52,636 nt of DNA, taken from the IMG/VR virus record IMGVR_UViG_3300025674_000060, positions 1-52,636 of that record. The stretch is one strand, 5' to 3'. The notes below the pieces were generated by a model, which saw only the letters and a program-made list of their open reading frames with translations, was not told where the DNA came from and did not search any database. This document shows positions 1 through 52,636 of the stretch, piece after piece (positions within the stretch are counted from its first letter, which is position 1; every line of letters begins with the position of its first letter). Origin of the DNA: a virus. A program made the position numbers and the translations under genes.

Positions 1-1492
1 TTTGATTGCTTCGAAGTTCATGGAAGGCGGCGACAGCATCAAAATATGCACCTGAGTTACTGGCTTTTAGCCATCCACCGTTTGTAATCCTCATCCGCTC
101 CGTCGGGCTGCTCGCTCCGTCGGCGGTGGTAGCGAACACGAGCCTGCCAGGCATGTCGTTAGTGCCGGGTGTGCCGTCTACAGCAGCAGTAATCGCTGCT
201 GCAGAAATATCGCTGGTTCCATCTGTACCGTTAAAGTAAATTGACCCAATTGCATCGTCAGATTGGACAACTGTATTAGATCCTAAAGAAGTACCCCTTG
301 ATTTAACAAAAGTGTATTCAGGTGCTCCACCGTCATTTGAGTTGTATGCAAGCACCATCCGGCGCCCATCAGAGCCTGAAACACCTTCTACTTGTAAAAG
401 AGCAGAAACGCCTGCTTTATACAAATTGGTACGCGCACTCGAAGTTCCCACCAACAGCCTGCCGGAGCTGTCAATACGAGCATATTCACTGTTATTGTGA
501 TTCCTGAAAACAGTGTTACCACTAGCTCCTTGAGAAATGAAGTTGTCTTCATTTGCTCCGTATCTAAACAAGGTGGAATAACCTGAGCCACCCGTTGAAA
601 TAGATACAGAGCCGTCACTACTGATCCTCATCCGCTCCGTAGGGCTGCTCGATCCGTCGGCGGAGGTAGAGAAGACAAGCCTGCCCGGCATGTCGTTAGC
701 GCCAGGGGTGCCGTCTACCTGGGCCTGGATTGAGGCTGCCGTACTGTCTACATCGGTTCCATCGGCACCGTAGAACGCGATATTACCAACGATATCCCCA
801 TTGTTAACGACTGTCGACCCACCAAGAGAACCCGATCTGGTTTTGGCAAAAATAAGAGTAGGCGAACCGGCATCGTTTCCTTCACGACGCAAAACAAGTG
901 ATGCCGTGTAGTCTGTAGCGGCTACTTGTAATTTTGATGCAAACCCGTCAGGGGCCAAGTTAGAAGACGTGCCAACTAACAGCCTGCCGGAGCTGTCGAT
1001 GCGGGCGCGTTCGGTTGCATCTGTCCAAAATGCCATAGCATTATTGCTATGGTTATACTCAAGAACGCCTCTATATTTATCCGCGCTAGTGGTTCCGTCA
1101 GCGAAATAGATTGACCCGTATGATGACGTACCAGTTGCAATAGTTATTCCACCGTTACCGATGTCAGCTACGACAAGGTTATTTGCGGATGTTTCATAGC
1201 TACCGGGCGACGTAGTGCCAATCCCTACACGGCCACTAGAATCAATTCGAAGACGTTCAGAGCCCCCGGTAGCAATAACAAACGTATTGGAACCATCACG
1301 AAAAATCCCAGAATCAATATCGTTTAAAAACCTCAAACCGGGGGTGCTAACGGACCCATCGGGAATAAGAAACAGGTTCTGTTGCTGAATCTTCTTATTC
1401 GGCGTTGTCGGGTCGCTTACGTCGACCAGTACAAAAACATCGTTCGAGGCCACGCTGGTCCCGATATCACTCAGAGCACTGATCCTGGTCAT
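1..1492 (-). CDS. Tail fibre with long internal repeats, C-terminus cut by window edge
   Basis: The frame is open from an ATG at 1492 to the left edge, so about 497 residues are seen and the end is missing. The ATG lies 3 bases after the TAA of the preceding gene (TAAGCCATG), which fixes the start. Residues 1-45 share a pattern (RIS..S.....D.FVLVDVSD....NK) with the fibre at 7498-8400 and look like an anchoring domain. The rest is built from units containing RIDSSGRLLVGTSS and NDMPGRLVFSTSADG, typical of cyanophage fibres. The motif RIDSSGR occurs three times, and the two complete units are spaced by about 525-537 bases. The last visible residues (FHELRSNQ) resemble the lead-in to a C-terminal fibre chaperone domain, which would lie outside the window. 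The role is probably host adsorption. Confidence 0.88.
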   Translation of the reverse strand, partial: MTRISALSDIGTSVASNDVFVLVDVSDPTTPNKKIQQQNLFLIPDGSVSTPGLRFLNDIDSGIFRDGSNTFVIATGGSERLRIDSSGRVGIGTTSPGSYETSANNLVVADIGNGGITIATGTSSYGSIYFADGTTSADKYRGVLEYNHSNNAMAFWTDATERARIDSSGRLLVGTSSNLAPDGFASKLQVAATDYTASLVLRREGNDAGSPTLIFAKTRSGSLGGSTVVNNGDIVGNIAFYGADGTDVDSTAASIQAQVDGTPGANDMPGRLVFSTSADGSSSPTERMRISSDGSVSISTGGSGYSTLFRYGANEDNFISQGASGNTVFRNHNNSEYARIDSSGRLLVGTSSARTNLYKAGVSALLQVEGVSGSDGRRMVLAYNSNDGGAPEYTFVKSRGTSLGSNTVVQSDDAIGSIYFNGTDGTSDISAAAITAAVDGTPGTNDMPGRLVFATTADGASSPTERMRITNGGWLKASNSGAYFDAVAAFHELRSNQ

Positions 1493-1495
1493 GGC

Positions 1496-2806
1496 TTAGC
1501 CGAACACGAAGGCGTTGTCGTTTTCGTCCTGGATATCACCGCCGAGCTCAAGTTCTAGAGTTTGAGTCCTCGAAGGGTCGTAAACGAAATCGTAACGCCA
1601 GGCGAAGTACTCCTCTATAGTAGCCAACTCTTGATCAGTTAAGATACGGTCAAAAATACAAATAGCGTAGAGATCACCGGTAAACGAACCGGCCGTAGAA
1701 GCGCTACGTCCAACAACAAACGTACCAGTGGAATCATATGTAAACCCAGAACCAGGCTCGAAATCAAGCTGAACGTTATTGAGGCGGAACTCAAGCCCGT
1801 AGTTTTGACTGATTCGAATACTGCTGTAGTAGTTTCCAACAGCAGGCATACTTAGCGGGAAGTTAGCCTCAATAGCCCGCGTAAATAAACCTAAATTGCC
1901 GTTGCCGCCAGTATCCCGCCAACGATTCGAGCTGCTATTTACAGTACCCAGAATGTTGTACGACGTATCTGCGGTTCTGAATATCGTAACTACAGTCGCA
2001 GCCTGAGGTACGAGCGGATGCAACTCAGGCATCGTCAGGCTCTGGCTGCCGGCAAACACCACGCCGGGCTTACCGTTCAGCAGATTCGCTGTATAAGTCG
2101 GCTGCGCAGCGGAAGTTGCTTGAACTAAAGTGCCTCGATCATTAACGTCCTTCCACTCCGAAATCTTGTTCGCCCCGTCGACAGTAAAATCGCTATATTC
2201 GCTGTCGAACCAAAGCGCATTACCTTGCATTACCGTCGGCGGTGCAAGGTAAGTCGGCACATACTGAGAAACCGTACCGGTGTCATCTTTTAAGACAACA
2301 TACTGTTTATATTTAACGTATTTAGAGCTCCAATCTGTAACAATAGACCCAGAAAAACCTAGACCGGCGGTAGCTAATGTAGTAGCTCTAACAGGACCAA
2401 GCTTATACTGACCACCTTGGGAATACAGTCCAGAGGGATTGGTAGTAGAAAAATAGGAACCGCTCGACGTAGCGTAAATAGAATTGCCTAAATCAGCGTA
2501 CCCTCTGTCTGAGTTTATCTTATCTGAATATAAAGAACCCACATTATAATCTCCTGAATTAGCTACATAAAGGTTTTGAGTATTAATAAGACCAGACGCT
2601 CTATCTAATACATTAACTACCTGAGGCTCTAGATGATACTTTAAACCTGATATATTAGCGTAGTCGGAACCGACAACACCGGAAGCTCCAGTATTGATTA
2701 AAATATAAAGATCTTGAGGTTCAAAACCTAACTGCCTTAGGGCTGTTACATTATCTTCAACGTCAGATAAATTATTATCGACACCTAGACCGTATTGCTG
2801 AGCCAT
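1496..2806 (-). CDS. Fibre/adhesin with concanavalin A-like lectin domain
   Basis: This protein has 436 residues. The first 200 are Ser/Gly/Tyr-rich and unassigned. From about residue 205 a LamG or concanavalin A-like fold can be read: ALWFDSEY, ISEWKD, a GKPGVVFAG strand, then GDLYAICIFDRILTDQE and a closing IEEYFAWRY helix. This domain usually binds glycans, so the protein probably binds surface carbohydrate of the host. It sits 2 bases downstream of the 2809-3363 gene and 3 bases upstream of the repeat fibre, inside one leftward unit. The lectin fold is recognised from pattern memory and was not searched. Confidence 0.8.
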   Translation of the reverse strand: MAQQYGLGVDNNLSDVEDNVTALRQLGFEPQDLYILINTGASGVVGSDYANISGLKYHLEPQVVNVLDRASGLINTQNLYVANSGDYNVGSLYSDKINSDRGYADLGNSIYATSSGSYFSTTNPSGLYSQGGQYKLGPVRATTLATAGLGFSGSIVTDWSSKYVKYKQYVVLKDDTGTVSQYVPTYLAPPTVMQGNALWFDSEYSDFTVDGANKISEWKDVNDRGTLVQATSAAQPTYTANLLNGKPGVVFAGSQSLTMPELHPLVPQAATVVTIFRTADTSYNILGTVNSSSNRWRDTGGNGNLGLFTRAIEANFPLSMPAVGNYYSSIRISQNYGLEFRLNNVQLDFEPGSGFTYDSTGTFVVGRSASTAGSFTGDLYAICIFDRILTDQELATIEEYFAWRYDFVYDPSRTQTLELELGGDIQDENDNAFVFG

Positions 2807-2808
2807 CT

Positions 2809-3363
2809 CTACACAGGTTGAGTCCGTATGTATAGTATAAGGTCACCATATTCTACCGGGACGCCTTTAACACCAGAAGCGATAACTCCCGAGCCATAAG
2901 TATCTGCTCCACGCAGGTCCGACGTGATCTGAATATGGCTCAGATCGATAGGGCTGATAGCTCCCGAACCGACAAAGGGTGACCCGCCGATAGATCCGAC
3001 ATCAACACCGTTAGTTTGAATATTGACACCGCTCAGCGTGCCCGGATTTAGTACATAACGACCGCTCGATACGGGTCCTGACTTCAGTAAACGCGAGGAA
3101 TCGCCAGAGATGCCGCTGGCAACTAAAAAGGTAGCGGTGTTAAGTCGGGGCTGAACGGGCGAACTGATTCCCCGTAACTGGAAAAAATCTTCATTATTAG
3201 CGAAATGCGCTCCGCTGATCTGTATAATATCTTCGCCAGTAACATTAATGGTGTACGGTGTACCGTTTACGGTAAAAGTAACAGCGGCACCTAAATTATC
3301 CCAAGATTTATCTACACTCGCTACATCACTTAGGTTAAGGGCAGCGATTAAACCGTCGGACAT
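2809..3363 (-). CDS. Fibre-cluster structural protein
   Basis: This protein has 184 residues, is rich in Ser, Gly and Val, and carries several ASG and SSG turns as in the neighbouring fibre proteins. I recognise no catalytic motif. The ATG shares bases with the stop of the 3363-5711 gene, so translation is probably coupled. Position and composition point to a tail-fibre accessory or connector. The family is unknown to me. Confidence 0.7.
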   Translation of the reverse strand: MSDGLIAALNLSDVASVDKSWDNLGAAVTFTVNGTPYTINVTGEDIIQISGAHFANNEDFFQLRGISSPVQPRLNTATFLVASGISGDSSRLLKSGPVSSGRYVLNPGTLSGVNIQTNGVDVGSIGGSPFVGSGAISPIDLSHIQITSDLRGADTYGSGVIASGVKGVPVEYGDLILYIRTQPV

Positions 3364-5711
3364 TACTGTTGCTCCTCCCAGTCAAGAGTAGCGGTGATGT
3401 AACCTGAGCCCTGTCGAGCCGATGCAGTAACAAAAAGAGCACCAGTGTTCTCGATCGTGCCGGGAGCACCTCCAATAAACATTCTATCCGAGCCAAACAC
3501 AGGGCTAAGGTCGTATTGAACAGCTTCTCCGCTTTGAACAAAATAAGTCGCCACGCGGTTTGGATTAGAAAGCACGCGATACCCTTGAGTATCAACTAAA
3601 GCAGCTGAATTAGCTCGATTCGGCGCGTTTTCAAACACACTGCCGATGTAGGTTATTCCGCCCGCCGCCGCAGAAGTTTGCGTCACACCGCTAGCAGTCC
3701 AGGTCGGCAAGGTTACGCTGGTGCCACTACCAGGCAACGTAATAACACTTTCAGGTGCGGTCGTGTACAGAACGTCTGTAACAGTCGCATTATCCTGAAG
3801 CTCAGCGACAACACGCAGGGGATAAGGGCTTACACCACTGACCGTGATCGACTGACCCCCGGCCGTGATTGTCGTGTTCGTAGCACCAGTCGCAACGACG
3901 AAACTTTGACGCTGATAAGGCTCAAGTGGGAACGGACTCTCGCCCGTAACAGCACCCAGGGAGCTATAAGCTAAACCAGGATACTTAGAAGCAAACCAGC
4001 AGACCTGCTGAGTTTCGGGATCCCAATCAGCGGTGTTGGCTTCGGGCACCAGACCCAGACGCCAGTAACCGCCGCCAGTCCGGTAGAACAATGAACCCTG
4101 GGTAACTCCACTCGGGATCGTGCCACTGCTCATCGCCCACGCGTTGAATCGCGACAGGCGAATCGAGGTCACACTGGCCGGCAACTCGCGGTCGACCGTG
4201 ATCTGAGACAGACCCGAATCAAAATTAGAGACGTGCGTACGGTAGATCCCGGCCCCCTCGACTTTGACCCGGCGCCCGTCCAGATAGTTAAGATTGCCAA
4301 CGAGCTCACCTGAAATATTCGGGAAATTACCGCTCAGAGTCGTGTCGCTGAGACGCGCGACGGTAATCGGTGTGCTCGAACCCCGGCTAAGCGTTGTGCC
4401 AAAACCGGGCGTGTAGTTGATGTTGTTCGGCAGGGTCTCGAACGCCATCGTGACCTTGGCGTCGACGTCCGACCGCAGGCCCAAACTGATGGGGAAGATG
4501 TTTTGCTGGTTCGGAACGCCGTTGATCGAGGGTTTGAGCTGAAGACCCAGGATCGACCGGTCAGTCGAATCGATCAGCTTGGCTTCGGGCATTGAAGCAC
4601 TGCCGGTAACCAGCGTGCCATCATCACCGCCGTCGATATAAACGCTACTGCCGTACAGATTGATGAAAGCCGGCTGCGTCGTACCCGCAGTTGTACGTGC
4701 TTGGGTAAACACCTTCATAAAAGGTGAACGCAAGCTGGGCAGCGAATACTCGTTGGAAGCGGTAATGCTGTGCAAACGCACCCAACGGGCATCGCGGTAG
4801 TTGCTGGGTACGTAAGCGTAAAACTCAGCACCGATAGCGCCGTACCATCCAAACTGAACGGCGAACATGGTGACCTTACGCAGGTCGAAACTCCACGCGG
4901 CGTTACTGTCGATCGTGATCGGGTCACCGTTCCAGGAATCCCGAGGAACTTTCAGTGTCCCGAGCGTGCCTGATTGCCGGACAACGTAAAGATCTGTGCC
5001 GCGCTCAAGCTGGAAGTAATAACCGTCGCCGACGGAGTTACGAACGCCCCAGGTAATAACTTCGCCTGTGTGCTGGCTGTTCGTAGACATACGAACGCCC
5101 ATGGTGACGCCCGTAATACGACCCGGTTGATATCGGAAAGCCCGTTTGGTCTCCCAAAACTGAGTCATCACACCATCGGTTTTATCTCCGGGATACCGGC
5201 CAGTGCCATCATCAAATGGATACTTAAAGCTACGGGCTTTCGGATAAACGTAAGCCTGCAGTGCACTCTCAGACTTAATTTCGCGCTCGTAGTACCCGAA
5301 ATCGCCGTCGAACGTGTACGACGTCGGATCGTAATAATAGGTGTAGCTTGAACCGCCCCCCGTATCGCCACGCCAGTTCTGCGGATCGGCGCCGTAACTG
5401 TTGACGACGGAGAACAGACCTAACTGACGCTCATCCTTGGGGATACCCAGAAGGCTGAACGAAACTTCTGACTGACTATCGGTGCGATCCAGCGCCGGAA
5501 CCGTCGAATCGACAGTGTTAGAAATAACGACCGGATACGCAGTGCCGGACGACACAACAAGGTCGTCCAGCGGTGCGGTTACAGGTACGTCAGTGCCCGA
5601 AGCGTAGAGCAGCCGACCATCCAAATAGTTGATTAGGTCTGAATCGACGCGAGTCAGACCTGCGGGAGCGGCATCATCAGGGAGTTGATAGAACCCACTT
5701 AAAGTCGTCAT
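3363..5711 (-). CDS. Large tail structural protein, paralogue of the next gene
   Basis: This protein has 782 residues. It shares an ordered set of segments with the 586-residue product of 5722-7482: SEVSFSLLGIPKDE near residue 80, FRYQPGRITGVTMGVR near 195, FGWYGAIGAEFYAY near 300, YIDGGDDGT near 365, and a closing WEEQQ (WEEQV in the paralogue). It is longer because of an extra C-terminal region rich in ASG and TSG. No enzyme motif is seen. It is probably a fibre or baseplate protein. The gap to the upstream paralogue is only 10 bases. Confidence 0.82.
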   Translation of the reverse strand: MTTLSGFYQLPDDAAPAGLTRVDSDLINYLDGRLLYASGTDVPVTAPLDDLVVSSGTAYPVVISNTVDSTVPALDRTDSQSEVSFSLLGIPKDERQLGLFSVVNSYGADPQNWRGDTGGGSSYTYYYDPTSYTFDGDFGYYEREIKSESALQAYVYPKARSFKYPFDDGTGRYPGDKTDGVMTQFWETKRAFRYQPGRITGVTMGVRMSTNSQHTGEVITWGVRNSVGDGYYFQLERGTDLYVVRQSGTLGTLKVPRDSWNGDPITIDSNAAWSFDLRKVTMFAVQFGWYGAIGAEFYAYVPSNYRDARWVRLHSITASNEYSLPSLRSPFMKVFTQARTTAGTTQPAFINLYGSSVYIDGGDDGTLVTGSASMPEAKLIDSTDRSILGLQLKPSINGVPNQQNIFPISLGLRSDVDAKVTMAFETLPNNINYTPGFGTTLSRGSSTPITVARLSDTTLSGNFPNISGELVGNLNYLDGRRVKVEGAGIYRTHVSNFDSGLSQITVDRELPASVTSIRLSRFNAWAMSSGTIPSGVTQGSLFYRTGGGYWRLGLVPEANTADWDPETQQVCWFASKYPGLAYSSLGAVTGESPFPLEPYQRQSFVVATGATNTTITAGGQSITVSGVSPYPLRVVAELQDNATVTDVLYTTAPESVITLPGSGTSVTLPTWTASGVTQTSAAAGGITYIGSVFENAPNRANSAALVDTQGYRVLSNPNRVATYFVQSGEAVQYDLSPVFGSDRMFIGGAPGTIENTGALFVTASARQGSGYITATLDWEEQQ

Positions 5712-5721
5712 GAAGTACCGC

Positions 5722-7482
5722 CTACACCTGCTCCTCCCAAACGAGGGAGCTACTCACATCCATCGTACCGGTTGCGCTGTTGGCGACCACATAAAGAGCG
5801 TCACCGGATGCAGCAGTTAACGGATACGAGAGGTAATCCTTGTTGTAAGCGAAGTAAGGAGACAGATCGATATCGGTGCCGCCGGCTCCAACGAAGAAGG
5901 TTGCCACGGTCACGCCGCCGCTGACGATGGGCACGGTGCCGGAAGGAACGTCCGCGTACTCGACGGGGCTCAGAGTACCGGCACTGGTGAAGGACGCGAC
6001 GCCTGACACGTAGACGGGGTTCTTGATCAGTTTGACCGTGCCGCGAGAGCCAGCACCGACACCCAGACGGGTCGGATAGACCTGCATCCGGTTGCGCACA
6101 CCGTTGACTTCGTTCTTTACGCGGACAGCCAACAGAGCCTCACCAGCGGTGCTCACACCCCGGTCATTAGCGTTGCTCTGGGAGCGAGCAACAACGGTGC
6201 CGGTGTCGCCGCCATCGATGTAATACGAAGCGCCGTACTTATAGATGGCGGATTCGTTGGCGCTGTTGTACTTTTGCGCGACGTAAGTAATCGGCAGAGT
6301 CGGATTCGACAGGCTCGGGCTGACGAGCTGGTTTGAAGTGCGAATGTCGTGAACTCGCACCCACGAGGCATTGCCCGTAGTTGTGGAGTCGGGAATATAA
6401 GCGAAGAAACGAGCGCCGACTGCCCCGTACCAGGAGTAGTCGACTTTGAGCATGGTGACTTTGGTGAAGTCAAAGTCCCAAACGGAGGTATCGGTCTGCA
6501 GGTTACCGACGTCATCAGTAACAGCAGTACCGTCGATATAGGAAACTAAAGGAGTATTAGCAGTACCGCTAGCGTGCAGTGTAAAGCTGCTCTTTCCAGG
6601 CGTCCTATCAGAGTAGAAGAGGGTCGCAGTTTGAGCATCGAGACGATCCCCCGAGAAGTAACGCCGGGGAACACGATACTCGTAGGTGTATTGGTTGCCG
6701 CTAGCGACTGTTAAGAAACTCGACGAAACAGTCGTTGTACCGTTAGACGAAGCATTACTGCCAATGTTGACACCGCTAGAAGCGTCCCGGAGACTGCGAT
6801 CGTAAAGAGCAGCGTGAACATATGTAAGGCCGCCACGGACGATAACCAGATCGCTGCCAGCAGTACCGACATCGCCGTCGCCAGCGTCCGGGTTGCGGAT
6901 ACCAGTCGCGTCAGTCTCGAATGCGCTGCTACGGCGAACGCAGTAGAAATTGAAGTTCTTATTAGTGCGAGCATCCCCAGTGAAGTCCTGAGCGCCGCCT
7001 TGAACTTCCCAGTAGTAGCCGTCCTTGCTGTCGAAAGCGCCGGCTTTCTTGACGTCGGTCGCATCGGTCGACTCGGAGAAGCGAACGCCGAACGTAGCGG
7101 AACTGACGCGACCAGGCTGATAGCGAAAAAACCGCTTGCTGCTGAGGATCTGAGTGGTGCTACCGCTAGCTGCGGGCAGATAGATCTTCGCAGCACTCTC
7201 ACTAGGAAGGTGAGTCGTCAGGCCACCGCCTTCGCTCTCCCATTCGTTGGGGTTGACGTCGTAAGTAGTGACGTCGGAGAAGATACCGAGAGCAGTTTCG
7301 GTACGAGGGATACCGAGCAGACTCAGGCTGACTTCAGAGATCTGCTGGTTCTGAATGCTGACGGGAACAGCAGATTGGTCGCTGGCAACAACAACGGGCA
7401 GGCTTTCCTGCATCGTCTGTTGGCCCTTAGGAATCGGGGCCGACCGACCAATAGTGATTACCGTTGCGTTTACGTCAGCCAT
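5722..7482 (-). CDS. Tail structural protein, paralogue of the 782-residue neighbour
   Basis: This protein has 586 residues. SEVSLSLLGIPRTE, FRYQPGRVSSATFGVR, YSWYGAVGARFFAY and YIDGGDTGT match segments of the 3363-5711 product in the same order, so the two arose by duplication. The N-terminal 30 residues (APIPKGQQTMQESLPVVVAS) resemble lead-ins of other phage structural proteins. It begins at an ATG 15 bases downstream of the 7498-8400 stop. The role is inferred from the cluster only. Confidence 0.82.
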   Translation of the reverse strand: MADVNATVITIGRSAPIPKGQQTMQESLPVVVASDQSAVPVSIQNQQISEVSLSLLGIPRTETALGIFSDVTTYDVNPNEWESEGGGLTTHLPSESAAKIYLPAASGSTTQILSSKRFFRYQPGRVSSATFGVRFSESTDATDVKKAGAFDSKDGYYWEVQGGAQDFTGDARTNKNFNFYCVRRSSAFETDATGIRNPDAGDGDVGTAGSDLVIVRGGLTYVHAALYDRSLRDASSGVNIGSNASSNGTTTVSSSFLTVASGNQYTYEYRVPRRYFSGDRLDAQTATLFYSDRTPGKSSFTLHASGTANTPLVSYIDGTAVTDDVGNLQTDTSVWDFDFTKVTMLKVDYSWYGAVGARFFAYIPDSTTTGNASWVRVHDIRTSNQLVSPSLSNPTLPITYVAQKYNSANESAIYKYGASYYIDGGDTGTVVARSQSNANDRGVSTAGEALLAVRVKNEVNGVRNRMQVYPTRLGVGAGSRGTVKLIKNPVYVSGVASFTSAGTLSPVEYADVPSGTVPIVSGGVTVATFFVGAGGTDIDLSPYFAYNKDYLSYPLTAASGDALYVVANSATGTMDVSSSLVWEEQV

Positions 7483-7497
7483 GTTTTAAAACTTCCG

Positions 7498-8400
7498 TCA
7501 GGGGAGAGTGACGAACACGATTCCTCTCACCATTGTATCGACTCTACGCGAATAAAGAGCGATACCGGTTGCATATACGCCAGTTGCTTCAACATTTGTA
7601 CCCGAAGTTGATAGCTCAGGAATAGCAAACTGGTACGGAACTGAAGATGTAATCAGATTCAGTTGATTCTGGCCGCTTGCATTAGTCGGGTACAGAACGT
7701 CATAAACGTTAGCAGGCAGGCCGGACACAGCCACGCCGCTCACGATCACGGAGTCGTAGCGGGAGACTCCGGGGTAAGTGGTCGTTACAACAGCCAAAGT
7801 GCCAGAGGCGCTGTTAACAAATCCGGAGACACCAGCCGCCAGTTCATCGTGAGTGCGTTGAACGTCCCAGTAAATTTGCTGACCAGAAGTCGTGGGGAGA
7901 AGATTAGTCTGAGCAGAAGAGGCCCAGACCCGAATATAACCAGAGCCGGGAGTAACAACGGTGGTGTTGAGATCAGTGATGACGTCGTAAGTCGACGTAC
8001 GTGCGTAGGAGTTTACAGTAGAATTAGAGAGATCAGCAGGAGAGCCGTCAGCCTCCTGTAAGTACATGTAGAACCCGTCCCAGGTATCGCCTTTGATCAG
8101 GTTAAGGTTGATCTCAGGGATTGACCTGTTAATCAGCTGGGTAGTGTCAGGAAGACCGGTAACAGACGCGCCATCGAGGATGGTGAGGGAGCCACCGCTC
8201 GGAACAACAATGCCGCTAGCAGTCAGGGTCCCGGTGATCGTATCGCCGTCGGTATTGACGAAACGATCATCGAGTACACCAATTTGTACACTTTTATTCT
8301 TATTAGCGTCTAGAGCTTCCGATACGTCTACAACGGGAAAATAATCGCCGCTGGCAACGGTCGTAAGACTACTAAACTGAGAAATCTTTTCTGAAGCCAC
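7498..8400 (-). CDS. Tail fibre protein with shared anchor domain
   Basis: This protein has 300 residues and starts with GTG at 8400. The N-terminus (KISQFSSL, GDYFPVVDVSE, NKSVQI) parallels the start of the edge-cut fibre at 1-1492, which suggests that both attach to the same tail component. A middle stretch (DGDTITGTLTASG) resembles a phage tail repeat that precedes the shaft. The remainder is beta-rich with many SG turns. It is 5 bases downstream of the 8406-8879 gene. Confidence 0.8.
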   Translation of the reverse strand: MASEKISQFSSLTTVASGDYFPVVDVSEALDANKNKSVQIGVLDDRFVNTDGDTITGTLTASGIVVPSGGSLTILDGASVTGLPDTTQLINRSIPEINLNLIKGDTWDGFYMYLQEADGSPADLSNSTVNSYARTSTYDVITDLNTTVVTPGSGYIRVWASSAQTNLLPTTSGQQIYWDVQRTHDELAAGVSGFVNSASGTLAVVTTTYPGVSRYDSVIVSGVAVSGLPANVYDVLYPTNASGQNQLNLITSSVPYQFAIPELSTSGTNVEATGVYATGIALYSRRVDTMVRGIVFVTLP

Positions 8401-8405
8401 GTTGC

Positions 8406-8879
8406 TCAGCCCTCTTGTTCAATTATATCGCCGTCTTCAGTAAGAATCGTGTAAATTCCTTCAGTTGGACTGTCTTCAGTGACAATGTAGGGAGTTGATA
8501 CGTCAGCCAATAACGAAGTAGAAGGCTGTAACACCACGCCGGAACTGGAAGTTGCCCTGGCAAACGCGGCGATGTTGGCAGATCCGTAAAGAGTGTCGTT
8601 AAGACCAGAAACCATCGGGTAGTAACTGGTGTAATACCCGCCGGGAGTATTACTTAAATAAAGGTAGTCACCTGCAGTAAGCCCGCTGAAGGTGTGAACT
8701 TCACCGTCGACGATGATCTGAACCGGTGCGTGTAACGAACCAGAACTAATAGCTACACCGACGGCTTTGAAACGGGTGGCGTCACCAACAACGGCTTTGC
8801 GAGCCACGCTGTTCGAGGTAACTGCGACGATATCGCCGACTCCAATGTCCTCCCCAGCCCTAAAGATGGTTAACGCCAC
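8406..8879 (-). CDS. Small beta-rich virion protein
   Basis: This protein has 157 residues and starts with GTG at 8879. The first 95 residues have the pattern of small phage surface or decoration proteins: a G.DIGVGDIVAV strand pair, ARKAVVGDATRF, then VGVAISSG and a VDGEVHTFSGLTAGDYLYLS loop. The C-terminal part is acidic (TEDSPTEGIYTILTEDGDI). It could decorate the head or the fibre. The fibre cluster favours the latter, but there is no firm family call. Confidence 0.72.
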   Translation of the reverse strand: MALTIFRAGEDIGVGDIVAVTSNSVARKAVVGDATRFKAVGVAISSGSLHAPVQIIVDGEVHTFSGLTAGDYLYLSNTPGGYYTSYYPMVSGLNDTLYGSANIAAFARATSSSGVVLQPSTSLLADVSTPYIVTEDSPTEGIYTILTEDGDIIEQEG

Positions 8880-8906
8880 TTTCGTCTTTATTTTAATTCA
8901 GTCTAG

Positions 8907-9029
8907 TTATTTTCCTTGGCCCCTGTATTTCTTCTTTCCGCGACGCTTTGGCCGAGAAAGCACACTATGCCCAATAGAAGTGGTCTTAGGCTTACGTTCG
9001 ATGAGGGTTTGGCCCTTGGGCTTCGCCAT
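8907..9029 (-). CDS. Small very basic phage protein (40 aa)
   Basis: An ATG at 9029 opens a 40-residue frame ending in TAA at 8907-8909. It starts MAKPKGQTLIERKPK and ends KKKYRGQGK, with about a third of residues Lys or Arg. Short proteins with a GQTLIE..PK..SIG start and a YRGQGK end are familiar to me from other phage structural clusters. It fills the gap between two fibre-cluster genes in the same orientation. The role is unknown; nucleic acid binding or a minor virion component is possible. Confidence 0.75.
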   Translation of the reverse strand: MAKPKGQTLIERKPKTTSIGHSVLSRPKRRGKKKYRGQGK

Positions 9030-9055
9030 GTCAAATCATATGAGACACGGATAGT

Positions 9056-9853
9056 CTACACCGAAACCCAAGAAGTGCCATCCCATACTTTAAGCACAGA
9101 CTCATCTGTAGAGTACCAAAGTTCTCCTTCTTTCTCGGGGATCGGGGCGCCTGTCGAATACGAAGCACCTTTGTCGCCGGGCGCGGCCTCATACCAACCG
9201 CTTGTAGTGGCGTCAAAAATAAACAGAGAACCGATTTGAGTGTTGTACCACAGCAGTCCATCTCGGGTAGGACCGTTAAGACCTGTGCCGGAAGGAGCGT
9301 AATCGCTCTTAATAGCAAGGGCATCTGCGTTAGTCTGATACCAACCAGGATCAGATCCTGACGAGTAAACAAACATACGTCCTTGATTGGTGTCATACCA
9401 CAAGACACCTTCAATACCAATAGGCGCTGTATCCTGCACATTAACCGCGACAGCGGCGCCGCTAAGAACAGCAGCCGTATTGATAACGGTTTGACCAGGA
9501 ATATACGAAAAATTGACGTTGGCGCCTGCCGCCAAGCCGCCGGAAGTTATAACGCCGTAATCAGCGTTAACAACAGAAACACCGCCACTTTCAGTTATAT
9601 AAATTCCGGAGCCGCCGACAACACCAGGAGCAATACCGCTAATAGATGAATTTAAATCTTCTAATGCGCGAACAAGACCGCCGAAAGAAGCATCGTATCC
9701 ATAAGGACATCTGGTGTAACTTATGGTTCCCACGCCGGAAATCGTGTCGATTATTTCTACGATAGCGTCGACCGCGCCGCGAAAATTCTCAGGGTGAAGC
9801 GAACGGGGTAAATACCCGTGATTGGGGCACGGCGGACTGTTAACCTCGGGCAT
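9056..9853 (-). CDS. Tail protein with three LWY repeats
   Basis: This protein has 265 residues. The C-terminal half carries three copies of a short module: GVLWYDTNQGRMFVY, GLLWYNTQIGSLFIF and GELWYSTDESVLKVW, each followed by a Trp/Tyr element (GWYQT, GWYEA, SWVSV). Such modules occur at the ends of phage fibre and baseplate-linked proteins. The virion protein at 17008-17559 ends in a related element (GLYIYVGGAWVQV). The ATG at 9853 follows a good ribosome site (AGGAGGGG) 11 bases upstream. It is the first gene of the fibre unit. Confidence 0.8.
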   Translation of the reverse strand: MPEVNSPPCPNHGYLPRSLHPENFRGAVDAIVEIIDTISGVGTISYTRCPYGYDASFGGLVRALEDLNSSISGIAPGVVGGSGIYITESGGVSVVNADYGVITSGGLAAGANVNFSYIPGQTVINTAAVLSGAAVAVNVQDTAPIGIEGVLWYDTNQGRMFVYSSGSDPGWYQTNADALAIKSDYAPSGTGLNGPTRDGLLWYNTQIGSLFIFDATTSGWYEAAPGDKGASYSTGAPIPEKEGELWYSTDESVLKVWDGTSWVSV

Positions 9854-9883
9854 CAGCTACAGTACCCCTCCTAATCGTGTATT

Positions 9884-10267
9884 CTATCGGATCTCTGATC
9901 TCTTAGCTTTACGATAGCGAGCGCTGACTCTCTTAACGACGTTTACGGAGATATCCAGCATGGCCGCTATTTTTGAGCAGCTTAAACCCTGTTCAATTTG
10001 ATATTCAATTTCTTTTGTGCGCCAAGTATTTTTTTCGACAAGATCTGCCCGCCGTTTAATAGCAAGCAGTTCTGGCTCATTTGCCTCCTTTAAAAGAATT
10101 TGATGGACTCGTTGCTTGGAAATACCGAACTGCTCCGCAATTTGCTGAAGCGACAAGCCGTCCTGTATATACAAGGTGTAGATACGCTCGAACCGCTCCA
10201 TCCGAGCTTCCTTTGAGGCGTACTGACCCCAGTACTGTTGAGCGTCTTCTTTGGTTTTGATTTTCAT
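9884..10267 (-). CDS. Regulator with two helix-turn-helix units, sigma region 4-like
   Basis: This protein has 127 residues. Residues 38-60 read as a sigma-70 region 4-type helix-turn-helix (GLSLQQIAEQFGISKQRVHQ). Residues 92-115 hold a second one (GLSCSKIAAMLDISVNVVKR). Between them is a charged linker. No sigma region 2 is present, so it is not a complete sigma factor. It lies directly upstream of the fibre unit and downstream of a divergent control region. Late-gene activation is a reasonable guess; the DNA-binding call itself is firm. Confidence 0.8.
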   Translation of the reverse strand: MKIKTKEDAQQYWGQYASKEARMERFERIYTLYIQDGLSLQQIAEQFGISKQRVHQILLKEANEPELLAIKRRADLVEKNTWRTKEIEYQIEQGLSCSKIAAMLDISVNVVKRVSARYRKAKRSEIR

Positions 10268-10315
10268 GTAAAACGCGAGTGCGCCCGAAGAGCTTAACTT
10301 CCCTGGCGCCTAGCG

Positions 10316-10462
10316 TCAACCCCTAGTAGACCCGGAAGCTGGCTTCCGTAACGTTTGTTGCTCATGACAGAAACCTTCCTCAGCAAGCATCCAGGCGGGC
10401 ACGTTGAGTTCTGAGCCCCGCTGTCGGCACAGCCGCCAAAATTCGGTATCAGGTGATTCCAT
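10316..10462 (-). CDS. Small hypothetical protein (48 aa)
   Basis: An ATG at 10462 opens 48 codons ending in TGA at 10316-10318. The protein starts MESPDTEFWRLCRQRG and includes LNVPAWMLAEEG, a mix of acidic and aromatic residues that looks coded rather than random. It lies 48 bases upstream of the helix-turn-helix gene in the same direction. A second tiny frame (10294-10365, MSNKRYGSQL start, 23 residues) overlaps its end and could be a further peptide, but support for that one is weak. The function is unknown. Confidence 0.45.
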   Translation of the reverse strand: MESPDTEFWRLCRQRGSELNVPAWMLAEEGFCHEQQTLRKPASGSTRG

Positions 10463-10951
10463 AGTCTTGTTCCTAGCAGAAGTCCTGTAATCCATGGTCG
10501 ACCTGTAAGTAATCCAAGTATAGGACTACTAAGTCGTAAACTGTCAACCCTCTGCCAGCGCTAAATACCACAGCGCTCTAGAAAAACACAACCCCTAAAA
10601 AAAGTTTTTCGAGTCTCGTACTTAACGTAATTTGCGTCTGTGCAGAGATATGTACGGATTTCAATAATTAAGTGGTACTTTATAACAATTAAGGCACTCC
10701 ATAAGTTGCGTAGTAATGCGACCCTTGCTGACTTTTTAAATACTCGAATTTAGGTCGATTCTCAAAAGTCTCAGGTGAGTTGCGCAATTTGCGTTAACTG
10801 CTCTTAGAAATAGAAATATTTTTCTATTACCCTCGTACTCGTACCCCTCACTCCAAAGCACTAGGTGCGCTTAGCGACGGTCTCATGAGTCCAATTCAAG
10901 ACAAAACTTTAAATCCGGATACTTTCTGCGCCTCCTCAGACAAAGCACTCT
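10463..10951. promoter_or_regulatory. Divergent non-coding control region
   Basis: This is nearly 490 bases without a convincing gene, between the leftward regulator unit and the rightward cluster starting near 10952. It is AT-rich in the middle. An 8-bp perfect inverted repeat with a 4-base loop lies at 10809-10828 (AATAGAAA, TATT, TTTCTATT). AGCGCT occurs twice about 15 bases apart near 10560-10575. An A-run meeting a T-run is seen near 10597-10609. Promoters for both directions should lie here, but I cannot place -35/-10 boxes with confidence. Confidence 0.5.
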
Positions 10952-11671
10952 GTGAGCTACGATACTTTTGCAATCGGTGTGTACCCCATGTGTAACTCCG
11001 TGCTTCTGCTCATGTTCGGGCTGCTGGACGTCGAAACCGTCCCAATCCCGGACGGAACCCCAGACAGCTTGGAACAGCTCGATTACCTGACCGTTGCTCA
11101 CCACGGCTCGACTGTTGTCGCGAGCTGCCAATGTCGCCGGACACCTCCCGTAGCGCTCCTCAAATCCGATTTCGACCGTCGCTGTCGGCTGGCTACGGCT
11201 TTTGCCTGCCCGATCTGCACCAGCGAACTCAAGCAAGGCTCAGCGGCTTCAGCCTCCGATCGCTTCCAGTACTGGCTGATGCAGCACAAATTTGTGATCG
11301 ACCGAACCGAGCACCTGTATGCTTCAGTCTTGCCGAAACGACTGGTCGACATGGTGGACGGCACCCTCATGCGGCCTCGGCGCTTTATCTACGCCAAATT
11401 TCACGGGGTCGATTTGACCACGAAGGACAAGGTCCTGATGAAATGCGGCGATGCCAACTGCCTAAACCCGCATCACATGCACTTAGCCGCCAGTCCGGCT
11501 AAGAAGGTAAGCTCCGAAATGCACACTGACATTCTTAAATGGGCACAACGCAAGATGACGAACAAAGCAATCCAGGAACTCCTAAAAATTCATCACGGCC
11601 TAAATATTTCGGTCAGGACTATCTCCAAACTCAGAAACGAATCGCCGCAATTAGAAGCCATCGCGATTTGA
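10952..11671 (+). CDS. HNH/His-Me-finger-like zinc protein with C-terminal helix-turn-helix
   Basis: This protein has 239 residues from a GTG at 10952; ATGs at 10988 and 11012 are equally plausible starts. A CxC...CPIC cluster (residues about 57-91) suggests zinc binding. The segment RFIYAKFHGVDLTT followed by MKCGDANCLNPHH matches the zinc loop of HNH-type homing endonucleases (G....v.H.C.N..C.NP.H). The His that normally precedes the first Cys of that loop is Met here. The last 45 residues (MTNKAIQELLKIHHGL, ISVRTISKL) form a helix-turn-helix. This architecture suits a regulator derived from an endonuclease better than an active nuclease. It is first in its rightward cluster. Confidence 0.68.
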   Translation: MSYDTFAIGVYPMCNSVLLLMFGLLDVETVPIPDGTPDSLEQLDYLTVAHHGSTVVASCQCRRTPPVALLKSDFDRRCRLATAFACPICTSELKQGSAASASDRFQYWLMQHKFVIDRTEHLYASVLPKRLVDMVDGTLMRPRRFIYAKFHGVDLTTKDKVLMKCGDANCLNPHHMHLAASPAKKVSSEMHTDILKWAQRKMTNKAIQELLKIHHGLNISVRTISKLRNESPQLEAIAI

Positions 11672-11871
11672 TAGAAGTGTTACAATCCGAGCAGCCGGTA
11701 TCAGCAGTGGAAATAGCACAGGCGCTTGGAACATCAAAGGGTTCAATTTTGCTTTGGCTTAAGCGCCTGCTCAGACTGGATTTAATCAAAAAGATCAAGT
11801 TCGAGCATCATGTTCTCTATTGCGTAAACGGTCAGCATCAAAACCTTATAGACGCGTCTGTCCAAGAATGA
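11668..11871 (+). CDS. Winged-helix DNA-binding protein
   Basis: I take the TTG at 11668 as the start because it overlaps the TGA of the upstream gene (TTGA). A longer form from 11539 would overlap that gene by over 130 bases, and its extra N-terminus looks like out-of-frame sequence. The protein then has 67 residues and reads as one winged helix: VSAVEIAQALGTSKGSILLW, LKRLLRLDLIKKIKF, then a wing. It is probably a small transcription regulator. Its stop overlaps the next start (ATGA at 11868). Confidence 0.6.
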   Translation: MIEVLQSEQPVSAVEIAQALGTSKGSILLWLKRLLRLDLIKKIKFEHHVLYCVNGQHQNLIDASVQE

Positions 11872-12284
11872 GTTTTACAGAACTTCAGGCCAAGCCCGTA
11901 CTCTGGCGATCTGACTACATCGTCGAGAATTTACCGAGCTGGATTTATACCGACAACGACGAGCCACGTGGCGAAGCTGAGTGTCGGGCCAAAATCAGCT
12001 CTTTACAGTACACAATTCAAGACATCGAGCTTCAAATCCAAATTCGAGAGCTCGAACTGAAAACCGGCAGTTCCCGTCACAGCAGCGCCTTCGACTACGA
12101 CAAGTGGCGAACCCAAGCCCTACGCGCCAAACAAACACATCTGTATCTCCTAAACGCCTACAGCTACTGGCTGATTCTCAGTGAGCGTCGCAAAGCCGCA
12201 GATGAGTCCAAACTTAATTCCGTTATCAAACTCTTAATTGAAGAACCTAAAGATTTTGTTGAGCAGCTAGAAAAGCTTCTGTAG
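11868..12284 (+). CDS. Hypothetical helical protein
   Basis: This protein has 138 residues. The ATG at 11868 overlaps the preceding TGA (ATGA), which marks the start. It begins MSFTELQAKPVLWRSDYIVE. Residues about 45-75 form a charged helix likely to coil (IQDIELQIQIRELELK), and the C-terminus is helical and acidic (LIEEPKDFVEQLEKLL). No family is recognised. Tight coupling to the winged-helix gene suggests that they act together. Confidence 0.65.
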   Translation: MSFTELQAKPVLWRSDYIVENLPSWIYTDNDEPRGEAECRAKISSLQYTIQDIELQIQIRELELKTGSSRHSSAFDYDKWRTQALRAKQTHLYLLNAYSYWLILSERRKAADESKLNSVIKLLIEEPKDFVEQLEKLL

Positions 12285-12293
12285 ACTGTAAGA

Positions 12294-12411
12294 GTCCCCA
12301 GAGTAAGAAAGGCCGACGGGGACAACGAGGGAGTGCTGGAAGTTTTCGTCTTTTCCTTTCGGCGGTGAGTGATCTAGACTGCCGGGTGCCAGGTGGTCTA
12401 GCGGCTCCCTC
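12294..12411 (+). ncRNA. Structured RNA leader or small RNA before the 12412 gene
   Basis: Three perfect pairings stand out in this gap. GTCCCC (12294-12299) pairs with GGGGAC (12318-12323). GAGGGAG (12327-12333) pairs with CTCCCTC (12405-12411). Inside the latter, CTAGAC (12374-12379) pairs with GTCTAG (12396-12401). The closing stem ends immediately before the ATG at 12412, so no ribosome site is left exposed when it is folded. The G-rich left arm could hide the start region. It may be a translational switch or a separate small RNA. It fits no tRNA: there is no T-loop. Confidence 0.5.
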
Positions 12412-12771
12412 ATGCCAACTTCAAATCTTTATGTAATGCCTGAACCTCAAAACACTCAAACTGAACTTCTCAAAATCCTCCGCAGCATCGATACTTCGCT
12501 GCAGATGCTCGCAAACAGTAAAAACGATGGTTTAACCACAGCGTTTATCACGAAACGTGCTTTAGCGGAACGCCTGGGAGTACCTTCAATAAAAATAGAT
12601 AAATTATTGCATCAGGGTATTCTTTCTGGCGGGAAATCCGGCCTGGTAGAAAATCGCCATTATTGTAAGATAGACCCAGACGAAAACAATCCAAGTAATT
12701 ACTTGTACGACAGCGCTAAGGTGCTATCGGATGCTTGGAACAACTTTACGGGGTACGACAAAAATGCCTGA
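12412..12771 (+). CDS. Small protein with possible helix-turn-helix
   Basis: This protein has 119 residues. Residues about 10-35 form a predicted amphipathic helix (TELLKILRSIDTSLQMLA). Residues 46-70 (FITKRALAERLGVPSIKIDK) read like the helix-turn-helix of phage MerR or excisionase-type proteins, followed by KSGLVENRHYCKI. The ATG abuts a strong RNA stem, so its translation may be controlled. The stop overlaps the next start by 8 bases. Confidence 0.65.
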   Translation: MPTSNLYVMPEPQNTQTELLKILRSIDTSLQMLANSKNDGLTTAFITKRALAERLGVPSIKIDKLLHQGILSGGKSGLVENRHYCKIDPDENNPSNYLYDSAKVLSDAWNNFTGYDKNA

Positions 12772-13180
12772 TTTCAAAAAAGTAGCTGAGCAGCTTCGTC
12801 AAAACCTGTTTGCCGGCGGTGAAGCTAAACGTCGCATGGCTTCAAATGTCGTGCGGATGATCATCGGAGACATCATTACGCTCTACGAAGAGTTCAAGAC
12901 GCACAAAGGCGAAGGTGCGCTGTTTTTCAATACCAGTGATTCAGAAAAATCGCAGTATCTGAGCATTAATGAGATCAAGACCGATATGGCCTTGGCTCAG
13001 GAAATGATGAACAAAGAGTTAGCTACTTTCTTTGAGAAACTCCTCAAGGTAATCGAAAAAGAAAGCGAATCTGGAGACCCCGTGGTTGTTATGCTGGACA
13101 TTCACGGCATGAGTATACATGTTTTAGATAAGAATAAAATAAATGAAGTGCTTGAAGAAGCTGTAGATGCCTCTAAATGA
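12764..13180 (+). CDS. Hypothetical helical protein
   Basis: I chose the ATG at 12764, which overlaps the upstream stop by 8 bases, over a start at 12731. The protein has 138 residues, is mainly helical, and is rich in Lys and Glu (KKVAEQLRQNLFAGGEAKRR, MNKELATFFEKLLKVIEKES). No known motif is seen. The stop overlaps the start of the Dam-like gene by 14 bases, placing it in the same transcript. Confidence 0.65.
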   Translation: MPDFKKVAEQLRQNLFAGGEAKRRMASNVVRMIIGDIITLYEEFKTHKGEGALFFNTSDSEKSQYLSINEIKTDMALAQEMMNKELATFFEKLLKVIEKESESGDPVVVMLDIHGMSIHVLDKNKINEVLEEAVDASK

Positions 13181-13745
13181 AGTAGATTTCGTATCACCTA
13201 TAGACGTACTGGCCGCCGTCACTGGTTTTTTCGGCGGCCGCATAGGGCTCGATCCTGCTAGCAGCGATAACGCGAACAGCCTCGTTCAAGCAGATAAATA
13301 TTTTTGCCCTAAACATCAAGGACTAAAACAGATCTGGAAAGCTGATTCTGTTTATTTATATCCACCACGCGATCGATTGACCGGAATCGAGCAACCTCCT
13401 GATCGCAGCCTGTGGACGAAGAAAAAAAGATTTACCAAGTCGGCACAGCGGGTCTGGATGGAGGAGATGCTGCGTAAATATACGTTAGGGGAGTTTAAAG
13501 AAGGACTGCTGTTTTTAACATCTACAGACGTAGCATTACTGGCAGCTCAAAAAATCGGACTGGATCTGCCCTTGTGCATTTTAAAAGAACATCCGAAATT
13601 GAGAAACGACGACAAAGACTTTAGTCGTGTCAGCACAAATAAAATTTATGGATTTTTATATTATTTCCCGCCTACTGAAGACACAGAGAAGCGTATTTTA
13701 GAATTTAGTGATTGCTTTAATACTCTCGGGCGTGTTTATATTTGA
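13167..13745 (+). CDS. Phage Dam-like (N6-adenine methyltransferase family) protein with altered catalytic motif
   Basis: This protein has 192 residues. The start SPIDVLAAVTGFFGGRIGLD, then PASSDNANSLVQADKYF and HQGLKQIW, follows the phage Dam methyltransferase family (target, acidic LDPA, N/A-rich loop, DGL..W). The expected NPPY catalytic motif reads YPPR (VYLYPPRD near residue 66). The following LFLTSTDVALLAAQK fits the family strand after motif IV. Either the enzyme is inactive or its chemistry has changed. It is last in the rightward cluster and converges with the 13717 gene, overlapping by 29 bases. Confidence 0.62.
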   Translation: MPLNEVDFVSPIDVLAAVTGFFGGRIGLDPASSDNANSLVQADKYFCPKHQGLKQIWKADSVYLYPPRDRLTGIEQPPDRSLWTKKKRFTKSAQRVWMEEMLRKYTLGEFKEGLLFLTSTDVALLAAQKIGLDLPLCILKEHPKLRNDDKDFSRVSTNKIYGFLYYFPPTEDTEKRILEFSDCFNTLGRVYI

Positions 13746-14010
13746 TTGGGTCTTTAGTGTCATAGGTGTTATCTGGTCCAAAATTATCGTTCTCACCGAA
13801 TCCCAGTCCAACAGGAACTCCCCGCATCTTCTTCCTTAAATATTCGCGCGACAACCGTTGCCCTCGTTCCGAAGGACTTTCAGCCCAAACGGCGCCGGCC
13901 ATTCGGATGTCACCACGCTGCCGATATCTGTAGTCATGTTTAGCGAAAGGAGCTTCCGCGTGGAAAGCTACTTTACGCTCGTGTTTCCCTACCGGGATTT
14001 GCTCAGACAT
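13717..14010 (-). CDS. Hypothetical protein (97 aa)
   Basis: This protein has 97 residues, is rich in Arg, Lys and His, and contains GDIRMAGAVWAESPSERGQR and a Gly/Asn turn (GLGFGENDNFGPDN). The start at 14010 overlaps the stop of the 14003 gene by 8 bases. No family is recognised. It lies in the leftward unit with the endolysin, so a virion or lysis-linked role is possible. Confidence 0.6.
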   Translation of the reverse strand: MSEQIPVGKHERKVAFHAEAPFAKHDYRYRQRGDIRMAGAVWAESPSERGQRLSREYLRKKMRGVPVGLGFGENDNFGPDNTYDTKDPIKYKHAREY

Positions 14011-14506
14011 TATATGTGGTTAAACGCTTAACCTGGTCTTGGTTAATATCACCCTGAGCTAACTGCATAGCACGAGGATCATACTGAAGATTGAAGGCGG
14101 GGTCTTTAGCGATAGCTGCGAAACGAGGTTGAATTTCGTTTAATCCGCGTTGAATGTACTGGTCGTAAACGTTGGCGCTCTTCATCAGGGTGTCTTCAAA
14201 CCGCTGATGCGCCGGACTGCCTAAAACAGGGTAGTCTCCTTTATTAAGTTGACTTTGATAGGTCGAAATTTGCTGCGGCATACTCGGCATGTCGCCGAAG
14301 TTGCTGGTAATGCGGCTGTAATAAGAAGCTGGATCCTGCCCTGAACCTAAATAACCAGTAATGTCCTCTTGAACATCACCGGCCCAATTACGATATGTTT
14401 TACCGCGTTGCTGTAAGTCTTTAGCTAGGGTCTTTCCTTGCTTGACAGCTTCTTCTACAGAAGACTGTGCGGCTTCTAAAGCTTTCTGTTGAGGAGAAGC
14501 GCCCAT
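14003..14506 (-). CDS. Hypothetical virion-like helical protein
   Basis: This protein has 167 residues. The N-terminal 45 residues are a charged helix (LEAAQSSVEEAVKQGKTLAK). The rest is Gln/Pro/Tyr-rich with SYYSRITSNFGDMPSMPQQ. The composition is like the internal proteins at 37607-39788. It is 31 bases downstream of the endolysin gene. No enzyme motif is seen. Confidence 0.62.
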   Translation of the reverse strand: MGASPQQKALEAAQSSVEEAVKQGKTLAKDLQQRGKTYRNWAGDVQEDITGYLGSGQDPASYYSRITSNFGDMPSMPQQISTYQSQLNKGDYPVLGSPAHQRFEDTLMKSANVYDQYIQRGLNEIQPRFAAIAKDPAFNLQYDPRAMQLAQGDINQDQVKRLTTYNV

Positions 14507-14537
14507 AACATTGAAAATCCTACTCTAAGTATACCCA

Positions 14538-15761
14538 TCAGCCGAGCAGCTTAAGTAACTCAGGCGTAACAGGAACACGACCTTCAGGTAAACCCAGGTG
14601 AATATGCTCGTGGTGACCTCCAACAGGGTCATAACCGGGGTGAAATATTTCAGCTCCAGGAAGAGCCTGACGTAACTGCTCACCTAATTGCACAGTTCTA
14701 TTCTTCCAATCTCCACTACCCCAATCAGTTATATCAAGGGCTCGGCCTTGGTAATGAAGAGAACCTGGACTGTGTTTGCCCACGCGGCCAAAAGCCGGAT
14801 TCTCTCCGATTCGTAATCCCGCCTGGCCAAATTTACGCTGTAACGCCTTACCTAACTCAACAGTGGAAATAAAAGATGCGTTCGGATCAACAGCGGAAAC
14901 TGTAGAGGGTGAAGACGCAGCCAACTGCGAATTTATAGATGCTTCTTTCGCTGCTTGCCCTTGATCATAAGATTTCTGAGCGGCCTTAGCTCCCAGGATG
15001 TTCATGACCAACTTTGTCGGATCGTTATCCGATGCCGAGCCACCTAAAAACATAGCCTCATTTGCTTTATACTGATACTGTTCGGCTAAAGCTAAACCTT
15101 CTTCTCCATATTTATCTGGATCTGCTTTAATTGCTTCTGCTGCCTGCAGATAGACTTGAGCAGCCTTGGGGTTTCCAGGTTGCGCTTGACCGCCGCCGGA
15201 CAAAGCGTACTGAGACACAATGTCTTTTAAAGCGCTTTGAAAATCGTATCTAGGCAGATTTACTGAAGGAGTACCGACGGCTTGATTTACTTGATACGGG
15301 ACTCCGCCTCCAGGACGTTGTAAAAATCCGTACAGATCGTTCAGCGATTTTACAGGCTGTCCATAAAAACTTTTACCTTGTAAAGTCGGCAAACTAGCCC
15401 AAATCCGGGCGGCTTTGTCAATATTCTCCGGCGTGGGGGCATCCCTAGTCGGATCGATGCCTGCCCTTTCGAGCAGATAGATCGCACCTATATCTTGCTC
15501 TTGCGGTCCGAATGTTCTGAGACCTTTAGCTTTAGCGGCTTCGGCCCAAGTAGCCGGCATGAACTGATATCGCCCGGCTGCGGCGCTCCCACGCGGGAAA
15601 CTTCTTGTACGAACAACAGTATCCGGGTGTCGTTCTAAACTCTGAGCTTGGCCGCCGCCGAACATCGTACGATAGCCTTGTCCGCTGCGTGTTTTATCTG
15701 TGCCCTCTGCGTAGGCAATCAGGTCCAACCACTGCCTGGTCAGCGGATTATCTAAGGCCAT
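14538..15761 (-). CDS. Endolysin with transglycosylase and M15-type peptidase domains
   Basis: This protein has 407 residues. Residues 9-145 match the lambda R-type lytic transglycosylase pattern: LDLIAYAEGTD with its Glu, GYRTMFGG, HPDTVV, SAAGRYQFMPATW, then IWASLP. Residues about 295-407 look like an LAS/M15 metallopeptidase: GSLHYQGRALDITDWG (His and Asp ligands) and GGHHEHIHLGL (HxH). The roughly 140 residues between are an Ala/Gln-rich linker. Together they would cut the glycan strand and the peptide stem of peptidoglycan. No signal peptide is visible and no holin is recognised nearby. A virion-borne cell-wall enzyme is an alternative, since the gene lies near virion genes. Confidence 0.82.
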   Translation of the reverse strand: MALDNPLTRQWLDLIAYAEGTDKTRSGQGYRTMFGGGQAQSLERHPDTVVRTRSFPRGSAAAGRYQFMPATWAEAAKAKGLRTFGPQEQDIGAIYLLERAGIDPTRDAPTPENIDKAARIWASLPTLQGKSFYGQPVKSLNDLYGFLQRPGGGVPYQVNQAVGTPSVNLPRYDFQSALKDIVSQYALSGGGQAQPGNPKAAQVYLQAAEAIKADPDKYGEEGLALAEQYQYKANEAMFLGGSASDNDPTKLVMNILGAKAAQKSYDQGQAAKEASINSQLAASSPSTVSAVDPNASFISTVELGKALQRKFGQAGLRIGENPAFGRVGKHSPGSLHYQGRALDITDWGSGDWKNRTVQLGEQLRQALPGAEIFHPGYDPVGGHHEHIHLGLPEGRVPVTPELLKLLG

Positions 15762-15780
15762 CTGCGCACTATTTATTTAA

Positions 15781-16032
15781 TCAGTCTACCGAATCTTCAG
15801 GTTCATCGAACAACTGAATGTTAGTGTCTACATTTACACCTATTTGATTCATAACTGTTTTATAAGCACGTTCCTTACACATGAACTTTAAAATCATTAC
15901 CCAAAAAAACTGATCTCTGTCACTGCGATTGGACAGCGCCTTGGCCTTGGCGCGGATACGGGTCAGGACGAACTCGTCCTCAAGCGTCAGGCCGCAATGC
16001 AGGTTGTGCATACCGTCTTCGTGACCGACCAT
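15781..16032 (-). CDS. Hypothetical protein (83 aa)
   Basis: This protein has 83 residues starting MVGHEDGMHNLHCGLTLEDE. It is charged, with a hydrophobic stretch (FFWVMILKFMC) that is too short and interrupted to call as a membrane segment. The acidic C-terminus is DEPEDSVD. It is the first gene of the leftward endolysin unit, just after a divergent control region. The function is unknown. Confidence 0.6.
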   Translation of the reverse strand: MVGHEDGMHNLHCGLTLEDEFVLTRIRAKAKALSNRSDRDQFFWVMILKFMCKERAYKTVMNQIGVNVDTNIQLFDEPEDSVD

Positions 16033-16202
16033 CGCGGGGAGTTTAACTCTGATTTTATCCTACACCCGATTCTTAATATACGTTTCATATAAGACCATGA
16101 GCGTCGTGAGCAAAATAAAGAGAATATGAAAAACCGCATTTAACCTTTACATCGCACAAGGAACTCGTTATCATTGCTAAGCCACCCCCATTCACACGGC
16201 AG
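16033..16202. promoter_or_regulatory. Divergent intergenic region, likely promoters
   Basis: A 170-base gap separates the leftward 15781 gene and the rightward helix-turn-helix/Dps-like pair, so it should hold a promoter for each. It is AT-rich around 16068-16145. No convincing gene or clear box pair is seen. The TTATCAT run at 16168-16174 is a possible -10 element for the rightward pair. Confidence 0.35.
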
Positions 16203-16469
16203 ATGTTTGAAGGCAAGACTCTCCTGACGATCGCTGAGACTGCAGAATTCCTCAACTGCTCCAGCGGTTTTGTCCGTAAACGGATCGCACTGACCGAATC
16301 GAACAATCCCGGTGGCTGGCCTCGCGATATCTACGTGAACCTCCAGCCCACCGGTGCTAAGTCCCTCTATCGAATCAACAAAGACGCTCTCCAAAGCTAT
16401 CTGAACAACGTAGCTTCTTCGGCTACAGTAGAAAGCGACGAAGCAGAAGAAGTGGCTGTTGCCGCTTGA
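16203..16469 (+). CDS. Excisionase-like helix-turn-helix protein
   Basis: This protein has 88 residues. Residues 5-30 (LLTIAETAEFLNCSSGFVRK) form the helix-turn-helix used by excisionase and MerR-type DNA-binding proteins. They are followed by a wing-like strand (GWPRDIYVNL, SLYRINKDALQSYL) and an acidic Ala/Val tail. It lies 8 bases upstream of the Dps-like gene on the same strand, so it may control or accompany it. Confidence 0.72.
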   Translation: MFEGKTLLTIAETAEFLNCSSGFVRKRIALTESNNPGGWPRDIYVNLQPTGAKSLYRINKDALQSYLNNVASSATVESDEAEEVAVAA

Positions 16470-16477
16470 TCTAAACG

Positions 16478-17011
16478 ATGACGTACACCGAGACTTTTAC
16501 ATCTACTCCAGTCTCTGACTTAGTTCCCACGGAGATTGAGGAGCGTATTGTCTCGGTCGAGCCGGAGCCTCAACTTCAAGATCTTCTTCTGAATCTTGTG
16601 GCTCTGGCCTCATACTCTCATCAATTATATACCCAAGCGCACCTAGTACATCTGAATGTCGAGGGACCGCTGTTTTTGCCTCTCCATGAATTTTTAAAAG
16701 ACGAATACGAGTTGCACGTCGCTCACTTCGATAAAATCAGTGAGTTCGTGCGGACCATGGATACTCTGATGCCTATGTGTCAGAAAGGACTCTTAGGTGC
16801 TTACAAAGGAATGAAGCACTGCAAGTCTTACGACACCCGCAGCATGTTAATCACTTACTTGAACAACATCGAAGATTTTGGAATGCAGGCCAAAGAACTG
16901 GGAGAGCTTGCCCGCACCGTTCAAGCGCCTGATGTAGAAAACTACGCGGCACAGTTAGTTGAAGACTCCTTCAAGTCCGCGTGGTTTATCAAGAGCACCC
17001 TCAGGGATTAA
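16478..17011 (+). CDS. Dps-like ferritin-fold protein
   Basis: This protein has 177 residues. After a 35-residue extension it follows the Dps helix bundle: LYTQAHLVHLNVEGP, FLPLHEFLKDEYELHVAHFD and KISEFV. In the alignment I can make by eye to E. coli Dps, the ferroxidase ligands His51, His63, Asp78 and Glu82 have counterparts. Asp67 is Lys, with an Asp one residue later. The last helix (ENYAAQLVEDSFKSAWFIK) fits the bundle. Dps proteins oxidise iron, detoxify peroxide and may coat DNA. Here it could protect phage or host DNA during photosynthetic stress. The C-terminus converges with the 17008 gene with 4 bases of overlap. Confidence 0.7.
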   Translation: MTYTETFTSTPVSDLVPTEIEERIVSVEPEPQLQDLLLNLVALASYSHQLYTQAHLVHLNVEGPLFLPLHEFLKDEYELHVAHFDKISEFVRTMDTLMPMCQKGLLGAYKGMKHCKSYDTRSMLITYLNNIEDFGMQAKELGELARTVQAPDVENYAAQLVEDSFKSAWFIKSTLRD

Positions 17012-17559
17012 ACCTGAACCCACGCTCCGCCGACATAAATATACAGACCAGAAGGAGCTGCGGCCTGATACATCAAAGTACCTTCGGGAGAAGATGCAGG
17101 CAAACTAGCAGTTATAGGTAGCCCAGAGGCGATAATACACCCTGACGCAAGTAAGGCGGAATCCGCAAATACGGCGCCAGAAGCCACTGCAGCAGAACTT
17201 GCGAAAGTAGCTGTGGATGCAGATACGGCTGTAGTTGCTGTATCTGCAAAAGCAGAGCCTACGATCTGCCACGATGAACCATTCCACACCTTCATGTAGT
17301 AAGTAGCTGCGCTACTGTCTACCCAGGTTTCACCTAGAGAATTTCCAGTTTGTCCTACGGCCGATGAGTTAGGAGCGGAAGTACCGTAATGATTTGGGCC
17401 GATTTTTCTAATACTGCCGCCGGTATCTTCGTAATAGACACCTCCATCGGCTGAGCCGTAATTAACGGCTAGCTGACCGAGCTGTAAGGTAGTTGGCTTG
17501 GGTCGATCAGAGTTTTGATTGGAGCGTAAACTTAAAAGATTTACAGGAGTGGAAGTCAT
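17008..17559 (-). CDS. Tail/fibre-associated virion protein
   Basis: This protein has 183 residues. The N-terminus (SDRPKPTTLQLGQLAVNYGS, GGVYYEDTGGSIRKIGP) is the familiar start of cyanophage tail proteins, which list samples of the form P....L..GE.AVN followed by a displayed loop. The middle is an Ala/Ser-rich low-complexity helix or shaft, and the end (GLYIYVGGAWVQV) matches LWY-type modules at 9056-9853. The gene starts at the stop of the 17559 gene. Confidence 0.78.
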   Translation of the reverse strand: MTSTPVNLLSLRSNQNSDRPKPTTLQLGQLAVNYGSADGGVYYEDTGGSIRKIGPNHYGTSAPNSSAVGQTGNSLGETWVDSSAATYYMKVWNGSSWQIVGSAFADTATTAVSASTATFASSAAVASGAVFADSALLASGCIIASGLPITASLPASSPEGTLMYQAAAPSGLYIYVGGAWVQV

Positions 17560-19091
17560 TAGTCGTACACACCTCCGTTGATAGGAGTAGCAGCGGAGGG
17601 AACAAGCTCACCGTTAGTATACGTTCCCCCGTCTAAGGTATTAACAGGTGGTGAGACCTGATCACCATTGGTATAAGTTCCTCCGTCATAAGAATTCAAG
17701 TTGTTGTAATCGATCGGCGCAAACGGATCGAACTGATCTACCGTAGACATCTCGAAGTTATCAGCCTGCAACGTAGCAAAGCTATTAAGATCCCCGGCGT
17801 TTAATGTTTTAGACATCATATTATACATATCTGGATACATCATATGAGTAGGCATATCATCTTGAGTTGGAGAATAACGCTGCCACCAAGTGAGATCGCG
17901 TTCTCGCTTTAAGAAGGAGACTTGTTTTTTAAGGTCCGTTTCAAACTTCTCGCGATACCACTCGTTCATAGGCTCATCATTAGGCTGAGGTAACCACGGT
18001 GAAGCCGTGTTCGCTTGATTGAACCTACGCTCAAGATCCCACATAGCCGCGTAAATATGCTTACACCAACGAGGCTGGTAGTAATAAAGATTAGGATCTG
18101 AGTAAACTTGATTAGTATAAGAAGGTGTATTGTAGATCTCATTTAAGTATATAAAACCAAAGTCTCTGGCGTATCCAGGGTTATCTATGCTATTAGAGAC
18201 TCTGGGCGTTTGATCCGGGCCTGCGTCGTACTCACCGGGCACAAGATTAAAAACACCCGTATAGGGGTATTTACGACGAATTGAAGCTTGGTACAGATCA
18301 AAACCCTCGCGACCTAGAAAATCAGGGCATGTACACTGAGACCGCATCTCAGTAGTTAAAAACTCACCGACTCCAGGAGGACCCGAAGCAGGGACAGCGA
18401 GCGTATTTGCGTCAACCACGCTCCAACTTTGCTCTGGAGTTTTCGACAAAAATAGGGTGTTAAATATCGGCGCGTATGAAGGTGCAAGAGGCACACCGTT
18501 AAAACCTACTGCTGTGACTGTGTAATTATTAAATCCAAACTGTTTTTCAGCTCCTGAAGAATCGAATCTGTTGGATAACACCTCACCGGAAAAGAAAGAA
18601 ATAGGAGCTCCGAAATTAGCGCTAAGAATTACGGCGTATGTGCTGTCGTCATAATCACTAACTGATTTAACAGAATATCCAAAGTCTCTAAAGTTAAAAG
18701 AATCCCTAGGTCTGACACCGACCATCCACATCTTCATATCCGATCTTGTCGTCGGATACATGAAAGCTATTCCCGGCAAATAAATACCTAAGCCAGGTGC
18801 GCCAGAAACGTAATATTTAAAGCTATAAGTGAGACCGCCATACGCCTGCTGAGCGTACATAGACAGCTCATAACCACGGCGCCATCTAGACCATAGAGAT
18901 GCGTAATCGTAATCGCTAAGAACACTAAAATCTTTTGTTCCTACAGCGGGGCGAAATCTCCTGTGAAAAGGAAGAGGTCGCCCAAGCGCCGTGGGATTAT
19001 CTGCGCCAATTACATCCGGGACTTTGTTAATCTTCCCGCCAGCTTCGAAAGGACGAAACCCAAAGTTATCGGATCCTTTTCGGCGGCTCAT
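17559..19091 (-). CDS. Large virion-like protein with SWIM-type Cys/His pattern
   Basis: This protein has 510 residues. It is Tyr-rich and aromatic throughout. A CTCPDFLGREGFD segment near residue 254 and WCKHIYAAMWDLERR near residue 345 give the CxC...CxH order of SWIM zinc fingers, but with about 90 residues between instead of the usual 6-25. The C-terminus repeats DGGTYTNGDQV, DGGTYTNGELV and NGGVYD. It is 6 bases downstream of the 19098 gene. The virion role is inferred from its position, and zinc binding is inferred from the residue pattern. Confidence 0.72.
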   Translation of the reverse strand: MSRRKGSDNFGFRPFEAGGKINKVPDVIGADNPTALGRPLPFHRRFRPAVGTKDFSVLSDYDYASLWSRWRRGYELSMYAQQAYGGLTYSFKYYVSGAPGLGIYLPGIAFMYPTTRSDMKMWMVGVRPRDSFNFRDFGYSVKSVSDYDDSTYAVILSANFGAPISFFSGEVLSNRFDSSGAEKQFGFNNYTVTAVGFNGVPLAPSYAPIFNTLFLSKTPEQSWSVVDANTLAVPASGPPGVGEFLTTEMRSQCTCPDFLGREGFDLYQASIRRKYPYTGVFNLVPGEYDAGPDQTPRVSNSIDNPGYARDFGFIYLNEIYNTPSYTNQVYSDPNLYYYQPRWCKHIYAAMWDLERRFNQANTASPWLPQPNDEPMNEWYREKFETDLKKQVSFLKRERDLTWWQRYSPTQDDMPTHMMYPDMYNMMSKTLNAGDLNSFATLQADNFEMSTVDQFDPFAPIDYNNLNSYDGGTYTNGDQVSPPVNTLDGGTYTNGELVPSAATPINGGVYD

Positions 19092-19097
19092 AAGGGA

Positions 19098-19667
19098 TCA
19101 ATAGAAACCACCTTGAGCCAGGATCGTAATACCGGAAGCACTGAGACCACCAGAAGCAGCTACACCAGAAGCGCCTGCAGGACCAATTCCAATGTATCCT
19201 GCGCAAAGAATGTAGCCTTTTTCCAAATACAAACCTTCGTTTTTGCCGAGCTGTAGCGGGGCTATCAAACTTGTGTCACCAGTACGAGGAACTGGCGCCA
19301 TGACAGCGGGGAGTTGAATGCCCAGAGGGTATCCAAAAGTGGAACCGCTAAGACCGACTTCAAAACGACCAACCATCAAGGCGGCGGAAGTAGAAGGTGC
19401 CGCTTGGTTAGGCATGTACACATAAATGCCGACATCAGCAGTACGGACACCGCTGTTGTCCGGATAGTCTTCGTTACTAACGATCGTAATGTCTTCGACC
19501 AGCGCCCCGTCTTCCGAAGGCAGGTCGCCCACGCGGACTAACTGAATCAGATCAGTCAGACTCGGGTTTGTAGGATCGCAAGTCGTGGTCGCCGAAGTAA
19601 TTCGTGCGCCCCGTAGGAACGGACGATCTACAAGGCAGGGCTGCTTGTTGGTAGAAGTAGAGGCCAA
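19098..19667 (-). CDS. Virion structural protein, TTG start
   Basis: This protein has 189 residues. The only reasonable start is the TTG at 19667, which has a GGAG ribosome site 8-11 bases upstream. The protein is beta-rich with strands such as IQLVRVGDLP, VEDITIVSNEDY and VGIYVYMPNQAAP. The C-terminal 30 residues are Gly/Ala/Ser (GASGVAASGGLSASG). It is probably a head-tail or surface protein. The family is unknown. Confidence 0.72.
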   Translation of the reverse strand: MASTSTNKQPCLVDRPFLRGARITSATTTCDPTNPSLTDLIQLVRVGDLPSEDGALVEDITIVSNEDYPDNSGVRTADVGIYVYMPNQAAPSTSAALMVGRFEVGLSGSTFGYPLGIQLPAVMAPVPRTGDTSLIAPLQLGKNEGLYLEKGYILCAGYIGIGPAGASGVAASGGLSASGITILAQGGFY

Positions 19668-19693
19668 GAGTAGTACTCCGTGCTAAAAGGTGT

Positions 19694-20155
19694 TTACGAG
19701 TAAACCCCGTAAGGTGACCCGCCGAAATTACCGATAGGGTTATCGGTCTTAAGGACAGCCGGCGTCATAGCAGCAGCTACGGCACTCTTAGTTTCCTTCG
19801 GGTACAGTCTATCTAATACTTTATTAAGACGATCCTCATCTCTTTGTTGCGCAAGATACTGCTGCATCATCGACCCCGCCATACCAGGGACCGGATCCAT
19901 ACCTCGAATTCCTCGGGCAAGATTACCGATGCCTTCCATAAGCATCGCTCCCCCAAACCACGCATTGGCAAAAGGGCTTTGAGCGCCGGGTTTAGCCGGG
20001 CTTGTGTCAGCAGATATAGAGGAGGGGCCGGTAAAAGCCGAACCCAGCTGATCGATACCGAACGAAGTATCGATGTCAGGAGTAAAACCTCCGACGTAGT
20101 CCTTGAAGTAAGGGCCGCCTAAATTAGCGGCTGTGAGAAAAGGGGAGTTGGACAT
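19694..20155 (-). CDS. Virion-like hypothetical protein
   Basis: This protein has 153 residues, is Gly/Pro/Ala-rich, and contains GAMLMEGIGNLARGIRGMDP and MAGSMMQQYLAQQRDEDRL. Such flexible sequences with short amphipathic helices are common in phage internal or ejected proteins. It sits between two leftward structural genes. No known family is recognised. Confidence 0.65.
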   Translation of the reverse strand: MSNSPFLTAANLGGPYFKDYVGGFTPDIDTSFGIDQLGSAFTGPSSISADTSPAKPGAQSPFANAWFGGAMLMEGIGNLARGIRGMDPVPGMAGSMMQQYLAQQRDEDRLNKVLDRLYPKETKSAVAAAMTPAVLKTDNPIGNFGGSPYGVYS

Positions 20156-20193
20156 GATTCAAAGTTGCTTGTGCGAAGAGACTCGACGAAGAA

Positions 20194-21957
20194 TCAGTAC
20201 CCTGCGTACATAGCGCTACGGGGCGCTTGCAGCGTGGCGTATGACTGAGGGCGAAGAGCATCCGCCATATCAGCAGCGCCTTGAGTACCCGTCACCGCAT
20301 TCTGGGCAGCAGCCTGGGACTGGCCCATAGCGTTGTTCTGGAAATTAGTTCCCAGCGTGGTCCCTACCTGAGCACCTTGTGCTACGGGCATTTGCTGACT
20401 AGGACCGCGACGCTGCATACGAAGTTGCAGCTGATAAGCCATTACAGGATTAGCCTTCGCCCAGCTCTCAAAAGCCGCGTCACTCTCAATGCCCACGGAG
20501 CCAGGGGCGCCCATGCCGCGAAGAGCGCCGATAATTTCAGCATCGCGACCGGGTGCCTTGGCGTATGCTTGCTGAGCGGCGTAAAACGCACCGGCCTGTC
20601 CCGGACCGTACTGACTAGCGTCTTGACGTAGAGCTTGTGCAGCGTTTTGAACAGCTTGACGATAGTTGGAATCTTCGTCGTTAGCCTGCTGAACAACCGA
20701 ACCCGCTCCGGCGGCACTAACAACAGGAGCCGCAGGTCCGGGGGCGACAGGAGGGCCAGGTCGCACCGCAGGAGCAGCGGGGGGAGTTAAAGAACTGGGA
20801 TTGACAGTGCCAGGAACAGCATTAGTCGCCCCGGGAAGGGGTGCGACAGGCGGCGTCAAAGGCTCACCGGTGACAGCCGGTAAGTTAGCCCCAGCCTCAA
20901 CAGTCGCAGTCGGAGTACCTAATTGAGTTGTTCCGGGGGCTTCGGTTTGCTGACTAGCGACGTAAGCACCCAAACCTAACCCGCCAAGAATGCCGCCGCC
21001 CACAAAGGGACCGACAGGAATTCGACCGCCTGCAGCTTCAGCTACCTGTTGAGCTCGCGACGCGGCAGGACCTGCAACTGCTTGAGCAAATTCTGGGTTT
21101 TGAAGTGCTTGACCGATGTCAATCATGTTGACGCCGCCACGGCCGGCAAAAGCGCGGGCAGCTTGACCCTCAGGAAGTCGCATCTGACTTCCAATGACTT
21201 CATAAACATCAACAGGTTCGATACGCCCTTCGGTAGCCTTACCGCCGGGTGAACGAACCAGAGCGCCGCGCTCGCCGGTAGGGCCGACGCCGCCGCGAGG
21301 GGAAGGCACAAGCTCGCTAGGTTGAGCAAGTTGCTCTAAAAGACCGGCACGAGGACTGCCGGGAGGACTAAGAAGCGCCTCCATGACATCTTCGGCGCGA
21401 ACACCGCGCTCACGGGCCGTGCTCTCTGCAATAGAACGGACAGCTTTATAAACTTCAGGATCGGCAACACTGAGCTGTTCGCGGAGAGCCCAGTCGGGCA
21501 CAGGTGCTTGAGGCTGACTAGGAGTAATCGCCGTGGGCGTCATACGGGTAGTACGAGGCGTCCGAGCACGATCAAAAACGTATTGTGAAAATTCAGGAGA
21601 ACCGTAACCGGCGCGAACACCCCCCGTGGGGCGCACGACCAGGCCGGATTCTTGAGCCTGCCCCAGCAAGCGCTGCCCACGCTGAGCGGAAGTTTCGGCG
21701 GGAAGACTACGCTGACCGCTACGGATAGTTTCGGTAGTTCCAGGCGCAGCTGATTTGGTAGGCGAATAAGTCTGAGCGCCCCGACCAGGCTGAGTTAAAG
21801 GAAGACGAAGTTGCGTACCGCCACCTTGAGCCGGTGAAATTTGAACAGCACTGCGGCGAGTAGCAGAAGCAGGAACATCCGGGATCATGTTATTGATCAT
21901 CCGAAGGCCGCCTTCGACTAACGCTCTAACAGCCTTTTCGTATGAGCTGTAAGACAT
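20194..21957 (-). CDS. Large Pro/Ala/Gln-rich protein, probable internal virion protein
   Basis: This protein has 587 residues. A basic, Gln-rich N-terminal half (SLPAETSAQRGQRLLGQAQE) includes folded-looking parts (VYEVIGSQMRLPEGQAARAF). It is followed near residue 310 by a Gly-rich hydrophobic stretch (GPFVGGGILGGLGLGAYVAS) that could insert into a membrane, and then by a long Pro/Ala/Val low-complexity linker. The style resembles the 1049-residue protein at 47726-50875. An ejected or injection-channel protein is a fair guess. No enzyme motif is seen. Confidence 0.7.
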   Translation of the reverse strand: MSYSSYEKAVRALVEGGLRMINNMIPDVPASATRRSAVQISPAQGGGTQLRLPLTQPGRGAQTYSPTKSAAPGTTETIRSGQRSLPAETSAQRGQRLLGQAQESGLVVRPTGGVRAGYGSPEFSQYVFDRARTPRTTRMTPTAITPSQPQAPVPDWALREQLSVADPEVYKAVRSIAESTARERGVRAEDVMEALLSPPGSPRAGLLEQLAQPSELVPSPRGGVGPTGERGALVRSPGGKATEGRIEPVDVYEVIGSQMRLPEGQAARAFAGRGGVNMIDIGQALQNPEFAQAVAGPAASRAQQVAEAAGGRIPVGPFVGGGILGGLGLGAYVASQQTEAPGTTQLGTPTATVEAGANLPAVTGEPLTPPVAPLPGATNAVPGTVNPSSLTPPAAPAVRPGPPVAPGPAAPVVSAAGAGSVVQQANDEDSNYRQAVQNAAQALRQDASQYGPGQAGAFYAAQQAYAKAPGRDAEIIGALRGMGAPGSVGIESDAAFESWAKANPVMAYQLQLRMQRRGPSQQMPVAQGAQVGTTLGTNFQNNAMGQSQAAAQNAVTGTQGAADMADALRPQSYATLQAPRSAMYAGY

Positions 21958-21982
21958 CCCAGATTCCTAACCTGAGTACATA

Positions 21983-22603
21983 TTAGCGCCAATCAGCAAA
22001 GAAATATAGTCGATCGGCACGAGACACATCAGGTGGGCCAGGTATTGCCTGAATAAATTCTGCACCACTACGTTCAAAACGATACCTGGACGCCACGGGG
22101 TCTTTGTAGTTAGCTACGTAGAGCATTTCGGCGAGACGCCCGGTCTCATACAGGTAGTTTTGACGCCAGACTTTAGCGACTTCTGTTTTGTCTTGGATAT
22201 TGATCGAACGGTTAACGTCACCAAGAATGGTTTCTTGGCGGTTCGTGGCGCGACCAGCAGCTAGTTCAGTAAGACGCTCAGCTTCCTCACAGCGCTCAAT
22301 CTGCTGGATTATTTTGTCGTAATAAAACTCACTCGGAATACTATTACAAGCTTCAAGTAAACGAGCGTAATCGCCGGCGGGAACTGTAGCGATATTATAC
22401 CCTAAGTGATATGTAACACGACTAAAGTTAAAGTCATCAAGCCTGTGACCAAAAACTTGCGCAGGATTACGCGTTAGCTGATTAACCGTCGCAAAAATTA
22501 TCTCTCTTTTAGTGGCATCAGTAGTATCAGGTTGAAATACAACACCCTGCTGCGCTAAATAACTCTGAAGTTGCTCCAGCTCTTGTTGCGTAAATTGAGC
22601 CAC
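21983..22603 (-). CDS. Virion-associated hypothetical protein
   Basis: I take the GTG at 22603 (MAQFTQQELEQLQ); a TTG at 22612 would add three residues. The protein has about 206 residues, is helical, and has no Gly-rich filler. It contains RLLEACNSIPSEFYYDKIIQ and VAKVWRQNYLYETGRLAEML. The size and position among structural genes suit a head-tail connector or tail-completion protein, but I recognise no family signature. Confidence 0.68.
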   Translation of the reverse strand: MAQFTQQELEQLQSYLAQQGVVFQPDTTDATKREIIFATVNQLTRNPAQVFGHRLDDFNFSRVTYHLGYNIATVPAGDYARLLEACNSIPSEFYYDKIIQQIERCEEAERLTELAAGRATNRQETILGDVNRSINIQDKTEVAKVWRQNYLYETGRLAEMLYVANYKDPVASRYRFERSGAEFIQAIPGPPDVSRADRLYFFADWR

Positions 22604-22658
22604 AACTACCAACGCCTACAGTATCTCTATTGTAATCCTTATTTATTTGAGTCTGTAC

Positions 22659-23105
22659 TCATTCAACGTAGATCGAGTCGCTGAGGATTTCGTCCCAATT
22701 AATATGCTTAATTTGGCGAAGCTGCTCAAGTTTGGTGAAACGCTCGCCAGGAAGAGACATCCGTAACTCGATGATCTCGTTGGCAGTTTTCAGCCCCACG
22801 CCAGGAAGAACCTGAGTCAGAAGCTCCGGAGTGGCGGCATTCAGGTTGAAGCGATTTGGTGCGGGCACTTGCGGCTTCACAACTTGCCGACCTCGGCGAC
22901 CCTTAACGGGTTTTGCCTGCCCTTTGGAATCTTTAGCTTCAGCAGCTTTCTGATCGATTTGATTTTTATGAGCGAAGAAAACTTTACCTGTTGTTTTTGA
23001 GCGCACCATAAAATACTCACCGTCATCATGAGTACTTAAAATATCGACCTTAACTCCGCTAGGAGTAAAAGTAATGTCCTGTTCAGTCACGATGGCAGTC
23101 ATCAT
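22659..23105 (-). CDS. Helix-hairpin-helix domain protein
   Basis: This protein has 148 residues. Residues 85-140 carry a ComEA-type helix-hairpin-helix: FNLNAATPELLTQVLPGVGL, KTANEIIELR, then LEQLRQIKHINWDEIL. This fold binds DNA without sequence preference. The N-terminal 60 residues form a small beta barrel (VDILSTHDDGEYFMVRSKTT), followed by a basic linker. In a virion cluster it may handle DNA in the head or during entry. Two adjacent start codons (23105 and 23102) are possible. Confidence 0.75.
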   Translation of the reverse strand: MMTAIVTEQDITFTPSGVKVDILSTHDDGEYFMVRSKTTGKVFFAHKNQIDQKAAEAKDSKGQAKPVKGRRGRQVVKPQVPAPNRFNLNAATPELLTQVLPGVGLKTANEIIELRMSLPGERFTKLEQLRQIKHINWDEILSDSIYVE

Positions 23106-23164
23106 AGAGATACGACTTTCGCGCAGTATAGGACAAAGTTAGAATGTAAAAAAGTACTCTGACG

Positions 23165-23647
23165 ATGCCGAACCCCCTAAACTTGTTCAGATTTGCTCAG
23201 CAAGCACCAGGCATACGTGGCATCCTGCAAAAAGTATATGCGGTAGCGCCTGATATCGGTATAGGTCTTCCAGTAGAAATGATGATGTCAGAGAAACAGT
23301 CTCCGAAAAAAGAGAAAGCTGCGGCGCTAAATACAGCAGCGGAAATTGGAAGTTCTCTTTTGCTGGGGGGTGCTGAGACCATTCCCCAGCTAACTCAACT
23401 GGCCACGGATCCCGGACTTTTGCGTGCCTTGGGCCAGCGTGGTCTGAGCGAGAACGAAATTGTAAAAAATTTAAATGCTCGCGCTAGAACCATGAACCCG
23501 AGCATGTACACCGAACAGCTTGTGGAACAAATCGTAGAAGGAAAAATAGACGAAGAAAAAGAGCGCCTCATGCAAGAAGCTCGCGAACGTCTGCGTCGCA
23601 TCCAAACACCGATGCCGACTTCCGGAATGATGCAGCAGATGTTCTGA
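23165..23647 (+). CDS. Hypothetical protein on the opposite strand (160 aa)
   Basis: This protein has 160 residues. It is Leu/Ala/Met-rich with IGSSLLLGGAETIPQLTQLA, a stretch hydrophobic enough to touch a membrane, and ends in a long charged helix (KIDEEKERLMQEARERLRRI). It is the only rightward gene between 17 and 34 kb, in a divergent position to the helix-hairpin-helix gene. It is followed by a hairpin terminator. The function is unknown. Confidence 0.65.
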   Translation: MPNPLNLFRFAQQAPGIRGILQKVYAVAPDIGIGLPVEMMMSEKQSPKKEKAAALNTAAEIGSSLLLGGAETIPQLTQLATDPGLLRALGQRGLSENEIVKNLNARARTMNPSMYTEQLVEQIVEGKIDEEKERLMQEARERLRRIQTPMPTSGMMQQMF

Positions 23648-23651
23648 CAAT

Positions 23652-23680
23652 AAAAAACCCCTCCCGAAGGAGGGGTCTTT
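23652..23680. terminator. Bidirectional hairpin terminator
   Basis: An 8-bp stem (ACCCCTCC / GGAGGGGT) closes a CGAA loop at 23657-23676. Read leftward, the loop is TTCG and the stem is followed by TTTTTTA, a strong intrinsic terminator for the capsid unit ending at 23701. Read rightward it is followed by CTTT, which is weaker, and it would serve the 23165-23647 gene. Confidence 0.9.
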
Positions 23681-23700
23681 CCCATGCAAACCTGAGTCTA

Positions 23701-24579
23701 TCAGGAAGGCACAGTGCTGGTGTAGATGGTGGATTCCACCACGCCGCCAGGCTGCAGCACGACATCGTCGCGCTTCGGAGGAGCGTCGGGCACGATCCAG
23801 CACAGTTCGCAGATGGCAAGAGCTTTGTCCTTACCGGACAGCTTGCCAGCTTGAGCGCGAGGATCAAAGGTGCCGGAAGCCAGAGCCAGACCGGAAGCAA
23901 CAACGCCGCCCAGGTTGCGGGTAGCGGACAGTTTCCAGGTGGTTTCTGCACTCAGAGCAGACAGCTTGCTGGAGTCGATGATGTTCACCGAAGCAGTGCT
24001 GCCGTTCTCAATGCGGCTGCTGGAACCGATAACCGACACAGCGAACTGGCCGGACACCACGGTGCCGTCGCCCCGGATGCCTTCGCTCAGAGCGGGAACC
24101 AGCGAGAGCTGAGGAGTGGCGCTGCCGCCGCCCACGCCGCTGCTGATCACGTCGCCGCCGTCCACACGCAGGGAAGCACGATACACATAAGCGCCAGCAG
24201 GCACTTTGATACCGTCTGCGATGTCGGTGCGGACATCCTTGTGATAATCCGGGGAGGGGATGATCACGTTGGCGGTGCTGAAGGCTTGGTTAGAACCGTT
24301 CAGACCAGAACCGTAAGGCTGAGTGTAGTATTCAAGCTGGTTAACGGAACCGTTGGCCTGATAGGACAGGTCAACGTAACCGATAGCCTGCTGAGCAATC
24401 CAGCCGGGACGGAACACAACACCGACCGGACCGCCGACAGGCTGGTTGGTCAGAGTTTCAGCGGTGCCATTCTCACTGATGTTGGGAATGGACTTCTCTT
24501 CGTGCCAGTAACGAAGAACGTTGGTGTAGTTGCCGGGAAAGATTTTGGCAACTTGGAGCTGGTTAGAGTTGATTGCCAT
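23701..24579 (-). CDS. Probable head protein next to the capsid gene
   Basis: This protein has 292 residues, beginning MAINSNQLQVAKIFPG. It is beta-rich, with many GG and SG turns, and lacks Cys-rich or enzyme motifs. It lies 14 bases downstream of the probable major capsid gene and directly before the strong terminator, and its sequence is GC-rich like the capsid gene, as expected for a highly expressed product. A decoration protein or second capsid protein is most likely; a major tail protein is an alternative. Confidence 0.72.
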   Translation of the reverse strand: MAINSNQLQVAKIFPGNYTNVLRYWHEEKSIPNISENGTAETLTNQPVGGPVGVVFRPGWIAQQAIGYVDLSYQANGSVNQLEYYTQPYGSGLNGSNQAFSTANVIIPSPDYHKDVRTDIADGIKVPAGAYVYRASLRVDGGDVISSGVGGGSATPQLSLVPALSEGIRGDGTVVSGQFAVSVIGSSSRIENGSTASVNIIDSSKLSALSAETTWKLSATRNLGGVVASGLALASGTFDPRAQAGKLSGKDKALAICELCWIVPDAPPKRDDVVLQPGGVVESTIYTSTVPS

Positions 24580-24593
24580 CGTTAGTTACCTCC

Positions 24594-25709
24594 TCAAGCG
24601 TTAAAGGAGTAAGCCACGGTGGCGAAATCAGCGTTCAGAAGTTCGAAACCTGCGTACAGGCTCCAAATCATCATGATGAAACGGCTGAAGTCGTCATTGT
24701 TGTTCAGCAGAACCTGAGCGTTGTTGCCGCCGATGCCGACGCCTACGCTCTGAGGACCGAAGAACATACCAATAGCGCTCTCGTAAGAAGCAGAGCTACC
24801 GCCGATGGTGGCAGTCTGCGACTGAGAAGGCATGTTGGTGGATTCGAAGAAGCGAACGCCTTCGAACACGAAGCCGGTGGGCATAATAGGCTCACCAGCC
24901 ACGAAGGTGGCCTGACCGAAGCCCTGACCCATGTAGATAGCAGCGTTGGGCTGCATACCGGACATGAGGGGGTTGATCTGACCGTTGCCAGGATAACGAG
25001 CGACCTCGCGGAAATCGCTGTTCTGACGCAGGTGCATCAGGAAAGTAGGATCGCAAACGCAGCGATAGAAACCGTCCTGATAGGTGGGGACGTTGCGCTT
25101 ACGCATGGATTTAACCACGCGGAGCAGGTCGTCCTTAACGTCGAACTTAGCTTGTTCGGCGTTGGTGTAGGTCAGGCTACCGACGGCAAGATCGCCAGGG
25201 TAGTAGTAACCACCTTGGGAGTCGGAAGCTTGGCCTTTGGAAACTGCTTTCAGGAGTTCATTGATGAACACCCGGTCACGCCAACGACGATAGTCGTCGA
25301 GCAGGGTCAGCGAACCGATGGACTGGTGGAAGCCAGTCAGGTTGCCGGTGTCCAGCAGAAGACGCTGCGCGGTAATGAGAGTTTCGCGAGCAATCTTGAA
25401 AGTGCTGGGCTGAGTAGGATCGCTCGGGTCTGCAGGGCCGGTGTACTCGCGAAGAGTAACGAGCACCTTATCCTTCACGATGTTGCGGCTGTTTGCAGTA
25501 CCGATGGTCTGCTCAGCAGTACGCTCACGTGACTCTTTGCTGCCCGGATTGCCCCAGAACCTGTAGCGGTCTAACTGCACAGTCTGGCCAGGCTGCTTGC
25601 TGAAGTCATGAACGACCACAGGCTCTGCAGCCATCTCTACAACGTACGCAGGGTGCGGACGGTAAAGTTCGGCGCCGAGCAGCTTCGGGAAATCATTATC
25701 GACAAACAC
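24594..25709 (-). CDS. Probable major capsid protein
   Basis: This protein has 371 residues, with a GTG start at 25709 and a GGAG site 9-12 bases upstream. Features consistent with an HK97-type capsid protein are the N-terminal arm with HDFSKQPGQTVQLDRYRFWG, the long helix region around KVLVTLREYTGP and ARETLITAQRLLLD, a YRRWRDRVFINELLKAVS helix, then VCDPTFLMHLRQNSDF and GFVFEGVRFFESTNMP. It follows the scaffold and portal order seen in phage head modules. It may belong to the N4 gp56-like capsid group, but that assignment is tentative. Confidence 0.78.
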   Translation of the reverse strand: MFVDNDFPKLLGAELYRPHPAYVVEMAAEPVVVHDFSKQPGQTVQLDRYRFWGNPGSKESRERTAEQTIGTANSRNIVKDKVLVTLREYTGPADPSDPTQPSTFKIARETLITAQRLLLDTGNLTGFHQSIGSLTLLDDYRRWRDRVFINELLKAVSKGQASDSQGGYYYPGDLAVGSLTYTNAEQAKFDVKDDLLRVVKSMRKRNVPTYQDGFYRCVCDPTFLMHLRQNSDFREVARYPGNGQINPLMSGMQPNAAIYMGQGFGQATFVAGEPIMPTGFVFEGVRFFESTNMPSQSQTATIGGSSASYESAIGMFFGPQSVGVGIGGNNAQVLLNNNDDFSRFIMMIWSLYAGFELLNADFATVAYSFNA

Positions 25710-25788
25710 TGTCGATATCTCCAGAAACTACAGAGTAAGTTTAAAGCAAATTAACTACCAATCAACAAAAAGTGTCTCGTTTTTAGCG

Positions 25789-26502
25789 TTAACCTAATTT
25801 ACGGCTGAGATTACGTACGCTCTCTGGCAGTTGGTAGTAAATAGAACCATAGTTAGACACATACTTGGCTGCACGACCTCTGTACATAAACCTGAAGGGC
25901 GTAGACATAAGGCCCGGTTCCTGTGACCTAACAGTCTGTGTGAACGTCTGGCAGTACACCGGAGGGTTATAAACCCACTCAGAACGATTAGCCGTCCCCT
26001 GCGAACCAAGAACATTCGTTAGGATGCCGCCCTCGTAACGACCGTGAGTTACCCCACCGCCTGTAATGCCCTGCGCACCGGTATTACCGCCCGGAGTGTT
26101 ATACGGATCGTAATTCTGAGAGTCAGGTGCAGACCCTCCGAAGTATGTATATTTACCAGCATCCCGAACACCGTAATCCGGTCCGGTAAACGTACTCGCT
26201 TTTACCCCGCCAATCGTGTCGACGGTGACCGGACGATAACCGTCGTAAGAACTTAAAACGCCACTCGGCGAATACTGAACCTCTTGATAATCATTCCAAT
26301 ACCCAGAAACAGCAGGAGGCACCTGGCGCCAATCTGTGTTGTAGTAACCGCTGTAATTAGGCGTGCCCGCAACAATTTTGCCTACATCCGCTCCCGTATC
26401 TTGAATACCAGAACTTACAACGATATAACCCTCATGATTGGGTCCGCTTTGGACTTCATGAGGGCCAGTATCGCATTTGTAATTTCTAAAAGGAACGTAC
26501 AC
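25789..26502 (-). CDS. Virion protein, Gly/Tyr/Ser-rich
   Basis: This protein has 237 residues and a GTG start at 26502. It is rich in Gly, Tyr, Asn and Pro (DYGVRDAGKYTYFGGSAPD, YDPYNTPGGNTGAQGITGGG), with a basic C-terminus (LPESVRNLSRKLG). It lies between the small basic genes and the capsid gene. It may be a head fibre, spike or connector. No domain is recognised. Confidence 0.7.
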   Translation of the reverse strand: MYVPFRNYKCDTGPHEVQSGPNHEGYIVVSSGIQDTGADVGKIVAGTPNYSGYYNTDWRQVPPAVSGYWNDYQEVQYSPSGVLSSYDGYRPVTVDTIGGVKASTFTGPDYGVRDAGKYTYFGGSAPDSQNYDPYNTPGGNTGAQGITGGGVTHGRYEGGILTNVLGSQGTANRSEWVYNPPVYCQTFTQTVRSQEPGLMSTPFRFMYRGRAAKYVSNYGSIYYQLPESVRNLSRKLG

Positions 26503-26526
26503 TACGGCGGCCCAGCTGCCTTAATT

Positions 26527-26706
26527 CTAAGCGGGCGCCGAATCTGCAGGTGCATCTACACGAGATGCGATTTCGCGAATATCCGCTGAGATTAAAGCGA
26601 CGTCACGGGCGTAACTAGCCTTAAGTTCTTCGAGCTCTTTCTTGAGCTGAGTCACTTCGGCGCTATCGCCGACAGCACGCCGCTGACGTTGAAGAGAATT
26701 AGGCAT
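26527..26706 (-). CDS. Small coiled-coil protein (59 aa)
   Basis: An ATG at 26706, 3 bases after the stop of the 26710 gene, opens 59 codons ending in TAG at 26527-26529. The protein begins MPNSLQRQRRAVGDSAEVTQ and continues LKKELEELKASYARD, a clear heptad coiled coil. Its acidic, Ala-rich tail resembles scaffold or chaperone adaptors. It is close to capsid genes, but the role is unknown. Confidence 0.7.
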   Translation of the reverse strand: MPNSLQRQRRAVGDSAEVTQLKKELEELKASYARDVALISADIREIASRVDAPADSAPA

Positions 26707-26709
26707 CGA

Positions 26710-26892
26710 TCAGCTCTTTTTGCTTTGCTTGTATTTTACTGCCTTGCGCTTGGCTTCCTTACGTTTACCCACGCGTTCGGGCAAATTGCCTTTGGTTTTT
26801 CGTTCGTATTCTTCTACTTTTGATTTAGATATCTCGCCCCTATCAGCTTTTGCGTGAAAGAGCCTACGCTGACTTTCAGATTTAAAAGGCAT
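26710..26892 (-). CDS. Small basic phage protein (60 aa)
   Basis: This protein has 60 residues starting MPFKSESQRRLFHAKADRGE and ending KAVKYKQSKKS. It is very rich in Lys, Arg and Glu. Short proteins with the pattern FKSE.QRRLFHA are common in phage head modules and in some bacteria. The product may bind nucleic acid or act as a minor head component. It is read in the same direction as the coiled-coil gene, 3 bases apart. Confidence 0.7.
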   Translation of the reverse strand: MPFKSESQRRLFHAKADRGEISKSKVEEYERKTKGNLPERVGKRKEAKRKAVKYKQSKKS

Positions 26893-26921
26893 CTTTTTAA
26901 AAGTCTTTAATTGATTTTACC

Positions 26922-26948
26922 AATAGAAAACCCCCGCCTAAGCGAGGG
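26922..26948 (-). terminator. Hairpin terminator after the scaffold gene
   Basis: Read leftward, CCCTCGC (26948-26942) pairs with GCGGGGG (26937-26931) around a TTAG loop, and TTTTC follows. One pair is a G-T wobble. It lies 50 bases downstream of the scaffold stop and separates the scaffold unit from the small basic genes. Confidence 0.8.
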
Positions 26949-26999
26949 CTCGTCCCTATCACCCGGAGCCTCGTCCAAGGCATCCGGGCTAAGAGTACA

Positions 27000-27950
27000 T
27001 CAGTTGCCGTCCAGGAACAAGAGCTTGGAGCGCAGAGCTTCAGGCGACATGTTGTTCAGGTAACGCCAAGCTTGATCAGGGGCCTGGTTCATCACTTGGC
27101 TGAACTGCTGCCAGGTGCTATCGGGATCCTGAGCAGGCATACCGGCGGTTGCGTTAGCAGGGACCGCAGGAACTTGATCGTAGTTGGGCTGATAGGCCTG
27201 CTGCTGTTGAGCCATAGCGTTATCAGCGGCGATCTGCTCGTCGGTGCGCAGATCGGTGGGATACACCTCGGTAAAGAACCGGTTGGTGTAATCAGCCAGC
27301 TGATCAGGATCAGTCAGGATTTGCTCCATGGCCATGCCACGGGTGGCGATCTGCTCCAGAGTTTGATGCTGCTGAATCAGAGCATCTTCCAGCGTGGTGG
27401 AGTACTGGTTAAGAATCGCAGGAGCTTCCAGACCGAAGTGGTTAACGACGGCGGCGCTTGCTTGGCTTAACTGCGGCTCCTGCGCCGTAGAAGTCGGCGA
27501 GGAAATTGGGGTCGTAGAGACGCTGTTGGAGTAGGTCGGCTGAGCCGTAGGGGGTTGGTAAGCCCAGGGCTGTTGGACCTGTGTAGTCAGACTGTTCGGT
27601 TGAATAGCCGGCTGCTCCATTTGGAGCTGCGGCGACGACGCTGTCTGGCTGGGGGACGGGGAGAGCCGAGAGACGATCCGATCCAGGCTGCCCAGTGCTG
27701 CCTCCCACGGGTTGCTCGGGGAGGAGACGGACGGAAACTGGTTGTACTGGCTGTTGGTAGAAGGGTCCGTAGCCAGTTGTGCCAGCGACGGCGCTTGGGC
27801 TGTAGTTGCCGAAGCTACCGCCGGGGTAGAGGTTTGCGCCACCCACTGCGGGTAAGCGGTTGAGCCCATTTCCGGGGAGGGAGCCGCCTGGGGCGCCGCT
27901 ACTGCCGGGGAGACCGGGCTCGGGGTCGAAGCTGGGATCGCTTGGCTCAT
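27000..27950 (-). CDS. Scaffold-like head assembly protein, overlapping the portal gene
   Basis: This protein has 316 residues from an ATG at 27950. The first 170 residues are Pro/Ser/Gln/Thr-rich and lie over the 3' end of the portal gene in another frame, an overlap of 509 bases. Residues 170-316 read as scaffold: LEAPAILNQYSTTLEDALIQ, QHQTLEQIATRGMAMEQIL, and a helical C-terminus (QVMNQAPDQAWRYLNNM). Later ATGs at 27869 (M28) and 27620 (M111) would shorten the overlap but not remove it, as no ATG exists between the portal stop and residue 205. Scaffolds guide capsid assembly and leave or are cut before packaging. Confidence 0.7.
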   Translation of the reverse strand: MSQAIPASTPSPVSPAVAAPQAAPSPEMGSTAYPQWVAQTSTPAVASATTAQAPSLAQLATDPSTNSQYNQFPSVSSPSNPWEAALGSLDRIVSRLSPSPSQTASSPQLQMEQPAIQPNSLTTQVQQPWAYQPPTAQPTYSNSVSTTPISSPTSTAQEPQLSQASAAVVNHFGLEAPAILNQYSTTLEDALIQQHQTLEQIATRGMAMEQILTDPDQLADYTNRFFTEVYPTDLRTDEQIAADNAMAQQQQAYQPNYDQVPAVPANATAGMPAQDPDSTWQQFSQVMNQAPDQAWRYLNNMSPEALRSKLLFLDGN

Positions 27951-29682
27951 AGCTGCCCGAGTAAGTTAATTCTTGCGCAAGGTGATCGAATGTGCGGTAG
28001 AGAAGAGGCGTTATGTTTAACCTCGGGTCCGCCGCTAGCGGCTGTGTCGGCGCAAGAGGATGCGGCGACTGCATCAGCTGATTTAATGTTAGCAGGAAAT
28101 TTTGTAGTGCGGCCTGCGTTTGTTGAATCATTCGGAAGGGGAAACCCTTCAACATCTCCGATCGCTCTAGATCAGTTTTATCGGGGAAGAGATAGCGCAG
28201 GGCTTCCACGCTGTCTACACCGAGCTCCTGCAAATTTCGAACAACAATAGATTTTTGGTTGATGTCGTAAGCAGTATCCTCGTAGACATCGCCCTGGAAC
28301 CTATAGGTTACGGTTCGATCTCCGTCAGGCGGTAGGCCATAAACTCCGCCAGGAACTTTATTTTCTGTCAGCGCTGTCTGAATAGCCAGATCTACGTCTT
28401 GCTCGTATTTAGCAAGTTTCTTCTGGTATTTTTCCGCCGCCTCTGGCGTATCTTCCTTAGGCTCTTTCGGCGGAGCCATGCCCATAACCGAAATAAAGCT
28501 CTCGCGGAAGATCTGCTCCTGGTGATAAATAATCATCTCCAGAAGGCGACAAAAGCCGTAGCTTAAAAAGCTCTTATTTTTACGAAGAGCAGTCGCTTGA
28601 GCGCGGCCCATAAGACCTTTAATTTCAGTCGCAGTGGCACCGGCGCTAATCGATATTTCATCAACGCCGCCGAGTGCGGTTCGAATTTCTTCGCGCAGTA
28701 GAAGTGCATAACGATTCATATCCCCGTTAACGGGGTCAGGTGTCATGTAACCCACGCGGTCCGTCGGTTCAACGTTCGCAATAATGCGAGGAACCCGTAA
28801 ACCACCGAGTCCAGCTTGCGAGCCGAACGGATCCGATACGCGAGTCGACGGAGAATCTAGACCAGCGAAACCACTCTGGCTGCTAATAGTCGGACGGAAG
28901 TTACGATCCGTATCGCTGGCTTCCACCAGATCGCTACGGGGACGCGAGCTGATCAGCGTGGGATTGCCGAAGAACTCAATGTTCTTGGCGATATTTTGCA
29001 TCATCTGATCATGCAGAACGATCTGCTGCATGAACGATTCAAATTCGCCCTCACCCTCTGTGCCGCTTGCATTCGGCTTATTCAAAACTTCCACGGCGGG
29101 AATAAACCCGAGCGTGTTGGGGCGAGTGTTTTTAGGCGTTATTAAAGAGGAAGGCTCAAGCTCAAAACTGAGCTCGGTGTCGGACTCGAATTCCTGAATC
29201 TGATCTGCTGTTATCGAGATGCGCACATAGCGCTTGTTCTGCCCGTAGCTATTAGTAGGCAGTCCTAAATTACTGTTTTTAATTTTGTAAGAATACAGAA
29301 TGACGGTCTCTTCGATCTCGCCGTTAAGGTCGTGGTAGACCCGATATTGATTTTTGTTGAAGAAATAAATCTGATACTTAAGTTTGGGGTCTGGTCGAAA
29401 GTAAAACAAACCGCACCCATCAATCAAAAAATTGCGAATGATCGCTGGAAACCTGATATCCAGTTTGTTTAGTTGTATCAGGTCATCAAGAAACTTACTG
29501 CGAGCTTTATATGTATCCTGATCACAATAAAAATAGAGACCCTTCTTAACCATAAGAAGGGTCATCTGCTGCAAGTGACTGAGCACCACCATAGTGGCGG
29601 ATTGCTTAGTGCGATCCTGAGTGCGTGCGGCCTCCAGAATTTCGCTAAAGCGTTGCCGAATACTGAGGTTGTCCGCAGGCAT
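27442..29682 (-). CDS. Portal protein
   Basis: This protein has 746 residues. The N-terminal half has the portal wing pattern: DGCGLFYFRPDPKLKY, FFNKNQYRVYHD, then LGFIPAVEVLNKPNA and IVLHDQMMQNIAKNIEFFG. The stem and clip region follows (AGATATEIKGLMGRAQATAL, FLSYGFCRLLEMIIYHQE). The last 200 residues are Pro/Gly/Gln-rich and end in KPSKRRRR. Twelve copies would form the DNA channel at one capsid vertex. The last 509 bases are shared with the scaffold-like frame. Confidence 0.85.
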   Translation of the reverse strand: MPADNLSIRQRFSEILEAARTQDRTKQSATMVVLSHLQQMTLLMVKKGLYFYCDQDTYKARSKFLDDLIQLNKLDIRFPAIIRNFLIDGCGLFYFRPDPKLKYQIYFFNKNQYRVYHDLNGEIEETVILYSYKIKNSNLGLPTNSYGQNKRYVRISITADQIQEFESDTELSFELEPSSLITPKNTRPNTLGFIPAVEVLNKPNASGTEGEGEFESFMQQIVLHDQMMQNIAKNIEFFGNPTLISSRPRSDLVEASDTDRNFRPTISSQSGFAGLDSPSTRVSDPFGSQAGLGGLRVPRIIANVEPTDRVGYMTPDPVNGDMNRYALLLREEIRTALGGVDEISISAGATATEIKGLMGRAQATALRKNKSFLSYGFCRLLEMIIYHQEQIFRESFISVMGMAPPKEPKEDTPEAAEKYQKKLAKYEQDVDLAIQTALTENKVPGGVYGLPPDGDRTVTYRFQGDVYEDTAYDINQKSIVVRNLQELGVDSVEALRYLFPDKTDLERSEMLKGFPFRMIQQTQAALQNFLLTLNQLMQSPHPLAPTQPLAADPRLNITPLLYRTFDHLAQELTYSGSYEPSDPSFDPEPGLPGSSGAPGGSLPGNGLNRLPAVGGANLYPGGSFGNYSPSAVAGTTGYGPFYQQPVQPVSVRLLPEQPVGGSTGQPGSDRLSALPVPQPDSVVAAAPNGAAGYSTEQSDYTGPTALGLPTPYGSADLLQQRLYDPNFLADFYGAGAAVKPSKRRRR

Positions 29683-29700
29683 GTCTCGTTTACAAAGTTA

Positions 29701-30543
29701 TCAGGAGTCCGGGAGCAGGTACTCCTTCACTCGTTCCAGTTTAAACAATTCTGGCGGTAAAAGATCATGCGGATACGAGGTCAGTATATGGTCTTTACGA
29801 CCAAGAGGATCTGTGCCTCCTACAGTAGCTTTATAGCTATCCAAGTAGTCCAGCATCTCCTGGCTGTATGCAGGAGCATACGCGTTAGGAATTTCGTCGT
29901 AACAATGGGAGAAAGACGTCAGTTTGCGCTTGAGACGATCAGCGCCGCCCATCCAACTAAAATGCCACCCCGCATTACAATCCCCTACGACTACATCGTT
30001 AGGGTTACGACGTATCTCAGACAAGGTTTTATCTAAATGATCGTGAAGAACCACGGTGCCACAAGTCCAATTAGTGGGAGGTTTAGTTTTATCTCCATCC
30101 GGACTCATAACCCGAAGATCTGCGCGACCGTACATCATCGGCATAGAAAGACGAACACAGCGATCACGATCTTTTTTAGCTACTTCAACAGCTTCCAATA
30201 GAGCAGAAGGTTTGGGAATTTCATCGACATCACTGAAGAAGAAAACAGAATCTGGCGGAGTCATCCGCATACCAACAGCCAGAGCGTCGCGCTGAGAATA
30301 TTCCCGAACCCAAGGACTAGGCGCAATATCCGGCGGCGGCAGTTCTACATGCAGTACTTGAATTTTGTCTTCGGGTAATCCGAGCTCACGAATAGTGTCT
30401 ACACAAGTGAAGGGTTTTTCGTCGCCTTTGAAAGTTCTGTTAGCGTCCGTAATGATAAAACCATCAACGACATCTTTAAGCATTTCCACGCGTAGCTCTA
30501 AAAGCTCACGTTCATTGAAGTACAAAAAACAATCGAACAGCAT
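29701..30543 (-). CDS. Glycosyltransferase family 17-like protein
   Basis: This protein has 280 residues. The start MLFDCFLYFNERELLELRVE, followed by VVDGFIITDANRTFKG, matches GT17 (beta-1,4-N-acetylglucosaminyltransferase-like) proteins. SVFFFSDVDEIPKPSAL carries the acidic DVDE metal site, and GWHFSWMGG is a family hallmark. It would transfer a sugar from a nucleotide-sugar donor. It lies 18 bases upstream of the portal gene on the same strand, so it would be expressed with head proteins. Confidence 0.82.
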   Translation of the reverse strand: MLFDCFLYFNERELLELRVEMLKDVVDGFIITDANRTFKGDEKPFTCVDTIRELGLPEDKIQVLHVELPPPDIAPSPWVREYSQRDALAVGMRMTPPDSVFFFSDVDEIPKPSALLEAVEVAKKDRDRCVRLSMPMMYGRADLRVMSPDGDKTKPPTNWTCGTVVLHDHLDKTLSEIRRNPNDVVVGDCNAGWHFSWMGGADRLKRKLTSFSHCYDEIPNAYAPAYSQEMLDYLDSYKATVGGTDPLGRKDHILTSYPHDLLPPELFKLERVKEYLLPDS

Positions 30544-30610
30544 GGTGATGCTGAGAGGGCCTGCGTAGTTTAGCAGGACTTACAAGTAAACAACTAAAAT
30601 TTCTTAAATA

Positions 30611-30862
30611 TCACCACTGTTTACACGACCAGTAGCGTGCTTTTAACTTGCTTCCAGGATTGTCACAATTATGACGGGCTCTAAAGTTCTCGCGGCGTTC
30701 GGGAATATGTTTTTTGATTGTCATATTAGGATCACCAAAGCGAACTAATCGTACCTGATCCCCTTCTTTTGCTGCGACAGCAAACTTTTTACCGCCGTCC
30801 GAATCTCTGCGAGGCTGGTTATATCCAGAGAATATCTCACCAGCAAGTCGAATCTTAGCCAT
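30611..30862 (-). CDS. Small conserved-looking phage protein with RARHNC motif (83 aa)
   Basis: I use the ATG at 30862, whose A is shared with the upstream TGA (TGATG). The C-terminal half reads FGDPNMTIKKHIPERRENF then RARHNCDNPGSKLKARYWSC, a compact basic pattern I have met in several phage head modules. Cys and Trp placement suggests a small fold, perhaps zinc-stabilised. The function is unknown. Confidence 0.72.
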   Translation of the reverse strand: MAKIRLAGEIFSGYNQPRRDSDGGKKFAVAAKEGDQVRLVRFGDPNMTIKKHIPERRENFRARHNCDNPGSKLKARYWSCKQW

Positions 30863-31080
30863 CACTTTTTACCTTTACTTTTAATATAAGCGGAGGCGCG
30901 ACGGCGTGCCTCTTTCGCTTTTTCAGTGTTTGGAACCCGAGTGTTAACAGGTTTATTGCCTGATGTGGCTCTTTTTTTCTTTTCATCCGTCGCCCTACGC
31001 TCTTCAGCGGACATTGAAGCCCACGCTGCCTTAGGTAAATAACGCTCGGTGCGTCCTTTTTCTCGCGCTAGATCCGCCAT
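30862..31080 (-). CDS. Small basic protein (72 aa)
   Basis: This protein has 72 residues with RYLPKAAWASMSAEERRATD and VPNTEKAKEARRRASAYIKS. Lys/Arg-rich proteins with LP..AW..MS..ER.ATD occur in phages and large DNA viruses near structural genes. DNA binding is possible. It overlaps the next start by one base. Confidence 0.7.
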   Translation of the reverse strand: MADLAREKGRTERYLPKAAWASMSAEERRATDEKKKRATSGNKPVNTRVPNTEKAKEARRRASAYIKSKGKK

Positions 31081-31082
31081 AA

Positions 31083-31313
31083 CTAGGATTTACTGCTTTT
31101 TTCGTATTCTTCGCGAGTCTGCCAGTCCTCTTTTCCCCAACGACTCAACTTGTTTTTGCTGGATTTTTTACCCTCGTAGCGACCGCCCGATTCTTTGTAA
31201 TACTTAACAGCAAGCTGCATGGCTCGGGCCGAGTGTCCGCCCAGACGCCTGCGAGCTTTAGCCTTAGCGGCTGCCCATTTCTTCGGGTCTCTTTTTTTAG
31301 CGACTTCAGACAC
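31083..31313 (-). CDS. DUF5872-like small basic protein (76 aa)
   Basis: This protein has 76 residues with a GTG start. The pattern ARRRLGGHSARAMQLAVKYY, then GGRYEGKKSSKNKLSRWGKE and DWQT, matches my memory of DUF5872, seen in phages and large DNA viruses. The role is unknown; strong basic charge suggests nucleic acid contact. The stop is 2 bases upstream of the 31080 start. Confidence 0.7.
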   Translation of the reverse strand: MSEVAKKRDPKKWAAAKAKARRRLGGHSARAMQLAVKYYKESGGRYEGKKSSKNKLSRWGKEDWQTREEYEKSSKS

Positions 31314-31629
31314 TGGGAGTTACGGTTCCGTTGCCGGGATAGACAGGAATACCGGTACGTGGGCCACGCTTGGCGGCCGCTTTACGCAAAAGCTCAGCCT
31401 TCATCGACTCCGTGGGATCCTCTTCTGGCATAAACTCATCCTCGTAAGTTCCGTAGGGACCGTACTGAGGAGGAACAGGCGCATTCAGGGGCTGCTCACT
31501 GACCTGATTTTCATAACTATCGCTACGCATGGCAGGACGCTGCGCTATGCGTTGACGACGGGAAGCTAATTCCTGAGCGTTAAAAGCCTTAGTGAAAAAA
31601 TCACCGGCTTCGATAAAAGGGTCAGCCAT
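31306..31629 (-). CDS. Hypothetical head-cluster protein (107 aa)
   Basis: This protein has 107 residues and is Pro/Glu/Arg-rich with a disordered middle (APVPPQYGPYGTYEDEFMP) and a charged helix (ESMKAELLRKAAAKRG). It overlaps the DUF5872-like start by 8 bases. No family is recognised. Confidence 0.62.
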   Translation of the reverse strand: MADPFIEAGDFFTKAFNAQELASRRQRIAQRPAMRSDSYENQVSEQPLNAPVPPQYGPYGTYEDEFMPEEDPTESMKAELLRKAAAKRGPRTGIPVYPGNGTVTPSV

Positions 31630-31647
31630 GACTTAATTATAACGACA

Positions 31648-31842
31648 CTAAATAGAGCCGAGTGCTTTAATTTCAGCTGCTCGGGCCAATAAAGCATCTT
31701 TAAAAATATCAAGCGGACCGCTCTGGACGGCTGCGCCTTTCCGAAGAGCACGAATAATCTGATCGGCATCTAAGCCTGCGCTTTTCCGCAGACTGGTACC
31801 GCCTTGCAAGTACGTAACTAAACCGGAAAGATCGTTAGCCAT
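31648..31842 (-). CDS. Small helical protein (64 aa)
   Basis: I use the ATG at 31842, whose A is shared with the upstream stop (TGATG), over a TTG one codon earlier. The protein reads MANDLSGLVTYLQGGTSLRK then GLDADQIIRALRKGAAVQSG, with short amphipathic helices. It lies in the head cluster. The function is unknown. Confidence 0.6.
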   Translation of the reverse strand: MANDLSGLVTYLQGGTSLRKSAGLDADQIIRALRKGAAVQSGPLDIFKDALLARAAEIKALGSI

Positions 31843-32126
31843 CAATACAGCACAATAACACCAGGAGCATTACCGCTGATAATGGCAGTGCAAGAGATAG
31901 GAATTAGTTGATCGCCTTGTAAATTACTAGCCGTAGAAACTTGATTCGGAGCGTCAGCAAGTTCTACGGAAAGATAAAGTTTATTAGCGTTAGAATCTGC
32001 CTGAATAAAAATGGCGCGGCAGGCAGGGAAATTGACGCGAGTTCCGTTTGGATTTACACCAAACCCACTCGAATAAGGCAACGTTGCTGTCTGACCGTAA
32101 ACAGACCCAAATGCTCTTACGTCCAC
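31842..32126 (-). CDS. Small beta-rich virion protein (94 aa)
   Basis: This protein has 94 residues and a GTG start. It is a compact beta sandwich by pattern (ACRAIFIQADSNANKLYLSV, LIPISCTAIISGNAPGVIVL) with few charged residues. It looks like a small decoration or head-tail joining protein. It lies 3 bases downstream of the DUF3310 stop. Confidence 0.66.
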   Translation of the reverse strand: MDVRAFGSVYGQTATLPYSSGFGVNPNGTRVNFPACRAIFIQADSNANKLYLSVELADAPNQVSTASNLQGDQLIPISCTAIISGNAPGVIVLY

Positions 32127-32129
32127 AAG

Positions 32130-32357
32130 TCAGTTGTTATCTTGAGTCAATTCTAACTCACCAATCAGACACTGTAAGTACCACGCGGCTTTCTTCAAGT
32201 CCTCAACACCGTTCTTGTGCTTGTGCCTCCACAAGTATTTAGCGATGTTCCCGTGGCAGTAACCCTGAAAACCTTCGTCACCGAGCTGTACTTTAAGTGC
32301 ATCGATGCACTCAATAGCACCAGACGTATAATGCGACGGATGATTGACGTTGTCCAT
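32130..32357 (-). CDS. DUF3310 family protein (75 aa)
   Basis: This protein has 75 residues. VNHPSHYTSGAIECIDALK, then GNIAKYLWRHKHKNGVEDLK and KAAWYLQCLI, is the complete DUF3310 signature, found in many phages and related to nucleotide-pyrophosphohydrolase-like folds. The precise role is not established. It sits 7 bases downstream of a glycosyltransferase-like gene. Confidence 0.88.
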   Translation of the reverse strand: MDNVNHPSHYTSGAIECIDALKVQLGDEGFQGYCHGNIAKYLWRHKHKNGVEDLKKAAWYLQCLIGELELTQDNN

Positions 32358-32364
32358 AAAAATA

Positions 32365-33246
32365 TCAAATCGTAAGCATTGTATCGCAAGTAATCAAGTT
32401 GCCAACCCTATTACTGAGCTCCGGCGCGTACTTCAGATCGTCATGCTGCAATAAACAACAGTCATGCGGCACGTAATAACCGTTTTTTTCGACAACAGGC
32501 ACACAACGACGATGCTCGTATCCAATTGGCGGGTTTTCGAAGGCCAAACCCATCGAACTGCGATCAGCTAAAGGCCAGTTACGGAAAGAAACCAGTTCAA
32601 CGCTCTTTTGAGGGTCCATACTCGCACTTTTTACGTATTTAACCGCATCATCAGCATCCAAAATCATGGCCGCGTAATAAGGACTGCCCAAACTCGCAAA
32701 AAACTTGATTTCGTGGTCGACGACAAGCTGTTTAGCAACTGTAAATCCCCGATCACTCCAAACATTTGATGTTTTATTGGTAAGAGAGTACCTGTAGTGA
32801 TTATCGAACGGTATTTTCTTGCCGCCGAATAGCTCATACCGAATAAAACCGGGTTCTAACCCCAAGGTAGCTAGTCTCGGTTTCCAACGCATCCAGTATT
32901 TAAAGTGATCCCAAGTAATTAGCATGTCGTTTTCTTGATATATGTAGTAATCGTACTCTTGACGCATACAAGCAACAGTTAAGTCTGTTTTATGAGCCCA
33001 GGTAAGCCACCAACCCTCATGCTCGGGGCTCGCGACGATAATTTCCACACTGATTTGCTCCGAAAAAGGACGCAAAAGCGAAGAAAGTTGCGGTATCTGG
33101 TCCTGAGCTTTGTAGTTAACAAACAAAAACACCGAAACTTGAAGCTCGTACTCTGTGTAAAGCTTCAAAATTTTAAAAATGCTATCCAAGCGGGATAGGG
33201 GGTCGTACGCAGTAATCCCGACCCAAAGTTTTTTAGTTGTATCCAT
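32365..33246 (-). CDS. Glycosyltransferase-like protein
   Basis: I use the ATG at 33246, one base past the terminase TGA (TGAGATG), over a TTG at 33258. The protein has 293 residues. LWVGITAYDPLSRLDSIF, VFLFVNYK and DYYIYQENDMLITWDHFKYW resemble a GT-A fold with an acidic nucleotide-sugar site (END). FIRYELFGGKKIPFD and ENPPIGYEHRRCVPV follow. The acceptor is unknown. It is translationally close to the terminase, so it would be co-expressed with packaging. Confidence 0.6.
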   Translation of the reverse strand: MDTTKKLWVGITAYDPLSRLDSIFKILKLYTEYELQVSVFLFVNYKAQDQIPQLSSLLRPFSEQISVEIIVASPEHEGWWLTWAHKTDLTVACMRQEYDYYIYQENDMLITWDHFKYWMRWKPRLATLGLEPGFIRYELFGGKKIPFDNHYRYSLTNKTSNVWSDRGFTVAKQLVVDHEIKFFASLGSPYYAAMILDADDAVKYVKSASMDPQKSVELVSFRNWPLADRSSMGLAFENPPIGYEHRRCVPVVEKNGYYVPHDCCLLQHDDLKYAPELSNRVGNLITCDTMLTI

Positions 33247-33247
33247 C

Positions 33248-34771
33248 TCAATACTCAACAGAAAAACTACCGCGACGTTGTAAAAATGTTATCAACCATG
33301 TGTACGCATCTAATAAATCGTCATGTGCTGTAGCGCCTACGTTAATAAGTTGATCAAACAAAGCGTCGAACTTACGATATTTGTTAAAGACCACTTTTTG
33401 ATTCTCTAAAAGACCCAAAGTGCCTCTAAAACGAGCGATCTTGTCGCCCCTAAATCCTTTAACTTCGTGAATATGAAGATTACTGAGCCCACGCTCGTTC
33501 AAAAGGACGCGCCGTAGGTCTGCAGCCAGACTAGCTTGATACGCTACGGACTCGACTACAAGCGTCACCGTTGAGTACGTCGGCTGATACTCTCCATTGT
33601 ATTTAGTCAAGATACCCCACTCTAATAACATGTCGCACAGCAGGTCTATTTTCTCAAGGTTTCCAATAGAACGGCACTGATGAGCATCGACGATATAGTA
33701 TTTATCCTTTAGTCGCCCACCTAAGACAAAAGCAGTGTAGTCCGACGTCTCGTTTTTACTCGCAGAAAGGTCGATACCGAGGGCCAAGCTATCGAACTCA
33801 GTTGCTACATCGCCTTTAATAAGCAAGTCTGGCGAGACGACAAGGTCCGACGTGGCAACAGGCTGCTGCTGATACTGAAAACAAAATGCTACAGGATCTA
33901 ATTCTTTCTGTTGTAATAAGTAATCAACAGACCACTGTGCTTGCCAATAGCTCTTAGGTTGCCCTTTATCGTCATACGTCAGAGCTTCTTGTGTAACCTG
34001 CTTCCACCCTTTCTCCGGGATGAACATTGTTTTATGAATATCCAATGGATGGAAACGAGTACCTAGGCAGACAGATCGTCCGCCCTCAAAAATAATAGGA
34101 GCAATAACACTACTCCAGTTGTTATTCATCTCTTCACGAATAGTAGGATTTTTAATATCTGCTGAACTCTTTATAGGGTCGTCTACTAAAACCAAGTGAG
34201 CTCGTTTACTGGTAATACTTCCTCGTAACCCTGCAGCTCGCAGCGTAAATTCCTCGTCACCCAATCTCGGGATACCCGCGTAGTCGTAGTCAATAGACCA
34301 ACCTATGTCCGACTGCATACCTGGCTTAAGCCGGCAAGTCGGAAAAATTTTGCGAAACTCAGACGAATCTACGATCTGTCGGATGATCCTGGATTTAGGG
34401 ATAGCAGTCGCAATGTTGTAACTAACATAGATAATTTGTAGAGGTCTTTTTGCTGCCGTGTGACGTCCTATGCACCATGCCGTAAACATATTTAGCACGG
34501 TCGATTTAGCGGAACCACGTGGGGCCAGAATGTCTAGGTTAGGCCCTGCAATATCCAGAAGATACTTATTGCTTTCGTTAGTCACTAAATGCTCGTGCCA
34601 TTCCAGCATGTGAGGGGCAGGGGGCTTGTCTAAAAGAGTACAGAACGTATGAAAATCATTAGCTGCTTTACTGTAAATAGTTTCTACGGTATTACTGTCG
34701 TTACTTTCTAACGCTTTGAGTGCCCGTAATTGTGCTCCACGTCGATATGCAAAAGTTTCCCGACTAGGCAT
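33248..34771 (-). CDS. Terminase large subunit
   Basis: This protein has 507 residues. Walker A is APRGSAKST (residues 82-91) and Walker B is HLVLVDDP (near 200), with LVGTRFHPL-like coupling nearby (VCLGTRFHPLDI). The nuclease half has LGIDLSASKNETSDYTAFV and a final DLLDAYTWL with the acidic pair expected of an RNase H-like nuclease. It packages DNA into the prohead through the portal and cuts the concatemer. It is the first gene of the leftward head unit, divergent from 34826. Confidence 0.93.
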   Translation of the reverse strand: MPSRETFAYRRGAQLRALKALESNDSNTVETIYSKAANDFHTFCTLLDKPPAPHMLEWHEHLVTNESNKYLLDIAGPNLDILAPRGSAKSTVLNMFTAWCIGRHTAAKRPLQIIYVSYNIATAIPKSRIIRQIVDSSEFRKIFPTCRLKPGMQSDIGWSIDYDYAGIPRLGDEEFTLRAAGLRGSITSKRAHLVLVDDPIKSSADIKNPTIREEMNNNWSSVIAPIIFEGGRSVCLGTRFHPLDIHKTMFIPEKGWKQVTQEALTYDDKGQPKSYWQAQWSVDYLLQQKELDPVAFCFQYQQQPVATSDLVVSPDLLIKGDVATEFDSLALGIDLSASKNETSDYTAFVLGGRLKDKYYIVDAHQCRSIGNLEKIDLLCDMLLEWGILTKYNGEYQPTYSTVTLVVESVAYQASLAADLRRVLLNERGLSNLHIHEVKGFRGDKIARFRGTLGLLENQKVVFNKYRKFDALFDQLINVGATAHDDLLDAYTWLITFLQRRGSFSVEY

Positions 34772-34790
34772 GTTTATAAGCTGATAGCAC

Positions 34791-34799
34791 TGTTATAGT
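34791..34799 (+). promoter_or_regulatory. Possible extended -10 promoter element
   Basis: TGTTATAGT matches a TGn-TATAAT-type extended -10 element. It lies 26 bases upstream of the ATG at 34826. Similar elements sit 21 bases before the ATG at 41651 and 24 bases before the ATG at 50982. A clear -35 box is not seen. Confidence 0.4.
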
Positions 34800-34825
34800 A
34801 ATTGTACTCGATTCCCCGAGTTTGC

Positions 34826-35998
34826 ATGGCGAAAATCCTTTGGTATGGTGATGCTTGTAGCAACACAGGCTTTGCCAGAGTTACACACAGTGTCTTAGAG
34901 CACTTAAATAAAGATCATGAAATCGTAGTATTAGGTATTAACTACGCAGGCGATCCGCATGATCTACCCTACAAGATCTATCCCGCTTGTCCCGCAGGCT
35001 CTAACGACCGTTTTGGAATAAGTCGAATACCAGAAGTAATCGATAAAGAAAAACCCGATTACGTAATCTGTTTAAACGACATCTGGATCGTAAATCAATT
35101 TTGGGAACGCTGTCAGTTCTTAAAAGACTCCGTAAAGTTTAAATTCATCGCTTACTTCCCTGTAGACAGCGAGAGCTATTACCCGGACATGCTCCGACAT
35201 GTGAAGCACTGGGATTTAGCAATCACCTTTACGATCCCTTGCGCAAGACGAATCATGGAGTGCGGAGCAAACGCCGAAAAATTGGCGGTGCTTCCCCACG
35301 GTGTCGATACGGGTCGTTTCTATCCGTTAGACCGAACCGAAGCCAGAAAGAAGCTTGGAATACCTGAGGATAAATTTATCGTACTGAGTGCCAATAGAAA
35401 CCAACCGCGTAAAAGAACAGACCTGACCATTAAGGCATTTGCTGAGTTTGCAGTAGATAAACCGGACGCTCTTCTGTACCTGCATATGGGCAGTAAAGAC
35501 CTCGGGTGGGACATCCTACCACTATTTAAGCACGAAATGCAAAGACGTAACTTAGATGACGCTCAACGCCTAATTCTTACCTCTAATAACATCAACTATA
35601 TGGATGCTCCGCCCGATGAGCTGTTAAACACTATTTACAACGCTTGCGACATTGGCCTCAATACATCAGACGGCGAAGGATGGGGACTCGTCAGTTTCGA
35701 ACACGCAAGCTGCCGCAAACCGCAAGTTGTGCCCAATCACACGGCCTGTAAAGATATTTGGAACGGAGCAGCTGAACTAATTCCTGTTTCTACGTGGATC
35801 GTAGATAAAGATCTAGGAGTCGAGCGCGGCCTGATTGACGTAAAAGAGGCAGCAAAGCTTTTAAGCGATCTGTATTACGACAAATACATGTACGACGAAG
35901 CCGCCAAAGCTTGTTTCGAAGTAACTCAGCGTCCTGAGTATCGATGGGAATCTATTGCAACTGGTTTTACAGCAGCTATTAACGATCTGGGAGCTTGA
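34826..35998 (+). CDS. Glycosyltransferase family 4 (GT-B)
   Basis: I use the ATG at 34826 (MAKILWYGDACSNTGFARVT) over a poorer start at 34802. The protein has 390 residues. The GT-B pattern is clear: a glycine-bearing first loop (SNTGFA), VLPHGVDTGRF before the linker, SANRNQPRKRTDLTIKAF at the start of the C-terminal Rossmann fold, and DGEGWGLVSFEHASCRKPQV with the E.....E donor site. It would use a nucleotide-activated sugar. It is followed by the propeller gene after 2 bases, both rightward inside leftward head genes. Confidence 0.85.
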   Translation: MAKILWYGDACSNTGFARVTHSVLEHLNKDHEIVVLGINYAGDPHDLPYKIYPACPAGSNDRFGISRIPEVIDKEKPDYVICLNDIWIVNQFWERCQFLKDSVKFKFIAYFPVDSESYYPDMLRHVKHWDLAITFTIPCARRIMECGANAEKLAVLPHGVDTGRFYPLDRTEARKKLGIPEDKFIVLSANRNQPRKRTDLTIKAFAEFAVDKPDALLYLHMGSKDLGWDILPLFKHEMQRRNLDDAQRLILTSNNINYMDAPPDELLNTIYNACDIGLNTSDGEGWGLVSFEHASCRKPQVVPNHTACKDIWNGAAELIPVSTWIVDKDLGVERGLIDVKEAAKLLSDLYYDKYMYDEAAKACFEVTQRPEYRWESIATGFTAAINDLGA

Positions 35999-36000
35999 TT

Positions 36001-37083
36001 ATGCAGTCTCAAACGCGTTACTTTCATCTGTACAGCGATGTACTACTTCCCGTAAAGACCACGGTGGCGGGGGTGCCGACTGTCTATGAGCAAGCCGAAA
36101 ACCTCGGAGGTAAATTCACTCGGATTTTGAAAGGACTCCCAAAAGACAGTGTTGCTAATTTCAATCCATCGATCATCAAGAACAACGACACAACGTATAT
36201 CGCTTGGCGGTCTCAGCCAGAAGCATTTGGCTTTCGTTACGACAGTAAATATTTCTATCTGAATGGGCAACCAAATACGATCTACATCGGGATGCTAAGC
36301 CCAGACAACACGGCCGTAATCGGTACTAAGAAAATCAGACCCAATAAACATCGGCTTAGTTACGAAGACCCGAGACTTTTTATTGGTCCGGATAAAGGAC
36401 TCTATGTGCAGTTTATTGCCTCGACCTATGCCAGCAAGTTCGACGCCAATCAAAAAAAGCTGTTTCACCAACCTAAGGTCGTAGTCTGTTGGCTTAACGA
36501 GAATTTCCAGGCAGTTCGTGCGGCTATCCCTCCCATCGGCAAGAACAGGGAAATAGGCGTAGCGGAAAAAAACTGGGCGTTCTTTAGCGCTAACGACGAA
36601 CTGCACTGTCTGTATTCCACGCGGCCTTTAGTCGTCGAACGGGAAAACAACCCTACTTTGCAGGTCAATACAGAAATCTTAGACACTGTAACAAAAGGTT
36701 GCCCTACATTCAACTCTACCGCACCTATAAATCTAGGGTATGCGTATTTAATTTTTTATCACTGGAAGCATATGACATGCACTCCAGATGGTAAGCCTTA
36801 TCTTATTTATCACGTAGGTGCTTATATGGTAGATAAGAAGTTTGAAAAAATAACTTACGTTACGGACGATCCCTTATTCACCGGATCTCTAAACGATCGC
36901 GTTATTGAATGGACGGATCCCTTCGGTACGCCAGTTTCAAATCAACCTGCTGTAATTTTGCCTTTCGGTGCGTTACTTGAGGGCGACGAGCTGGTTATGT
37001 CCTTGGGAGTTAACGATGCTTTTATGGGTATCTTTCGTACCAAACTAGAAAATATTATGAAGCGTATGCGTAAGGTTGATTAA
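36001..37083 (+). CDS. Beta-propeller glycosidase/phosphorylase-like (GH130-like) protein
   Basis: I use the ATG at 36001; a TTG at 35995 overlaps the previous stop. The protein has 360 residues. FNPSIIKNNDTTYIAWRS, SYEDPRLF, EKNWAFF, then a YLIYHVGAY segment give the repeating blades of a five-bladed propeller like GH130 mannoside phosphorylases and related GH43/GH62 folds. GH130 members cleave or form mannosides. It may instead make or trim a phage-specific glycan, given the partner glycosyltransferase. The fold is more certain than the activity. Confidence 0.62.
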   Translation: MQSQTRYFHLYSDVLLPVKTTVAGVPTVYEQAENLGGKFTRILKGLPKDSVANFNPSIIKNNDTTYIAWRSQPEAFGFRYDSKYFYLNGQPNTIYIGMLSPDNTAVIGTKKIRPNKHRLSYEDPRLFIGPDKGLYVQFIASTYASKFDANQKKLFHQPKVVVCWLNENFQAVRAAIPPIGKNREIGVAEKNWAFFSANDELHCLYSTRPLVVERENNPTLQVNTEILDTVTKGCPTFNSTAPINLGYAYLIFYHWKHMTCTPDGKPYLIYHVGAYMVDKKFEKITYVTDDPLFTGSLNDRVIEWTDPFGTPVSNQPAVILPFGALLEGDELVMSLGVNDAFMGIFRTKLENIMKRMRKVD

Positions 37084-37610
37084 GCTTTCTCTTCATTTTC
37101 GATCGTAGTCCAAACTAAAACGGCAGCCTCGTCAACTAATTGCTGTAGACCAGGCTGCCCGTCAAGAGTATTAATAAGCTCTCGGATGGTTCGATCAGCG
37201 CCCGCAAGAATGAGGCCACGCCGATCTAAACCATCTGAAATAGCGCGTACAGCTTGAATGTGGCTACGAAGTTCCTTTTGAACTGCCGAAATCTTTGTCG
37301 CCGCTGACGCTGGGTCGAGCATCTGATTCTGAACCATGTCCCGTACATTTCGGATGTCAATTTGTAAGTCATCTATCTCACGAAGTAGAACTTTACGAAG
37401 ATCTTCCTTGGGGAATTTCTCCTGAATCCAGGCTGTCAGGTCAGCGATGCTGCCTTCATAACCAGGACGCAGGAACCTAGCGTAAAGGTACGCTTCGATA
37501 TCACTGGTAGCGTTTTTGGCGTAATGAATAAAAGCGTCTTTATTTGATGCGTCAAGCGAAGTCAACCACGAAGCAACCGTGGTCGAATCGCCGATTACAG
37601 ATTTGATCAT
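37080..37610 (-). CDS. Helical hypothetical protein, possible small terminase
   Basis: This protein has 176 residues and is almost all helix. It contains SIADLTAWIQEKFPKEDLRK, a long coiled segment (LREIDDLQIDIRNVRDMVQN) and AVQKELRSHIQAVRAISDG. The length and coiled-coil content suit a small terminase, but no diagnostic motif is seen and the gene is 2.3 kb from the large subunit. It converges with the propeller gene, overlapping by 4 bases. Confidence 0.55.
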   Translation of the reverse strand: MIKSVIGDSTTVASWLTSLDASNKDAFIHYAKNATSDIEAYLYARFLRPGYEGSIADLTAWIQEKFPKEDLRKVLLREIDDLQIDIRNVRDMVQNQMLDPASAATKISAVQKELRSHIQAVRAISDGLDRRGLILAGADRTIRELINTLDGQPGLQQLVDEAAVLVWTTIENEEKA

Positions 37611-38275
37611 GCGAAACGAGGCGACAGAGCGGTACCAGCAGCCTGCCTACGGAGAGCCATCTGACCTTCAGTCTGACCCTTGATTTCGGAAAGACGCTTA
37701 CCGATGTCAAGATTAGCTTGAGTTTGAGCCATGACCTGCTGGTTCCGAACATTACCAGCACCCACGCCAACGTCGGTCAGACCTTTAGCCAGGTTAGTGT
37801 ATTGAAGCCCCAGGACATCCGCGCCTTTTTCGGTCAACTTGGCCTGAGTTTCTCCGCCGAGTAACTCCAGAGCAGTACGACCTTTGGCCGCCATCTCCTG
37901 TTGCCCGATAGCTGCACTAGCTAATTGAGAGGCGATACCCGTCTGAAGACCAGCGAGCTGAGATTCTTTCGACTTGGCTCCACTGAAAATGTCGTACATC
38001 GACTGACCCAGCAGATTAGTTTGGGCAGCCTGGGCTCCTAAATACGGAGCCATATTCGCCATCAGTTCTTGCCCGGCGTAAGTCAGACGAGTATTGATAG
38101 GGGCAAGCTTTGCGTACAGTGAGCTATAGTCAGCTTGCTGCCCGCCGCCGCCACCGCCGAATAAACCGCCGAACAGAGAACCAAGACCGCCGGCCGCCAT
38201 TCCGATGCCAGCTAACGTGCCGCCCGTACCGGCAAACATGCCGGCAGAAGCTAATGCAGCAGGTGCAACTGCCAT
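37607..38275 (-). CDS. Gly/Ala/Gln-rich internal virion-like protein
   Basis: This protein has 222 residues. The first 45 residues are hydrophobic and Gly-rich (GGLGSLFGGLFGGGGGGQQA). The remainder is helical and Gln/Ala-rich (LASAAIGQQEMAAKGRTALE). Such proteins line the injection path of some tailed phages. The stop overlaps the next start (ATGA). Confidence 0.65.
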   Translation of the reverse strand: MAVAPAALASAGMFAGTGGTLAGIGMAAGGLGSLFGGLFGGGGGGQQADYSSLYAKLAPINTRLTYAGQELMANMAPYLGAQAAQTNLLGQSMYDIFSGAKSKESQLAGLQTGIASQLASAAIGQQEMAAKGRTALELLGGETQAKLTEKGADVLGLQYTNLAKGLTDVGVGAGNVRNQQVMAQTQANLDIGKRLSEIKGQTEGQMALRRQAAGTALSPRFA

Positions 38276-38279
38276 CGGA

Positions 38280-39047
38280 TTAACCTCGCTTAAAACTCAT
38301 GTTAGAGAAAGGCTGCATCGCGGCCTGAAGAGTCCCGGCCAATGCCGAAGCATTAGGCGGAGCAAATGCAGAAATCATGCCCAGACCCAGAGCAGCTTGC
38401 TGAGCAGCATTCGCTTGAATCTGTGCGGTCCGAATGTTCCGCCACGCTTGGATATTTTCTTTTTCGATATCCCTTGCGTACCGAGCACGTTCGCCGGCGC
38501 GGGTCAGTTCGGAGGTGAGTAACTGAGACCGGAGAAGGTTCTCAGCACGCATCCCTTCGATCTGTGCGATGCGCTCCGGACTTGTAGTGCGCTCAAGTAG
38601 ATCGATGAGACGCTCGAACCCGGCCTCTTCTTTCTGAGGAATTGTTGTGCCGGAATACGGCGCCGTGGTCTCAGGTAAATTTAAATCAGGAGGAGGTGGA
38701 AGGGTAGGAGCTGCAGGCGGAGTTTTGCCGTCCACGGAATCTCCAGGGGTTATGGTCCCTTGAGCTTCCTCGTCTTTTGTTTTTGGCTTGGGCGGGACCC
38801 TTTTTCCATCAGGGTTATAACCGCTCAGATAAGACGCCCGAGAATAAAGTTCTGCAGGAGTAGATGCGCCGGTACGACCTTTAAAATACTGAGGGGTGAC
38901 GGTGGTGTAATAAGCCTCAGGACTTTGCCAACCTAAGGCAGGCCCCGCCCAAACAACGGGACGTCCATCCTTAATGGCGAGTTGCCCCGTCTCCCTCATA
39001 AGATTAGAGGGATCAAAAAATCCTGCGGCGTATTCGAGAGGATTCAT
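38280..39047 (-). CDS. Virion-like protein with central Pro-rich linker
   Basis: This protein has 255 residues. A folded start (MNPLEYAAGFFDPSNLMRET) leads through a Pro/Lys/Thr linker (APTLPPPPDLNLPETTAP) to a long Arg/Ala/Gln helix (TTSPERIAQIEGMRAENLL) and a hydrophobic, Ala/Pro end. It is 4 bases upstream of the 37607 gene. It is probably part of the same internal structure. Confidence 0.65.
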   Translation of the reverse strand: MNPLEYAAGFFDPSNLMRETGQLAIKDGRPVVWAGPALGWQSPEAYYTTVTPQYFKGRTGASTPAELYSRASYLSGYNPDGKRVPPKPKTKDEEAQGTITPGDSVDGKTPPAAPTLPPPPDLNLPETTAPYSGTTIPQKEEAGFERLIDLLERTTSPERIAQIEGMRAENLLRSQLLTSELTRAGERARYARDIEKENIQAWRNIRTAQIQANAAQQAALGLGMISAFAPPNASALAGTLQAAMQPFSNMSFKRG

Positions 39048-39053
39048 GATCGT

Positions 39054-39788
39054 TTAAGGGACCTGCGTGGACATCTGCTGCAGAACAGAACTAGAGGCCA
39101 AGTTCTGCGGCGCAGTCAAGTTTTGGATGGCGGTGTTAAGTAGCTGCTTTGCAGCATCATAACTAGAGCTTACTCGCTCTCTTTGTATATCACCTAAAGA
39201 CTTCAGCTCCTGTTGTTTAATGTCGCCACCAACTTCTAATTCGGCCCTCTTTAACGCAGCACCGACTTCCATTTCTCGGATAGCCGCATCGATCTGTCCT
39301 TTGAGAGCAATGACTGCCCGCTCTCGCGCTCCAAGGTCCTCAAGTTCGGTTCGACGACCCTGACGAATTTCCCCTAATACCTCTTCAGCACTAGGCCCAG
39401 CGTCTAGTCCCAACCACCGGCCGAAAAGAGCGTTACCTCTTTGACGAGCACGTTCTTGCTCAATCAGTCGAGAATATAAATCCTCGCTGAGGATAGCTTT
39501 CGACCCAGGAGCATCTGAGGTATCAGGAAGTTTACCTCGGAGAGCCTGGACAATATCAGGAACCGAAGAGCCGGCGGCTGACGTAAGAAAAGGATAAAGT
39601 AAATTCTGCCTATTAAACCCTGCAGGAGTACCTCCAGTTGCTTGGGGAGCCTGCATTTGACTTAAGATGCTCTTAATAACCTCAGGAGCGACATTAGCTG
39701 CCGTCAGCTGAAGAGCAGTGTTGACTAAAGAACTCGCAGCGGGAGCACCGGCGGCTGCAACGGGTACACCTAGCGGAAGAGCAGCCAT
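39054..39788 (-). CDS. Virion-like helical protein
   Basis: This protein has 244 residues. An Ala/Pro-rich start (MAALPLGVPVAAAGAPAASS) is followed by a charged helical region (RRTELEDLGARERAVIALKG, LKRAELEVGGDIKQQEL) typical of a coiled coil. The organisation is like the neighbouring two genes. No motif identifies a function. Confidence 0.65.
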   Translation of the reverse strand: MAALPLGVPVAAAGAPAASSLVNTALQLTAANVAPEVIKSILSQMQAPQATGGTPAGFNRQNLLYPFLTSAAGSSVPDIVQALRGKLPDTSDAPGSKAILSEDLYSRLIEQERARQRGNALFGRWLGLDAGPSAEEVLGEIRQGRRTELEDLGARERAVIALKGQIDAAIREMEVGAALKRAELEVGGDIKQQELKSLGDIQRERVSSSYDAAKQLLNTAIQNLTAPQNLASSSVLQQMSTQVP

Positions 39789-39791
39789 TAC

Positions 39792-40028
39792 TTATGCACC
39801 TCCTGGATTGTCATATTTTGTGCCCGACATAGCCATGTTCTTGTTGAATTTTAATCCATTTTCTTCATCAGTAGCATTAGCCATAGCCTGCATTTGTTGC
39901 GGCGAAGGTAACGCAGATGTCTGTGGAAACGTAGATGCAATATACAATTTTAAAAACATACCAGGATCTAACTCCGGGGCGTCCCGACGTACATCCCTTT
40001 CCTTAAGCTGTTGTTCGCGTGCGTTCAT
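39792..40028 (-). CDS. Small virion-like protein (78 aa)
   Basis: This protein has 78 residues from an ATG at 40028, 1 base into the upstream gene. It includes PGMFLKLYIASTFPQTSALP and ANATDEENGLKFNKNMAMSG. It is in series with the virion-like genes around it. The function is unknown. Confidence 0.62.
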   Translation of the reverse strand: MNAREQQLKERDVRRDAPELDPGMFLKLYIASTFPQTSALPSPQQMQAMANATDEENGLKFNKNMAMSGTKYDNPGGA

Positions 40029-40531
40029 TATCCCAAATTCTGGAATGCCACGCTGGGCGGAATGTTGTTCGACGAAGGCGCGTTCAGCATCGAATACTGA
40101 CCGCCGTAGTTGGGCAGATCATATTCGGCAGGACGCTGACGGCTCAGATACTCAGCACCCTCATCAGACTGCTGCATACAGTTCTGCACGTACTGCAAGA
40201 ACACTTCAAGCAGACTGGGATCCTGCATGATCGCCGCCACGAGCTCTTCGACTTCATCGAAAGCTTGCTCGTTAGGGATGCCGGCTTGCAGACGGCGCTC
40301 TAGTTGAACTTTAACCTCTGGTTGGCTGGTGTCCGGATAGGCGTTAAGCGACCGGGTAGGCTGCGTCATCATGCCGTCACCTTCGCGACCTGGCATCGGA
40401 GGAGCAGCACGGTAGTAATTCTTGAGCACCGTGGCGACCATAGGGGTCGCAGCGGCACGCTCAGCAGGCGTACGGGGAATGGGCAGACCCAGGACGCGGG
40501 CCGCTAATTCGTAATCGGCTTCGGAGAACAT
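40028..40531 (-). CDS. Hypothetical protein (167 aa)
   Basis: This protein has 167 residues beginning MFSEADYELAARVLGLPIPR. It is acidic and helical in the middle (EQAFDEVEELVAAIMQDPSL, LEVFLQYVQNCMQQSDEGA). Its start overlaps the XRE gene stop by one base. It is linked by coupling to the regulator but otherwise looks like a virion-cluster protein. Confidence 0.65.
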   Translation of the reverse strand: MFSEADYELAARVLGLPIPRTPAERAAATPMVATVLKNYYRAAPPMPGREGDGMMTQPTRSLNAYPDTSQPEVKVQLERRLQAGIPNEQAFDEVEELVAAIMQDPSLLEVFLQYVQNCMQQSDEGAEYLSRQRPAEYDLPNYGGQYSMLNAPSSNNIPPSVAFQNLG

Positions 40532-40794
40532 TAACTAGCGGCTACGTCTTCTCCTTCCATTTTAGTACGAAGCTTCAAGATTTCGCCGGGTTGCACCTCT
40601 AATACAATGCAGATTTTCTCAAGCACTTCAGGACTTGGAATGTAGAACTTATCAACACAGATATTACGGGTTGTCGTTGGAGATAAATCCGCCAGCTTGC
40701 TTAGTCGAAACGACGTGATGCCACGCTCCGCCAGCAGCTCTTCTAATCGATTCGTTAGTCGCTTCTCGGAAGGGCGCGAGCTATAGTACGGCAT
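40531..40794 (-). CDS. XRE-family Cro/cI-like regulator
   Basis: This protein has 87 residues. RLEELLAERGITSFRLSKLA then DLSPTTTRNICVDKFYIPSP is a standard XRE helix-turn-helix, and VLEKICIVLEVQPGEILKL is its fourth and fifth helices. It is the first gene of the leftward unit running to 37080, placing a repressor-type protein in front of virion-like genes. Confidence 0.85.
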   Translation of the reverse strand: MPYYSSRPSEKRLTNRLEELLAERGITSFRLSKLADLSPTTTRNICVDKFYIPSPEVLEKICIVLEVQPGEILKLRTKMEGEDVAAS

Positions 40795-40829
40795 AACAGC
40801 TATATAACTGATAGCCGTATTTTAACAAG

Positions 40830-41600
40830 TTAGAATCCTAAATTCTTAGCTCGTACGAATTCAAGATTGTAAGTCGTCAAGCAAGAAGGCAATGCCGGGT
40901 TATTGAACGGATTTTTATAGGGTTTACCATCGACATGACCCTGCCAGGCTTCAGACCATTTAGCGTGCATGTACGATTTATTGAGCTCGTGAGCCATGTG
41001 GATTTTATTGGCGAGTTCAGGTTCAGAACGCCAAGTCTGAGAACCATCTTCATAGGAACCGCTCAACTCACCGTGGTAATAGGGAACCTCAACTGACATG
41101 ATTCTTTTAAAATCATCGTCGTGTTGGAAGCGCATACCCCAATCCAAATCCTCGCAATAGGCAGGATATAAATTCTCATCAAACAAACCGTATTTCTGAA
41201 CGGCCCAGTCCTTCAACAGAAACACATCCCAGGCGCCGTTGTCACCATGAACCACGCCGGCTTCGGGGTCCTGAGCTTTCTCGTGCATCGACTTTAGAAA
41301 ACCAGGCGTGAACATAATATCATGATTTACAATTAACCAATACGGAGCGTCCATAAAACATTTAATAGTCATATTCCAATATCCTGAGCACCCAATGTTG
41401 GCAGGTAAATGACAGATCTTTACATTCTTGACATACTTATGCGGCACTTTAGTCAAAAGGTCCAGCTCTTCCGTGATCTGATCGCGTCCATTGTTATTAA
41501 AAACAACAAAGGTATCAACAGGAAAGTCAATGCTGTAGAACAAACGATACACCCAATGAGGTGCATTAACAACACCAGTGCTTACTACGGGAAAAGACAC
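40830..41600 (-). CDS. Glycosyltransferase family 2-like protein
   Basis: This protein has 256 residues and a GTG start at 41600. FPVVSTGVVNAPHWVYRLFY, VDTFVVFNNNG, then ANIGCSGYWNMTI fit the GT2-like fold that acts on rhamnose and similar sugars. The acidic site is LIVNHDIMFTPGFLKSM, and YPAYCEDLDWGMRFQHD supplies the acidic catalytic loop. It is divergent from the FkbM gene over a 50-base gap with a possible promoter. Confidence 0.8.
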   Translation of the reverse strand: MSFPVVSTGVVNAPHWVYRLFYSIDFPVDTFVVFNNNGRDQITEELDLLTKVPHKYVKNVKICHLPANIGCSGYWNMTIKCFMDAPYWLIVNHDIMFTPGFLKSMHEKAQDPEAGVVHGDNGAWDVFLLKDWAVQKYGLFDENLYPAYCEDLDWGMRFQHDDDFKRIMSVEVPYYHGELSGSYEDGSQTWRSEPELANKIHMAHELNKSYMHAKWSEAWQGHVDGKPYKNPFNNPALPSCLTTYNLEFVRAKNLGF

Positions 41601-41620
41601 GATGTCAAGCCGAGATTTTG

Positions 41621-41629
41621 TGTTATTGT
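41621..41629 (+). promoter_or_regulatory. Possible extended -10 promoter element
   Basis: TGTTATTGT resembles a TGn extended -10 element, 21 bases upstream of the ATG at 41651. It matches the elements before 34826 and 50982 in form and spacing. No -35 box is clear. Confidence 0.35.
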
Positions 41630-41650
41630 ACTACCACTAGCAAGTTGATT

Positions 41651-42367
41651 ATGGCCCGGTTCTTGTGGGGTCCTGAGCAAAAGCTGATTGTTCCCACGCC
41701 GAAACCCGCGTTCCTCATGAACGAGGACGACTCAGGTTTATGTCAGATGTTTCGCGTTGGAATTCCTGAGCACCCCTTAATAGAATTTTGCAAACAATTT
41801 GCCGACAGCACTAAGCGCTTTATAGACGGCGGAGCGCACATGGGAGCGTACAGCATTCTTTTAGCCGACAATTTTTCCGCCGTAGAAGCATTTGAAGCGC
41901 AAAGTCGAACGTACTTTCAGCTTTGCGGAAACATTTTTTTGAACGAAAAAACTAATATAAAACCTAGAAACTACGCCCTCACCAACCACATGGATACTTG
42001 TGGAGAGATGACACTGTACATAGTTAGCGACGACGGAGGCGGATCGTCCCTAATAAAACCAAGCGAAGATCAGATAAGAGCCACGGAAGAAGTAAAAACT
42101 ATACACATAGACGAGTACGAATGGAACGATATAGGATTGATTAAACTGGATGTAGAAGGGGCGGAACTAAAAGCTATAGATGGTGCTCGTAACACAATTA
42201 AAAACTCAGGTTATCCGCCGATTTTGTTCGAATCGAATGGACCAGGCGCCCATAACGAAAAAAGAGCTGAATTAATAAAGTTCCTACAAAATGTTTTTGG
42301 TTACTCAGTCGCCGCGATCCGGGGCTTCGACAATATGTTTATTGCTGTTCGACAGGAAGCTGCATAA
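41651..42367 (+). CDS. FkbM-type methyltransferase
   Basis: I use the ATG at 41651; an earlier TTG at 41618 overlaps the probable promoter. The protein has 238 residues. The SAM site FIDGGAHMGAYSILLADN and the FkbM signature IKLDVEGAELKAIDGA are both present. FkbM enzymes methylate hydroxyl groups, often on sugars or glycolipids. Neighbouring glycosyltransferases suggest a methylated glycan. It converges with the deaminase gene, overlapping by 29 bases. Confidence 0.88.
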   Translation: MARFLWGPEQKLIVPTPKPAFLMNEDDSGLCQMFRVGIPEHPLIEFCKQFADSTKRFIDGGAHMGAYSILLADNFSAVEAFEAQSRTYFQLCGNIFLNEKTNIKPRNYALTNHMDTCGEMTLYIVSDDGGGSSLIKPSEDQIRATEEVKTIHIDEYEWNDIGLIKLDVEGAELKAIDGARNTIKNSGYPPILFESNGPGAHNEKRAELIKFLQNVFGYSVAAIRGFDNMFIAVRQEAA

Positions 42368-42788
42368 GATCCACGCCCGACTCGCGCAGCATTTCAATCG
42401 ACAAATTGAAATTCGAAAACCAACGGTCCGGTATCGGCAGATCAGGCACAATGATCCGCTGAATACCGGCCTGAATCATCAGCGTGGTGCAATTGCTGCA
42501 AGGCAAAAAAGGCCAAACATAAACCGAAGCACCGAATAGGTCGATACCAAACCGAGCAGCTTGCGCAACAATGTTCGCTTCGGCGTGCACCGTACGCAGA
42601 TACTTTTCATCTCGGTTATTAAGGCGCCCCGGCAAATCCGCAACACCTCGCGGTAACCCGTTATATCCGGTTGCCAAGACTCGTCGGTCTTTAACTGCGA
42701 CAGCCCCAACCTTAGTCGAAGGATCGCGACTCCAATCACTGACGTGCTTCGCCAGTTCTAAAAACCTACGATCCCACTTCTCGCTCAT
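42339..42788 (-). CDS. dCMP deaminase family protein
   Basis: This protein has 149 residues. The zinc site is complete: TVHAEANIVAQA (His and Glu) and LPCSNCTTLMIQAG (PC..C). The start KWDRRFLELAKHVSDWSRDP and GAVAVKDRRVLATGYNG are typical. It converts dCMP to dUMP, feeding thymidylate synthesis for phage DNA replication. It is the only nucleotide-metabolism enzyme recognised here. Confidence 0.93.
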   Translation of the reverse strand: MSEKWDRRFLELAKHVSDWSRDPSTKVGAVAVKDRRVLATGYNGLPRGVADLPGRLNNRDEKYLRTVHAEANIVAQAARFGIDLFGASVYVWPFLPCSNCTTLMIQAGIQRIIVPDLPIPDRWFSNFNLSIEMLRESGVDLMQLPVEQQ

Positions 42789-43162
42789 ACGAACGCGACT
42801 CGTTCCGCTTTATCGTCAGCACAAAGATACACCATCCCAGGCACCCATTCCTCAGTGTGTCCGTTTGCCAACTTAACGATGTAACGCCACTGGGGCTTAC
42901 CGTCTCTCCTTAATGTCTTCTTATATCCCATAACTTCGCCTTTCTTATTCGGCAGAGACATACCGGCAGAACACGTTCGTTTGCCGATCATGTCCCCCAC
43001 GGCGAACTTCATGTTGGGCTGTTCGGTTTGAGTCATCGAGATTCCGTTGTCTTTAAGGATTTTAAGTACTGCTGCCATTCTGGCTGCAGAACTAAGCGTT
43101 TCTTCGTTGAATGATTCGTGCCAAAACTCGTGCAAACAAAGTTCAATTAGATGTCGTGACAC
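42785..43162 (-). CDS. Hypothetical protein (125 aa)
   Basis: I use the GTG at 43162 (MSRHLIELCLHEFWHESF); a TTG at 43180 would add six residues. The helical first 40 residues are followed by a beta-rich part (NMKFAVGDMIGKRTCSAG, RRDGKPQWRYIVKLANGHTE) that reads like a small SH3-type barrel. The C-terminus overlaps the deaminase start. No family is recognised. Confidence 0.62.
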   Translation of the reverse strand: MSRHLIELCLHEFWHESFNEETLSSAARMAAVLKILKDNGISMTQTEQPNMKFAVGDMIGKRTCSAGMSLPNKKGEVMGYKKTLRRDGKPQWRYIVKLANGHTEEWVPGMVYLCADDKAERVAFV

Positions 43163-43394
43163 GCTTGGATTCCCGTTCAATGCGGGACTTACGCCGCCTC
43201 AGATTACAGATACCCCGATAGAAAAAGCCGAATGTGTCGGCTTCCGTAACAGCAGTCAATTTGTCACAGACGTCACAGACGCCACGGCTGAACGTCGCAT
43301 CTCCAGTGCACCTTTCGCCGTACCGGAGACCACATGCTTGGCAAGCCTTTCTCGCCTTTTTAAGAATCTGTATGTTCTCCTGCGTAGGCTCCAT
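43143..43394 (-). CDS. Zinc-ribbon protein, paralogue of 45448-45675 product
   Basis: I use the ATG at 43394; a TTG precedes it. The protein has 83 residues with CQACGLRYGE and GVCDVCDKLTAVTEAD, the two CxxC halves of a zinc ribbon. The rightward gene at 45448-45675 has CNFCGTLYGE and GTCDVCGEAATVTETRD with the same spacing and a shared GI further on. It ends in a basic tail (RRRKSRIERESKR). Confidence 0.72.
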   Translation of the reverse strand: MEPTQENIQILKKARKACQACGLRYGERCTGDATFSRGVCDVCDKLTAVTEADTFGFFYRGICNLRRRKSRIERESKRVTTSN

Positions 43395-43599
43395 CGACAA
43401 TGCCGTGTAAGTACGGCACTGTAATATAGCAGTCTGTGAGGTCTAAATCAGCCTTTGCATCTTTGTGCAAATCTTCAGTCCACTCAGCCACCGCTCGAAT
43501 CGCGTGAGTCGCATCCGGGACGTAAGATTCCCAATCAGCTCTCCCGTGGTATCCGGCAAGGTCACGGGCGACTCTACAGATCAAAGGGTGAGTTTTCAT
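43360..43599 (-). CDS. Hypothetical protein (79 aa)
   Basis: This protein has 79 residues starting MKTHPLICRVARDLAGYHGR. It is acidic in the middle (VAEWTEDLHKDAKADLDLTD) and has no recognised motif. Its end overlaps the zinc-ribbon start by about 35 bases, in the same direction, as is common in this accessory block. Confidence 0.58.
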   Translation of the reverse strand: MKTHPLICRVARDLAGYHGRADWESYVPDATHAIRAVAEWTEDLHKDAKADLDLTDCYITVPYLHGIVDGAYAGEHTDS

Positions 43600-43617
43600 G
43601 TCGATAATTTAAAGTGA

Positions 43618-43699
43618 TACCCGAGACGGGACTTGAACCCGTACGACGTAGCGTCTCAGCATTTTAAGTGCTGTGTGTCTACCATTCCACCACTCGGGC
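43618..43699 (-). tRNA. tRNA-Leu (anticodon UAA)
   Basis: Read leftward from 43699, the acceptor GCCCGAG pairs with CTCGGGT (one G-U). The anticodon arm is CAGCA, loop CTTAAAA, TGCTG, giving anticodon TAA. A long variable arm fits a type II leucine tRNA, and the T-arm is CGGGTTCAAGTCCCG. The discriminator is A, and CCA is not encoded (TCA follows). It would read TTA codons. It lies between two leftward small genes. Confidence 0.93.
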
Positions 43700-43750
43700 G
43701 CCAGCAGAGCATACCCCCGTAATACGGAAGCAAGCACCATCGTAACACTA

Positions 43751-43966
43751 CTAAACTAACAGCCGCCCTTCTTCGATCGCTTTTCTAACAAAATAAAGCT
43801 CTTTCTCAGGCGCCAAGTGCCAAGAACTTACATAGCATTTGTCGCCCCACACGCTTTCGATTACTACCGAATCCCCGTCAGTATGGTTTGCGCTAGTTAC
43901 GTACTTGGCGATATCCACGCTCGAAAGATCTATTTCCTTGCTGCCTGCGTGTGTTTCCCTTATCAT
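43751..43966 (-). CDS. Hypothetical protein (71 aa)
   Basis: This protein has 71 residues starting MIRETHAGSKEIDLSSVDIA. It is beta-rich and charged (VVIESVWGDKCYVSSWHLAP) and has a helical end (LYFVRKAIEEGRLLV). No family is recognised. It is divergent from the methyltransferase gene over 26 bases. Confidence 0.58.
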   Translation of the reverse strand: MIRETHAGSKEIDLSSVDIAKYVTSANHTDGDSVVIESVWGDKCYVSSWHLAPEKELYFVRKAIEEGRLLV

Positions 43967-43992
43967 GCTGATATCACTAAGCTGATGGCCCC

Positions 43993-44610
43993 ATGCCTCA
44001 CAGTCTAGATCCGAAATATAGCATTCACAACGACTGGGTCCAAAACTTCCTGAAATCTTGGGCGCTCATCAACAATACGCCCGAAGCATCAGAACTCCAA
44101 TTTAGCCCATTTGACAAGCGCCTGATCGTTGAAATTGGAATATACGAAGGAGCTTCCACAGTTTGGTTTTCCGACAACCTGCTTGAGCACCCCGACAGCA
44201 GGCTAATCAGTATCGACCCGTTCACCGGCTCTGAGGAGATGATCCGAGACCCCCAGCAGCATCCCACGCTGTCCCGCATCGAATATACCGCCCGATCCAA
44301 CGTAGCCAAATCTAAATATCCAGGCAAAGTCCGCATTGAAAAAGGTTGCTCATGGGACCTCTACCCGAGCCTCAAGGCCGAGTTCACACAAGGCATCGAC
44401 ATCCTGTACATTGACGGTGCGCACGATAGCATCTCAGTCATGCGGGATATCGCCCTGTATGCGCCCCATGTCAAATCAGGTGGTGCCATCCTATTCGACG
44501 ACTATGGCGCTGAGTCTGTGCGCGTTTCCGTAGATGCCGCCGCCAAGTCCTTCCTCACCCTCGAAAAGGGTGTACTCTGCCCTTGGCAGCTCTGGACCGT
44601 CAAAAAGTGA
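43993..44610 (+). CDS. Class I SAM-dependent methyltransferase
   Basis: This protein has 205 residues. The motif I region RLIVEIGIYEGASTVWFS, motif II SRLISIDPFTG and IDILYIDGAHDSISVMRD with GGAILFDDYG match the Methyltransf_24-like group often found beside sugar-processing genes. The target is unknown; a glycan fits the surroundings. It is the first gene of a rightward run with very short overlaps. Confidence 0.8.
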   Translation: MPHSLDPKYSIHNDWVQNFLKSWALINNTPEASELQFSPFDKRLIVEIGIYEGASTVWFSDNLLEHPDSRLISIDPFTGSEEMIRDPQQHPTLSRIEYTARSNVAKSKYPGKVRIEKGCSWDLYPSLKAEFTQGIDILYIDGAHDSISVMRDIALYAPHVKSGGAILFDDYGAESVRVSVDAAAKSFLTLEKGVLCPWQLWTVKK

Positions 44611-44696
44611 CCATCCAAACACTGCTTATCATATTCGCCATCTACACCCTTGCAGTCATCCTCTTCTTCTGGCTCGCATCCAAAGTACTCCCCTGA
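44607..44696 (+). CDS. Single-span membrane peptide (29 aa)
   Basis: A GTG at 44607 overlaps the methyltransferase stop (GTGA) and opens 29 codons ending in TGA at 44694-44696. The peptide is MTIQTLLIIFAIYTLAVILF and then a short WLASKVLP tail, a single hydrophobic helix long enough to span a membrane. It may be a small membrane effector, or a holin-like or antiholin-like peptide, but its position gives no lysis link. Confidence 0.5.
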   Translation: MTIQTLLIIFAIYTLAVILFFWLASKVLP

Positions 44697-44706
44697 CCAA
44701 CCCAAC

Positions 44707-44913
44707 GTGCTACCTATCAACAACGGTTGTTACCTAGAACAACGTGAAAACCGTCTACATGACAGCATGAACGAATACCTAGACGGCGAAGAGTTTGAAG
44801 CACTTGCCGTCGCAATCCTCAGCCATCTTCAAGCCGAATACAGATACCACTCCGAAAGGTGCGGCAAACTCAAACGCGTCCTTGAGCTTCTTCAAACCGG
44901 CAACATCCAATGA
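44707..44913 (+). CDS. Small acidic protein (68 aa)
   Basis: I take the GTG at 44707, 10 bases after the previous stop, rather than an ATG at 44650 whose added sequence is low-complexity Ser and lies over the membrane peptide. A further ATG at 44767 is possible. The protein contains MNEYLDGEEFEALAVAIL and a helical basic end (YHSERCGKLKRVLELLQ). Its stop overlaps the next start (ATGA). Confidence 0.55.
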   Translation: MLPINNGCYLEQRENRLHDSMNEYLDGEEFEALAVAILSHLQAEYRYHSERCGKLKRVLELLQTGNIQ

Positions 44914-45470
44914 CCTATCCAACCACGGCGGTCGAAATCAAAATCAACTACAGCGGCAGCGGTCGGTACGACGGACTCCCTGAGCACACGTTCACCATGC
45001 TCATGGAAGATGCTACGGAGATCTCATCTGACTCGTGGTTCCTCTTGTTCGAGCGTGTCTTAGGTGCCCTGGGTTATTGCGAAACCGCCATCATGTCGGG
45101 CGCCTGCAGTCTCGCCTTCAACGAACTGCGGGACTCTGAAGAAATGAAAAAGGTCGCCACTGAACACGACCTGCGACTCGTCGAAGACCCAGATCCAACC
45201 CCAAACATCAAACTCGAACCAACCAAAAACCCAGAGAAGAAACCCCTGTACGAAATCGTTCGGGACGATTCAGATCTTTACGGATCTGCGTGGCCTCAAA
45301 AGCTGGCTAAGATGTTTAGGGTCATCGCCGACCAGATCCAAATCAGCGGTGAAGACGAGTTCGGCATTTACCAAACCACGGGGGAAGACATCCGCGAGTG
45401 GTTGTACCGCGAAGCTCAAAAGGCCGAAAACTTCTGGGGCTCCGACCATGAACCCGAACATCAACCCTAG
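44910..45470 (+). CDS. Hypothetical protein (186 aa)
   Basis: This protein has 186 residues. The ATG at 44910 overlaps the previous TGA. It has a folded, partly beta start (AVEIKINYSGSGRYDGLPE, FTMLMEDATEISSDSWF), a Pro/Lys-rich linker near residues 90-110, and a helical end (PQKLAKMFRVIADQIQ). The stop overlaps the zinc-ribbon start by 23 bases. The function is unknown. Confidence 0.66.
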   Translation: MTYPTTAVEIKINYSGSGRYDGLPEHTFTMLMEDATEISSDSWFLLFERVLGALGYCETAIMSGACSLAFNELRDSEEMKKVATEHDLRLVEDPDPTPNIKLEPTKNPEKKPLYEIVRDDSDLYGSAWPQKLAKMFRVIADQIQISGEDEFGIYQTTGEDIREWLYREAQKAENFWGSDHEPEHQP

Positions 45471-45675
45471 GGCTTTTCTCAACAAACTTGAACAGGCGTA
45501 TCAGTGCTGCAATTTCTGCGGCACACTATACGGCGAACCTCGCGCAGGAGCTAGTACGATGTGGCATGGGACGTGTGATGTGTGCGGTGAAGCCGCCACG
45601 GTCACCGAAACCCGCGACTACGGATACTTAGATAAAGGTATTCAAAGTATTAAAACCAAACACAAACTCAAATGA
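45448..45675 (+). CDS. Zinc-ribbon protein, paralogue of 43143-43394 product
   Basis: I use the ATG at 45448 (MNPNINPRAFLNKLEQ) over a start at 45349 that lies deep in the previous gene. The protein has 75 residues with CNFCGTLYGE and GTCDVCGEAATVTETRD as a zinc ribbon, then a Lys-rich end (KGIQSIKTKHKLK). It shares the spacing of the leftward zinc-ribbon gene 2 kb away, so one arose from the other. Confidence 0.72.
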   Translation: MNPNINPRAFLNKLEQAYQCCNFCGTLYGEPRAGASTMWHGTCDVCGEAATVTETRDYGYLDKGIQSIKTKHKLK

Positions 45676-45941
45676 CCGTCTGGAACTCAGTTGTTCCTTC
45701 GTTACGAACAAATCAGCGAAACATTCTGCGTTTAGTTGCACAGCACGAACAACGCAACCCTCACGAACCCTGTTACCTAGGAAAAGTTACAGCTTCCCGC
45801 AGAAACGTTTTCCTTAAAGCTGTCGCTTCTTTAGAAGATAAACAACTGATCGATATAGAACGAACAGGTTCAAACTTTCAAGCGTGGAAAGTCAAATTGC
45901 TTATACCCATAGATACAGTTATCTGCTCTAAGCACAATTAA
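45672..45941 (+). CDS. Winged-helix-like protein (89 aa)
   Basis: This protein has 89 residues from an ATG that overlaps the previous TGA. NQRNILRLVAQHEQRN, ASRRNVFLKAVASLEDKQL and IDIERTGSNFQAWKVKLL give helix-helix-helix-wing, like a MarR-type or small phage regulator. It is probably DNA-binding. Confidence 0.62.
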   Translation: MTVWNSVVPSLRTNQRNILRLVAQHEQRNPHEPCYLGKVTASRRNVFLKAVASLEDKQLIDIERTGSNFQAWKVKLLIPIDTVICSKHN

Positions 45942-46084
45942 AGAACAAAAAAGACGGAAGAGGTGCCCGATATTCCGTGGTGGAAGATCCTATTGGATTG
46001 GTTCTTGAATTAAACATAAACGTTGTAAAAACACCTAACTTACTGATTAGCATTTAAAAGTGGATATTCAGTAGGGATACAGTC
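45942..46084 (+). other. Short gap with two weak leader-like frames
   Basis: This is 143 bases between the winged-helix gene and the frame without a start. In the frame continuing past the 45941 stop, a GTG at 45963 would give the peptide MPDIPWWKILLDWFLN. Another short frame from a GTG at 45979 gives MEDPIGLVLELNINV. Neither can be supported as a gene. No terminator is seen. Confidence 0.3.
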
Positions 46085-46222
46085 ATAGACACTAGAACAC
46101 GTGAAAACTGGCTGAAAGTAAAAGCCGCCCTAGAAGCGGCCGGAAAAACGAACTCGCCGTTCTACAAACGAGCTGTGGCAGTGGCCCAAGGCAAAGAAGA
46201 CCCCGGACCGGACTTCAAATAA
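46085..46222 (+). CDS. Small protein-like frame lacking a standard start (45 aa)
   Basis: From ATA at 46085 to TAA at 46220-46222 the frame reads IDTRTRENWLKVKAALEAAG then KTNSPFYKRAVAVAQGKEDP, a strongly coded-looking small helical protein of a type found in phages (TRENW..V..ALE.AGK). No ATG, GTG or TTG lies in frame between the upstream in-frame TAA near 46057 and 46085. The natural start may be the ATA, or an ATG lost by mutation or sequencing error. It abuts the stop of the leftward 46223 gene. Confidence 0.45.
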   Translation: MDTRTRENWLKVKAALEAAGKTNSPFYKRAVAVAQGKEDPGPDFK

Positions 46223-46495
46223 TCAAACACCTCGGAAAGCAGCGCCTTTAGGCCATTCGCCTAAATCGAGCAATTCACGTTCAATCGGACCGGGTTGAAT
46301 ACCGCGAGCCCGCTGATTCTGAATAAAACGACGCATGTCCCCGAGGCTCATGCCGGCAGAACCACGCTGGGTCCAAGTTGCGCCTGTATCACCTGCGATG
46401 TCGGCACCAACAGTAGTCGGCACAGTAAAAAGAGTTTCGGTCACAACTGGAATATATTCTTCTAAAAATTCAGAAGGCGAGCGACCGTAAGCCAT
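46223..46495 (-). CDS. Hypothetical protein (90 aa)
   Basis: I use the ATG at 46495 (MAYGRSPSEFLEEYIPVV) over an earlier start at 46570 that overlaps a rightward frame. The protein has 90 residues with GADIAGDTGATWTQRGSAGM and RRFIQNQRARGIQPGPIERE. The C-terminus (AAFRGV) parallels the end of the 47357 product (LPIRGV). Its start codon overlaps that of the rightward 46494 gene at the palindrome CATG. Confidence 0.6.
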   Translation of the reverse strand: MAYGRSPSEFLEEYIPVVTETLFTVPTTVGADIAGDTGATWTQRGSAGMSLGDMRRFIQNQRARGIQPGPIERELLDLGEWPKGAAFRGV

Positions 46496-46670
46496 GACGC
46501 AAAGACTTTTCCTTACTTTAGCAGCGATAAAACACGATCTAGTTGTTCCAGTGCCGAACAACACCGGCACATATAAACAAATTAGTCAAAAAGTACGTAC
46601 AAAATATCGCCGTACGTATCCACGCGGCCAAATCAGACTCAAAATCACAGTCCGAAGCCCGTTCACCTAG
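46494..46670 (+). CDS. Small basic protein (58 aa)
   Basis: The ATG at 46494 opens 58 codons ending in TAG at 46668-46670. The protein reads MTQRLFLTLAAIKHDLVVPV, then NNTGTYKQISQKVRTKYRRT, with a net positive charge and no Glu. It fills an otherwise empty interval between two leftward genes. Moderate support: no family is recognised, and it shares its start palindrome with the leftward gene. Confidence 0.42.
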   Translation: MTQRLFLTLAAIKHDLVVPVPNNTGTYKQISQKVRTKYRRTYPRGQIRLKITVRSPFT

Positions 46671-46707
46671 GGCTTTAAACCACAAACGAAGCAATCGAGG
46701 CTTAGAT

Positions 46708-46914
46708 CTAACCCTTCGGGCCGGATTTATATGCCTTTTTTGCGTCACATGCCTCTTCATCTGCCCAAACGCGTGCGCAATAGTCCCGAAAAAGCTGTTT
46801 ACACTCCTCGTCAGACACCCCTAGCGCCTTGGCAGCTGTAGGAACATTCCATTTGGCGCGATAAAGCAACCCAAAAGGATCAACTTCATTCGATTCTAAG
46901 CTCACCATTAGCAT
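46708..46914 (-). CDS. Small protein with helix-turn-helix-like core (68 aa)
   Basis: This protein has 68 residues; starts at 46914 or 46908 are both ATG. NVPTAAKALGVSDEECKQLF reads like a small helix-turn-helix. The N-terminus is acidic and the C-terminus is Lys/Ala-rich. The start overlaps the next gene upstream by up to 29 bases. The function is unknown. Confidence 0.55.
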   Translation of the reverse strand: MLMVSLESNEVDPFGLLYRAKWNVPTAAKALGVSDEECKQLFRDYCARVWADEEACDAKKAYKSGPKG

Positions 46915-47065
46915 CCCAGCTCATAAAAAGACTCAACCCGTGTCTCTCAGTGCTCGCGTTGAACTTAGCTAAGGTGGTTGGTCCACTTCCGCCGTTCAAT
47001 CTTATAAGTTTTTCGAGCTCACGTACGATCGGCACGTTCTCAGAATCCGGCAACTCCGTAGTCAC
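46886..47065 (-). CDS. Small protein (59 aa)
   Basis: I use the GTG at 47065 (MTTELPDSENVPIVREL) over a TTG at 47074. The protein has 59 residues with VRELEKLIRLNGGSGPTTLA, a helix then a Gly turn, and a C-terminal strand pair (SLFMSWDANGELRIE). Its end overlaps the next gene. It is unassigned. Confidence 0.52.
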   Translation of the reverse strand: MTTELPDSENVPIVRELEKLIRLNGGSGPTTLAKFNASTERHGLSLFMSWDANGELRIE

Positions 47066-47107
47066 GCGGCCCAACCTTCGAGTTCTATCTACTCTAGGTC
47101 GCTGACC

Positions 47108-47269
47108 TCAAAATACTGATGGTCCTTTATTAAAAGAAGCTGGACGATAGGGGATGCCTCGATAGCACAACCACAGGGTTGCTCGATGCACTAAAGCCCA
47201 CCAATCAAGATGCTCAGCTTGGTGCTCTTCGCGATCGTATGTAGCACCGCGATACGTAATAGTAGTCAC
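47108..47269 (-). CDS. DUF4278-like small protein (53 aa)
   Basis: A GTG at 47269 opens 53 codons ending in TGA at 47108-47110. Two copies of the motif are clear: ITYRGATYDREEHQ and WLCYRGIPYRPASF. The YRGxxY element is the mark of DUF4278, which is widespread in cyanobacteria and seen in their phages. This supports a cyanobacterial host. The start codon overlaps a 9-bp inverted repeat. Confidence 0.68.
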   Translation of the reverse strand: MTTITYRGATYDREEHQAEHLDWWALVHRATLWLCYRGIPYRPASFNKGPSVF

Positions 47270-47289
47270 TACAGTTATGCAACTGTAGT
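47268..47289. promoter_or_regulatory. Perfect 9-bp inverted repeat over the start of the DUF4278-like gene
   Basis: ACTACAGTT (47268-47276), loop ATGC, AACTGTAGT (47281-47289). The left arm covers the first two bases of the leftward GTG start (the GTG spans 47269-47267), so the hairpin in the transcript would sit just before and over the start codon. It could be a repressor site on DNA or an RNA hairpin that limits initiation. Confidence 0.5.
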
Positions 47290-47356
47290 AAGTCTAAAGA
47301 ACGTAAAATAGACTACAAAGTTTATTGTGCTACAAGATAAATTAAGAAAGTATTAG

Positions 47357-47701
47357 TTATACGCCCCTGATAGGTAGACCCCGCTGGCGCATAATGTCGA
47401 TCAGGTTCAAACCGGGGGCATTTTTCAAGAGATCCTGATGACGACGCTCGTCCATTCGTTTTTCAACGAACTCACGAAACTCGCCTTGAGTTAAAGGAAA
47501 AATAGGATTACCGAATTCGTCAATACCAGCCATCAAACGCTCCCCGACAGCCTGATTCAAAAAAGTCGCAGGATCGATCTGAGGATAAGCGGGACGCCAA
47601 CTGCCACGAGCGCCGGGTTGATCAAAATCTGAAGCACCGATCGGCCGACTGTAAACAGCACCACCTTGAGTGACTGTGTACTCGTTAGGATCCCTGTTCA
47701 C
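47357..47701 (-). CDS. Hypothetical virion-cluster protein (114 aa)
   Basis: This protein has 114 residues and a GTG start at 47701. Its disordered N-terminal half (TVTQGGAVYSRPIGASDFD) has Pro and Gly and precedes a helical segment (TQGEFREFVEKRMDERRHQD). The C-terminus is LPIRGV, similar to that of the 46223 product. It lies 24 bases downstream of the 1049-residue gene. Confidence 0.62.
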   Translation of the reverse strand: MNRDPNEYTVTQGGAVYSRPIGASDFDQPGARGSWRPAYPQIDPATFLNQAVGERLMAGIDEFGNPIFPLTQGEFREFVEKRMDERRHQDLLKNAPGLNLIDIMRQRGLPIRGV

Positions 47702-47725
47702 AGCAACATAGAGTCTGTATCTAGT

Positions 47726-50700
47726 TTAGCGCCCAAATAACAGCTCAGACAAACCGAACTCACCTCGGCGTGGATTAAAACGCTCACGAGCTAAATCAAG
47801 TCGACGTTGAGCCTCGGAACGATTTTGCTGACGTTGCTGTTCGGCACGTTGTGCTTGAGTCAAAGGACGGATCTGCGCAGTTAATGGCTTCGGCTCTACG
47901 CGAGGAGGATTGGGTGTACGGCTAAGGGTTGTGGTATTAGTCCCTAACAATTCAGATAAACCAAATTCGCCTCGGCGGGGATTAAACCGTTCACGAGCTA
48001 AATCGAATCGCCGTTGAGCTTCAGTTCGATTTTGCTGACGCTCCAATTCAGCACGTTGCGCTTGTGTCAAGGGTCGAACCTCCTGAGTTAGCGGCTGCGG
48101 TCCCACACGGGGTGGATTGGCTACGCCGGTACGCGATGCGGTACCCAGCGCCTGACGAAGTTTCGGCACAATACCTTCACCGGTCTCTTGACGAACTACC
48201 TCGTTAAGTGCACGAGCGCCTGCTGTACCGACCATGCCTGCTCCCACGCCGGGGGCTAACACTGGAGCAGCGGCCAAAGCAGCTGAATACCCAGCCGCCT
48301 GCGGCAAACTCTGCACAAACTCGCGTCCCATCTGCTGCACCATCGGCAACGCACCTTCGCGATACCCGGTCTGAATAGCTTCAGGACTAGGGATCAAATC
48401 AGCGACACCAGGCAACAACGCGGAAGGTGTGCGGCGCAGAGCCCGACCGTACTCACGCAAACCTTGCCCCGCCGCCATAACAGGATCCTGCGAATAGTAC
48501 GCTTTGGCAGTCAGAGGCTCTCGTGATTGCGAAACCTGAGCACGCAAAACTTGCGGATCAGACTCAAACCGAGGTCCGACAATTTCAACTCCGCCGGCAA
48601 GAGATCGCGCGGGACGTCCAGGCTGCAGCGGAACAATATTCCCCTCGCTATTCATGTAAAGAAGTTGACTGTCGTTACGACCTAAAGGTCCAAATCCAAC
48701 GGAGCGATAAGCAGCGGCACGGCGGTTGGGGGGCTCGCCGACAAACTGTTGTTCCCGGCGAAGCGTGGAACTTTCAGACGGAGCTTTACCTTGCTCTTCC
48801 CTCAAACGAGCGATGTCGTATGTACGAAGAGGTTGATTCTCCAGCAACATACCTGGCTGCATCTCCTTTAAGACGTTCGCAGAAATAAACTTGTTCATCT
48901 CTTCGAACACAGGAGCCGGAAGTTCCTTAGCCTCCATGTTGTATCCGGACCACCCAGGAGCCAGGGTCGAGAAAGAAACAGAACCTCTGCGCATAACAGG
49001 ATTATCCTGCAAGAATCGCATGACGTTCCTGGACATCTCCTCTCCGCCGAATTCGGAATACAAATTGAATTGATTAGGTGCTGAAGTTACGGACATACGA
49101 ATTCCGTACTCACCAGAGGGGTCGGGCGTGACCTGATTTGTATCTGGATCAAAGCTGAAGCGCATTTCGCGCGGAGCAGAAGCCAGCTGAGGATTTGTAA
49201 TAGAAAGCGGATCAACAGAAGAAGACGCAGGAAGAGATCTCGTAGAACCCTTAATGCGATCAAGAGCGCGTTTGCGCTCGTCTAAATATTTAAGACCCTC
49301 TTGAAGTTCAGCGCCCTCGGCATAACCACCGCCACCAACGACAGGCATTCGGCGAGAAACAGCGGGAGCCGAACCTGCTTGAAGCTCAGGACCGTAGCCC
49401 ATTAAAACAAGACGATCGATAGCTTCCCGTTGTTTAGCGGGTTCTCCGCTCGTGTAGTCCAGCTCAATCTGGGATAAGTAGCTAGGTTGAGCGCCAAGTT
49501 CTTTAAAAGCACGATTGTAAATATCCGAACGTGTTTCAGGTTTAGATATCTCCTGCTCAAGATCTAAATAAGGACGGAGCTTTTCTATGTCACGTTCAAC
49601 TTTAGGAGTAACACTGGCAAGAGGAGCCTGTAAATACGAACCTAGTTCTGGGTACCTTTCGACCAGCTGATTGAGCTCTGTAACTTGTTTTGCATAAGCT
49701 TCTTTTTGAGCTTTGTCTCTAATATCTGCCAGCTCTAAAGAAATCCCAGGAATAGCTTCTTGAACAACCTCCGCACCAGGAGGGTTACGGAACCAGGGAT
49801 CTAACTCAACGACAGGGCGATTTAAAGCAATTAATGTTTGTTCTGCAGAAAGCCCACGTGGCGCTTCTTCGCTCAGATCACGCTGCAGTTGATAAAGCGT
49901 GTTTCGAGAGGGGTCACGAGCGAAGCGCTCCGCTTCCCCCATCAGGTATTCTCGCCGTCCTTCTCCCCGTCCGCGTGTAATAGCCTCTTCTACCTGGGGT
50001 AGAACTGCAGACCCTTCGATAGGGAAGACAGAACCAGCGCCTGAACGCTGAAGCCCGCGAAGATTCTGAAGATCTGTAAGTTGTTGCCGAAGTTCTTCAA
50101 TAGTTCCAGGAAAGTTTTCCCGAACATTTTCTAACCTTGTCAGAACTTGTCGAGCCGCTTCATCACCAAAAGGCAGTCCTGGCTGTGTAGCGCCGTAACC
50201 GAGACGTTCAGTTAAAGGATTAACGGCCCGTACAGCCTGATCGGCAGTGTTCAGCAGAGCAGCACGAGTCGTCAAACCCCTCTCAACAGGAGCAATAATG
50301 TCATCTGCTTCCGCCAGAAGGTCGCCAAGGTTATCGATGTTTTCGCTGTAGTCGATGCCACGCTCGCCTGTGTACTCTTGAAGAAGTTGATTTAGGGCAT
50401 CCGTGGCCGCCCCGCTGTAACTTTCGCCTTGTAAAAATCTCGAATCTCCCGCGTATCGAAGAGTTTCTCGTTCTGCAGGGCTAAGTGCGCCGGACTGAAC
50501 AGCCCGCAAGTACGCAGCTTGAGCGTCATCGCGACTTCCTCCTGGCAGCAGCGAACTCAAGTCGCTGTTTTGAGAAACAAACTCCCGAGCTTTAGGGTTT
50601 TCAGCAGCAAATCGAAAAGCGTTTAAGTTTTCTAAATCAGGGTCAATATCAAACCCTTCGTAAGGAATGTAATCGGGGAAATCCTCGGCACTGACGTTAT

Positions 50701-50875
50701 AACGAGACTCTTCCGGATCCTCATCGGGAAACATATCCTCCAGATCTCGATCTAAATCCCCAGCCTCTAACGCAGCATCAAAAATCTGACGCCGAAGTTG
50801 ACGCTGATCTACGTCGTAATCCCGTTGAAGCTTCCGAGACAGTTCGGGCAGACGCTCAAAACTAGAAGAACTCAC
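47726..50875 (-). CDS. Large internal/virion protein with duplicated C-terminus (1049 aa)
   Basis: This protein has 1049 residues and a GTG start at 50875. It is acidic and helical in the first half (YDVDQRQLRRQIFDAALEAG, SNPTR-type loops absent) with Asp/Glu-rich segments (LFPDEDPEE-like: DMFPDEDPEESRY). The middle contains FSFDPDTNQVTPDPSGEYGI and TSAPNQFNLYSEFGGEEMS. A hydrophobic Ala/Pro/Gly part (AAGYSAALAAAPVLAPGVG) near residue 870 could contact a membrane. The last 130 residues are two tandem copies of a 61-69-residue basic unit (FNPRRGEFGLSELL). It is probably ejected or internal. Confidence 0.75.
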   Translation of the reverse strand: MSSSSFERLPELSRKLQRDYDVDQRQLRRQIFDAALEAGDLDRDLEDMFPDEDPEESRYNVSAEDFPDYIPYEGFDIDPDLENLNAFRFAAENPKAREFVSQNSDLSSLLPGGSRDDAQAAYLRAVQSGALSPAERETLRYAGDSRFLQGESYSGAATDALNQLLQEYTGERGIDYSENIDNLGDLLAEADDIIAPVERGLTTRAALLNTADQAVRAVNPLTERLGYGATQPGLPFGDEAARQVLTRLENVRENFPGTIEELRQQLTDLQNLRGLQRSGAGSVFPIEGSAVLPQVEEAITRGRGEGRREYLMGEAERFARDPSRNTLYQLQRDLSEEAPRGLSAEQTLIALNRPVVELDPWFRNPPGAEVVQEAIPGISLELADIRDKAQKEAYAKQVTELNQLVERYPELGSYLQAPLASVTPKVERDIEKLRPYLDLEQEISKPETRSDIYNRAFKELGAQPSYLSQIELDYTSGEPAKQREAIDRLVLMGYGPELQAGSAPAVSRRMPVVGGGGYAEGAELQEGLKYLDERKRALDRIKGSTRSLPASSSVDPLSITNPQLASAPREMRFSFDPDTNQVTPDPSGEYGIRMSVTSAPNQFNLYSEFGGEEMSRNVMRFLQDNPVMRRGSVSFSTLAPGWSGYNMEAKELPAPVFEEMNKFISANVLKEMQPGMLLENQPLRTYDIARLREEQGKAPSESSTLRREQQFVGEPPNRRAAAYRSVGFGPLGRNDSQLLYMNSEGNIVPLQPGRPARSLAGGVEIVGPRFESDPQVLRAQVSQSREPLTAKAYYSQDPVMAAGQGLREYGRALRRTPSALLPGVADLIPSPEAIQTGYREGALPMVQQMGREFVQSLPQAAGYSAALAAAPVLAPGVGAGMVGTAGARALNEVVRQETGEGIVPKLRQALGTASRTGVANPPRVGPQPLTQEVRPLTQAQRAELERQQNRTEAQRRFDLARERFNPRRGEFGLSELLGTNTTTLSRTPNPPRVEPKPLTAQIRPLTQAQRAEQQRQQNRSEAQRRLDLARERFNPRRGEFGLSELLFGR
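47729..48118 (-). repeat. Tandem coding repeat at the end of the 1049-residue gene
   Basis: Copy one is 48118-47912 (69 codons) and copy two is 47911-47729 (61 codons). Both start NPPRV and run through RPLTQAQRAE, EAQRR, DLARERFNPRRGEFGLSELL. They differ at scattered positions, so the duplication is not very recent. Confidence 0.88.
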
Positions 50876-50948
50876 GACGCCCGAAGCAATCCTTTCTATC
50901 CATCATACCAAAATACTTAAATGTAGCAACCTCACAGACCGTGTCGTG

Positions 50949-50957
50949 TGCTACAGT
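50949..50957 (+). promoter_or_regulatory. Possible extended -10 promoter element
   Basis: TGCTACAGT is a TGn extended -10-like element 24 bases before the ATG at 50982, similar in form and spacing to those before 34826 and 41651. No -35 box is clear. Confidence 0.35.
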
Positions 50958-50981
50958 AGCCCTGCATCACATCAAAAGCAC

Positions 50982-51326
50982 ATGGCTAACGCAATGCTCT
51001 GCATTGAAATCTATAAATTCAATGGAACTTGGTGCTTTACCGACACTGAGAGGGAACTTCTACACGAACCTTTCGTCTTAGGAATCCCAGACATCATCAA
51101 CAGCGCCCTAGAAGAGCAAAAACTGCTCGAAGAAGGCAAAAACTACCGTATTTTGTTCGCTGCTCAAGAGTTTCCTACCTACCACGGGGCGTTGACTCGT
51201 CAAAACGAAGAGATGGGCGGCGCATGGTACTCCTGTAACGAACAAAAAGGCTGGTTGTGTCCCGCGACACTTAAATTCTTCTGTGAGTTCCCTGAAACCA
51301 TCTATTTCAAACTAGAGAAACTCTAA
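50982..51326 (+). CDS. DUF6717-like protein (114 aa)
   Basis: I use the ATG at 50982 over one at 50946 that covers the probable promoter. The protein has 114 residues. YKFNGTWCFTDTERELLHEP, FVLGIPDIINSAL, then RILFAAQEFPTYHGAL and GGAWYSCNEQKGWLCPA match DUF6717, found in phages and bacteria. The function is not known. Confidence 0.72.
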   Translation: MANAMLCIEIYKFNGTWCFTDTERELLHEPFVLGIPDIINSALEEQKLLEEGKNYRILFAAQEFPTYHGALTRQNEEMGGAWYSCNEQKGWLCPATLKFFCEFPETIYFKLEKL

Positions 51327-51372
51327 AAATCTAGTTTCGCTTAGCATATAGGGGTACTCTGCCTCCCCTTCC

Positions 51373-51615
51373 GTGGCTCGGGAGTGGAATACCCCTGTGC
51401 GTGAACCGTGGAACGGGGTGATCAAAACAGCACTAGACGCTGTTGATCGACATAACGCCCACTACTTTCAATCAAAAGACGCAAGGCACCTCATAGCCGC
51501 CGAACTTTTGCGCACCTACGTCATATATTTAAAAGAATTAGTACTGAGTATTGAAAATACAACAGAAAATAAACTTACGGCGCTTGAAGAGGACCAAAAA
51601 TGCTCCTCAGTGTAG
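51373..51615 (+). CDS. Hypothetical helical protein (80 aa)
   Basis: This protein has 80 residues from a GTG at 51373. REWNTPVREPWNGVIKTALD, then ARHLIAAELLRTYVIYLKEL, is helical and neutral overall. The C-terminus overlaps the 51575 gene on the other strand by 41 bases. No family is recognised. Confidence 0.52.
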   Translation: MAREWNTPVREPWNGVIKTALDAVDRHNAHYFQSKDARHLIAAELLRTYVIYLKELVLSIENTTENKLTALEEDQKCSSV

Positions 51616-51796
51616 ATGCGTCATGCTCAAGAACATCATCGTAATCCATGCGCATACGTAATTTGTCCCCTTCGTCCATAATGTAAGGCGCCCCTTCGTT
51701 CATTGTGTACACATTCCTCACGATTCGGGGAGCTAACTGCGCCAGATAATCATTAAGCGCAGCTAAATTGCGAGTGTATTCGTCGCGAGTGAGCAT
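51575..51796 (-). CDS. Hypothetical protein (73 aa)
   Basis: This protein has 73 residues beginning MLTRDEYTRNLAALNDYLAQ. It is helical, then acidic (IMDEGDKLRMRMDYDDVLEH). The end overlaps the rightward 51373 gene. The function is unknown. Confidence 0.58.
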   Translation of the reverse strand: MLTRDEYTRNLAALNDYLAQLAPRIVRNVYTMNEGAPYIMDEGDKLRMRMDYDDVLEHDASTLRSIFGPLQAP

Positions 51797-51855
51797 TAGA
51801 TAGATCTACAGCATCAAAAATATTTTAGTCTGTCGCCCACGCGGGCGAATATGTA

Positions 51856-52179
51856 CTATTCATCTTGTGGTGTGCCCTGAAACCACTTGCGTTTGTTAGA
51901 AAACCACTCGGCAAGCGTGGTTGGATCCTGCGCACCCTGTAAATGATCGGTCGGGTCGGGGTCACCTAGATCCATATTCTGCATAAATTCGTCCAAACTG
52001 CCCGGCGGCATCTCTCCGTTGATCGCTTCGCGACGTGCACGACGCAGCATAGCCTCTACAGAGTGGTTCCTATTTGCCCATTTCTGGATCCACTGCATGT
52101 CGCTCAGCTGAACTTCCTCGCACTTGGCGATGCGCTTGCAAATAAATTCAGCTTTGAGGCGTACCTGAGTCGACAGCAT
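51856..52179 (-). CDS. Hypothetical protein (107 aa)
   Basis: This protein has 107 residues starting MLSTQVRLKAEFICKRIAKC. The first half is basic and helical (SVEAMLRRARREAINGEMPP) and the second is acidic (MQNMDLGDPDPTDHLQ). It is the rightmost convincing gene of the window. No known motif is seen. Confidence 0.6.
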   Translation of the reverse strand: MLSTQVRLKAEFICKRIAKCEEVQLSDMQWIQKWANRNHSVEAMLRRARREAINGEMPPGSLDEFMQNMDLGDPDPTDHLQGAQDPTTLAEWFSNKRKWFQGTPQDE

Positions 52180-52636
52180 ACGAAAGACCTCATTTGTATC
52201 AGTCTAGACACATAAGACAAATCGCATTTGCAGTAAAAAGTACCTTATTAAAGTGCCTGTATATTGATACTCAAAACTTTTACCCTCAATTTTCCAGCAA
52301 GATTATTTTTGGGTTCTCGCCGGGGGCGACGTGTAACGCGCATATTTAAAAAAAAGGGGCAGGTTGCGGGCAGGCACGCGCGGGTACCGGGCAGGAGTTT
52401 GTATAAACAATCAATTAACGATTGCTATGTATTACAAACTCTTACTCTTGTTCTATTCTTTTAGCTACAGGGGGCAGGGTGCCCTCTTTAATTAAAGAGA
52501 ATTCAGATCGTGAAGCCGCTTGACAGAAGGTGCGACGTGGTGCTAGCGCGTGCGCCCGCGCGCTTTCAATTAGCTACAGATCAGACCTTGCGAACCCTGC
52601 GCCTGGCCATAAGCAGCGCTTATGGTGCAAAGGCTT
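52180..52636. other. Palindrome-rich non-coding right end
   Basis: No supported gene lies here. Structure is dense: a 9-bp stem GAGTTTGTA / TACAAACTC (52395-52403, 52433-52441) encloses CAATC / GATTG (52408-52412, 52420-52424); a 16-base palindrome CTCTTTAATTAAAGAG lies at 52484-52499; CCATAAGC / GCTTATGG (52607-52614, 52618-52625) has a 3-base loop. GGGCAGG occurs three times between 52359 and 52396, and TTAGCTACAG twice (52461 and 52570). The set suits a replication origin, packaging or promoter region. Confidence 0.6.

Follow-up and report, generated by a model that had tools for sequence, protein, structure and literature searches.

The 3' end of a portal gene and the 5' half of a probable capsid scaffold gene very likely (probability about 0.88) form a genuine and old dual-coding overlap, in which the scaffold is begun independently at position 27950. 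The window, meaning the whole stretch of DNA analyzed, is an entire 52.6-kb virus record (52,636 nucleotides), and both genes lie on its minus strand. The portal open reading frame (ORF) runs from 29682 to 27442 (746 amino acids), and the scaffold-like ORF runs from 27950 to 27000 (316 amino acids) in the +1 frame relative to the portal. The 509 nt from 27442 to 27950 are common to both ORFs, as the earlier note had described, and the arrangement is kept in all 459 relatives with a complete junction.

The upstream ORF is a portal gene as judged from sequence profiles, predicted fold, and position. Its product matches PHROG 20475 (head and packaging; E=6e-160) and a portal PHROG (E=2e-8), its AlphaFold model (me88695d5f3cc) matches the solved portals of 80alpha, T7, lambda, and SPP1 (Foldseek, best E 5e-11), and it has head genes as neighbors (major capsid gene, 24594-25709; terminase gene, 33248-34771). 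The model is ordered to approximately residue 570, with the core assigned to residues 1-574 (27961-29682; last helix, residues 558-574), and pLDDT is <50 from residue 571 to 746 except at 678-682. The C-terminal tail (residues 578-746; 27445-27951), which is predicted to be disordered, lies wholly within the overlap and carries a GSADL-like motif (residues 713-717, 27532-27546) that is kept between clades with ~44% identical portals, G713 and D716 being invariant. The downstream protein is likewise predicted to be disordered where it shares DNA with the portal. Its AlphaFold model (m73a19e34f42f) has a mean pLDDT of 48, and almost all of residues 1-161 fall below 50 except for a short helix at approximately residues 80-96 (NPWEAALGSLDRIVSRL; 27663-27713), the sole helix predicted in the N-terminal half, where an NPW motif is near-invariant between clades. 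The C-terminal helices (pLDDT ~70-88) start at residue 163, near the portal stop, and this helical part (residues 163-311; 27018-27464) is nearly all outside the overlap. Elsewhere in the region, a gene at 22659-23105, amid the structural genes, encodes a small protein in which a helix-hairpin-helix motif is recognized (above the cut-off of Pfam HHH_3), and two ORFs that by eye are glycosyltransferase-like (29701-30543 and, on the opposite strand, 34802-35998) stand beside the head genes.

Scanning IMG/VR, GTDB genomes, and phage records gave several hundred relatives, which were assigned to five clades according to whichever of five portal queries lay closest (A, window-like; B, S-EIV1-like; and C, D, and E, which were reached via phage contigs binned in MAGs). 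Relatives bearing the overlap include Synechococcus phage S-EIV1 as well as phage contigs that had been binned into MAGs of marine and freshwater origin, and the portals of the distant clades are only ~42-45% identical to that of the window. Across the five clades, 459/459 loci holding the whole junction keep the +1 frame open right through the portal end, and a portal stop falls inside the overlap in none of them; many of these loci are near-identical, with 255 left after dereplication at 97% of those with enough upstream sequence. Counted from the start codon, the overlap spans 446-641 nt in all clades and always in the same frame (A, 497-515 nt; B, 545-641 nt; C, 446-539 nt; D, 467-524 nt; E, 515-542 nt), while the position of the portal stop differs between relatives. 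No relative without the overlap was found in these scans, four of which were extra ones that sought an outgroup lacking it. One relative (QQUU01000104.1) has a portal frame that stops near position 5990 of the locus, with the rest of the portal continuing in another frame; either a mistake in assembly or a genuine frameshift could explain this.

Homologues with a scaffold start downstream of the position equivalent to 27442 were named in the earlier note as evidence that would count against the overlap; the one apparent exception, S-EIV1 (KJ410740), the only sequenced isolate, is an effect of annotation. The same gene pair and the same overlap are present in this phage as in the window (554 nt, 59287-59840 of the record), with a Shine-Dalgarno site preceding the overlap start, but the GenBank record is annotated without the overlap. 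Its scaffold gene (AHV82225.1) begins at 59863, after the portal stop and 192 codons past the first ATG of the open frame, and both the portal and the scaffold are labelled hypothetical. The scaffold-like gene of S-EIV1 (locus at 57537-60264 of KJ410740.1) has thus been annotated 192 codons too short because of the overlap.

Patterns of substitution show that, in each of the five clades, the two frames are both under purifying selection; a pattern with only one frame so constrained, which the earlier note named as counting against the overlap, is not seen. Synonymous divergence in the portal frame drops in the overlap in 30/30 disjoint pairs. Upstream, dS is 0.50 in both clade A and clade B; within the overlap it is 0.053 in clade A, approximately 10-fold lower, and 0.071 in clade B. 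Changes were also counted in the style of OLGenie as altering both proteins (NN), the scaffold only (SN), or the portal only (NS), so that NN/SN gives the portal ratio and NN/NS the scaffold ratio. In clade A, the portal ratio is 0.14 [0.08-0.22] and the scaffold ratio 0.15 [0.09-0.23]; the corresponding values in clade B are 0.47 and 0.22. When only transversions are used, which sidesteps transition bias, the ratios for clades A to E are 0.19, 0.55, 0.36, 0.47, and 0.45 for the portal and 0.23, 0.33, 0.26, 0.31, and 0.40 for the scaffold, with all upper limits <1, compared with 0.75-1.05 for the +1 frame of an upstream control. When transitions alone are counted, the portal-frame intervals extend to 1 in clades B and C. 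Constraint on the portal tail is weaker than that on the scaffold in clades B, C, and E.

The scaffold start lies at the same place in all clades, just past the last helix of the portal core (12 nt later in clade A than in clade B), and is ATG in clades A, B, and E and most of clade D, and GTG in clade C and a few members of clade D. In the window, the ATG occupies 27948-27950, and a TAA stop in the scaffold frame (27966-27968) precedes it by 15 nt; a stop is found at this position in 55/55 distinct clade A sequences, and one lies 3 nt before the start in 43/43 clade B sequences. The sequence AGGAG precedes the start in 81/81 clade B loci and 65/65 clade C loci, and a weaker purine-rich site does so in 84/85 clade E loci. 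No Shine-Dalgarno site was found at the scaffold start in clade A, to which the window belongs, or in clade D; most genes of the window also have no strong site. Internal initiation is the most likely way in which the scaffold frame is started, because of the Shine-Dalgarno sites and the stop just upstream in the scaffold frame. The argument for it is weaker in clade A, where the site is absent, than in clades B, C, and E, for which it is strong. Later starts, at 27869 or 27620, had been offered in the earlier note as alternatives and were rejected, these ATGs not being conserved beyond the closer relatives of the window. An ATG at +112 after the portal stop, conserved in clade A, was also discarded, with no methionine there in the aligned clade B sequences. 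A hairpin at the clade A start (27916-27961; CTCGGG/CCCGAG) has exact arms in 144/148 loci, and its stability is not above that of shuffled sequences (z = -0.6).

Were the portal alone coded, the +1 frame would be open by chance because the Pro/Gly/Ser-rich tail has few codons with T in the second position, and the scaffold would start downstream, just as the GenBank annotation of S-EIV1 is drawn. For a single genome, such an open frame has a probability of 0.03 (when the portal is recoded synonymously under its own codon usage) or 0.08 (permutation inside the overlap), which is not negligible, and the relatives are therefore essential to the case. An open frame with a conserved start in every one of the complete loci, the collapse of portal-frame dS in the overlap, NN/NS ratios for the +1 frame far under the upstream control in five of five clades, and the invariant Shine-Dalgarno site ahead of the start in two clades make this explanation extremely improbable, and chance openness is rejected given what the relatives and dS already indicate. 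The converse, that the scaffold alone is coded, would have the portal end near residue 577 with its frame open incidentally beyond that point. The end of the portal core at ~570 in the model is compatible with this idea, as is the stronger constraint on the scaffold in three of the clades, but it is very improbable in view of the uninterrupted portal frame in all 459 loci, NN/SN upper limits that stay under 1 (with transversions in each of the five clades, and with the clade A OLGenie-style ratio given above), and the conserved GSADL-type motif in the tails of such divergent portals.

The earlier note had also raised a +1 shift as something that could in principle give a portal-scaffold fusion; programmed frameshifting of this kind would make the fusion besides or instead of a free scaffold. 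The two frames are in the right relation for it, and both are open for ~500 nt. The scaffold frame meets a stop 3-15 nt ahead of its start, however, so ribosomes that shifted any earlier would never reach the scaffold, and a fusion made in this way is excluded by the sequences; a +1 shift inside the overlap is not supported. With the variable position of the portal stop and the conserved separate start with its Shine-Dalgarno site also standing against it, frameshifting is highly improbable. A different kind of alternative accepts the downstream protein as real and dual-coded and gives it a role other than scaffold, for example, that of a minor head or ejection protein. No trustworthy match for the protein was found in PHROGs, Pfam, PDB sequences, or PDB folds, and it is thus without sequence or fold resemblance to any known scaffold; a weak Pfam match to CCDC53, under its cut-off, was taken as spurious. 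Scaffold proteins diverge fast, and, since the model is also poor, the lack of a relation to known scaffolds lowers confidence in the label without excluding it. The gene is nevertheless called a probable capsid scaffold gene because it is located between the portal and major capsid genes, all on the same strand, and because its product has a Pro/Gln-rich N-terminus and a C-terminal part that is helical in a model of low confidence; with no better scaffold candidate recognized between the portal and capsid genes, some other role is unlikely.

Under the favored reading of a true dual-coding overlap, the full portal would be translated with a disordered, Pro/Gly/Ser-rich C-terminal tail of ~169 residues, while other ribosomes would start independently inside the portal coding sequence at 27950, in the +1 frame, to produce the scaffold. 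The disordered N-terminal half of the scaffold would then share its DNA with the portal tail, and its helical C-terminal half would be encoded past the portal stop. With the start placed where the folded portal core ends, only disordered segments of both proteins are overprinted, so that the overlap appears to join two segments that are each predicted to be disordered. Portal C-termini point into the capsid interior, where the scaffold is located, and a functional contact between the portal tail and the scaffold is a conjecture. Since the overlap begins at the end of the portal core, the favored origin is one in which the portal lost an ancestral stop and came to extend over a pre-existing scaffold gene. 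Every relative in this sample has the overlap, and codon usage as a test of relative age gives opposite answers, with clade A favoring the scaffold and clade B the portal as the older frame.

In all five clades, the codons ahead of the scaffold start likewise show little synonymous divergence in the portal frame. This block takes in 60 (clade A) to 140 (clade C) codons and has a sharp upstream edge, 180-420 nt before the start. In the window, it corresponds to 27951-28130 (clade A; across the final 60 codons, observed/expected divergence per 10 codons is 0.00-0.39). An additional ORF was rejected as its cause, no other frame being open across the block in relatives of clades A and B. Conserved RNA structure stands out in clade A only (alifold z = -4.5, versus -0.9 to -2.5 in the other clades), and folding z-scores for individual sequences are mixed. 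A search for the motif of the block elsewhere in S-EIV1 gave a best other match no better than shuffled sequences. Clades B and E share a run within the block, TTAGGTGTTGATAGCATTGAAGCACTGAA, that is invariant or near-invariant in each. Candidates for the block include an internal promoter with a leader and a translation control element. The chances seem evenly balanced that three messages are layered in the 3' third of the portal gene, namely, the portal frame, the scaffold frame, and a cis-acting element in the 180-420 nt upstream of the scaffold start; if present, such an element would set scaffold output independently of portal output.

Several known systems resemble this arrangement in part. 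In lambda, the scaffold Nu3 is the C-terminal part of the protease C and is read in the same frame. The comparison with lambda made in the earlier note is apt as a contrast but not as a parallel: in both cases a capsid scaffold starts inside an upstream head gene, but in lambda that gene is C and the frame is shared, whereas here it is the portal gene and the frames differ. Long out-of-frame overlaps with both frames functional, head-assembly proteins included, are known from the Microviridae (D/E and A/B of phiX174). Such overlaps are usually tied to small genomes; the Microviridae have small ssDNA genomes under strong size limits, unlike the tailed dsDNA phages of ~80 kb considered here. Amongst same-strand overlaps in viruses, +1 is the commonest frame once overlaps of 1 and 4 nt are set aside, and the median length of +1 overlaps is 14 nt (IQR 8-26; PMC8903798), compared with the 446-641 nt maintained throughout this lineage. 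The nearest known arrangement in tailed phages is that of the Rz/Rz1 spanins of lambda and other embedded or overlapped two-component spanins, which also have a same-strand +1 overlap, an internal start, and a Pro-rich product, and are usually missed by gene callers (PMC6139136). The Rz/Rz1 pair differs in consisting of lysis genes with Rz1 nested in Rz, whereas the genes described here are a head-assembly pair overlapping end to end, with each protein supplying a long disordered segment. No report of an out-of-frame overlap between portal and scaffold genes was found in the open-access papers searched.

The lineage consists of widespread, cyanophage-like viruses that are common globally. Gene calling in it has concealed the N-terminal half of what is probably an assembly protein, in the sole isolate as well. 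The arrangement raises the question of how one mRNA gives few portals and many scaffolds. It also offers a clear case of two protein segments, both predicted to be disordered, on one stretch of DNA, and hence a natural test of whether disorder permits overprinting, in a lineage of large dsDNA phages that keeps ~500 dual-coded bases in essential head genes in every member found.
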